In this document: positions 1 through 32,397 of the stretch, piece after piece
Layout of the letters: every line of letters begins with the position of its first letter
Numbering within the stretch: position 1 is the stretch's first letter
DNA from: Kiritimatiellia bacterium
Lineage (GTDB): Bacteria; Verrucomicrobiota; Kiritimatiellia; RFP12; UBA1067
NCBI GenBank assembly: GCA_017650345.1
Contig: JAGCFB010000090.1
Span: 1-32,397 of the forward strand
Length of the DNA stretch: 32,397 bases
Direction of reading: 5' to 3'
Position numbers and translations under genes: made by a program
The notes under the pieces: generated by a model
Databases searched by the model: none
Told to the model about the DNA's origin: nothing
The model's input: the letters and a program-made list of their open reading frames with translations, nothing else

Positions 1-29
1 CATTTCACCATCCTGGCCGTGCGGCCCCG

Positions 30-1409
30 TCAGGGGGCCATTGTCGACATCGTCGCCGCCATGCGGGCCTTGCGTTCCCCTCCGGCGAAGTAGAACTCCT
101 GCCCGGTGGCCTCCATCACGCTGCGCCACAGGTCGCTCTTGAGCGAGACCGTCTGGCGCTCGATGGTCGCGAGCTTGATCGGGACGAGGCAGTAGCTCTC
201 GCCGAGGTTTCCGACGACGCAGTTGGTGCGCCCGGCCATGGCGGCGTGGACGGCGTTGCGCGCGAGCATGTAGCAGCGTATGGCGTCCGTGCCCTTCGCG
301 GGGACGGAGCGGATCGTGTAGCTCGGGTCGAAGTACTTGACGGAGCTCGTGATCTTGCGGCTCTTCATGTGGCACTCGATGGCGCGCTTGAGGAACTCGC
401 CGATGTCCTTCTTGAGGATGTTGCCGGAGGCGTCGCGCACGTCAGGGATGTCCTTGAAGAGCTCCTGGCCCGCGCCCTCGGCGACGACGATGACCGCGTG
501 TGTCTTTCCGGCCGCGAAGCGGTTCTCAAGCGCCGTGAAGAGTCCGTTCGGACCGTCCAGCTTGAACGGGTCCTCGGGAACGAGGCAGAAGTTCACGACC
601 GGGTTGGCGATGGACGCGTACGCCGCGATGAAGCCGGAGTCGCGTCCCATGAGCTTGACGAGTCCGATTCCGCCCGCCGTGCCCTTCGCCTCGACGTGCG
701 CGTTGCGGATCACATCCGCGGCAGACGCGACGGCCGTCTCGAACCCGAAGGAGCGTCCGATGAAGTGGAGGTCGTTGTCGATAGTCTTGGGGATGCCGAC
801 GACGGAGATCTTGAGTCCGCGCTTCACGCACTCGTCGCCGATGTCGCGCGCGCAGCGGAGGGAGCCGTCGCCGCCGATGCAGAAGAGGACGTTGATGTTC
901 ATCCTGACGAGCGTATCGACTATGACGTCCGTCGGCTGCTGTCCGCGGCTGGAGCCGAGGATCGTTCCGCCGAGTTCGTGGATCGTATCGACCTTGTCCG
1001 GGTCGAGCATCACCGGCTGGTAGCCGAGGGCGGGGTTGAGCCCGGCGTAACCGTAGCGGATGCCGAAGATGGACTTCACGCCGTAGTCGAAGGACAGGAT
1101 CTCGACGAGCCCCTTGATGACGTTGTTGAGTCCGGGGCAGAGTCCGCCGGCCGTGACGATGCCGACGCGCGTCCAGCTGGGGTCGTGGAATATCTTGGCG
1201 AGGGGGCCGGCGCGCTCGAAGGTCGGGTTGTGTCCGAGCTTCTCGGCCAGCTCCCTGAGGTAGAGCTCGTTCTCGGTGATGAGGATGCGCTCCCCGTCCG
1301 TGATGAACTCGTGGTGGCGCACGGGCGAGTCGATCTTGCATTCGCCGAGCGTCTCGACGCTGCATGAATACTGGGACTGGTTGGCGATGATCTTGTCTAG
1401 TGCGGACAT
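30..1409 (-). CDS. pfkA: 6-phosphofructokinase, long (plant/protist-like) type
   Basis: A 459-residue protein that should phosphorylate fructose 6-phosphate to the 1,6-bisphosphate in cytoplasmic glycolysis. Seen: TAGGLCPGLN at 86-95, GGDGS at 179-183, PKTIDND at 207-213 (catalytic Asp) and MGRDSGF at 254-260, all classic PFK motifs. It is about 140 residues longer than the E. coli enzyme, with an N-terminal extension of roughly 75 residues, as in the long clade that includes plant ATP-PFKs. The Gly after GGD favours ATP over pyrophosphate as donor (PPi enzymes usually have GGDD), while the Lys in PKTIDND is shared with PPi and plant enzymes; ATP is therefore inferred, not certain. The ATG at 1409 follows an AGGAGGAG ribosome site 6-7 nt upstream. 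It is transcribed divergently from the hydrogenase genes. Confidence 0.93.
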   Translation of the reverse strand: MSALDKIIANQSQYSCSVETLGECKIDSPVRHHEFITDGERILITENELYLRELAEKLGHNPTFERAGPLAKIFHDPSWTRVGIVTAGGLCPGLNNVIKGLVEILSFDYGVKSIFGIRYGYAGLNPALGYQPVMLDPDKVDTIHELGGTILGSSRGQQPTDVIVDTLVRMNINVLFCIGGDGSLRCARDIGDECVKRGLKISVVGIPKTIDNDLHFIGRSFGFETAVASAADVIRNAHVEAKGTAGGIGLVKLMGRDSGFIAAYASIANPVVNFCLVPEDPFKLDGPNGLFTALENRFAAGKTHAVIVVAEGAGQELFKDIPDVRDASGNILKKDIGEFLKRAIECHMKSRKITSSVKYFDPSYTIRSVPAKGTDAIRCYMLARNAVHAAMAGRTNCVVGNLGESYCLVPIKLATIERQTVSLKSDLWRSVMEATGQEFYFAGGERKARMAATMSTMAP

Positions 1410-1450
1410 CTCTTGGCTCCTCCTGCCTTGGGTTTTCGGAAGACACTAAT

Positions 1451-1459
1451 ATTGTACCA
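1451..1459 (-). promoter_or_regulatory. Extended -10 promoter of the phosphofructokinase gene
   Basis: On the minus strand this reads TGGTACAAT, an extended -10 (TGN plus TACAAT) preceded by the A/T-rich ATTTA. No convincing -35 hexamer lies 16-18 nt upstream. It sits about 42 nt before the ATG, leaving a leader that carries the AGGAGGAG site. It matches the same motif in front of several other genes here. Confidence 0.65.
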
Positions 1460-1493
1460 TAAATCCAGGCATTGGCGCATGGGGAAAAGTCCG

Positions 1494-1525
1494 CTTTTCG
1501 CCGTTTACGCTTTTCTCCGTTTACA
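1494..1525 (+). repeat. Two tandem 16-bp repeats at the hydrogenase promoter
   Basis: CTTTTCGCCGTTTACG at 1494-1509 is followed directly by CTTTTCTCCGTTTACA at 1510-1525, 14 of 16 bases identical. Each unit ends in a TTTAC(G/A) hexamer, and the second is the -35 of the promoter at 1520-1549. They could be a regulator site or a duplicated -35. A similar string (CTTTTCACCCTTTACG) occurs at 7779-7794, so it may also be ordinary repeat debris. Confidence 0.55.
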
Positions 1526-1549
1526 CTTCCGGCCAATAAGTGGTATAAT
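1520..1549 (+). promoter_or_regulatory. Sigma-70-type promoter of the hydrogenase membrane genes
   Basis: TTTACA at 1520-1525, an 18-nt spacer, then TATAAT at 1544-1549, with the bases TGG directly before the hexamer (extended -10). This is the only promoter in the window with a good -35. Transcription should start near 1556, only about 19 nt before the ATG at 1575 and slightly upstream of an in-frame GTG at 1560. Confidence 0.75.
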
Positions 1550-1574
1550 ATGCGGCCTTGTGCACGTACTAGAC

Positions 1575-3242
1575 ATGATATTCCTCCTGCCGATCGCCGC
1601 GGTCGTCCCGGCGGCGGCGATCCATGCGACCGGCTACCTCGCAGGCGAGCCCCGCCGCGCGCTGCTGCGCTTCTGGGGATTCTTCCTAGCGACCGCCGCG
1701 TCGATGGCCTTCGTCGTCCTTTCGCCGGACCGCCTGTCCTTCCTCCTCGCGTGGGAGTTCATGGGGCTTTCGTCCGCCGGACTCGTCGCCTTCGAGCACG
1801 GCGAGCGGCACGTGCGCAAGGCGACCTGGACCTATCTCCTCGCCTGCCACGCCGGCGCGTGCGCGCTGATGCTCGCCGGACTCTTCATGGACAGCGCGGC
1901 GACCTTCCTGGCCGCGTTCTTCTGCGCCGTCGTCGGGTTCGGACTCAAGATCGGCTTCCCGCCCTTCCACGTCTGGCTCCCCGAGGCACATCCCGCCGCG
2001 CCCGCCCCCGCGAGCGCCGTCATGTCCGGCGCGATGATCCCGCTCGGCTTCTACGGACTCCTCCGCTTCTTCTGGCCCGCCTGCGCGGTCGTCCCCTACG
2101 CGTCCGCCGCCGGATGGACCCTCCTCGCGCTCGGCGCGTCCGGCGCGGTCCTCGGCATCCTCTTCGCCCTGCCGCAGGCGAACATCAAGCGCCTGCTGGC
2201 GTTCTCGTCCGTCGAGAACATGGGCATAGTCGGACTCGCCCTCGGACTCTCCGTCCTCGCCGGAGTGGAGGACCAGTCCGTCTCCCGCCTCGCGTGCGCG
2301 GGCGCGCTCGCGCACGTCCTCAACCACGCGCTCCTCAAGGGCGGACTCTTCCTCGGCGCGGGATCGGTCCTCAAGGCGACGGGCACGCTGGACGCGGACC
2401 GCCTCGGCGGACTCATGAAGCGCATGCCCTTCACGGGAACACTCTTCACCCTCAACGCCGCCGGGCTCGCGGGGCTCCCGCCGCTCAACGGCTTCCTCGG
2501 CGAGCTTCTCATCTACGCCGCCGCGTTCGACGCCGCGAAGTCCGCAAACCCCGCGCTCGCCGTCGCCGGCTTCATCGCCCTGGCCGCGCTCGCGCTGGCC
2601 GGCGGACTCGCCGCCGCCGCGTACTGCAAGGTCGTCGGCGCCGTCTTCCTCGGCGAGCCGCGCGGCGATGAGGCGTCCGCCGCCCGCGAGACGCCCGCGC
2701 GCATGTGGCTCGCGCAGCTCGCGCTCTTCGTCCTGTCCGTCGCCATGATCCCCGGAACCGTCATCCTCGCGTGCCGCATCACAAGCTGCGGATCGGATGC
2801 GCTTCTCCTGTCCGCAACGGGCGCCGGATGCGCCTTCGCGGCAACAGTCGCGATCCTCGTCGTCGTAAGGAGGTTCCTATGTCCGCGCGGCGGCGTCAAG
2901 CCGTCCGTCCCGACCTGGGACTGCGGATACGGCGAGCCGACGGCGCGCATGGCCTACACCGCGACGGCGTTCACGCAGCCGCTGGCGGACCTCTTCGCCG
3001 GGCTTCTCAAGCCGCGCCGCCACCTGGTCCCCTTCCGCGGCGACCCCGCCGCGCCGACGGACGCCGCGCTGGCGACGGAGACGGACGACCGCGCGCTCGC
3101 CGGATTCTGGCGTCCGCTCTTCTCCGCCGCGGCGCGCGCGCTCCAGCGCTCGCACGTCATCCAGAACGGCTCCCTCCACCTCTACATCCTGCTCGCGATC
3201 CTCGCCGTGGTCGCGCTCCTGGTCGCCGCTCTAGTGTCATGA
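1575..3242 (+). CDS. hyfB: Group-4 hydrogenase membrane subunit, HyfB/HycC (NuoL/antiporter-like)
   Basis: About 555 residues, polytopic, in the proton-conducting NuoL/M/N-MrpD family, and closest to subunit B of Hyf/Hyc-type membrane hydrogenases. Seen: the antiporter core LKIGFPPFHVWLPEAH around residues 122-140 with its conserved Lys, the HxxNHALLKGGLFL segment around 248-260, and the C-terminal TWDCGYGEPTARM motif around 448-460 followed by a long amphipathic stretch and a last membrane helix, typical of HyfB rather than NuoL. It should carry protons (or sodium) across the inner membrane. The open frame extends upstream to 1413, but the promoter at 1544-1549 rules that out. The start may be ATG 1575 or GTG 1560; neither has a Shine-Dalgarno site. 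It overlaps the next gene by ATGA. Confidence 0.85.
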   Translation: MIFLLPIAAVVPAAAIHATGYLAGEPRRALLRFWGFFLATAASMAFVVLSPDRLSFLLAWEFMGLSSAGLVAFEHGERHVRKATWTYLLACHAGACALMLAGLFMDSAATFLAAFFCAVVGFGLKIGFPPFHVWLPEAHPAAPAPASAVMSGAMIPLGFYGLLRFFWPACAVVPYASAAGWTLLALGASGAVLGILFALPQANIKRLLAFSSVENMGIVGLALGLSVLAGVEDQSVSRLACAGALAHVLNHALLKGGLFLGAGSVLKATGTLDADRLGGLMKRMPFTGTLFTLNAAGLAGLPPLNGFLGELLIYAAAFDAAKSANPALAVAGFIALAALALAGGLAAAAYCKVVGAVFLGEPRGDEASAARETPARMWLAQLALFVLSVAMIPGTVILACRITSCGSDALLLSATGAGCAFAATVAILVVVRRFLCPRGGVKPSVPTWDCGYGEPTARMAYTATAFTQPLADLFAGLLKPRRHLVPFRGDPAAPTDAALATETDDRALAGFWRPLFSAAARALQRSHVIQNGSLHLYILLAILAVVALLVAALVS

Positions 3243-4144
3243 AGCTCGTCCCCATATTCGCCGCCGCGCTTCTCGCGCCGCTTTTCGCCGGAATCGTCAA
3301 CCAGACCAAGGCGTTCTTCGCCGGACGCCGCGGACCCGGGCTTTTCAGGCTGTACTTCGAGCTCGCGAAGCTTATGCGCAAGTCGTGTCCGCGCTCGGCG
3401 ACCTCCACCTGGATATTCGACATAGCGCCAGCCGTCTCGCTCGCCGCGACGCTCGTGGCGACGGCGATGTTCCCGTGGGGACCCGGACCGGGCGCGTTCG
3501 CCCCCGCGTGCGCCGCCGTCTTCTTCTACCTCATGGCGACGGGACGCTTCTTCACCGTTCTGGGCGCGCTGGACACGGGAAGCGCGTTCGAGGGGATGGG
3601 CGCGAGCCGCGAGATGCAGTTCTCCGCCCTCGTCGAGCCTGCGCTCTTCGTCATCCTCGGATTCCTCGCCCTGCTCACCGGATCATCTTCGCTCGGCGGA
3701 ATGCTCGGCGGATACGATCCTTCGGACTGGACGCACCACTCCGTGTCGCTGGTGCTGGCCGGGGTGGCGTTCTTCACGATCCTCCTCTGCGAATCGAGCC
3801 GCGTCCCGTTCGACGACCCGGAGACGCACCTTGAGCTGACGATGGTCCACGAGGCGATGGTCCTGGACAACGCCGGACCCGACCTCGCCTTCATCCTCTA
3901 CGGCGCCGCCCTGCGCACGATGCTCCTCGCGGCGTTCCTTGTGGCGATGCTCCTCCCGGAGCTGGACGGAGGCGAATGGACGCGCACGGGCGCGATCTTC
4001 GGCGGAGTCGCCCTAGTCGCCCTAGCCGTGGGCGTGATCGAGTCCATCATGGCCCGCATGCGCTTCACCAAGACTCCGCAGGTCCTCATGGCGACGCTCA
4101 TGACGTCCGTCCTCGCCACCCTCCTCTTCGCCCTCTTCCGCTGA
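3239..4144 (+). CDS. hyfC: Group-4 hydrogenase membrane subunit, HyfC/HycD (NuoH-like)
   Basis: A 301-residue membrane protein of the NuoH/EchB/HycD family, which joins the hydrogenase or dehydrogenase arm to the ion-pumping arm. Seen: a starting membrane helix, RRGPGLFRLYFELAKLMRK near residues 28-50, and the family signature ESSRVPFDDPETHLELTM with HEAMVLDNAGPDL near 184-215. The ATG at 3239 overlaps the hyfB stop (ATGA), so the two are translationally coupled. Homologous operons normally continue with small membrane, large catalytic and iron-sulfur subunits; none follows here. The operon instead runs into a repeat at 4207. The two subunits cannot form a hydrogenase alone, so partners must be elsewhere, or the locus is broken. 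Confidence 0.87.
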   Translation: MKLVPIFAAALLAPLFAGIVNQTKAFFAGRRGPGLFRLYFELAKLMRKSCPRSATSTWIFDIAPAVSLAATLVATAMFPWGPGPGAFAPACAAVFFYLMATGRFFTVLGALDTGSAFEGMGASREMQFSALVEPALFVILGFLALLTGSSSLGGMLGGYDPSDWTHHSVSLVLAGVAFFTILLCESSRVPFDDPETHLELTMVHEAMVLDNAGPDLAFILYGAALRTMLLAAFLVAMLLPELDGGEWTRTGAIFGGVALVALAVGVIESIMARMRFTKTPQVLMATLMTSVLATLLFALFR

Positions 4145-4206
4145 CCCCCTTCAGCGTCGGCGACCCGGCATGTTTTTGCCGGACATCGCCGTTTTCCTCT
4201 CTATTG

Positions 4207-4252
4207 TTGTTTTAGCCACAAAGGACACAAAGAGCACAAAGGGTTCATTGGC
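4207..4252. repeat. Left copy of the CCACAAAGGACACAAAG repeat (half element)
   Basis: 46 bp identical to 7850-7895. It holds only the left arm of the palindromic element seen whole at 7850-7940; the right arm is missing and unrelated sequence follows from 4253. It lies 62 bp after the hyfC stop in the 196-bp gap between hyfC and the sulfatase remnant. Confidence 0.9.
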
Positions 4253-4296
4253 TTCTTTACAGATTTCTTTCGATCATGACCGTGCGCCCCTCCCAG

Positions 4297-4328
4297 ATCG
4301 GCAATGTTTTTCCAACAACATTTCCGAT
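4297..4328. repeat. Inverted repeat (hairpin) beyond the truncated sulfatase
   Basis: Arms 4297-4308 (ATCGGCAATGTT) and 4317-4328 (AACATTTCCGAT) pair at 11 of 12 positions around an 8-nt loop. It lies 12 bp past the sulfatase stop. It could end transcription of the minus-strand genes, but there is no T-run after it, or it could be the edge of an inserted segment. Confidence 0.6.
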
Positions 4329-4340
4329 TAGATGATAATA

Positions 4341-5132
4341 TTACATCATATTCTTCGCCGGATACGGACGCCCCGGCACATGAAGCCGTTCCTTGTGAAG
4401 AAGCGTGTCGTCCGAGCGGCTTGAACCGTGAATCGTATTGATGGCGAAATACAGAAAGAACGGCTGGTCAGGCGTAGTTGCCACATGGTCGCTCGCAAGC
4501 TGCTTCACCTTGGCCGTGAAAAGGTCGGTGGAGTAGATGCCTTCCGCACCCTCCGTCGCGTCGGTGCGGTTTTCGGTAATGCCCATGTACGCGCCGCGAA
4601 CATGTCCCCTGTAGTGGTAGTAGGTGTGCCCGGCGAGATGATCGAGGAATCCGTAGTAATAGTCGAAACCACGGTCGAGCGGATGCGACGTCACGCTCTC
4701 GCCGGATTCCCCGCCGCCGGCAATCCCCCACTTGCCGACCGCCCATGTCGCATAGCCGTGTTCGCGCATTACCGTGCCAAGCGTATTCGTCTCGGAGAAA
4801 GCGCGGTCGAAGCAATTGTCTCGAAGCGAACACTCGCCCTGCCTGAGCCCCGTAAGTATGGACGCGCGGCTCGGTGCGCAAACGGGCGCGGCGCAGTAAT
4901 GGTCGGTCAGCGTCACGCCACTCGCGGCAAGACGGTCAAGGTTTGGCGTCTTTATGCGCGGCAAACCTTCGGCGCGGGCGTTCTGCCAATTGAAGCCGGT
5001 ATCACCCCATCCGAGTTCGTCTGCGAGCATGAAGATGATGTTGGGCTTGCCTGGCCCTACCGCCCCCAGCGCCGAACACGTCAACGCGAGACATACGCCC
5101 AGCAAGTAAACCGTTCTTCTCAGACGTTTCAT
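4341..5132 (-). pseudogene. Formylglycine-type sulfatase, 3'-truncated
   Basis: 263 residues of the arylsulfatase family (usually about 450-550). Seen: a signal peptide (residues 1-24), the metal-site start ADELGWGD at 37-44, the C-x-P-S-R motif CAPSR at 85-89 whose Cys would be converted to formylglycine, GKWG at 133-136 and a His near 235. The frame then ends at ATGATGTAA, so the C-terminal half, including the usual DNG/DHG metal ligands, is gone; no continuation is seen in the 196 bp beyond. The protein probably cannot cleave sulfate esters. Its ATG at 5132 overlaps the stop of the upstream glycerophosphodiesterase (ATGA), so the two were co-translated. Expected site when intact: periplasm or outside the cell, on sulfated glycans. 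Confidence 0.8.
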
Positions 5133-6868
5133 TTCGCCTCGCCTTGCTTCAGCCACGACTTCATTTCGCGCGGGAAGTTGGTTTCGAGGATGGTGAAGCC
5201 GCGCTCGACTAGCCAGCCCCAGCCGTCCTCCGGCGACCCCATGAGCGACGCGCGGTCATCATGCCCGGCGGTGTGGTTGTACCATGTCGCCGCAACGAAT
5301 GCACGCGAGCCGCTCTCAAGAATCTTCGGCAGCAGCGCGAACGTGCGCGTGTCGTTCGAGGCGAAGCGGAACTGGAACGCGAACGGCTTGAAGTTGGCAA
5401 GCCACTCGTCGACATACGTGTCGAGGTTCGCGATCTTGTCCTCGACTACCGGACAGTAAACCACCTTTTCAAGGTCGTCGCCAAACACCGCCCTCGCCTT
5501 TTCGTATGGCCAATCGAGCACAAACACCGTCTCTTCCAGCGTCCCGCACTTCTTCGCGAGTTCGAGAATCTGCGGGACGAGCGCGCCGCCGTCCTGTCCG
5601 GCCTTGTCGAGATAAAGCCGCACCCTGCCCTTGGCGGAGAGCATGTATTCCTCAAGCGTCGGAATCTTCTCCGCCGTCGTCTGGCCGAGCGCGTCGCGCA
5701 GATTGAGCCGCTTTATCTCATCCAGCGTCATGTCGGCGATATACCCTTGGCCGTTCGTCATCCTCGCAACATGCGGATCATGCAGAATCACCAGCTGGCC
5801 ATCCTTCGTGCGCCGCACGTCAGTCTCGACAATATCGACTCCGTAGCGTATGGCATTCTCAAGCGCGGCAAGCGAATTCTCCGGCGCAAGCTTCCAGTCC
5901 GCCCGATGGCTCGCCACCAGCACCTTATTCGCTGCCGGGCCAAGCGAGTGGCGACCGTTTCGTGTCAGATACAGTATGAGCTCAGCGCCGCAATCGGTCT
6001 GTATCAGCGTCGCGCCCTCACGGAGGCACCACCCCCAATTGGAGGCAGGGTCGAGCAAGGCGCGGCAATCGGAATGTGCCGCCGAGAGGTCATCCCACAT
6101 CGCATTCAACCAAAGCCGAGGCGCATTCGGTGCCTTGTGCAGTTCGCCCAGCACAGGAGACACCCTGTCCGCATCGTCAAAGCAGATCTCGTAAACGGAA
6201 GCCTTGCGCGGTTCCTCTGCAAGCCATTTCGGGAAGATCTCGGCGGCGTGTGCATGGTGCGACCAGCAGAACTGCACGACCGGCATGAAGATGAGTTCCC
6301 CGCTTTCCGCAAGCGGCCAGTATTCTCCTAGAAGCGCTTTCGCCGCTTCCGGCGACTCGGTTGATTTTACGATCACCTCTTTTGTCGCGCCAGCCGCCGT
6401 CACAACAGCAAGAATCTCCTGCGGATGCTCCGTAAACCTGTCTATGTTTACGAGGATTCTGCCCTTCGTCAATTCGAGAGCGTCTTCAAGCGTAAGGATG
6501 CCTTCGTCTGTCGTCTTGCCGTCCTTCACGAACCGCAGCGATTGCAACTCTTCCAGCGTCATATCGGCGACCGCGCCATGTCCGTTGGTGACTCGATCTA
6601 CATCCGCATCGTGCATCAGCACAAACCGCCCGTCCTTCGTTCTCCGCGCATCAATCTCGACAATGTCCGCGCCAAGCGCGATTGCCGAAAGGATGGCCGA
6701 GCGGCTGTTTTCCGGGAAGTTGCGCCAGTCGCCGCGATGCATCGCCACAAACACATACTCACGATCATCGGACAAAAACTTTGCCCGAAGCGCTTCCGTT
6801 CGCGTTGCGCCAAACGATGCGGCGGTGAGCGCCGCCACCATTGCAGCAATAATTATTCTCAGCTTCAT
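5129..6868 (-). CDS. Exported tandem-domain glycerophosphodiester phosphodiesterase
   Basis: 579 residues with a signal peptide (about 1-21) and two complete GDPD domains. Domain 1 shows HRGDW at 44-48, PENS at 53-56, the metal pair E71-x-D73 and HD at 86-87. Domain 2 shows HRADW at 321-325, PENS at 329-332, E348-x-D350 and HD at 363-364. Such enzymes cleave glycerophosphodiesters to glycerol 3-phosphate and an alcohol in the periplasm. Both domains keep their catalytic residues, so this is not a dead duplicate fused to a live one. ATG 6868 was chosen over the longer frame (to 6964) because AAAGGAG lies 7 nt upstream and it starts a good signal peptide. It overlaps a short upstream frame and the downstream sulfatase by ATGA at each end. 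Confidence 0.88.
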   Translation of the reverse strand: MKLRIIIAAMVAALTAASFGATRTEALRAKFLSDDREYVFVAMHRGDWRNFPENSRSAILSAIALGADIVEIDARRTKDGRFVLMHDADVDRVTNGHGAVADMTLEELQSLRFVKDGKTTDEGILTLEDALELTKGRILVNIDRFTEHPQEILAVVTAAGATKEVIVKSTESPEAAKALLGEYWPLAESGELIFMPVVQFCWSHHAHAAEIFPKWLAEEPRKASVYEICFDDADRVSPVLGELHKAPNAPRLWLNAMWDDLSAAHSDCRALLDPASNWGWCLREGATLIQTDCGAELILYLTRNGRHSLGPAANKVLVASHRADWKLAPENSLAALENAIRYGVDIVETDVRRTKDGQLVILHDPHVARMTNGQGYIADMTLDEIKRLNLRDALGQTTAEKIPTLEEYMLSAKGRVRLYLDKAGQDGGALVPQILELAKKCGTLEETVFVLDWPYEKARAVFGDDLEKVVYCPVVEDKIANLDTYVDEWLANFKPFAFQFRFASNDTRTFALLPKILESGSRAFVAATWYNHTAGHDDRASLMGSPEDGWGWLVERGFTILETNFPREMKSWLKQGEAK

Positions 6869-6984
6869 TTCGCTTCTCCTTTCGCTTTTCCTCTGCACAA
6901 GAATAGCGCCGTCGAGCATGTTGCGCCAAGCGTGTCGCAGAGGATGTCCTTCTGCGCGTCCCACTCGTCGCCCTGCGAATTCAT
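6865..6984 (-). pseudogene. Remnant resembling the C-terminus of a YjdF/DUF2238 membrane protein
   Basis: A 39-residue frame with an AAGGA site about 9 nt before its ATG, ending in ATGA over the start of the glycerophosphodiesterase. It begins with QGDEWDAQKD and continues with a short hydrophobic stretch (DTLGATCSTALF). From memory this resembles the QGDxWDxQxDM motif and last helix of YjdF-like inner-membrane proteins, which are around 200 residues, so the N-terminal helices are missing. It may be a decayed gene end, or a short leader frame coupled to the next gene. The family match is recalled, not searched. Confidence 0.45.
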
Positions 6985-7011
6985 TTCGTCATTTCCTTAC
7001 TTGACGCTTTG

Positions 7012-7389
7012 CTAGGTCCTGAATGCCATGGCGTCAAGCAGCGGCACTTCCTTGAAGTGTTTAGCGTTGCCGCTCAGAAGCGTATCGCCCGTGTCTAGCG
7101 CAGTGGCGAATATGAGTGCATCGCATACGCCAAGGTCGCTCTTGAGCGCGGCGTCCTCCATTATCGCCACAGCCCTTGACGAGATGTTTGCCGTCACTGG
7201 CAACACGGAGAATCCGAGTGTCGAGAGGAAGCGCTTCATGGAGAGCATTTCCTTTTTGTTGCGGACGCCTTGCAGCAACTCCATGTAAGTGACGGTAGAG
7301 ATTGCCCGCTCTGCCGCCGCGTCTATCGCATCCAGTGCCTTCGCATTCCCGCGAAACGCCCAGATCATCACATCCGTGTCGAACATCAT
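7012..7389 (-). CDS. vapC: PIN-domain toxin (VapC-like ribonuclease)
   Basis: 125 residues with a PIN fold: an early acidic residue in MMFDTDVMIW (Asp4 or Asp6), Glu in YMELLQGV, and Asp residues in SDLGVCDALIFATAL, followed by the usual LLSGNAKHF strand. These acidic residues bind the metal used to cut RNA; VapC toxins often target tRNA or rRNA, but this one's target cannot be read here. ATG 7389 overlaps the antitoxin stop by ATGA, the usual layout for coupled expression. The open frame extends upstream to 7536 only as a shadow of the antitoxin gene. Confidence 0.88.
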   Translation of the reverse strand: MMFDTDVMIWAFRGNAKALDAIDAAAERAISTVTYMELLQGVRNKKEMLSMKRFLSTLGFSVLPVTANISSRAVAIMEDAALKSDLGVCDALIFATALDTGDTLLSGNAKHFKEVPLLDAMAFRT

Positions 7390-7634
7390 GCGAACCTCCG
7401 CTTGGCACGGAGCCCCCGCACATATTCCACAGGATTGGCAAGGTCGTCGCGGTCTGCCCACATTCCGGCGGCCGCGCAGTCGTGAGCCGATGGAGTCTGG
7501 GGGTTTGCTTCCTGCCAGGCGACGATGACCGCCCACGGACGGCCATGCGAAGTCACGGTAACGCGCTCCTTGCGCATTATCGCGTCCTGTATTTCCGGCA
7601 TGCGGTTTCTGAAGTCAAGCATTGTGGCGTTCAT
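7386..7634 (-). CDS. Phd/YefM-type antitoxin
   Basis: 82 residues. The N-terminal part (FRNRMPEIQDAIMRKERVTV then TSHGRPWAVIVAW) matches the Phd/YefM pattern: an amphipathic helix, a short strand and the G-x-P turn, used to bind the operator and dimerise. The charged C-terminal part (residues 45-82) would wrap the toxin. It precedes the PIN toxin with a 4-bp overlap. A GGAG site lies about 7 nt before ATG 7634. The pair most likely represses its own promoter at 7670-7678, as is known for the family. Confidence 0.82.
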   Translation of the reverse strand: MNATMLDFRNRMPEIQDAIMRKERVTVTSHGRPWAVIVAWQEANPQTPSAHDCAAAGMWADRDDLANPVEYVRGLRAKRRFA

Positions 7635-7849
7635 GACCGATCTCCAATATGTTCATTTAAACTATGCACATTATAGCATGGTCGGCGACATGAACGCAAG
7701 GAGCCGCCACTTGGTTCCCTTGCTCAAAGCGTGTAAATGCCAAATCGCCGTCTTCGCATCTCATTTCACCGTTCCTTGCTTTTCACCCTTTACGCCCTGC
7801 TCACATAAAAAGCAAACATCATCATTTTTTCATGAGTTGTTTCCTTTCA
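7635..7849. other. Non-coding stretch upstream of the toxin-antitoxin pair
   Basis: 215 bp, A/T-richer than the rest of the window. It holds the toxin-antitoxin promoter and the string CTTTTCACCCTTTACG (7779-7794) that resembles the 16-bp repeat at 1494. No reading frame with coding character or RNA gene was recognised. It runs directly into the palindromic repeat at 7850. Confidence 0.6.
7670..7678 (-). promoter_or_regulatory. Extended -10 promoter of the toxin-antitoxin operon
   Basis: Minus strand reads TGCTATAAT, a perfect TATAAT with the TGN extension, 35 nt before the antitoxin ATG. No clear -35. The A/T-rich region between -10 and the start codon is where a Phd-type operator would be expected, but no clean palindrome was found. 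Confidence 0.65.
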
Positions 7850-7940
7850 TTGTTTTAGCCACAAAGGACACAAAGAGCACAAAGGGTTCATTGGCGCCCC
7901 GCTCCCTTTCTTTGAGTCCTTTGTGTTCTTTGTGGCTTAG
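7850..7940. repeat. Palindromic CCACAAAGGACACAAAG element (full copy)
   Basis: Left arm 7856-7884 and right arm 7910-7938 pair at 24 of 29 positions around a 25-nt loop; each arm is itself a string of near-repeats built on (G/C)ACAAAG. Its first 46 bp are identical to 4207-4252. Similar imperfect palindromes are widespread as dispersed intergenic repeats in environmental bacteria (recalled). The right end supplies the TAA at 7937-7939 that closes the second frame of the HU-like pseudogene. Confidence 0.88.
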
Positions 7941-8184
7941 ACGAAGCGGATGTTGCGGCGGTAGGAAAGGACGGGCGACGACGGGTCGGCTGCGGCTTCC
8001 GCCGTGCCGCAGGTCTCTATCACCAGGCGGCACTCGCGGACGCAAGGTTTCCGAGGCGGACGGCGTTGCCGGTGCGCGCGATGTACTCCGGAATCACGCC
8101 GCAGAGCGTGTTGAGGATGTTCTCGACCGCCTCGACGCGCAAGTTGAGTCCGGCCATGCGCAGCTCTTCTTCGATGACAAGCAT
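7937..8184 (-). pseudogene. HU-like DNA-binding protein, frameshifted
   Basis: Starts at ATG 8184, 4 bp after the OppD-like stop with AAGGGAG in front, and reads 54 residues to a TGA at 8020-8022: a charged amphipathic start, then VEAVENILNTL, EYIARTG and NAVRLGNL. The TG-x-AVRLGNL string resembles HU/IHF-like DNA-binding domains. Around 8035-8045 the coding sense appears to pass to another frame that continues as VRECRLVIETCGTAEAA and ends SPVLSYRRNIRFV at a TAA inside the repeat. The parts are 2 nt out of phase, so a frameshift or small internal deletion is likely. The family call rests on pattern only. Confidence 0.45.
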
Positions 8185-8188
8185 CCGA

Positions 8189-9097
8189 TCACTCCCTTAC
8201 CATCACGCCATTGTCGTAAGGCGGTACGGTAAACGGGCAGGTCTTGAAGCCGGGCAGGGAGCATTCCGGACGCGCCTTGGGACAGCGCGGATGGAACGCG
8301 CAGCCTGTCGGCCAGTCCGTGGGCGGCGGAACCGTCCCCGGGATATCCCTGAGCGGCGCGTCCTTCGGCGCGTCCAGCGTCGGAACTGCCGCGAGGAGTC
8401 CCTGCGTGTAGGGATGACGCGGAGAGCGCAGGACGACAGGGACCGGCCCCGCCTCGACGATCTCGCCGGCGTACATCACGTTCACGAAGCTTGAATAGCG
8501 CGCGACGAGTCCGAGGTTGTGCGTAATGAGAAGCACGGCAGTCTTCCGCTCGTCCGCGACGCGCGCCATGAGGTCCAGCACCTCCTGCTGCGTCGTGACG
8601 TCCAGCGCCGTGGTCGGCTCGTCCGCGATCAGGAGGTCCGGCTTCGCCGCGAGCGCCATCGCCATCATGACGCGCTGCTGCTGTCCGCCGGACATCTCGC
8701 ACGGATACTTCGCCGCGGCGGAGGCGGGGAGTCCGACGGACTCCAGCAGTCCGGCGACTATCTCCGAGCGGCGCGGACGGTCGGCGTGCGGGATGGCCTC
8801 CTCGATCTGGCGTCCGGCGCGCATCACCGGATTGAGGGACTGCATCGGATTCTGGAACACGTATGAGATGCGGGGCGAGCCGGAGATCTCGCCCTTGATC
8901 TCCGCGCGATCGACGAGTCCGCCGAGCGCCAGCGCGGTCAGGGACTTTCCGCACCCCGACTCGCCGACGAGCGCGACGCGTCCGTTCTCGGGTATGTCGA
9001 ACGAGACGTCCCTGACGGGATTCGAGCGGCGTCCGCCACCGAGGTTGAACGAGACGGACAAGTGCCGGACGCTGAGGACATTTCCCATCGCATTCAC
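8189..9097 (-). CDS. Oligopeptide/dipeptide-type ABC transporter ATPase (OppD/DppD-like), orphan
   Basis: 302 residues. Walker A GESGCGKS at 45-52, Q-loop in VFQNPMQSLNP, signature MSGGQQQR, Walker B LLIADEP with the D-loop, and the switch His in LITHN. The C-terminus has the OppD/DppD/NikD extension (HPYTQGLL, then GCAFHPRCP with two Cys that can carry iron-sulfur or bind metal in some members). It would power peptide or nickel uptake at the inner membrane, but no permease, second ATPase or binding protein is in the window. The start used is GTG 9097, overlapping the DedA stop (GTGA); ATG 9088 is an alternative. Confidence 0.88.
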   Translation of the reverse strand: MNAMGNVLSVRHLSVSFNLGGGRRSNPVRDVSFDIPENGRVALVGESGCGKSLTALALGGLVDRAEIKGEISGSPRISYVFQNPMQSLNPVMRAGRQIEEAIPHADRPRRSEIVAGLLESVGLPASAAAKYPCEMSGGQQQRVMMAMALAAKPDLLIADEPTTALDVTTQQEVLDLMARVADERKTAVLLITHNLGLVARYSSFVNVMYAGEIVEAGPVPVVLRSPRHPYTQGLLAAVPTLDAPKDAPLRDIPGTVPPPTDWPTGCAFHPRCPKARPECSLPGFKTCPFTVPPYDNGVMVRE

Positions 9098-9774
9098 TCC
9101 GACGACTTTCCGGTCCGCCCCTTCATGACGAGCTTGGCTGCGAGGAAGTACGCGGCCACGAGGAGGAGCGCGGCGCCGATGACGGTCGGGAGATGGTGCT
9201 TCGCCGTGTCCGCGCCCTTCGTCACGAGCTCAAGGTACGTCATGTCCGACGCCGAGCGTCCGAGCGCGTAGCCGACGGCGGCGAGAATGGCCGTCCATAT
9301 CCCGGCGCCAAGTCCGGTGAACAGGGTGAAGGATCCGAGCGGCATCTTCGCGATCCCCGCCGGGATGGATATGAGCTGCCGGATGACCGGGACGAGGCGG
9401 CAGACGAACGTCGTCGCAGCGCCGTATCTGTTGAACACCTCGCAGGCCCTGTCGAGCGGCTCCTTCTTGACGAAGAAGTACTTTCCGTAGCGCTCAAGGA
9501 AAGGCTTGCCGAGCCATAGCGAAAGGTAGTAGTTCGCGTAGGCTCCTGCCAGCGAACCGAGGATGCCGACGGCGACGGACGCGGCGAGCGCCGCGCACGG
9601 GGGGAGTCCGAGTTCGCCGCGGGCGGCCAGGAATCCGGCGGGGATCATGACCACCTCGCTCGGGAACGGGATGAAGCTCGATTCGACCGCCATGAACGCG
9701 AACACGAGGACAAGACCCCAGGTGGGGGCGATGGCAGCGAATCCGTCCAGGTGCGCGGCAAGTGTCTCTAGCAT
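9094..9774 (-). CDS. DedA-family inner-membrane protein
   Basis: 226 residues, about five hydrophobic segments. DedA/VTT signatures seen: ESSFIPFPSEVVMIPAG near 31-47, GSLAGAYANYYLSLWLGK near 73-90, and FVCRLVPVIRQLISIPAG near 122-140 with the paired Arg residues needed in family members. Known members flip undecaprenyl phosphate or other phospholipids, or act in membrane homeostasis. ATG 9774 lies inside the end of tatD (7-bp overlap) and its stop overlaps the ABC ATPase start, so it is translated within the operon. Confidence 0.9.
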   Translation of the reverse strand: MLETLAAHLDGFAAIAPTWGLVLVFAFMAVESSFIPFPSEVVMIPAGFLAARGELGLPPCAALAASVAVGILGSLAGAYANYYLSLWLGKPFLERYGKYFFVKKEPLDRACEVFNRYGAATTFVCRLVPVIRQLISIPAGIAKMPLGSFTLFTGLGAGIWTAILAAVGYALGRSASDMTYLELVTKGADTAKHHLPTVIGAALLLVAAYFLAAKLVMKGRTGKSSE

Positions 9775-10598
9775 GATGCCAACTCCGTAGTTGTTCGTCC
9801 GGATTTCCGCGCGTCGGCGGAACCGGGGCGGCCAACGCCGGCTCCCGACAGGATGCGGAGGGCGTTGGCGGTTGTGGACTCTACAAGCCGCTCGTACGGA
9901 ACCTTGCGCAGATCGGCGAGGAAGCGGGCCGTATGGACGACATACGCCGGCTCGTTCGCGCCGCCGCGCATCGGCACCGGGGCGAGGAACGGGGAGTCCG
10001 TCTCCACGAGCAGCCGGTCGTCGGGGACGACCAGCGCGGATTCGCGGACGTTGTCCGCCGCGCGGAAGGTCACGATCCCCGAGATGGAAATGTAGAAGCC
10101 GAGGTCGAGGAGGTCGCGGCAGAAGCTGGGACTGCCGGTGAAGCAGTGGATTATCCCCTTCGACGGGATTTCTCGCAGGAGCCCCAGCGTGTCGCCGTCC
10201 GCGTCGCGCGTATGGATCAACACGGGAAGCGCCAGGTCGCGCGCGAGCTCCAGCTGGCGCGCCATCAGCTCCGTCTGCGCCTTGCGCGTCTCCGGAGAAT
10301 AGTGGTAGTCGAGTCCGATCTCGCCGACGGCGTTCGCGTCCGTGAAGTCCAGCGGCGGAAGCTCACAGCGTCCGCACTGGTCGCGGTCCCAGCCCACGGC
10401 GGCGAACACCTCCGGCGTCCTTCCGGCGCCGTCGCGCGCGGCGTCGCGGGCGATGCGGACGCCGCGGTTCAGCGTTTCGCTTCCTCCGACGGCCATGACG
10501 CGCGTTACGCCCGCCGCGAAAGCGCGCTCGAGTGCCGCGCGAGTCTCGTCCGGCGTCCCCTCGAAATGGGCATGGGTGTCGAAGAGTCCGGCGCTCAT
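9768..10598 (-). CDS. tatD: TatD-family metal-dependent hydrolase/DNase
   Basis: 276 residues, a TIM-barrel amidohydrolase. Metal ligands seen: DTHAH at 7-11, Glu in VGEIGLDY near 91-98, His in LIHTRDA, His in IIHCFTG, and Asp in VETDSPFLAP. TatD proteins act as 3'-5' exonucleases in DNA repair or as D-aminoacyl-tRNA deacylases; which applies cannot be read here. The ATG at 10598 overlaps the upstream SpoIIE-like stop (ATGA). The much longer open frame (to 12641) is only a shadow of the phosphatase gene. The last 20 or so residues after ILSGAG are not conserved in sense and may be a tail. Confidence 0.9.
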   Translation of the reverse strand: MSAGLFDTHAHFEGTPDETRAALERAFAAGVTRVMAVGGSETLNRGVRIARDAARDGAGRTPEVFAAVGWDRDQCGRCELPPLDFTDANAVGEIGLDYHYSPETRKAQTELMARQLELARDLALPVLIHTRDADGDTLGLLREIPSKGIIHCFTGSPSFCRDLLDLGFYISISGIVTFRAADNVRESALVVPDDRLLVETDSPFLAPVPMRGGANEPAYVVHTARFLADLRKVPYERLVESTTANALRILSGAGVGRPGSADARKSGRTTTELASC

Positions 10599-12694
10599 GT
10601 GTTCTTCACGACGACGAAGTTGTTGCGGTTGTTCTGGCGGCTGTAGGAGAGGGAGTCGGACATCTTCTTGACCATCAGGATGCCGAGTCCGCCTATCGGA
10701 CGCTTCTCCACGGCGAGCGACACGTCTGGATCGACGTGTCCGAGCGGATCGTACGCCGCGCCGTCGTCGATGAACGTCAGCTTCACGCCGTCCGGATTCC
10801 TCGTGACCTCGATGTCGAGGTCGAAGCCCGACGCGCCGGAATGCTTGACGATGTTGGAGCAAACCTCGTCGATGATGACGTGGAGCGCCGAGATCGTCTC
10901 CTTCGAAACCTTCGCCTGTCCGTCGCCTACAAACCGCCCGATCGCCTCGTCGAGCCAGTCGGAGGCGGACGCGATTCCGGCCTGCGTCGGCGGGAAGGAG
11001 CGCGAGGCCTTGCGCGGAGGCGCGACGTAGGTGACCGCAAGGACCGTTATGTCGTCCGCCTGCGGCACGCCCTCGGAGAACGCCGCGACGGCGGCGCGCA
11101 CAATGTTGCAGACGTGGTGCGGCTCGGCGGACCCCACGGCCCTCAGCGTGTCCGCAAGCCGGTCCTCGCCGAAGAGCGCGTTCTTGGAGTCGAGAGCCTC
11201 CGTAACGCCGTCCGTATAGAGGAACAGCGACTCGCCCTGCGCGAGGCGGAAGGCGCGCGCCTTGTACTGCACTCCGTCGAGGAACGCCAGGACCGGGCCG
11301 GACAGGCCCTGCACGTACTCGGCGTTCGCGACGCGGCACGGCGGGTTGTGTCCGGCGTTCGCGTACACGACGATTCCGGTCTCGAGGTCGAGGACGCCCA
11401 CCCAGGCCGTCAGGAACATGTTGGCGGGATTGTTGCGGCAGAGCTCGGCGTTCGCCTTGGTGAGGGCTACGGCGGGGTTGCGCACGGCGAGGAGCGTGTC
11501 CTTGATGAGCGTCTTCGCGGTCATCATGTAGAGCGCCGCGGAGATGCCCTTCCCGGAGACGTCCGCGACGAGGAACGCCAGGTGCGAGGAGTCGATGAGG
11601 AAGTAGTCGTAGAAGTCGCCGCCGACCTCGCGCGCGGCCTGCATGGCGGCGTCGAGGCGGAAGCACGGATTGTCCGGCAGCGGGGCCGGGAGGGCCGAGG
11701 TCTGGATCGTCTTGGCGATCTCCATCGTCTTCGCGCGACGCTTCTCGGCCGAGGCGTAGAACGCCTTGAGGCGGTCCGAGTCGCGGAGCATCTTGTCGAG
11801 GAGGCTGGAGAACGCGGCGAGGACGGCGAACAGGAGGACGGCGAAGACGGATATGAACTCCGTGCGCGTGTCGTAGAACTCGCGGTCCGGCAGCGCGGCG
11901 ACGAAGAGATGTCCTCCGAACTTGAAGGCGCGGCAGTAGCAGGTCTCGCCGAAGAGCGTCTGGACGAACGTCTTGCCGTATGAGGTTCCGTCCGCGACGA
12001 TCTCGTACGGACTCGCCGCCTCGACGTCGTATCCGGCCTCGGCGAGGGTCGTCGCCTCGTCGCGGTGGCGCGACGGGTTGGAGATGAACTTGCCGGTCTG
12101 GAGGTCCGAACAGAGGAAGAACCCGGTGCGTCCGAAGAGCCACTCGTCGAAGATGTAGCCGAGGATCGACGGAAGCATCTTGTAGAGGCGGCGCTCGTCG
12201 AGTCCGACCTGGACGAATCCGTCCCCGCCGGGAAACGCGGCGGCGAGGTACTTGGCGCGGAAGTTGGGGTTGCGCGCGTGGGGGCGGAACGGCTGCGAGA
12301 CGGTCGCAGTCACGCCGTTCGTGAGCTGCATGAACTGGTCCATCACCGGATCGCCGGCCATTACGACTCCGAGGCATGATGGGTCGTTGGACGCTATGAT
12401 GAGTCCGTCGCGGTTGACGACGTTGATTTCGTCGATGTCCAGCTCCTTTGCGCCGGCGGACATCCTCTCCATCGATAGCGGCTCGGCCGAGCCGACATGG
12501 CGCACGGCTATGCGGGCGACGTGCCCGAGCATGGTGTCGATCGCGCCGGCCACCGTGTCGTGGACGTCGATTACGCCGTAGTCGAGCTGCCACTCCGTCT
12601 TCTTCTCGGCCTGCTTCGTGCCGATCCCCCAGGTTACGCAAAGGAGGGCGGCGTAGAGGACGAAGGCGACCGTGTATATGAGCACGCGCCTCAT
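10595..12694 (-). CDS. Membrane SpoIIE/RsbU-type phosphatase fused to a RsbW-like ATPase domain
   Basis: 699 residues. Order: helix 1 (4-24), an extracytoplasmic sensor region (25-278, Cache-like by length and position), helix 2 (279-300), a linker helix (302-335), a PP2C-type SpoIIE domain (345-556) with EVGGDFYD at 356-363, VADVSGKG at 376-383, YTDGVTEA at 493-500 and ADDITVL at 546-552, then a GHKL ATPase of anti-sigma-kinase type (575-699) with DEVCSNIVKH at 609-618, DDGAAYDP at 643-650 and GGLGI at 668-672. The phosphatase would remove phosphate from the STAS protein encoded just upstream; the ATPase could re-phosphorylate it or bind a sigma factor. Phosphatase and kinase in one chain suggest a self-contained partner switch driven by an outside signal. 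ATG 12694 is 4 bp after the STAS stop. Confidence 0.9.
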   Translation of the reverse strand: MRRVLIYTVAFVLYAALLCVTWGIGTKQAEKKTEWQLDYGVIDVHDTVAGAIDTMLGHVARIAVRHVGSAEPLSMERMSAGAKELDIDEINVVNRDGLIIASNDPSCLGVVMAGDPVMDQFMQLTNGVTATVSQPFRPHARNPNFRAKYLAAAFPGGDGFVQVGLDERRLYKMLPSILGYIFDEWLFGRTGFFLCSDLQTGKFISNPSRHRDEATTLAEAGYDVEAASPYEIVADGTSYGKTFVQTLFGETCYCRAFKFGGHLFVAALPDREFYDTRTEFISVFAVLLFAVLAAFSSLLDKMLRDSDRLKAFYASAEKRRAKTMEIAKTIQTSALPAPLPDNPCFRLDAAMQAAREVGGDFYDYFLIDSSHLAFLVADVSGKGISAALYMMTAKTLIKDTLLAVRNPAVALTKANAELCRNNPANMFLTAWVGVLDLETGIVVYANAGHNPPCRVANAEYVQGLSGPVLAFLDGVQYKARAFRLAQGESLFLYTDGVTEALDSKNALFGEDRLADTLRAVGSAEPHHVCNIVRAAVAAFSEGVPQADDITVLAVTYVAPPRKASRSFPPTQAGIASASDWLDEAIGRFVGDGQAKVSKETISALHVIIDEVCSNIVKHSGASGFDLDIEVTRNPDGVKLTFIDDGAAYDPLGHVDPDVSLAVEKRPIGGLGILMVKKMSDSLSYSRQNNRNNFVVVKNT

Positions 12695-12698
12695 GGCG

Positions 12699-12992
12699 TC
12701 AGACGATCGTGAAAACGCTGCTCAGCCCGGTGATGTCGAACACGTCCATGACGGTCGCGTTCGGCTTGGAGACGGACATCTTGCCGCCGCACAGCATCAT
12801 CGCCTTCTGCGCCGTCATAAGGACGCGGAGCCCCGCCGACGAAATGTATTCGAGGTTCGCGAGGTCGAACACGACCTCGTTGATGCCGTCGAGCTTCATC
12901 TCCGCCTCGAGGTCCGGAGAGGTGTTCGTGTCCAGCCTTCCGCTCAGCGAAAGCGTCATCTTCCCGTCTTCTATCTTCTTTTCGATCTGCAT
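12699..12992 (-). CDS. STAS-domain anti-sigma-factor antagonist
   Basis: 97 residues, one STAS domain (SpoIIAA/RsbV type). Seen: SLSGRLDTNTSPDLE at 15-29, VFDLANLEYISSAGLRVL at 41-58 with Ser51/Ser52 at the phosphorylation site (Ser52 by alignment with the SpoIIAA D-S-S-G loop), and the C-terminal MDVFDITGL helix. Unphosphorylated antagonists bind anti-sigma kinases. It is first in the operon, under the promoter at 13024-13032, and 4 bp ahead of its likely phosphatase/kinase. No sigma factor is in the window, so the output is unknown. Confidence 0.92.
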   Translation of the reverse strand: MQIEKKIEDGKMTLSLSGRLDTNTSPDLEAEMKLDGINEVVFDLANLEYISSAGLRVLMTAQKAMMLCGGKMSVSKPNATVMDVFDITGLSSVFTIV

Positions 12993-13023
12993 TTCTGTAT
13001 GTCCTCTGCTGAATCTACCCTAT

Positions 13024-13032
13024 ATTTTACCA
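13024..13032 (-). promoter_or_regulatory. Extended -10 promoter of the STAS-SpoIIE operon
   Basis: Minus strand reads TGGTAAAAT preceded by AATTTA, 31 nt before the STAS ATG at 12992. No -35 is evident. It lies about 60 bp from the divergent histidine-kinase promoter. Confidence 0.6.
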
Positions 13033-13092
13033 TAAATTGCGGCGGAGCGACGAAAAATCTGGCGGAGGATGAGATGGATCCGCAGGATTTTG

Positions 13093-13101
13093 TGGTATAA
13101 T
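13093..13101 (+). promoter_or_regulatory. Extended -10 promoter giving a leaderless histidine-kinase mRNA
   Basis: TGGTATAAT with a perfect TATAAT at 13096-13101, preceded by ATTTTG. Exactly 9 nt separate the hexamer from ATG 13111, so transcription should begin at or within a few bases of the start codon. No Shine-Dalgarno site exists in that gap. Confidence 0.72.
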
Positions 13102-13110
13102 AGCGTAAGT

Positions 13111-14169
13111 ATGAAAGACTTCTTCAAAGGGGTGCGGCGGCACATCGACAAGATGGACGCGGAGCGCCTGCGCGAACAGTACGCGCGCCTCTCGGACGAG
13201 GCGGTCTCGCTCGACACGCTCTTCAAGACGATAGCCCAGGGCATAATCGTACTCGACGAGCGCGGCGAGATCGTGAAGAGCAACCCGGCCGCCCGCGAGC
13301 TTCTCGGCATGCGCCCGGAGGACGCCCTTCCGTCGCTCTCAGTGCCGCTCGGCAAGGCGTCCAAGCGAGACTTGGACGTCTCGTATCCGCAGGCGCGGAC
13401 GCTGGAGGTGCAAACCGTCCCGATGGATGCCGGAACGCTAGTCTATCTGCGGGACGTCACCGCCGAGCGCGAGCGGACCGAGGAGGAGCTGCGCGCGGGG
13501 GCGACTCAGGCCGTGCGCGACCTGGCCGCCGGTGTTGCGCACGAGATAGGCAATCCGCTGAACGCGCTTTCCCTCAACCTCCAGCTGCTGAACCGCACGC
13601 ACGGACCCGACGACAGCATCGACGAGTGCCTCCGGCAGGTCGAGCGGCTCGCCGGGATAATACACGGATTCCTCCAGGCGCTGAGGCCGTCCAAGCCGAA
13701 CCTTGTCCGCGGATCGGTGGCGGACCCGATAAAGGGCTGCCTGAAAACGATGAGTCCGCAGTTCGAGGAGCGCCGCATCACCGTGACGCTGGACATACAA
13801 AGCGCCATTCCGTCCGTGGCCATCGACACCGCGCAGATGGAGCAGGTCTTCTTCAACCTGCTTAAGAACGCGCTCGAGGCCGTCCCCGACGGCGGCGCGA
13901 TCGACATCGACCTTTCGAGCGACGACAACGACGTCATAACGACGGTTAGGGACAACGGACTTGGCATGGAGCCGGAGCAGGTGGCGCACCTCTTCGAGCC
14001 GTACCGCACCACGAAGGAGCGCGGCACCGGGCTTGGGCTCATGGTGTCCGCCCGGATCGTGCGCGACCACGGCGGGACGATAGCGGTGGAATCCACGCCC
14101 GGGGAGGGAACGACGTTCACGATCCGCCTCCCCCGCATAGAGCGCCGCATCAGGGCGCTCAAGGGCTGA
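13111..14169 (+). CDS. Cytoplasmic PAS-containing histidine kinase (NtrB-like), orphan
   Basis: 352 residues without membrane helices. A short N-terminal helix (8-30), a PAS-like sensor (about 32-118: LFKTIAQGIIVLDERGEIVKSN), a dimerisation helix with the phospho-acceptor in GVAHEIGNPLNAL (His144), and the ATPase domain with the N box FFNLLKNALEA (247-257), G1 DNGLGMEP (281-288), the F box LFEPYRT (294-300) and G2 GTGLGL (305-310). It resembles NtrB/PAS kinases that phosphorylate NtrC-type regulators. No response regulator lies beside it. The longer frame (from 13069) is excluded by the promoter at 13093-13101. Its stop is 9 bp from that of the convergent wzy-like gene, with no terminator between them. 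Confidence 0.9.
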   Translation: MKDFFKGVRRHIDKMDAERLREQYARLSDEAVSLDTLFKTIAQGIIVLDERGEIVKSNPAARELLGMRPEDALPSLSVPLGKASKRDLDVSYPQARTLEVQTVPMDAGTLVYLRDVTAERERTEEELRAGATQAVRDLAAGVAHEIGNPLNALSLNLQLLNRTHGPDDSIDECLRQVERLAGIIHGFLQALRPSKPNLVRGSVADPIKGCLKTMSPQFEERRITVTLDIQSAIPSVAIDTAQMEQVFFNLLKNALEAVPDGGAIDIDLSSDDNDVITTVRDNGLGMEPEQVAHLFEPYRTTKERGTGLGLMVSARIVRDHGGTIAVESTPGEGTTFTIRLPRIERRIRALKG

Positions 14170-14178
14170 GCCGGTCCG

Positions 14179-15693
14179 TCAGCCGTTGTCCTTGAGGCGG
14201 GGGAGGAATCCGTCCATCGCCGCAAGGGAGACGAAGAAGAGCGTCAGCACGGCGGGGCTGCGCAGCGGGCAGTCGCCGAACCCGTGCACGAACGTCGCGA
14301 GCGCGGTCATGAGGATGCAGAAGACCGGCGCCGGGAGGACGAATATCGCGTGCGGCTTCGCGGGCTGCTCCTTCGGCGGCGTGAAGCGGACCGCCGTCAG
14401 AAGCGCCTTCCAGACGCGTCCGAGCGGCCACACCAGCATGACAACGAGCGCGACCAGGCAGCCGAAGCCGACGAGTCCGTGCTCAGCCAGGAACTGGAGG
14501 TAGTCGTTGTGGACGTTGATTCCGCCTACGGACTGCAGCTGGCGGATCTCGTCGTCCATCATCTTCGGGATGCAGAAGTGCTTGTAGCCCCAGCCGCCGC
14601 ATCCGAAGAGGAAGTTGTCCTTCCACACCTCGACCGCGACGCGCGAGTGGTACTGTCCGCGCCCGGTGACGCGGTCCAGGACCTCCGCCGTGTTCAGGGT
14701 CTCGACCTCGCGCTGTATGTCGTCCGGCATGAAGGCTACGGTGCAGAGCGCTATCGCGATGAGGACGAGAAGGCTCGCGGCGCTCGCCTTGACGCGGTTC
14801 GCCTTGGGCATGCGCACGAAGGCGCTGACGAAGGTGTGGACGAAGAACAGGACCGCCATGAGCGAGACGAGGATGATCGCCGCGCGGGAGAGCGTGTTAA
14901 GAGCGGAGAAGAAGAAGATCACCGCCGGGACGAGCAGGTAGTGCTTGCGCCAGAAGGACTTGTCGGACGAGCCGCGCTGGGAGGACGGATCGCCGGAGCG
15001 GACCTCGGACCTTATGATCTCCAGCTTCCAGCGCCAGAGTCCGACGGCGAGGCCGAACAGCGTAGTGAAGTAGTCGCCGCCCATGTTCGGATAGCCGAAC
15101 GTCGAGAAGAAGTAAACCGGCTGGACATCCGGGAAGTCCGCCCAAAGAGGAAACTTCGCGCCGGAGACCTGCTGTATCGCGCCGAGGACGGCGAGGGCGA
15201 GTCCGTTCCAGACGATGATCTCGATCAAGAGGCGCTTGCCGCGCTTGAGGAGCGAGTGTCGGACGGCGAGCGCGGCGGTGAGGGCCGGGACGAACCAGAC
15301 GACGACCGTGAAGTGCTGCAGGCGGTTGACGCAGTACGGGATGAACGGGATCGGCGCGGACGGATCGACGCCGTTGATGTTTATCTCCGCGTAGTCGCAT
15401 ATGGGGCAGAGCCCCTTGTTGACAAACGGAATGAGCAAGAGCATGACGAATCCGAACGCAACCCATGTGAACGGATCGCTCTTCATCTCGAACCACACGC
15501 GCTTGCGGGCGTCGTAGGTGGTCTCCGAGCTGCGGCGCTGCGGGAAGCACAGCATGACCTCGAAGAGTATGGCCCAGAGCCATGGCATCACGGGCGTCAG
15601 GTATTCCGCCACCGTGCCGCCGAATATCCAGGCGAACGCGCAGGCGACGACCGCGACGGCCATCGTCACAATGTTATCGTACAAGAACTGCAT
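14179..15693 (-). CDS. O-antigen ligase/polymerase-like membrane protein (Wzy_C family)
   Basis: 504 residues, about 12 hydrophobic segments. The family region is clear: NTLSRAAIILVSL near 277-289, GRGQYHSRVAVEVWKDNFLFG near 357-377, and NVHNDYLQFLAEHGLVG with the H-N-x-x-L pattern in the large periplasmic loop. Such proteins join or polymerise sugar chains on lipid carriers (O-antigen, exopolysaccharide or glycoproteins) at the periplasmic face. ATG 15693 lies inside the end of ispG (20-bp overlap) with AAGGAAGG 9 nt upstream, supporting this start. Ligase or polymerase cannot be told apart from sequence. Confidence 0.8.
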   Translation of the reverse strand: MQFLYDNIVTMAVAVVACAFAWIFGGTVAEYLTPVMPWLWAILFEVMLCFPQRRSSETTYDARKRVWFEMKSDPFTWVAFGFVMLLLIPFVNKGLCPICDYAEININGVDPSAPIPFIPYCVNRLQHFTVVVWFVPALTAALAVRHSLLKRGKRLLIEIIVWNGLALAVLGAIQQVSGAKFPLWADFPDVQPVYFFSTFGYPNMGGDYFTTLFGLAVGLWRWKLEIIRSEVRSGDPSSQRGSSDKSFWRKHYLLVPAVIFFFSALNTLSRAAIILVSLMAVLFFVHTFVSAFVRMPKANRVKASAASLLVLIAIALCTVAFMPDDIQREVETLNTAEVLDRVTGRGQYHSRVAVEVWKDNFLFGCGGWGYKHFCIPKMMDDEIRQLQSVGGINVHNDYLQFLAEHGLVGFGCLVALVVMLVWPLGRVWKALLTAVRFTPPKEQPAKPHAIFVLPAPVFCILMTALATFVHGFGDCPLRSPAVLTLFFVSLAAMDGFLPRLKDNG

Positions 15694-16747
15694 GCTCTAC
15701 GACCTTCCTTGCCGCATCCTCTTCGGACACGCGGCAGACCTGTTTTCCGTTTGCGAACAAAATGAAATCGCCGTTTCCTCCGCAGAGCGCGACGTCCGCG
15801 CCCTTCGCCTCTCCGGGGCCGTTGACGACGCAGCCCATCACCGCCACGTGCGGGAACGGACGCGGCGCGGCGCCGGACTTCGCCTGCTTCAGCCACTCGG
15901 CCTCCAGCGCCGACTCGACCTCGCCAGCCACCTTGAAGAGGTTGACCTTTGTGCGTCCGCACGTCGGGCACGACGTGATGGACGGACCCGCCGCCCTGAG
16001 CCCGAGCGAGCGCAGGATCTCCACGCCGACCCTCACCTCGCGCTCCGGACGGTCCGTGAGCGAGACGCGGATCGTGTCGCCGATCCCCTCTTCGAGGAGT
16101 ATGCCGAGCGCGACGGAGCTGCGGACGGTCCCCGGGACGGGGGTGCCGGCCTCAGTGACGCCGACGTGGAGAGGACAGTCCGTACGCTCCGCCAGCATCC
16201 TGTACGTCGCAACGGTGTCGATGACGTTGGACGCCTTTGCGGATATGACGACGTCGCGGAATCCCTCGTCCTCAAGCAGCTTGAGGTGCATCATCGCGGA
16301 CTCGCAGAGCCCCTCCGGCGTGCGCGGCAGCCCCTCCTGGAGGCTTCCGAGGTTGACTCCTATCCTGATCGGAACGCCCTTCGCCTTCGCCGCGCGCGCG
16401 ACGGCCTGCACGCGGTCGCGCGAACCGATGTTGCCGGGATTGAGCCTCAGCGCGTCCGTCCCCGCCTCGATGGCGGCGAGCGCGCAGCGGTAGTCGAAGT
16501 GTATGTCGGCGACGAGCGGGATCGGCGAGCGGCGGCGGACCTCCCCGAGGACCTTTGCGGCCTCGACGTCCGGCACGGTCAGGCGGAAGATGTCGCACCC
16601 CTGCTCGGCGCAGCGGACGACCTGCGCGGACAACGCGTCCGCGTCGTGCGGATCGACGTTCGCCATCGACTGCACGCTTACGGGGGCGCCGCCTCCGACC
16701 GGCACGCTACCGACCTTCAGCGACCTTGTCTGTGTCCTGGTCCGCAT
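15674..16747 (-). CDS. ispG: 4-hydroxy-3-methylbut-2-enyl diphosphate synthase (GcpE)
   Basis: 357 residues, the iron-sulfur enzyme of the penultimate step of the MEP isoprenoid pathway, reducing MEcPP to HMBPP. Seen: TRSLKVG and PVSVQSMANVD near the N-terminus, ADIHFDY, ALRLNPGNIG, VIRIGVNLGSL-like segment, and the cluster region SITSCPTCGRT plus MGCVVNGPGEAKGAD, giving three cluster Cys. It is the short bacterial type without the extra middle domain of plants and some PVC bacteria. The ATG at 16747 was chosen because homologues begin a few residues before T-R-x-x-x-V-G; the Arg-rich frame upstream to 16819 is rseP shadow. It overlaps the end of rseP by 41 bp. Confidence 0.95.
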   Translation of the reverse strand: MRTRTQTRSLKVGSVPVGGGAPVSVQSMANVDPHDADALSAQVVRCAEQGCDIFRLTVPDVEAAKVLGEVRRRSPIPLVADIHFDYRCALAAIEAGTDALRLNPGNIGSRDRVQAVARAAKAKGVPIRIGVNLGSLQEGLPRTPEGLCESAMMHLKLLEDEGFRDVVISAKASNVIDTVATYRMLAERTDCPLHVGVTEAGTPVPGTVRSSVALGILLEEGIGDTIRVSLTDRPEREVRVGVEILRSLGLRAAGPSITSCPTCGRTKVNLFKVAGEVESALEAEWLKQAKSGAAPRPFPHVAVMGCVVNGPGEAKGADVALCGGNGDFILFANGKQVCRVSEEDAARKVVEHAVLVR

Positions 16748-17909
16748 CTTCCGTCTCCGGCGTTTCCTCATCCCCGGCGGCCTCCGCCTCCGGCCTCTCT
16801 TGCGCATCCGCCACCGCACGGTGTATCCTCCACGCCCTCGCGGAGTCGCGATAGACGAGGAACAGCATCAGCATGAGGAGAATGCACATGAACGCCATGG
16901 AGAGCGAGCCGACGATCTTCTCCGGCACGCGGCGGCGGAACACGAGCGCTATGAGCGCGAAGAGGATGAGCCCGCCGTCCAGCACGGGGATCGGAAGCAG
17001 GTTAAGGACGGCGAGGTTGACGTTGAGGAAGCGTAGGAATCCGACGCCGTTCCAGAAGTCCGCGCGCATGCTGTAGTATATCGCCTGGGCGATGTTGACG
17101 GGTCCGCCGAGCGCCTTGCCCGTCTCCTTCATCTCCTTGGGCGTGACGAGCCCCTTCAGGACGCGGAATATCGCGCCAGCGTCGTGCGTGAGCTGCCTCC
17201 AGGGGTTGCGTGATGGAAGCCACGTGCCGGGCTTGCCGTCGGTGTAGCGCACGCTCGCGGCCTTGATCAGGACGGCGCCGGTGACGGACTCCCGCTCCGG
17301 CTTGACGGTGAGCGTCAGCTCCTCCTCGCCGCGGACGATCCCGAACGGCGTCTCCTTGTCGCCCACGATCTGTATCTCGGTCTGCATCTCGCTCCACGTC
17401 GAGACGGGACGTCCGGCGACGGACACGATCCTGTCGCCAGACTGGATGCCGGCCTTCGCAGCAGGTCCGTCGGGGAGCACGGTCTCGATGATCGTCGGGA
17501 CGGTTCCGAAGCGGACGCTGGGGATCAGCGACAGTCCGACGGCGAGGAAGACCGCTAGCACGACGTTCATGCCGGGTCCGGCCAGGGCGACGAGTATCTC
17601 CTTCCAAGCCGGGATTTCCGCCCGCTTCTTCCCCTTCTCCGATTCGCCGCCTTCGATGGCCTTGGTGCCTTCGGGGTCGAGGTCGGGAATCATCACATAC
17701 CCGCCGAACGGAATGCAGCTGATCCTGTACTCGACGCCGCGCCACGTCCTCTTCCATATCGCGGGACCGAACCCGATGGAGAATCGCTCGACGCGAAGTC
17801 CGAGCTTCAGAGCGACGATGAAGTGTCCGAACTCGTGGATCGCTATGGCCAGCGAGAAAAACAGGATGCAGAGCGCTACGTATCCGACTGTTGCTAGGGT
17901 TTCTTCCAT
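16707..17909 (-). CDS. rseP: Site-2 membrane zinc protease RseP
   Basis: 400 residues. The zinc motif HEFGH is at 25-29 in the first helix, FGGYVMIPD follows, a single PDZ domain sits near 130-205 (GPAAKAGIQSGDRIVSVAGRPV), and the second active-site motif NLLPIPVLDGG lies near 310-320. It cuts anti-sigma factors and signal-peptide remnants in the inner membrane. E. coli RseP has two PDZ domains; one is common elsewhere. An acidic tail of about 40 residues (rich in Glu, Asp and Ala) follows the last helix. It starts 36 bp after gpsA with only a weak ribosome site. Confidence 0.92.
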   Translation of the reverse strand: MEETLATVGYVALCILFFSLAIAIHEFGHFIVALKLGLRVERFSIGFGPAIWKRTWRGVEYRISCIPFGGYVMIPDLDPEGTKAIEGGESEKGKKRAEIPAWKEILVALAGPGMNVVLAVFLAVGLSLIPSVRFGTVPTIIETVLPDGPAAKAGIQSGDRIVSVAGRPVSTWSEMQTEIQIVGDKETPFGIVRGEEELTLTVKPERESVTGAVLIKAASVRYTDGKPGTWLPSRNPWRQLTHDAGAIFRVLKGLVTPKEMKETGKALGGPVNIAQAIYYSMRADFWNGVGFLRFLNVNLAVLNLLPIPVLDGGLILFALIALVFRRRVPEKIVGSLSMAFMCILLMLMLFLVYRDSARAWRIHRAVADAQERPEAEAAGDEETPETEDADQDTDKVAEGR

Positions 17910-17945
17910 GTTCAGTTTGCCGTTCGGTAGATCAGCCGTTCAATG

Positions 17946-18932
17946 TCATTCGCTCTTGAGTTCCCGGTTCATCATTGCGGACACCGCCTGCTTCGCGTCG
18001 AAGTCCTCGTAGCAGAGGGCATAGACGAGGTCGCAGATCGGCATATCGACGCCAAGCTTGGCTGCGAGGTCGTGGACGACCTTCGAGTTCCACACGCCCT
18101 CGGCGACCATCTGCATCGAGCCGAGGATGTCCTTGATCCTCTCGCCCTTCCCGAGGCGTTCGCCGACGGAGTGGTTGCGCGAGTGGACGGACGTGCAGGT
18201 CACGATCAGGTCGCCGATTCCGGCGAGCCCGGACAGCGTCTCCGGTTTGCCGCCGTAGGCAAGGACGAATCGCTTCATCTCGGCGAGTCCGCGCGTTATC
18301 AGCGCCGCGCGCGTGTTGTCGCCGAAGCCCATGCCGTCCGAGCAGCCGACGGCGATCGCAATGACGTTCTTGACGGCGCCGCCTATCTCGACGCCTACGG
18401 GGTCGGTGGACGTATAGACGCGGAAGAGCGGACCCGACCAGACCTGCTGGACCTTCTTCGCCTTCTCCTCGTCCTCGCACGCGGCGACGATCGTCGTCGG
18501 GATGCCGCGGCTGACCTCCTCGGCGTGCGTGGGTCCGGCGAGGGCGACGACGCTGTCGAGTCCGAGTATCTCCTTCGCGAGCTCCGTCATGCGCTTGTTG
18601 GTACGCTCGCAGAGTCCCTTCGTGAGCGACACGACGAGCTTGTCGTTCGTGATGAGTCCCTTGAAGCCCTCCATGACGGAGGCGAAGAACTTGCTGGGCG
18701 GCGCGAGGACGACGATTTCAGCGTCCCTGACCGCCTCTTCGCGGTCCGCCGTGAGCTTCAGCGCGTCCGGGAGCGTCACGCCCTTGAGGAACCTGTCGTT
18801 CCGGCGGGTCCGTTTCTGCTCCTCGATGTAGTCCGGGAATGCGCCCCAGACCGTCACGTCGTGTCCGTACCCGCAGAGGAGCATGGCGTTCGCCGTGCCC
18901 CATCCGCCATCGCCTATAACCGCTATGCGCAC
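17946..18932 (-). CDS. gpsA: NAD(P)H glycerol-3-phosphate dehydrogenase
   Basis: 328 residues, making sn-glycerol 3-phosphate from dihydroxyacetone phosphate for phospholipids. Seen: the nucleotide fold IAVIGDGGWGTANA at the start (Asp in place of the usual Ala in G-A-G), LAGPTHAEEVSRG, the catalytic Lys in GGAVKNVIAIA, GFGDNTRAALITRGLAEM, and GLAGIGDLIVTCTS with HSRNHSVG. The start is GTG 18932, placed directly before the R-I-A-V-I-G strand and 7 nt after a GGAGG site; the longer ATG frame (19055) runs into tolC. It follows tolC by 40 bp. Confidence 0.95.
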   Translation of the reverse strand: MRIAVIGDGGWGTANAMLLCGYGHDVTVWGAFPDYIEEQKRTRRNDRFLKGVTLPDALKLTADREEAVRDAEIVVLAPPSKFFASVMEGFKGLITNDKLVVSLTKGLCERTNKRMTELAKEILGLDSVVALAGPTHAEEVSRGIPTTIVAACEDEEKAKKVQQVWSGPLFRVYTSTDPVGVEIGGAVKNVIAIAVGCSDGMGFGDNTRAALITRGLAEMKRFVLAYGGKPETLSGLAGIGDLIVTCTSVHSRNHSVGERLGKGERIKDILGSMQMVAEGVWNSKVVHDLAAKLGVDMPICDLVYALCYEDFDAKQAVSAMMNRELKSE

Positions 18933-18972
18933 TTCCCTGCCTCCGGTGTGGTGTTCAGTTTCCCAAAAGCCG

Positions 18973-20508
18973 TCAGATGGACTCCGCCTGGCCGGACGCG
19001 TCGCCGTCGCTGGACGCCTCGGGTCCGTTCTGCCCGATTCCGCCGCCGAGCGCACGGCAGAGTGTGATGAGGTCCTGCGTGATGTCGCCGCGCGAGATGA
19101 CGAGCGACTCGGAGAGCGTGAGCAGGGAGCGCTGCGCGTCGATGACGGCGGTGAAGTCCCTGAGTCCGTTCTTGTAGAGGTCGTTGGCGATCGCGACCGC
19201 GTCCTGGGCTGCCTTGACCGCGCTCTTCAGGGCCTCGCAGCGGTGCTGCTCCTGCGTGTATGCGGCGTAGGCGTCGCGGACCTCGCTGTATGCGTTCTGT
19301 ATGGCGAGCTCGTAGGAGAGGCACGCCTCGCGGGTGCGGCACTCCTCCGCCTTGACGGACGAGTATATCTTGCCGCCCTGGAAGATCGGCCAGTTGACGG
19401 ACGGGCCGAGCGAACCATAGAGCGCGCCGCGCTCGAGGAGGTGCTTGCCCTTCGAGGATTCGAGTCCGAGCGTGCCGGTGATCGAGAGCTGCGGGAACCA
19501 CTGGGCCTTGGCGACGCCGATCCTCGCGGTCTGCGCGGCGAGGTCTCGCTCGGCGGCGCGGACGTCGGGACGGCGGCGGATCAGGTTGACGGGCGTGCCG
19601 TCGAGGCGGGAGGGCTCGATGAGCCAGTCGCGGGCGGGGCACTCCGCAAGCTGCTCGTGGAGCGCGCCCGGCATGAGGCCCACAAGTATCGCGAGCGCGT
19701 TCTTGAGGGACTCCTCCTGGGCGAGGAGCTGCGGGATGGACGCGTGGGTCTGATCGACGGTGTACTTGGACTGGTTGACGGCGAGCTCGTCACCGATGCC
19801 GGAGTCGAAGCGGGACTTAAGGATGTCGTACGTCTCGGTCTGGAGAACGAGGTTGGTGCGCGCGACCTCGATGCGCTGCTGGGTCGTCCTTAGCGAGATG
19901 TACTGGCTTGCGACCTCGGCGGTGAGCGTGACCCAGGCGTCCTCAGTATCGTAGGCGGTTGACTGCGCGCTGGCCAGGTAGTACTCGAGCGAGCGCATGT
20001 TTCCGCCGAAGAGGTCGAGGTCCCACGACATGCCGAGCCCGAGCGAGTACGAGTCGCCGTGCCGCGACCGGCCGGCCCCACTAGACGTGTACTTGCCGTT
20101 CTCCGAGCGCGAGAACGCACCGTTGCCGGAGACGGACGGGAGGAACGGCGACACGGCGCCGGCGAGCTCCCAGTAGCTCGCAGCCAGGCGCTCGCGGGCC
20201 ATGCGGTACGAGACGCTGTTAGTGACGGCCATCTCGACGAGTCCGGTGAGGACCGGGTCGTCGAACGACTCCCACCAGCAGTCCATATCCTCGGGCGTCA
20301 TGACGGCGCGGACGTCCTCGTCCCCCTCGGCGGGCTTGAACTCGCCAATGTCGGTCCTGTTCGTCGTGGGAAGGCCCGCGTCGGGCATCGCGGTCTCCGG
20401 GATGTCGAACTCGGGGCTCTCGTAGTCGGGACCGACCTCCACTATGGTGCAGCCCGCGAGAAGCGCGAGCAGCGCCGAAGCGGACGCCAGTGTCGTTTTG
20501 CTCATCAT
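18973..20508 (-). CDS. RND efflux outer-membrane lipoprotein (NodT/OprM-like)
   Basis: 511 residues. A lipoprotein signal ends in LLAGC (Cys20 if started at the first Met), followed by GPDYESPE. Two TolC-like repeats follow, with W-W-x-x-F-D-D-P near 88-95, WDLDLFGG, RRRPDVRAAERDLAAQTARIG and PVNWPIFQGG-type motif in the second repeat. These trimeric channels carry drugs or other molecules out together with an RND or ABC pump and an adaptor; neither is in the window. It has its own promoter at 20533-20541, which overlaps the end of rfbD, and heads the group tolC-gpsA-rseP-ispG-wzy. The last 20 residues are acidic and Ser/Gly-rich. Confidence 0.9.
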   Translation of the reverse strand: MMSKTTLASASALLALLAGCTIVEVGPDYESPEFDIPETAMPDAGLPTTNRTDIGEFKPAEGDEDVRAVMTPEDMDCWWESFDDPVLTGLVEMAVTNSVSYRMARERLAASYWELAGAVSPFLPSVSGNGAFSRSENGKYTSSGAGRSRHGDSYSLGLGMSWDLDLFGGNMRSLEYYLASAQSTAYDTEDAWVTLTAEVASQYISLRTTQQRIEVARTNLVLQTETYDILKSRFDSGIGDELAVNQSKYTVDQTHASIPQLLAQEESLKNALAILVGLMPGALHEQLAECPARDWLIEPSRLDGTPVNLIRRRPDVRAAERDLAAQTARIGVAKAQWFPQLSITGTLGLESSKGKHLLERGALYGSLGPSVNWPIFQGGKIYSSVKAEECRTREACLSYELAIQNAYSEVRDAYAAYTQEQHRCEALKSAVKAAQDAVAIANDLYKNGLRDFTAVIDAQRSLLTLSESLVISRGDITQDLITLCRALGGGIGQNGPEASSDGDASGQAESI

Positions 20509-20532
20509 GACAGTTTACCTTTCAGACCTATA

Positions 20533-20541
20533 ATTATACCA
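20533..20541 (-). promoter_or_regulatory. Extended -10 promoter of the efflux lipoprotein gene, inside the rfbD stop
   Basis: Minus strand reads TGGTATAAT after a run of six A. The TAA stop of rfbD (20536-20534) lies within the TATAAT hexamer. The distance to ATG 20508 leaves a leader of about 17-20 nt with an AAAGGT site. No clear -35. Confidence 0.7.
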
Positions 20542-21400
20542 TTTTTTCGGCGAACTCGGAGCGCACGAAGTCCGCCAGCGCGTCCTGCCACTTCGGAGTG
20601 CGGTATCCAAGGAGGTTGAGGACGCTCTTCTTGAGCGCGGAGTTGCGCGGACGAGGCGCGGGGCGCGGGAACTCGGCGGTCGTGCACGGGACTATCTCGC
20701 GGACGAATCCGGGGACGAGCCGTTTTATCTCGCGGGCGAATTCGCACCAGGTGCACTGGTCCTCGCAGGTCGCGTGGACGATGCCGCTCACGGACGGCTT
20801 GGAAAGGATGAACTTCACGACGTCCGCCACCGCCTTCGTCGAGGTCGGGTTGCCGCGCTGGTCGTCCACCACCTTGAGCGGCTCGCCCTCCTGGGAGCCG
20901 AGCTTGACCATGGTGTGGACGAAGCTGGGGCCGCCCGGACCGTACAGCCACGCGATGCGGAGGATGACGGCGTCCGGGCAGATCATCTGCGCCATCTGCT
21001 CGCCGGCGAACTTGCTCATGCCGTAAACGGTGCGCGGACGGGGGATGTCCGTCTCGCTCCACGCCCACGGCTCGCGCGGCGGCTCGCCGGAGAAGACGTA
21101 GTCCGTCGAGATCGCGATGAGGCGAGCGCCCGCCGCGCGGCAGGCCGTCGCGACGTTGCGCGTCCCCTCCTCGTTGAGGCGGTAGGCGAGGTCGGACTTC
21201 GCCTCGCAGTCGTCAACCTTGGTCATCGCCGCGCAGTGGACGACGGCGTCGGGGGCGACGGACAGGACGCGCTCGGTGAACGCGTCCGCGTCCGTTATAT
21301 CCCACTCGGGAAGGTCGGCGACCACAGTCTCGTGGCCGGCAAGCTCGCGGACGAGCGTCCGGCCGAGCATGCCCTTCCCGCCTGTGATGAGTATCTTCAT
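20534..21400 (-). CDS. rfbD: dTDP-4-dehydrorhamnose reductase (RmlD-like SDR)
   Basis: 288 residues. The Rossmann start MKILITGGKGMLGRTL (G-x-x-G-x-L-G), the middle motif VHCAAMTKVDDCE, the catalytic Ser-Thr strand STDYVFSG, YGMSKFAGE (Tyr-x-x-x-Lys) and RIAWLYGPGG identify the RmlD/rfbD family. It would make dTDP-L-rhamnose, or, given the missing rmlABC, reduce another nucleotide-sugar or support S-adenosylmethionine synthetase as the MAT2B-like branch does. ATG 21400 is 8 bp after the epimerase stop. It ends in a TAA that lies inside the next promoter. Confidence 0.82.
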   Translation of the reverse strand: MKILITGGKGMLGRTLVRELAGHETVVADLPEWDITDADAFTERVLSVAPDAVVHCAAMTKVDDCEAKSDLAYRLNEEGTRNVATACRAAGARLIAISTDYVFSGEPPREPWAWSETDIPRPRTVYGMSKFAGEQMAQMICPDAVILRIAWLYGPGGPSFVHTMVKLGSQEGEPLKVVDDQRGNPTSTKAVADVVKFILSKPSVSGIVHATCEDQCTWCEFAREIKRLVPGFVREIVPCTTAEFPRPAPRPRNSALKKSVLNLLGYRTPKWQDALADFVRSEFAEKMV

Positions 21401-21408
21401 CGCGCCGG

Positions 21409-22578
21409 TCACATGTCCTTGGTGAGCTCCCACGTCTTGACGAGCATGCGCGGGATGTGGAACGGACCCTTGAAGATGTTGCCCTTCGCCGGCTGGGCGA
21501 CGGTTCCGTCGCGGTGCAGGTAGCCGTACCACTCTGGGAACTTCCTGTCCTTGAGGTGCTTCCACGCCCATTCGCAGGAGAGCTTGTGCCACTTGGCGTA
21601 CTTCTTGTCGCCGGTGAGCTTGTACGCGTACGCCGTCGCGATGATCGTCTCGCACTGCGGCCACCAGAACTTCATGTCCTGCTCGTAGCACTGCGGCGGG
21701 AGGTTGCGGCAGTCCTTGAACGAGATGATGCCGCCGTACTTCTTGTCCCAGCCCCAGTCCCAGGACCAGTCGAGTATCTTGAGCGCGATCTCCTTGAGCG
21801 CGTCGTCATTGCGGGCGACGGCGACGTCGAGGAGGAACCAGCTCGTCTCGATGCAGTGTCCGGGGTTGATGACGCGCCCGGCCAGCGTGTCGATGAACTC
21901 GCCGTCGGGTCCGACGGTCTCCAGGAGGGCCTTGAACTCCGGGTGGATGAAGTACTTGACGAGCTTCTCGATGGATTCCGTGATCTGCGCGTCGAGGACG
22001 GGGTCGTCGGAGACCTGCTTGAGGACGTTCGCGACGTTGATGAGGATCATCGTGAGCGAGTGGCCCTGCGCCTGCACGACGGGCTCGCACTTGGACGGCA
22101 TCCACTTCTTCGGGTTCGCGACGAACTTGCGGATGCGCTTGAAGAGCTCGACGGACTTCTTCGCCCAGGCCTTGTCGCCGCTCGCGAGGGAGTACTCGGC
22201 GTAGGCGATCGCGGCGAAGCACTCGGAGAAGACGTAGCGGCGCTTCCTGAGCCCGACGCCGTCCTCCGTCACCTCGAAGTATGCGCGCCCGTCCTTGTCG
22301 AAGCAGTGCCTCTCCAGGAACTCGCAGCAGCTCTTCGATGCCTCGAGCCACGACGCGTCCTTCTTTACGTGGTTGTAGGCGTAGGCTGCCATCCAGCCGA
22401 AGCGCCCCTGGAACCAGACGCTCTTCGTGGTGTCCATCAGGGAGCCGTCGCGGTCGAGGCACGTATAGACGCCGCCGTGCTTGCGGTCGAAACCGTTCTT
22501 CATCCAGAACGGCATGATGTTCTTGACGAGCTCTTCCTTGTACGCCTTGTTCCACTTCTGCCAGTATGCGGTCTTCAT
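21409..22578 (-). CDS. N-acylglucosamine 2-epimerase (AGE/RnBP family)
   Basis: 389 residues, an alpha/alpha-barrel of the AGE family. Seen: WMKNGFDRKHGGVYTCLDRDG near 25-45, KSVWFQGRFGWM near 52-63, QGHSLTMILINVAN with the conserved His, NPGHCIETSWFL, FWWPQCETI, and the C-terminal KGNIFKGPFHIPRM. The paired His residues serve as acid/base. Next to nanA, the likely reaction is N-acetylmannosamine to N-acetylglucosamine, as in the Bacteroides-type sialic acid route; cellobiose or mannose epimerisation is the main alternative. ATG 22578 has AGGAAA 7 nt upstream; the longer frame to 22800 runs into nanA. Confidence 0.87.
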   Translation of the reverse strand: MKTAYWQKWNKAYKEELVKNIMPFWMKNGFDRKHGGVYTCLDRDGSLMDTTKSVWFQGRFGWMAAYAYNHVKKDASWLEASKSCCEFLERHCFDKDGRAYFEVTEDGVGLRKRRYVFSECFAAIAYAEYSLASGDKAWAKKSVELFKRIRKFVANPKKWMPSKCEPVVQAQGHSLTMILINVANVLKQVSDDPVLDAQITESIEKLVKYFIHPEFKALLETVGPDGEFIDTLAGRVINPGHCIETSWFLLDVAVARNDDALKEIALKILDWSWDWGWDKKYGGIISFKDCRNLPPQCYEQDMKFWWPQCETIIATAYAYKLTGDKKYAKWHKLSCEWAWKHLKDRKFPEWYGYLHRDGTVAQPAKGNIFKGPFHIPRMLVKTWELTKDM

Positions 22579-22621
22579 GGAGGTTTCCTTTCTTGCTTTT
22601 GCGGTTTTCGCCGTAGCGACC

Positions 22622-22680
22622 GCGGCGGATGCGCCGCTGGCCGCGCCCTGTCGGAGCGCGGCCGGCACGGCATCCGCCGC
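22622..22680. repeat. Nested GC-rich hairpin between nanA and the epimerase
   Basis: Outer arms 22622-22632 and 22670-22680 pair perfectly over 11 bp, and inner arms 22639-22646 and 22656-22663 pair perfectly over 8 bp around a 9-nt loop. It fills most of the 110-bp gap between the nanA stop and the epimerase start. No T-run follows on the minus strand, so it fits an mRNA stability or processing element, or partial attenuator, better than a full terminator. Confidence 0.65.
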
Positions 22681-22688
22681 AGCATGCA

Positions 22689-23585
22689 TCACTTGACGCC
22701 GATCTTCTTGATCCGCTTCATGATGTCCGCCTTGCCCTCGGCGGAGATCGTCTTGTTGGGGAGCCTCACGTCGCCGAGATCGACGCCCCACATTCCGCAC
22801 ATCACCTTGCCGCCGGCGACGCCGCCGTACTGCACGAGGATGTCAACGATGTCGCAGACCTTCTTCATGCCGGCCTCGGACTTCTTGAGGTCGCCCTTCT
22901 TGACCGCGTCCCAGATCTTGTAGTAGATGCCGGCCGCGTAGTTGTAGGTCGAGCCGATCGCGGACTGCGCGCCGAGCGCGACGGCGCCGGCGAACCACTC
23001 GTCGATGCCCCACGTGATGTCGTACTTGCCGCCGCAGGCGCGGAGGCAGCGCTGGAACATGTAGAGGTCCGGATAGTTGAACTTGATGCCCGCGAGGTTC
23101 TTGATCTTGCCGTCCGCCTTCTCGAGGAACGTCTGCATGTCGAACGTCACGCCGCTCATCGAGGTGTGGTAGTAGTAGAACGGGAGCTTCTCGGACGTCT
23201 TGAGCGCCTCCTGGAGATACGCGATGAGCATATCGACGGAGCCGGGCTTGAAGAAGTTCGGGGGGACGATCGACGTCGCGTCCATGCCGCACTTGACGGC
23301 GTACGCGCCGAGCTCCTGCACGTCGGGAAGCGCAAGCGCGCCGATGTGCGCGATGAGGAAGAGCTTCCCCTTCGCGGCCTTGACCCACTCGTCGAAGACG
23401 GCCTTGCGCTCGTCGAGCGAGCAGCAGATGCCCTCGCCGGTTGTGCCGGAGACATAGACGCCGGTGACTTTCTGCTTGATCAGCATCTTCGCCTGGTCTT
23501 TGATGACGGCGAGGTTGACGCTGCCGTCAGGGTTGAACCCGGTGTGGGCGGCCGCGATGAGGCCTTTCAGTTTCTTTATCTTCAT
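22689..23585 (-). CDS. nanA: N-acetylneuraminate lyase (DapA/NanA superfamily)
   Basis: 298 residues, a Schiff-base aldolase. Seen: YVSGTTGEG near 44-52 for the substrate carboxylate, FYYYHTSMSGV near 136-146 with the catalytic Tyr, the Schiff-base Lys in LAGIKFNYPDLYMF, and GIDEWFAGAVALGAQSAIGSTYN. The Y-Y-Y-H and GxKF-DLYxFQ patterns and the Glu/Asp after the second GxDE point to neuraminate lyase rather than dihydrodipicolinate synthase. It splits N-acetylneuraminate into N-acetylmannosamine and pyruvate in the cytoplasm. It leads an operon with the epimerase and has its own promoter at 23620-23628. Confidence 0.9.
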   Translation of the reverse strand: MKIKKLKGLIAAAHTGFNPDGSVNLAVIKDQAKMLIKQKVTGVYVSGTTGEGICCSLDERKAVFDEWVKAAKGKLFLIAHIGALALPDVQELGAYAVKCGMDATSIVPPNFFKPGSVDMLIAYLQEALKTSEKLPFYYYHTSMSGVTFDMQTFLEKADGKIKNLAGIKFNYPDLYMFQRCLRACGGKYDITWGIDEWFAGAVALGAQSAIGSTYNYAAGIYYKIWDAVKKGDLKKSEAGMKKVCDIVDILVQYGGVAGGKVMCGMWGVDLGDVRLPNKTISAEGKADIMKRIKKIGVK

Positions 23586-23619
23586 TTGGGGGTGTCCCTT
23601 TCTTGTTTTCGGTACCTAG

Positions 23620-23628
23620 ATTATATCA
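23620..23628 (-). promoter_or_regulatory. Extended -10 promoter of the nanA operon
   Basis: Minus strand reads TGATATAAT preceded by TTTTAATTT, 35 nt before ATG 23585. No -35 of note. An AAAGGG site sits in the leader. No operator palindrome was recognised. Confidence 0.68.
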
Positions 23629-23666
23629 AAATTAAAAGGATCGCGCCACTTCCCGAGGCGCGGAAT

Positions 23667-24401
23667 TCAAGGCCTCCGCCAGTAGGAGAGGTACTCGATG
23701 TTGCCCATCTCGCGCCCGCGCACGGGCGACTCGGCGAGTCCCAGCAGCTCCAGGCCCAGCTCCGAGCGCGCGAAATCCACTATGCCGTCGCGCGCCGCGA
23801 CGCGCAGCGCGTCGTCGCGGACGAGTCCGCCCGGCGCGCCTCCGCGCCCGACCTCGAACTGCGGCTTTATCAGCGCGACGATCTCGCCGCCCGGCGCGAG
23901 GACGTCGCGGATCGGCGGGAGGATGAGCCTGAGCGATATGAACGAGACGTCCGTCACCGCAAGCGACGGGACGCGCGGAAGGTCCTCCGGCTTCATGTAG
24001 CGCGCGTTGTAGTTCTCCTTCACCCACACGCGCGGATCCGTGCGCAGCTTGTACGCAAGCTGGTTCGTGCCGACATCGACGGCCATCACCGTCGCCGCGC
24101 CGTGCTGGAGGAGGCAGTCCGTGAATCCGCCCGTGGACGACCCGACGTCGATGCAGTCCCGCCCCTCGGCGCTCAGGCCCGGGAACGCGGCGAACGCGCC
24201 CTCGAGCTTCTCGCCTCCGCGCGACACGAAGCGCTGCGGCGCCTCGACCTCTATCTCGGACGCGTCGTCAATCTGGCGCGACGCCTTGGTCTCGACCTGC
24301 CCGGCGACTCGGACCTTCCCGGCGAGGACGAGCGCCTGCGCGCGCGTGCGCGTCTCCGCAAGCCCGCGCGAGACCAGCGCGACGTCCAGCCGCGCCTTCA
24401 T
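23667..24401 (-). CDS. tlyA: TlyA-type rRNA 2'-O-methyltransferase/hemolysin A family
   Basis: 244 residues: an S4 RNA-binding domain (1-60, RLDVALVSRGLAETRTRAQALV with VRVAGQ) followed by an FtsJ-type methyltransferase with FVSRGGEKLEGA, the SAM motif DVGSSTGGFTDCLLQHGA near 85-102, and LIKPQFEVGRGG. TlyA in mycobacteria methylates 16S and 23S rRNA and sets capreomycin sensitivity; other members are called hemolysins without good proof. ATG 24401 overlaps the PEGA gene stop (ATGA). It is the last gene of the metG operon. Confidence 0.93.
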   Translation of the reverse strand: MKARLDVALVSRGLAETRTRAQALVLAGKVRVAGQVETKASRQIDDASEIEVEAPQRFVSRGGEKLEGAFAAFPGLSAEGRDCIDVGSSTGGFTDCLLQHGAATVMAVDVGTNQLAYKLRTDPRVWVKENYNARYMKPEDLPRVPSLAVTDVSFISLRLILPPIRDVLAPGGEIVALIKPQFEVGRGGAPGGLVRDDALRVAARDGIVDFARSELGLELLGLAESPVRGREMGNIEYLSYWRRP

Positions 24402-25726
24402 TGCACCAGGCCTCCGCCGATCACCTCCACCTTGCGGACCTCCGAGCGCCTGAACGTGCGCACGACGCCGGGGGAAGTCTCGATCGTGATGGAGTCCGGC
24501 AGGTCCTTCACTAGCTCGCCGGTGTAGGAGTCCGACGGTGTCTCGACGCGGACGTTCGGACTGAACACGCGGCGAAGGCGGACCTCCACGGACGTTCCCC
24601 TGTTCGGCTCGATCGTGAACTTCCGCTCCGACTCCGCGTAGCCGTGGCAGCGCACGAGAAGCGAATGCTCTCCCGCGACGAGTCCGCCGATCATCAGCCT
24701 GTCGCTCTTCGACGCGTCGTCGGCCGTGGCCGTGGTCGTCCCGCGAAGGCGTCCGTCTATGAGCACGCTCGCCCCGACCGGTGACGTGCGCACCTCAAGG
24801 CGTCCGAGGTTGCTCGCAAGCCGCATCTCCTCGTTCACCTTCTCGCCGCGCACGACCGTAACGGTCTTCTCGACGTCCGTGTACCCGTCAAGCTGCGCAA
24901 GGACGACATGCCTTCCGGGCTTCACGCCGTCAAGGAACACCGGCGCCTTCCCGCACGCCACGCCATCGACGTAGATGCGCGCGCCGAGCGGAACGGAAGT
25001 GATGTTAATCTCCCCAGGAATCTCCTCCATCGCGACGTCGAGAGTCAGGCTGTCGCCGGGGCTCACGTTTAGCTCGCGCGTCACATCGCGGTATCCGGGA
25101 TGGCTCAGGCGGACCCTCATCCTGCCGCGCGAAACCCCGCCCATGACGAGCGGCGTGACGCCGCGCTCGATTCCGTCAACCACGACCCTAGCGCCCGCGG
25201 GGTCGGAAGATATGGAGACCTCGCCGGAGTCGAGGATCAGCCTCTCGATCTTGACGAGCGGACGCCGCCCGTCGAACCTGACCTCGGCCGTGCGCGTCTG
25301 GTAGCCAGTCTTGCGAAGCTCCATCCTGTGCTTCCTGCCGACGTCGAGCGACGTCACCAGCCGAGGCGTCTCGCCGACGGCGAGCCCGTCTATAGCGAGC
25401 GAGCATCCCTCCGGCTCCGTGATGACGAGGAGGAGTCCCTTCTCGGACTTCATTTCCACCTCGCAGTTCGCGTATCCGCCCGCACCGACCTCGAAGAAGG
25501 CGTCCTCGCTGCAGTACCCCGCAAGATCGAAGCGCACGTGGTGGAGTCCCGGCGCGACGTCGAAGAGCGACATCGGCGCCTTCCCGCGCTGGGTTCCGTC
25601 GAGCGTGACGACGGCGCCCTCCGGCGACGATGAGAAATCCACGCGCTGGGCCTTCGTGACGTCCGCGGCCGACGAACCTGCCGCGATCGCCGCTGCAAGC
25701 GCGGCGGCAAGGAAACGGATTCTCAT
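24398..25726 (-). CDS. Exported PEGA-repeat protein
   Basis: 442 residues. A signal peptide (1-20, ending AGSSAA) is followed by five PEGA-like beta repeats at about 30-95, 97-166, 168-235, 237-304 and 308-388. Each has the S/T-x-P-x-G-A-x-V-x-(V/I)-D-G core and an ending like G-x-H-x-V-x-x-x-x-x-G-Y. A short C-terminal domain (390-442) ends in RKVEVIGG and may be another beta unit. PEGA repeats are found in surface and wall-associated proteins, but no enzymatic role is known. It is tied by 4-bp overlaps to the FHA protein before it and tlyA after it. The function is unknown. Confidence 0.85.
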   Translation of the reverse strand: MRIRFLAAALAAAIAAGSSAADVTKAQRVDFSSSPEGAVVTLDGTQRGKAPMSLFDVAPGLHHVRFDLAGYCSEDAFFEVGAGGYANCEVEMKSEKGLLLVITEPEGCSLAIDGLAVGETPRLVTSLDVGRKHRMELRKTGYQTRTAEVRFDGRRPLVKIERLILDSGEVSISSDPAGARVVVDGIERGVTPLVMGGVSRGRMRVRLSHPGYRDVTRELNVSPGDSLTLDVAMEEIPGEINITSVPLGARIYVDGVACGKAPVFLDGVKPGRHVVLAQLDGYTDVEKTVTVVRGEKVNEEMRLASNLGRLEVRTSPVGASVLIDGRLRGTTTATADDASKSDRLMIGGLVAGEHSLLVRCHGYAESERKFTIEPNRGTSVEVRLRRVFSPNVRVETPSDSYTGELVKDLPDSITIETSPGVVRTFRRSEVRKVEVIGGGLVQ

Positions 25727-27081
25727 CGGCTGCCTCCCTTCTCTTCGCTCTCGGACCTCGTCTCGACGTCAACAAGATTCTCGCTGGCCGCCACGTTGCG
25801 CGGATCGCGCCTGTCCGGCACGAGGGCGCAGAGTATCCTCAGCTCCCTGCGGGCCTCGTCCCAGTTGCCGAGCCCCATCGCCTTGTCCGCGAGGATCCTG
25901 TGATCCTGGAACACCTCGTCCAGCGCGACGGCCGCCGACTTGAGGTTCGTCTTTATGACGTCGAAGCTTGCCGGCTTCGGGTTTACCGTCTCGAGATAGA
26001 ACAGCGCCTCCTTGTACGCGTCGATCGCCGCGCTGAGGTTGCCGTACTCGACGTCCTTCTCGCTGAACTTGAGGTCGCCGAGCTTCGCGCTCTGCGCGCT
26101 CAGCTCGAGGAGCCTGTCAACAGAATACTCGACGGCCCAGATTCCGAGTTCGTTCTTCGAGAACGCCTCCAGCGCCTCGCGGATCTTGGAGAACTGCACG
26201 GGCTCGACGGTGTTCTCGACGACGACCTCCTTCACCCGGCTGCCGTCCGTCCTCCTGCGCACGGCGCGCATGCGCCAGAGGCGGAGCGCGTTGCCGCCGT
26301 CCGCCGGCGAACCGGCGTAGCTGTCGTCGAGGCCTTCCCATCCGCATTCGTCCAGCGTCCTCATGACGCGCGCGACGGCGTCAGGGTCGAGCTTCGCGGA
26401 CTTGTCGATGTGCCTGTCCGCGACGGGGACGTCGTCGCAAACGACGTGGAGCATTCCGCTAGCGCCGTCTATCGTCATGTCGTAGCGGAAGAGCCGCGAC
26501 GCCGTGGCGTCCACCTTCTCGTACTCGAATGACACGAGCTCGTCCACGGTCTCCGCCGCGGCTTCGCCCTCGCCGGACGTCCCGAGCTCGCCGGGGACGG
26601 GCGCGAAGAAGAGGACGGCGACGGCTGCGATCGCGATCGCCGCGACCGCGACGAGCAGGATGGCGTGCGCGGGCTTGCGCGGAGCGGCTGGCTTCGCCGC
26701 AGGGGCGGCTCCGGACTTGGACGCGCCGAGTCCGAGATCCACGGCGGACGCCCCGCGCGCCGGCGAAGGCTGCGCGGCGGCTCCCATGACGCGCAGACGG
26801 ACGTCGCCGGCCTCAACAACGTCGCCCGGCTTCAGGACGCGGCGGTCGCATCCAAGCTGCTCGCCGTTTACGAACGTCCCGTTCGCACTGGCGAGGTCGA
26901 TGACCGCGACGCCGGACTCTCCGTCGCGCTCGAAGATGCAGTGCGTGCGCGACAGGCCAAGGTCGTCCTCGTGGATGTCGTTCGCCGAGGAGCGTCCGAG
27001 CCTGATGCCCTTTTCGCCGACGGCGAACCTCTTGCCGGCGTTGGCGCCGGTCAGGACCATCAGCTCTGGTTGTTCGGCCAT
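25723..27081 (-). CDS. Membrane-anchored FHA-domain protein
   Basis: 452 residues. An N-terminal FHA domain (1-100) shows IRLGRSSANDI at 26-36, SRTHC at 44-48 and ASANGTFVNG at 64-73, the residues used to bind phosphothreonine. A Pro/Ala-rich linker (101-137), one membrane helix (139-160) and a helical extracytoplasmic part (165-452) follow, the last without a recognised domain. The layout puts phosphopeptide recognition in the cytoplasm and a sensor or scaffold outside. No Ser/Thr kinase is in the window. It stands 15 bp after tadC and overlaps the PEGA gene. Confidence 0.85.
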   Translation of the reverse strand: MAEQPELMVLTGANAGKRFAVGEKGIRLGRSSANDIHEDDLGLSRTHCIFERDGESGVAVIDLASANGTFVNGEQLGCDRRVLKPGDVVEAGDVRLRVMGAAAQPSPARGASAVDLGLGASKSGAAPAAKPAAPRKPAHAILLVAVAAIAIAAVAVLFFAPVPGELGTSGEGEAAAETVDELVSFEYEKVDATASRLFRYDMTIDGASGMLHVVCDDVPVADRHIDKSAKLDPDAVARVMRTLDECGWEGLDDSYAGSPADGGNALRLWRMRAVRRRTDGSRVKEVVVENTVEPVQFSKIREALEAFSKNELGIWAVEYSVDRLLELSAQSAKLGDLKFSEKDVEYGNLSAAIDAYKEALFYLETVNPKPASFDVIKTNLKSAAVALDEVFQDHRILADKAMGLGNWDEARRELRILCALVPDRRDPRNVAASENLVDVETRSESEEKGGSR

Positions 27082-27096
27082 CGTTTGTCCTTTCCG

Positions 27097-28011
27097 CTAC
27101 AGCATGCCCTTCAGCGCCTGCGCAAGCACGGGCCCGAGGAGGATTATGAAAACGGCGGGGAATATGCAGAGCATGAGCGGTCCGAGCATCTTGGTGGGTG
27201 CCTCGTGGGCGAGCTTCTCGGCGCGGTCGAAACGGCGCGCGCGAAGCTGCTCGGACTGTATCCGCAGGATCGAACCGATCGAAACGCCCAGCTCGTCCGC
27301 CTGTATGAGCGCGTTCGCGACGCTCTTGAGGTCGGGCTGTCCGCATCTCGCGGACATCGCCTTCAGCGCGTCCCGGCGGGACGATCCGACCTGTATCTCC
27401 TTCGTCATGCGGAGGAGCTCCTCGTTCAGCGGATCCATCTTCCGGGACGTGCAGTTGCGCTGGAGCGCGCTTATGAAGTCCATGCCCGCCTCGACGGACA
27501 GCGTGAGCAGGTCCATGACGTAGGGAAGCAACTTCATTATGGACGCATGGCGGCGCTTGACGGCGTCCTTCAGCCAGAACGACGGCTGGAGCGCGAAAAG
27601 CGCAACGCCCAGCAAGCAGAGCGGAAGGCACGCCGCGTCAAAAGGCGAATCCGGCATGAGCGCACCGAGTCCGGCGATGGCGATGCACCATACGCCGCCC
27701 GCGACAACCGGCATGAGCAGCCTGAGCTCCGTGAACTCCCGCCCCGACAACAGGCCCTCGAAGCCCGCAGAGACGAGCGTCGCGTCCGCCTTCGCGATCT
27801 GGTCGGCGAAGTACGGACGCGCCACGATGCGGTCGAGGTTGGAGACGAACGGGAGAAGCATCTTGAACACCAGCGGAAGCGACCGTTCCTGCCTCCGCCC
27901 GTCCGCCAGGGTGACGTACGTCACTTCGCCGGCGACGGACGCCGCGTACCACGCGAAGCCGGCCGCGAAGGCCGTCCATGCGGCGACAAGCGCCATCTCC
28001 ATTCCCGTCAC
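27097..28011 (-). CDS. tadC: Type II secretion F-domain protein, TadC-like
   Basis: 304 residues. One N-terminal helix (5-27), a cytoplasmic stretch, a helical pair near 100-145, the GspF domain near 160-290 (MDLLTLSVEAGMDFISALQR, then ELGVSIGSILRIQSEQLRARR) and C-terminal helices. The E-A-G-x-x-x-x-x-A and L-G-x-S-x-x-x-x-L patterns match TadB/TadC inner-membrane platform proteins of Tad/Flp pili. The ATPase TadA, TadB and a pilin are not in the window, so it is either a split Tad locus or a stand-alone partner of the FHA/PEGA proteins. It begins 22 bp after metG. Confidence 0.88.
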   Translation of the reverse strand: MTGMEMALVAAWTAFAAGFAWYAASVAGEVTYVTLADGRRQERSLPLVFKMLLPFVSNLDRIVARPYFADQIAKADATLVSAGFEGLLSGREFTELRLLMPVVAGGVWCIAIAGLGALMPDSPFDAACLPLCLLGVALFALQPSFWLKDAVKRRHASIMKLLPYVMDLLTLSVEAGMDFISALQRNCTSRKMDPLNEELLRMTKEIQVGSSRRDALKAMSARCGQPDLKSVANALIQADELGVSIGSILRIQSEQLRARRFDRAEKLAHEAPTKMLGPLMLCIFPAVFIILLGPVLAQALKGML

Positions 28012-28033
28012 CCCGGACCTCCTTCCGTCATCG

Positions 28034-30106
28034 TCAGGTCACCGGCGTGCCGCCGCCGGCGGACGAAAGCGGAGAGAGCACCCCGCCGCATGCGCCGGGC
28101 TCGCCAGCGAAAAGCACCATTCCCTCGGAGACGCCGACGGACATCTTCCTCGGCGCCAGGTTCGCCACGAACACGACCTCCTTGCCGACGAGCTCCGCCG
28201 GATCGGGGTGCGCGCCGCGGATTCCGGAGAAGATCGTCCGCCTGCCGAGCGGACCCGCGTCGATCTCGAGCTTGAGGAGCTTCGAGCTCTTCGGCACGAT
28301 CTCGCAGCTCGCAACGACGCCGACCCTGAGGTCGATCTTCTCGAAGTCGGGGAAGGCGATTTCGGATTTCAAGGGCGGCACGTCCTTGGGCTGGGGTTCG
28401 GATGCGCCAGAGCCCCCGTCCGTCGCGCCTTTTCCCTTGTTCTTGCTCGCGCGGCTCTCGTGCGCGACCTCGCCGGAGTCTGCGGGCTTCACCGTCGCGG
28501 CGGCGATCATCGCATCGACCTGCTTCGACTCGATGCGGCTGGCGAGGTACTCGTATGGTCCGAGCGCGCAGTTCTCGCGCGCGGCGTTGACGCTCTCCCA
28601 CGTCCATTCCGTCTCGCCGAACAGCTTCATCGCCTTGTCCGCGTAGTCCGGAAGGATCGGCTTCAGGTATATCGCGATGATGCGGAACGCGTTGAGCGCG
28701 GCGGTTAGGGTCGTGCGCGTCTCCTCGAGGTCGGTCTTGACCGTCCTCCACGGCGAGCGGCTGTCGAAGTACTCGTTCGCCGCGTCGGCGAGTTTGCATA
28801 TCTCGACGACGACCTGGTTGAAGCGGCGGTCCTCGTAGAACCTGGCGATCGTCTCGGACGCCTCGCGGCACCTTGCGACGAGCGCCGCACCCTCCGCGTC
28901 CAGCGAGCCGAGGCGTCCGTCCAGCTTCTTCTGGAGCATCTGCCCGCCGCGCGAGGCGATGTTGGTGATCTTGCCGACGAGGTCGGAGTTGACGCGCTGC
29001 ACGAAGTCCGTGAGGTTGAGGTCCATGTCATCGACCGTCCCGCCGAGCTTCGCCGCGTAGTAGTAGCGCAGGGCGTCCGCCGGAAGGTGGTCGAGGTACG
29101 TGCGCGCGTTGACGAACGTGCCCTTGGACTTGGACATCTTCTCGCCGTTGACGGTGAGGAAGCCGTGGACGAACACCTTGTCCGGCCCCTTGAACCCCGC
29201 CGCGCGGAGCATCCCCGGCCAGAAGAGGCAGTGGAAGCGGATGATGTCCTTGCCTATGAAGTGGTACAGCTCCGCCTCGGGGTCGTTCCACATGTCGAGG
29301 CGCCCGAGGTTCTCGAGCGAGGCGATGTACCCGATCGGGGCATCGACCCAAACGTAGAAGTACTTGTCCTTGTGCCCGGGGATCTCGAAGCCGAAGTACG
29401 GCGCGTCGCGCGAGATGCACCATGAGCGGAGCGGCTCCTTGAACCACTCGAGGAGCTTGTTCGAGACGTCGCTCGTCGTGTGGCCAGGAATCCACTTCTC
29501 AAGATAGTCGTGCTGGGGCTCGAGCTCGAAGTAGAGGTGCTCGGAGTCCCTTACGACCGGCGTCGCGCCGCACGTCGTGCACCTGGGCGAGCCCAGCTCC
29601 TCCGCGCCGTAGGTGGAGCCGCACCTGTCGCAGCTGTCGCCGTACTGGTTGTCCGCGCCGCACTTGGGGCAGACGCCCTTCACGTAGCGGTCGGGGAGGA
29701 ACATGCGGCAATGCTCGCAGTAGAGCTGCGGGGTCGTCTTCGCGGTGATCGCGCCGGACGCCTCCATCGCGGCGAAGAAGCGCTCGGACAGGGCCTTGTT
29801 CTCCGGGGAGTTCGTCGTGTAGTAGTTGTCGAACTTCACCTGGAAGTCCGTGAAGTCCTTCAGGTGTACGGCGTGGCTGCGCGCGATGAGCTCCTCCGGC
29901 GTGATGCCCTCCTGGCGCGCGCGGATCATGATGGGGGTCCCGTGCGTGTCGTCCGCGCAAACATAGACGCAGTCGTTGCCGCGCAGCTTCTGGTAGCGGA
30001 CCCAGAAATCGGTCTGGACGTACTCAACAAGATGCCCGAGGTGGATGTCGCCGTTCGCATACGGCAACGCGCTCGTCACAACTATCTTTCTCTTCTTTTC
30101 GGCCAT
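28034..30106 (-). CDS. metG: Methionyl-tRNA synthetase, long form with C-terminal tRNA-binding domain
   Basis: 690 residues. HLGH at 22-25 (HIGH motif), a double zinc knuckle with Cys at 130, 133, 146, 149, 159, 162, 176 and 179, KMSKS at 323-327, the anticodon-binding helices near 380-540, a Lys/Ser-rich linker, and an EMAP/Trbp111-like domain (about 590-690, DLRVGVVASCEIVPKS). This is the class I enzyme that charges tRNA-Met. It has its own promoter at 30135-30143, a GAGGAGA ribosome site, and is the first gene of a unit with tadC, FHA, PEGA and tlyA. Confidence 0.97.
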   Translation of the reverse strand: MAEKKRKIVVTSALPYANGDIHLGHLVEYVQTDFWVRYQKLRGNDCVYVCADDTHGTPIMIRARQEGITPEELIARSHAVHLKDFTDFQVKFDNYYTTNSPENKALSERFFAAMEASGAITAKTTPQLYCEHCRMFLPDRYVKGVCPKCGADNQYGDSCDRCGSTYGAEELGSPRCTTCGATPVVRDSEHLYFELEPQHDYLEKWIPGHTTSDVSNKLLEWFKEPLRSWCISRDAPYFGFEIPGHKDKYFYVWVDAPIGYIASLENLGRLDMWNDPEAELYHFIGKDIIRFHCLFWPGMLRAAGFKGPDKVFVHGFLTVNGEKMSKSKGTFVNARTYLDHLPADALRYYYAAKLGGTVDDMDLNLTDFVQRVNSDLVGKITNIASRGGQMLQKKLDGRLGSLDAEGAALVARCREASETIARFYEDRRFNQVVVEICKLADAANEYFDSRSPWRTVKTDLEETRTTLTAALNAFRIIAIYLKPILPDYADKAMKLFGETEWTWESVNAARENCALGPYEYLASRIESKQVDAMIAAATVKPADSGEVAHESRASKNKGKGATDGGSGASEPQPKDVPPLKSEIAFPDFEKIDLRVGVVASCEIVPKSSKLLKLEIDAGPLGRRTIFSGIRGAHPDPAELVGKEVVFVANLAPRKMSVGVSEGMVLFAGEPGACGGVLSPLSSAGGGTPVT

Positions 30107-30134
30107 TGGTGTCGTTCTCCTCTGCTATTTGGAT

Positions 30135-30143
30135 ATTATATCA
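30135..30143 (-). promoter_or_regulatory. Extended -10 promoter of metG, inside the upstream stop codon
   Basis: Minus strand reads TGATATAAT after CAAATT. The TAA stop of the PH-like gene (30138-30136) lies within the hexamer, as for rfbD/tolC. A weak TTGGCT lies 19 nt upstream. The leader is about 22 nt. Confidence 0.7.
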
Positions 30144-30807
30144 AATTTGCGCCATTCTTAGCCAACGGACGGGCCTGCATCGCAAAGCGCAGGATGTCCG
30201 CCGCGACGAGCGGATTCCGGAACGTGAAGGCGACGCGCACGGGCTTCCCGCAGCGGGCGGCGTCGAAGACGAGTCCGCCAGGCGACTCCGAGAACGAACG
30301 CAGCTCGGCGAACGGAATCTCCCACGAACAGCCCTTGGCCGCAAAGACGATCTTCCTGTCCGTAACGTAGCAGTGCGTGCGCTGGATGCGTCCGCACGCG
30401 GGGTCGAACCTGGGGAACGCCACGTCGCTCGCGCCACCGCCGCGGACCGCGACGTCGAAGTCGGCGTCCATCGGGACGTACAGCGTCCCCTTCTCGTGCA
30501 GGTATGCGCGCTCGTCGTCGGCAAGCCGAAGGATCGACTTCTTTACAGGTATGGACGCCGGGGACGCCCCGGCGAGCTCCGCGAGCCAGGCGGCGTGGCG
30601 GACCTTGTTCTGGCGCTTGCGACGGGATATCCTGTACCTGACCACCATCGACGGGATGAAGAAGACGAAGACGGCGAAGAGCAGCGCCATCACGCCAAGC
30701 GCGCGCATGAACCACGGCTTGCCGAGATTGCCAAGGTCCTGGTATATGAACCAGAACATTCCGCCGAGGAACACGAATGCTATCAGTTTTCTTAGTGCGT
30801 AGATCAC
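30136..30807 (-). CDS. Membrane protein with two N-terminal helices and a PH-like domain
   Basis: 223 residues from GTG 30807. Two membrane helices (about 6-24 and 33-55) are followed by a basic stretch (RYRISRRKRQNK) and a cytoplasmic domain. Its C-terminal part (about 140-220: RTHCYVTDRKIVFAAK, then EIPFAELRSFSES and VAFTFRNPLVAADILRFAM) fits the bacterial PH/GRAM-like beta fold plus helix. No function is recognised. The open frame reaches 30852, but the promoter at 30817-30825 lies downstream of that; GTG 30807 sits 9 nt after its TATAAT with no ribosome site, so a leaderless message is likely. Confidence 0.72.
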   Translation of the reverse strand: MIYALRKLIAFVFLGGMFWFIYQDLGNLGKPWFMRALGVMALLFAVFVFFIPSMVVRYRISRRKRQNKVRHAAWLAELAGASPASIPVKKSILRLADDERAYLHEKGTLYVPMDADFDVAVRGGGASDVAFPRFDPACGRIQRTHCYVTDRKIVFAAKGCSWEIPFAELRSFSESPGGLVFDAARCGKPVRVAFTFRNPLVAADILRFAMQARPLAKNGANLI

Positions 30808-30816
30808 AGTTCGGAA

Positions 30817-30825
30817 ATTATACCA
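30817..30825 (-). promoter_or_regulatory. Extended -10 promoter giving a leaderless mRNA for the PH-like gene
   Basis: Minus strand reads TGGTATAAT preceded by GATTA, just 5 bp beyond the thiamin pyrophosphokinase stop. Exactly 9 nt separate the hexamer from GTG 30807, the same spacing as at the histidine kinase. Confidence 0.7.
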
Positions 30826-30830
30826 TAATC

Positions 30831-31430
30831 TCAAAAGGCGATGAACACGCAAACCTTGCGGGACGCCTCGAGCCGGACGACGACGGACGACGCGCGGTTC
30901 AGCGTGGCGCAGTACAGGTTGTCGAAGCGGACGCCGTCGAGCGGCCAGACGAGGCCCTTCGACGTCATGCGCGTATCGCGATCCGGCGCGAAGACCGACA
31001 CCGCCGCGCCTTTCCGCACGCGAAGCGACGCGCGGCCTTCGACCGGGACGAACCGTCCGTGGTCGGTGACGATTTCGAGTCCGAGGTCCAGCGCGCGGAA
31101 CACGTTGCCGATCGTGTGGTCCTCGCGGCGACCCGTCGCGCCGAGCAACACGGGCTTCCTCCAGCCGCGTTCCGCGCAGTAGCGCGCCGCCTTTGCGAGG
31201 TCGTTCGTGTCCTGCTCCGCGACCTTCACGACGTTCGCGAAGCGTCCGCGCAGCGAATCGCAGTCCCCTACGACGGCGTCCGGCTCCCTTCGCAGGTTGC
31301 GCCTCAGTGCGTCCGCCGCGCCGTCGCAGCAGACGATGCGTACGGCGGACTCCAGGATCCGCCGCGCTTCGCCGCCGCGCCTGGGGAAGTCACCGGCCGC
31401 AAGTATTACGGTCGCTCCTCCTGCTGACAT
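30831..31430 (-). CDS. Thiamin pyrophosphokinase
   Basis: 199 residues; transfers pyrophosphate from ATP to thiamin to give the cofactor TPP. Seen: VCCDGAADAL near 35, the Asp-rich VVGDCDSL near 58, DTNDLAKA near 75, GATGRREDHTIGN near 98 and the C-terminal TSKGLVWPLDG. The usual S-N after this motif reads D-N here. ATG 31430 is 1 bp after the stop of the preceding gene, with AGGGGG upstream; the Arg-rich frame to 31634 is shadow. Thiamin salvage rather than synthesis is suggested, but no thi genes or TPP riboswitch are here. Confidence 0.87.
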   Translation of the reverse strand: MSAGGATVILAAGDFPRRGGEARRILESAVRIVCCDGAADALRRNLRREPDAVVGDCDSLRGRFANVVKVAEQDTNDLAKAARYCAERGWRKPVLLGATGRREDHTIGNVFRALDLGLEIVTDHGRFVPVEGRASLRVRKGAAVSVFAPDRDTRMTSKGLVWPLDGVRFDNLYCATLNRASSVVVRLEASRKVCVFIAF

Positions 31431-31431
31431 G

Positions 31432-32184
31432 TCAGACGCCCCCTTCCGATGCGCCGTGGTTCTGCGGCGGAGTGTGGACGACGCCCGTGTCGAGTATCCA
31501 GAGCGAGTGGCGGAGGATGTTCCTGAGAAAGGCCGCGTCGGACGGTGAAGGCGAACGCGCCAGTCCGCGGCTTGCCCAGTATATCGCGGACGCCTGCGGG
31601 CTCGTCCAGTCCGAGATCCCGAAAAGCTTCGCAAGCTCCTCCATCCCGGCTGGATCCATGGCGATTTCTCCCCATGCGCCGCGCGATGCGACGTCCGCGA
31701 CGATCTCTCGCCATTTCTCGCGGTATATCGGAGCCGCCTCGTCGATGTCCGCGCCGATCTTCACCTCGAACATCCACGCAAGCTCGCGATGTAGCTCCGC
31801 GGAGTCCGGGTTAAGGCGGAGCCCCTCGTCCCTAAGGAGCCGAAGTCCCGCATGGACCCAGCGCCAGCGGTCCTCGAGCGTGGGCATCATGACGGAGATG
31901 TTGTACGCAAGGTTCCATGCGGCGTAGCTCCAGACCTCCGGCGTGTGAGGCTCGAGGAGCGAGAGCGTCTTGGCGAGCTGCGCGAGCTCGACGTAGCGGC
32001 CCTCCTCCTGGAGCGCCTCGGCGCGGAACCAGACGGCCTCGGCAGCTAGCGAGCGGAATCCTCCCAGCGCGGCCATGACGCCCTCGGCGGCGAGCGGGGA
32101 CGAGACGGGACGCCGCAGGGCGAGAAGCGTCTGCCCGGCGGCGCCGAGGAGCAGGAGAGCGGCTATTATGGCGATCTTCTTCAC
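31432..32184 (-). CDS. Exported or membrane-anchored TPR-like protein, function unknown
   Basis: 250 residues from GTG 32184. An N-terminal hydrophobic segment (3-22) is a signal or anchor. The rest is helical, with GGFRSLAAEAVWFRAEALQ and EGRYVELAQLAKTL, then TPEVWSYAAWNLAYNISV and NPDSAELHRELAW: TPR-like helix pairs with many Trp. I recall similar proteins as conserved hypotheticals of PVC-group bacteria. Such repeats bind protein partners. It starts 15 bp after the oadB terminator, so it likely has a separate promoter, which was not found, or read-through. Confidence 0.75.
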   Translation of the reverse strand: MKKIAIIAALLLLGAAGQTLLALRRPVSSPLAAEGVMAALGGFRSLAAEAVWFRAEALQEEGRYVELAQLAKTLSLLEPHTPEVWSYAAWNLAYNISVMMPTLEDRWRWVHAGLRLLRDEGLRLNPDSAELHRELAWMFEVKIGADIDEAAPIYREKWREIVADVASRGAWGEIAMDPAGMEELAKLFGISDWTSPQASAIYWASRGLARSPSPSDAAFLRNILRHSLWILDTGVVHTPPQNHGASEGGV

Positions 32185-32198
32185 GTCTTCAAACGAAA

Positions 32199-32232
32199 GG
32201 CGCGTGTGGACACCTTGCTGGCCACACGCGCC
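32199..32232 (-). terminator. Rho-independent terminator after oadB
   Basis: Arms 32199-32209 and 32222-32232 pair perfectly over 11 bp (GGCGCGTGTGG and its complement) around a 12-nt loop; on the minus strand TTTCGTTTG follows. It lies 20 bp after the oadB stop. Confidence 0.85.
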
Positions 32233-32251
32233 CTCCGTAGTGTCCGCAGGT

Positions 32252-32397
32252 TCAGCGGCAGAGCGTGTAGAGAACGCCGGCGACGACTGCGGAGCCGATG
32301 ACGCCCGAGACGTTCGGCCCCATCGCCTGCATGAGGATGAAGTTCGTCGGATCGTTCTGGAGCGCGACCTTGTTGGAGACGCGAGCCGCCATCGGAA
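32252..32397 (-). CDS. oadB: Sodium-pumping decarboxylase beta subunit, C-terminal end (partial)
   Basis: The last 48 codons of a gene that starts outside the window. The translation includes [17 protein letters not shown] followed by [11 protein letters not shown], the hallmark C-terminus of the beta subunit of oxaloacetate, methylmalonyl-CoA or glutaconyl-CoA decarboxylases. This membrane subunit couples decarboxylation to sodium export. Which substrate is used depends on the alpha subunit, which is not visible. Confidence 0.9.

Follow-up and report, generated by a model that had tools for sequence, protein, structure and literature searches.

An operon split in the genome of a gut Kiritimatiellia bacterium separates the genes of a probable Ehr-type membrane complex

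The window analysed here is the entire 32.4-kb contig C33 of the metagenome-assembled genome (MAG) G000, and we conclude with considerable confidence that it holds the hyfBC half of a B-C-E-F-G-(H)I operon that is split between hyfC and hyfE. The other half lies on contig C80 behind a promoter of its own, and both halves together would encode a shortened Ehr complex that likely acts as a redox-driven ion pump. The catalytic subunits only seem to be lost; their operon has been split. In public records, the relatives of G000 appear as gut MAGs under the labels Kiritimatiellae or uncultured Verrucomicrobia, with horse, yak or deer as the source of several. For genes in the relatives' loci, the gene caller was trained per locus (GC content differs between genomes); start codons are predictions, and E-values and trees are computational.

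The hyfBC unit and its counterpart on contig C80

hyfB (1575..3242, plus strand) encodes an antiporter-like membrane subunit of the NuoL/HyfB type with 555 aa (PF00361, E=1e-40; top NCBIfam model hydrogenase 4 subunit B), and hyfC (3239..4144, plus strand) a NuoH/HycD-type membrane subunit with 301 aa (PF00146, E=1e-28). The first-pass annotation had described the two genes as coupled and equipped with a good promoter, and this is confirmed by their 4-bp overlap (ATGA at 3239-3242) and by an extended sigma-70-type promoter at 1520..1549 (plus strand; TTTACA, 18 nt, TG-extended TATAAT) that matches at 11 of 12 positions; shuffled sequence yields 0.4 such sites per region. It was equally correct that the expected further subunits are absent behind hyfC, where no gene for E, F, G, H or I was found within the window, and that the left copy of a 46-bp repeat begins 62 bp past this gene (hyfC stop at 4144, repeat start at 4207). 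The gap between hyfC and the repeat contains a probable intrinsic terminator of the hyfBC unit (4158..4191, plus strand), a stable hairpin (-21.9 kcal/mol; z -3.2) with a trailing UUUU, so that the unit looks complete.

A search of the same genome for the missing subunits recovered all of them on C80 (47 kb). There, hyfE (15659-14967), hyfF (14970-13744), a hyfG-like large subunit gene (13747-12620) and a fused hyfH/I gene (12615-11881) follow each other, overlapping or nearly so, and are flanked by a divergent proB and a convergent glycosyltransferase gene. Searches by protein family found a single NADHdh (NuoH-type) gene in G000, which is hyfC on C33, two Proton_antipo_M (antiporter-type) genes, namely hyfB on C33 and one on C80, and one 49-kDa-like gene, on C80. 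One NuoH-type, two antiporter-type and one 49-kDa-type gene are what a single complex needs. The extended -10 element TGGTATAAT precedes hyfB, hyfE, proB and other genes of G000. Gene content, split and promoter sequences can be read directly from the two contigs, and we infer that the products of both loci assemble into one complex. The earlier suggestion that HyfB and HyfC serve a complex encoded elsewhere is thus borne out by the E, F, G and H/I genes on C80.

G000 comprises 1.44 Mb in 103 contigs and is 65% complete, and the C33/C80 arrangement is seen in this one MAG, for which a single assembly exists. Such fragmentation could point to an artefact of assembly or binning, with C33 or C80 being chimeric or foreign and the true operon being intact. 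We consider this very unlikely. hyfE is preceded by ~146 bp with a typical G000 promoter, whereas in intact relatives it starts ~2-40 bp after hyfC. The composition of both contigs agrees (tetranucleotide correlation r 0.992), contamination is as low as 0.06%, and each half is present in single copy. In addition, a split between hyfF and hyfG is common to three related genomes (G010, G025 and G001), with the same flanks in G010 and G025, which argues that such splits are real in this group.

The 46-bp repeat and the low-GC island

The left repeat copy (4207..4252) lies outside the hyf unit, and neither the identical right copy (7850..7895) nor the 3.6-kb low-GC island between them (4253..7849) belongs to the hyf complex. 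The island has a GC content of 0.577 compared to 0.672 and 0.655 in the flanks, with a GC3 of ~0.70 compared to 0.85-0.92, and encodes a sulfatase with a short C-terminal end, a double GDPD protein and a PIN toxin with a Phd-like antitoxin. The sulfatase (4341-5156, minus strand; 271 aa) matches domain positions 1-177 of 301, its C-terminal part being missing on the side that faces the left repeat. The PIN-domain protein and its weak Phd/YefM-like partner (7012-7634, minus strand) are a probable toxin-antitoxin pair. The right repeat copy is followed by an inverted partial copy (7910-7942), a pair that can form a hairpin (7852-7942); the left copy has no inverted partner. A 28-bp core of the repeat recurs at 7857, with a third copy on contig C43 of G000 (L191, ~3987-4014, minus strand), inside an apparent methyltransferase-type coding sequence with an MGNPPF motif.

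Given a repeat so close behind hyfC and a foreign-looking island next to it, the first-pass annotation had considered recombination at the repeat as a way in which the rest of the operon could have been deleted. An exchange between the two 46-bp copies, or with another copy, would then have excised hyfE-F-G-H/I from behind hyfC or shifted it elsewhere. This history is now very improbable. Nothing is missing, as all four genes persist on C80; no repeat copy was found on C80 within 3 mismatches; and the probable terminator stands between hyfC and the repeat, leaving the island outside. Furthermore, the splits in relatives are mostly at other junctions, and none of their loci was found to contain the repeat core. 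As a variant, recombination may have taken place at repeat copies that have since been lost. For the island itself, the best reading is that it inserted independently, behind a transcription unit that is complete.

Operon layout in relatives and gene-order fluidity

hyfC was found in 32 and hyfG in 30 of 115 family genomes, including a few weak matches that perhaps belong to other families. The two sets of genomes are almost identical, so that both genes co-occur almost always, linked or unlinked. The physical separation of hyfBC from the remaining genes would by itself agree with a stand-alone antiporter module without a catalytic arm, as had also been proposed for the window. In complex-I-like enzymes, however, HyfC connects the membrane arm with the catalytic arm, the G000 protein keeps the residues that are conserved in intact operons, and hyfG is present in almost every genome with hyfC. 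We therefore regard a stand-alone module as extremely unlikely, and with the partner subunits encoded on C80 there is no need to assume one.

The order B-C-E-F-G-(H)I is intact in nine genomes of the group (G040, G008, G036, G015, G131, G129, G133, G098 and G110; the G133 contig starts within hyfC) and also occurs in other families of the order. Among 80 public loci found with HyfC, leaving aside those that belong to the group, the genes are linked in all 58 that had enough sequence (57 by script, L121 by its map). The script had flagged L121 as unlinked, but its map shows an intact operon. In G000 the contiguous order is broken between C and E and the hyf genes occupy two loci. A C|E split was also found in G051, a member of another family, an E|F split in G033 (clean on the hyfE side only), and F|G splits in the trio G010, G025 and G001 as well as in G121, G139 and G031. 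The earlier idea that the two-gene layout might simply be the normal one in relatives did not hold in the genus, whose members have either an unbroken operon or a break at another point; the split in G000 is thus derived. Even without a tree, three different junctions (C|E, E|F and F|G) require several fission events. In a maximum-likelihood tree of six concatenated proteins, split states are scattered among intact ones, which implies at least six independent fissions in the group, given an intact ancestor, although the nodes near G000 and G121 are weak (59-86% support). A post hoc Fisher test with counts set by hand, chosen with the results already in view, is given no weight here. In the collection of papers searched, no account of Kiritimatiellota hydrogenases or of split Ehr operons was found.

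Some loci show further peculiarities. At L185 (contig C12 of G138), hyfB, hyfF and hyfG each match in two pieces, suggesting frameshifts that could reflect decay or sequencing error. In some related genera the operon contains two successive HyfB-like genes (L084, L182, L183, L184 and L186). In other lineages, a gene combining HTH and PTS EIIA parts, possibly a regulator, is located near or just upstream of hyfB (L083, L084, L086, L088, L110, L113, L114, L117, L180, L182, L183, L184 and L186).

The flanking genes suggest which half of the G000 operon was relocated. argC and a Wzc-like kinase gene lie 3' of the intact G040 operon and on the same side of the hyf genes on C80. Genes rplM, rpsI and a DEAD-box helicase gene are found near hyfB in both G040 and G010/G025; in G000 they are located on contig C76 after rnfAB, with no hyfB before the contig end. 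Because the C80 half keeps the 3' flank known from G040 and the rplM-rpsI-helicase genes on C76 are without hyfB, hyfBC is probably the half that moved. In G000 it now adjoins a phosphofructokinase (PFK) gene. In 14 relative loci, no gene is a conserved neighbour of PFK; the ancestral empty site at PFK was accordingly not reconstructable, and gene order is generally fluid in the genus.

A similar picture emerged for Rnf. RnfA and RnfE are usually neighbours. Among 44 genus genomes with both, they are on different contigs in 42, G000 included, and adjacent only in G003 and G133. In G000, rnfE stands alone beside an nrdR-like gene on C78 (L212:6309-6983), a neighbourhood shared with G008 and G010, and rnfAB precede rplM-rpsI-DEAD-box helicase on C76 (L213:3145-4550). 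Contig breaks may account for single separations of rnfA and rnfE but not for the shared, flank-conserved one. These observations suggest that the genus tends to break up its operons. Rnf was also considered as an alternative to Ehr and discarded, as their presence across genomes is not complementary. On balance, we lean towards the view that the genus repeatedly dismantles its operons for ferredoxin-linked pumps (Ehr and Rnf) into separately transcribed pieces while all subunits are kept, co-transcription no longer being needed for assembly. If this is true, at least six Ehr fissions at three junctions would provide a natural series on membrane complexes that survive operon break-up. As one conserved operon broke several times in this group, and at different points, the group can serve to test whether linkage matters for the assembly of complex-I-like pumps.

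Nature of the complex and comparison with known systems

The large subunit of G000 has A, T, S and G at the four Ni-cysteine columns when aligned with E. coli HycE and HyfG. Among 103 relatives, columns 2, 3 and 4 are free of cysteine throughout, and column 1 holds a lone cysteine in three. The G000 protein terminates just beyond the second motif and thus has no extension to process, and HypD, a marker of NiFe maturation, was found in none of 61 genus genomes while controls were positive. Of the features that characterize group 4 NiFe hydrogenases (Hyf/Hyc), the two NiFe-binding CxxC motifs are hence absent, and the maturation genes, as judged by HypD, were not found. Since Ni ligands, C-terminal extension and HypD are all lacking, the hyf complex, as far as its sequences tell, probably does not handle H2. 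In the strict sense, the label 'hydrogenase' that the first pass had applied does not fit, and 'hydrogenase 4' is likely an annotation error for the hyf complex. FeFe hydrogenase domains were detected in 52 of 61 genus genomes and not in the incomplete G000. We take Tyr87 of T. thermophilus Nqo4 to be the quinone-site Tyr of the 49-kDa subunit of complex I. At this position the G000 large subunit has Gly in a pairwise alignment with 2fug_4 that is weak there. Ehr complexes are described as devoid of the Ni- and Fe-coordinating residues (PMC6349859; PMC7304191) and occur in Geobacter (PMC7894505). Like theirs, the G000 large subunit is homologous to group 4 hydrogenases but has no Ni/Fe ligands.

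Other parts of the machinery are preserved. All 20 genus sequences carry four cysteines for a proximal N2-type cluster in the HyfI-like part, as expected of an Ehr small subunit, and one complete [4Fe-4S] motif, the second ferredoxin motif being lost. The membrane subunits, antiporter-like and NuoH-like, have their pump residues, a further feature of Ehr complexes: the charged residues of HyfB, HyfF and HyfC that are conserved in the clade are kept in G000, except for K to R at HyfC 226, and HyfC has the clade residues H197 and H204. The N-terminus of HyfB is ~80 aa shorter than in E. coli HyfB, which is a genus-wide trait and not damage at the window locus. Subunits are shortened across the group (HyfB ~560 vs ~660 aa, HyfF ~400 vs ~480), and the G000 large subunit is without the 30-kDa domain, which is kept by relatives from other genera. 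Overall, this is the pattern of a retained, selected machine rather than of decay.

Based on homology to Ech/Mbh/FHL and complex I, we infer that electrons, most likely donated by reduced ferredoxin or another compound of similarly low potential, would pass a single [4Fe-4S] cluster of the HyfH-like part and then the N2-type cluster of the HyfI-like part to reach the pocket of the HyfG-like subunit. This redox step would drive the translocation of an ion through HyfB, HyfC and HyfF, and HyfE would be an accessory membrane subunit. As pointers to an electron partner, neighbouring genes yielded only lineage-specific associations (the EIIA-HTH regulator and, in Elusimicrobia, NAD(P)/FAD oxidoreductases and DUF1667), none of which extends to the genus of G000. 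For most Ehr complexes, to our knowledge, it is not established that redox chemistry other than that of H2 drives an ion pump.

Like the published Ehr complexes, the G000 system would be a group-4-hydrogenase-like membrane complex with antiporter-like subunits and a large subunit free of Ni/Fe ligands. It differs from them in that its genes are at two loci, HyfH and HyfI are fused, the large subunit has no 30-kDa (NuoC-like) domain, and HyfB and HyfF are N-terminally shorter. The closest solved relatives of G000 HyfG, HyfI and HyfC are subunits of the E. coli formate hydrogenlyase (FHL, HycBCDEFG; PDB 7z0s), and the gene order B-C-E-F-G-H-I is that of hyf, which encodes E. coli Hyd-4 (HyfA-I). 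In contrast to FHL and Hyd-4, G000 has none of the four Ni cysteines and no C-terminal processing extension, HypD was not found in its genus, the operon lacks hyfA, hyfD and hyfJ, and one of two ferredoxin-type motifs is lost. Mbh and Mbs (Mbx) are ferredoxin-linked complex-I-like pumps, of which Mbh is a true NiFe hydrogenase. Both Pyrococcus complexes are related in sequence to the G000 complex (6cfw, 6u8y), but the similarity is weaker and their subunit set is different.

Follow-up and report, generated by a model that had tools for sequence, protein, structure and literature searches.

A gene for a PH-like protein in a Kiritimatiellia bacterium is very probably leaderless or near-leaderless, with a predicted leader of 0–4 nt, an extended −10 element of its own and a GTG start codon, and we put the probability of this reading at about 0.85 because the layout is conserved in orthologues, starts adjoining a −10 element are enriched as a class in the genome and a Shine-Dalgarno (SD) motif is absent. 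The window, that is, the whole stretch of 32,397 nt analyzed here, comprises the complete contig C33 of a genome of 1.44 Mb that is 65% complete. For genome-wide counts, a sample of 444,779 bases on 41 of the 103 contigs, picked by number and not by content, was used, in which 318 starts were called by a purpose-written coding-score gene caller blind to promoter and SD signals.

Layout of the PH-like gene locus

The arrangement of hexamer, 9-nt spacer and GTG codon that a sequence-only reading had placed at the PH-like gene was confirmed on the minus strand with the same coordinates and spacing (Table 1). A TGn directly precedes the TATAAT hexamer, which makes the element TGGTATAAT an extended −10 by the promoter definition employed, and its distance of 9 nt from the codon falls within the roughly 6–10 nt by which TA-led leaderless genes are recognized. 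No SD motif is found in the sequence ahead of the GTG codon, from which an open frame of 223 codons extends. Rfam gave no match in the window at gathering score.

Table 1. Positions of the elements discussed, numbered along the window.
Feature	Positions	Strand	Remarks
Extended −10 TGGTATAAT	30817..30825	minus	hexamer TATAAT at 30822-30817; T/A-rich sequence upstream of the element
9-nt spacer TTCCGAACT	30808..30816	minus	separates the −10 from the start codon; without Shine-Dalgarno motif
GTG start codon of the PH-like gene	30805..30807	minus	independent choice of the coding-score caller; aligned with the starts of 25 other orthologue loci
PH-like gene (223 aa)	30136..30807	minus	two N-terminal helices and a PH/PTB-type domain, as predicted
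thiN-like gene (thiamin pyrophosphokinase)	30831..31430	minus	Pfam PF04263, PF21275; upstream neighbor
Putative histidine kinase gene: TGGTATAAT, 9 nt, ATG 13111	13093..13113	plus	TATAAT at 13096-13101
hyfB-like gene (proton-antiporter family, PF00361): TGGTATAAT, 10 nt, GTG 1560	1541..1562	plus	TATAAT at 1544-1549

Conservation among orthologues

The layout was compared across 26 loci, namely the window and 25 from public genomes, the latter being metagenome-assembled genomes (MAGs) titled Kiritimatiellae, Verrucomicrobia, Lentisphaerae or uncultured bacterium, many of them from goat, sheep or yak gut or from the RUG series, which we take to be rumen genomes. At 17 of the 26 loci, TGNTATA[AC]T stands 7–9 nt before an RTG codon opening the same N-terminus. 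The spacing is 7 nt at 13 loci, 8 nt at three and 9 nt at one, the latter being the window, which thus has the longest spacing of the set. GTG serves as start codon at 12 of these loci and ATG at five, TTG at none. The base preceding the codon is C or T at all 17, which would let the transcript begin at a pyrimidine-purine step on the codon itself; the rows are related, however, and do not represent 17 independent cases. AAGG occurs inside the spacer at two of the 17 (L100 and L103). Among the remaining nine loci (starts ATG 5, GTG 2, TTG 2), five carry an SD-like motif (L087, L088, L092, L093 and L098), L106 has a spacing of 13 nt, L097 combines GTG with a degenerate −10, and L104 and L105 show neither the −10 layout nor an SD motif.

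In a maximum-likelihood tree, all 17 loci fall together with L093 and L097 into one clade (support 97/97), within which ATG and GTG have been exchanged repeatedly; the exact place of the window row is unsure because of its long branch. Mapping the leaderless-GTG label onto this tree needs six changes, at least five of which are forced by well supported branches. The conserved N-terminus [V/M]IYALRKLIAFVFLGGMFWF starts precisely at the GTG column, and residues upstream of this column are not kept in the orthologues. At L082, only three in-frame codons, none of them a start codon, lie between the upstream stop and the start.

These observations bear on the most serious alternative, according to which expression of the PH-like gene stems mainly from read-through out of the thiN operon, with coupled translation starting at GTG 30807 or TTG 30834 and TGGTATAAT being incidental or secondary. 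The local arrangement would allow this, as the thiN stop codon ends at 30831, 23 nt ahead of the GTG, TTG 30834 overlaps that stop (TTGA) and the frame is open upstream through the in-frame codons TTG 30834 and TTG 30852. However, an SD motif is missing before the upstream TTG as well as before the GTG, translation from further upstream is at odds with the lack of conserved residues there and with the L082 locus, and no homologues of the three neighboring genes (metG, thiN and the next one) were found in any of the 25 other loci (flanks up to about 1.5 kb, shorter in some), while the −10 at 7–9 nt is kept in 16 of these 25. As the neighboring genes are absent from the flanks of all these loci, the −10 is to be assigned to the PH-like gene itself and not to a shared operon, so that read-through appears unlikely.

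Two side observations were made among the orthologues. At L098, a short frame overlapping the PH-like gene has its ATG 7 nt after a TATAAT, just upstream of position 1501, and the PH-like gene itself starts with TTG behind an SD-like motif; this looks like a leaderless start that has been turned into a leader. Moreover, L093 and L103, a leadered TTG version and a leaderless GTG version, respectively, occur in one MAG (CAMORM), which could reflect either two gene copies or mixed strains.

A class of −10-adjacent starts in the genome and genus

Within the genus, the PH-like gene would belong to a class of genes arranged in this way, most of which start with ATG. In the genome sample, TATAAT occurs 86 times, 68 of these with a preceding TGn, giving 68 occurrences of TGNTATAAT in 445 kb on both strands. 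Among 66 occurrences near called starts, 17 lie at a distance of 6–10 nt (16 ATG and one GTG, the PH-like gene), none at 0–5 nt and one at −2, while the rest are at 13 nt or more, many of them with an SD motif. Counted from the genes, TGNTATAAT is found 6–10 nt before 16 of the 318 called starts, whereas 72 shifted controls gave 0.15 on average and never more than 2. In the sample as a whole, ATG follows TGNTATAAT at 6 nt in six cases, at 7 nt in ten, at 8 nt in seven, at 9 nt in four and at 10 nt in two. When TATACT is also allowed, the class amounts to 20 called genes, with 19 ATG, one GTG and no TTG, so that this genome fits the earlier suggestion of leaderless messages starting less often with GTG than with ATG. 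None of the 20 has an SD-like motif, in contrast to 174 of the 298 other genes (Fisher test, 6e-8), the background being 259 of 1272 positions within genes. A pyrimidine precedes the start in 13 of the 20. GTG opens one of the 20 genes versus 63 of the other 298 (Fisher test, P 0.09, with a single GTG case on the leaderless side). The −35 signal is weak, with a match of at least four letters to TTGACA at 18 of the 68 sites versus 20 of 272 control positions. From the same sample, the main promoter type of the genus is seen as a T-rich stretch followed by TGGTATAATA, with a weak −35.

The pattern extends over 35 genomes of the genus, in which TGGTATAATN{6,10}ATG gives 2908 matches (overlapping spacings may be double-counted); it is present in all of them at 4 to 179 matches each, and the reversed pattern is nearly absent. 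For GTG, however, no enrichment at 6–10 nt from TGGTATAAT over 16–20 nt is observed in these 35 genomes, since TGGTATAATN{6,10}GTG yields 306 matches versus 398 for the N{16,20} control. As the bare GTG pattern is not enriched and the class consists mostly of ATG genes, any single GTG case needs its own proof; the PH-like GTG stands above chance because it is conserved in orthologues.

This is also the point on which a chance juxtaposition of a −10 and a GTG in an A+T-richer spacer has to be judged. The genus-wide GTG counts, not exceeding the spacing control, would be compatible with such a coincidence, but the layout recurs at 17 of the 26 loci in unlike contexts and TGNTATAAT is rare in the sample, yet is concentrated in front of called starts, so that coincidence is very improbable at the PH-like gene.

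Elsewhere in the order and class, TGGTATAATN{6,10}ATG is common in a few further genera (g6, g14 and g45) and near zero in most, hence the trait is patchy, with the reservation that this count is tied to the exact string and relatives with a different −10 would be missed. In these genera, 28–53 matches of TGGTATAAT followed by ATG at 6–10 nt were obtained for G039 and G048 (g6), G129 (g14) and G085 (g45).

Regarding further GTG cases, five TGNTATA[AC]T sites in the sample have a GTG at 6–10 nt, two of which are real candidates, the hyfB-like and the PH-like gene. The other three were rejected, opening frames of only 5, 9 and 25 codons. Likewise, the only other GTG that this genome has at a distance of exactly 9 nt, on contig C4, opens a frame of six codons, with a 464-codon ATG frame lying further down. 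Among 22 GTG-pattern loci (L060-L081, with L060-L072 from the same genus), 11 have open frames of at least 170 codons, and further leaderless GTG genes are likely among these candidates.

TTG is not seen among the leaderless-type starts, whether in the orthologues (0/17 versus 2/9 of the others, L093 and L098) or in the genome sample (0/20 versus 14/298), both comparisons resting on small numbers. L093, the orthologue with a leadered TTG start, sits inside the leaderless clade. As a tentative idea, leaderless starts in this genus might be doubly constrained, the codon having to provide the first purine of the RNA as well as the ribosome start; ATG and GTG could then be exchanged freely, TTG might be adopted only after gaining an SD leader, and the GTG of the PH-like gene could represent a low-output setting that has been kept.

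Presumed transcription and translation starts

According to the leaderless or near-leaderless reading, the PH-like gene would be transcribed from its own TGGTATAAT promoter adjoining the reading frame, presumably by RNA polymerase with a sigma factor of the sigma-70 type, starting at the G of the GTG codon or up to about 4 nt earlier. In sigma-70 promoters, the usual start point is about 7 nt past the hexamer. With the 7-nt spacing prevailing in the orthologues, this point would land on the codon or one base before it. With the 9 nt of the window, a leader of 3–4 nt (from A30810 or A30811) is as compatible as a strictly leaderless mRNA, and G30807, A30810 and A30811 are the candidate 5′ ends. 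Hence, of the earlier proposal of a leaderless GTG message, the start column, the −10 and the RTG codon are borne out by 17 of the 26 loci, but strict leaderlessness is not singled out, and as the spacing fits all three positions, the wording "leaderless or near-leaderless" is used here. As there is no room for an SD motif, a ribosome, probably a 70S particle carrying fMet-tRNA, is proposed to initiate at the 5′-terminal GUG.

Translation starting downstream on a short-leader mRNA, at the in-frame codons ATG 30759 (codon 17) or GTG 30774 (codon 12), is most improbable, because residues 3, 5–10, 13, 14 and 16, which would then be lost, are invariant in 20 aligned proteins, indicating that the N-terminus is under selection, and no clear SD motif was found before either codon.

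Relation to known leaderless systems

A leaderless or near-leaderless GTG start is an already known mode, to which the PH-like gene very probably adds a case in a lineage where genes of this kind form a marked class. An ATG or GTG located at the RNA 5′ end is described as necessary and sufficient for the start in mycobacteria (Shell et al. 2015, PMC4633059). Resemblances to the case presented here are an RTG at the RNA 5′ end, a −10 just upstream and the ineffectiveness of TTG at this place (PMC4633059, PMC3898074), and a figure legend gives a preferred cytosine at −1, to be compared with the pyrimidine found throughout the PH-like layout (PMC4633059, PMC3898074). In contrast, the mycobacterial −10 is given as TANNNT, with 7% bearing TGN, whereas here it is TGNTATAAT (PMC4633059, PMC3898074). 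Furthermore, ATG and GTG frequencies are said to be similar in leaderless and leadered mycobacterial genes (Cortes et al. 2013, PMC3898074), unlike the scarcity of GTG among leaderless-type genes in our sample.

In Deinococcus-Thermus, a −10 about 6–7 bp before the ORF likewise gives leaderless mRNA, mostly without a classical −35, and pprI is described as a −10-adjacent case with GTG (PMC12340547). That group, however, belongs to another phylum, and almost one-third of the D. radiodurans ORFs are concerned; neither "Verrucomicrob" nor "Kiritimatiell" is mentioned in the main text of that article. TA-led leaderless genes have been predicted in many bacteria by Zheng et al. 2011 (PMC3160421), where a TA-like signal about 10–12 bp before the start replaces the SD motif, while the PH-like gene has an extended −10 as its signal; the main text of that article does not mention "Verrucomicrob" or "Lentisphaer". 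In the available portion of PMC10783764, Kiritimatiellae are present only in the antiSD table, and a search of open-licence papers yielded no report of leaderless starts or such promoters in Kiritimatiellae, nor one dealing with leaderless genes and promoters in Verrucomicrobia.

The PH-like gene adds a well-supported GTG case together with a genome-wide −10-adjacent class in uncultured ruminant-gut bacteria, and starts of this kind may be misplaced by gene callers leaning on SD motifs. In addition, the orthologues of this one gene, some leaderless with either ATG or GTG and others led by an SD motif, offer a natural series for studying how the mode of translation start is switched.

The predicted PH-like protein

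Modeling with AlphaFold2 (20 sequences, mean pLDDT 84.9) yields helices at residues 2–23 and 31–78, seven strands and a C-terminal helix. With Foldseek, the model resembles PTB/PH domains, the best matches being Dok PTB domains (2v76, E 2.2e-3, probability 1.00), with none at E ≤ 0.001. Pfam assigns no family to the window protein at E 0.01, the gathering score not being reached, and a search with 20 members gives weak matches only, such as bPH_3 at E 0.097 in one member. The predicted seven strands and C-terminal helix are shared with bacterial PH-domain (Pfam bPH) proteins and the PH/PTB superfold, so that the name "PH-like" is fair with respect to the modeled fold. Different from the Pfam bPH families, the window protein has no Pfam match above cut-off and its relatives are confined to the genus, bar one marginal match. 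Of 58 genomes searched, 11 (its own included) encode the protein, all of one genus, and class-wide it occurs in three of 193, the third being the marginal match, which has internal stops. Judged by the model and this distribution, it is predicted to be a membrane protein restricted to the genus, in which two helices are combined with a PH/PTB-type fold.

The histidine kinase and hyfB-like genes

The 9-nt spacing that the sequence-only reading had noticed also at the putative histidine kinase gene is indeed identical there, between the hexamer and ATG 13111. As a shared signal it carries little, since distances of 6–9 nt are usual and most of the orthologue loci with this layout (13 of 17) have 7 nt.

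A GTG at 1560, 10 nt after the −10 of the hyfB-like gene, was likewise confirmed, and this gene had been suggested as a further leaderless GTG case. The start column is held by three of six close orthologues (L108-L112 and L119), having ATG in L108, L109 and L112, so that, as judged from the alignment, GTG 1560 is a sound predicted start. None of these three, however, has a −10 adjacent to the start. In L108, the ATG follows TATAAT at a distance of about 31 nt, with GGAGG, an SD motif, in between; L110, L111, L112 and L119 have TATAAT-like boxes further upstream, and L109 has no clear box. L110 and L111 start three and two residues later, respectively, and L119 is without a clear start column. 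As the −10-adjacent layout is missing in the supporting orthologues, the leaderless state of hyfB would be specific to this genome and is less certain, but a second leaderless GTG case is plausible, possibly resulting from a recent move to leaderless initiation. The gene is not among the 20 of the class because the caller took an upstream TTG. Its orthologues appear as leadered genes with AAAAGAGTATAAT-type boxes, versus a −10 adjoining the GTG in this genome.
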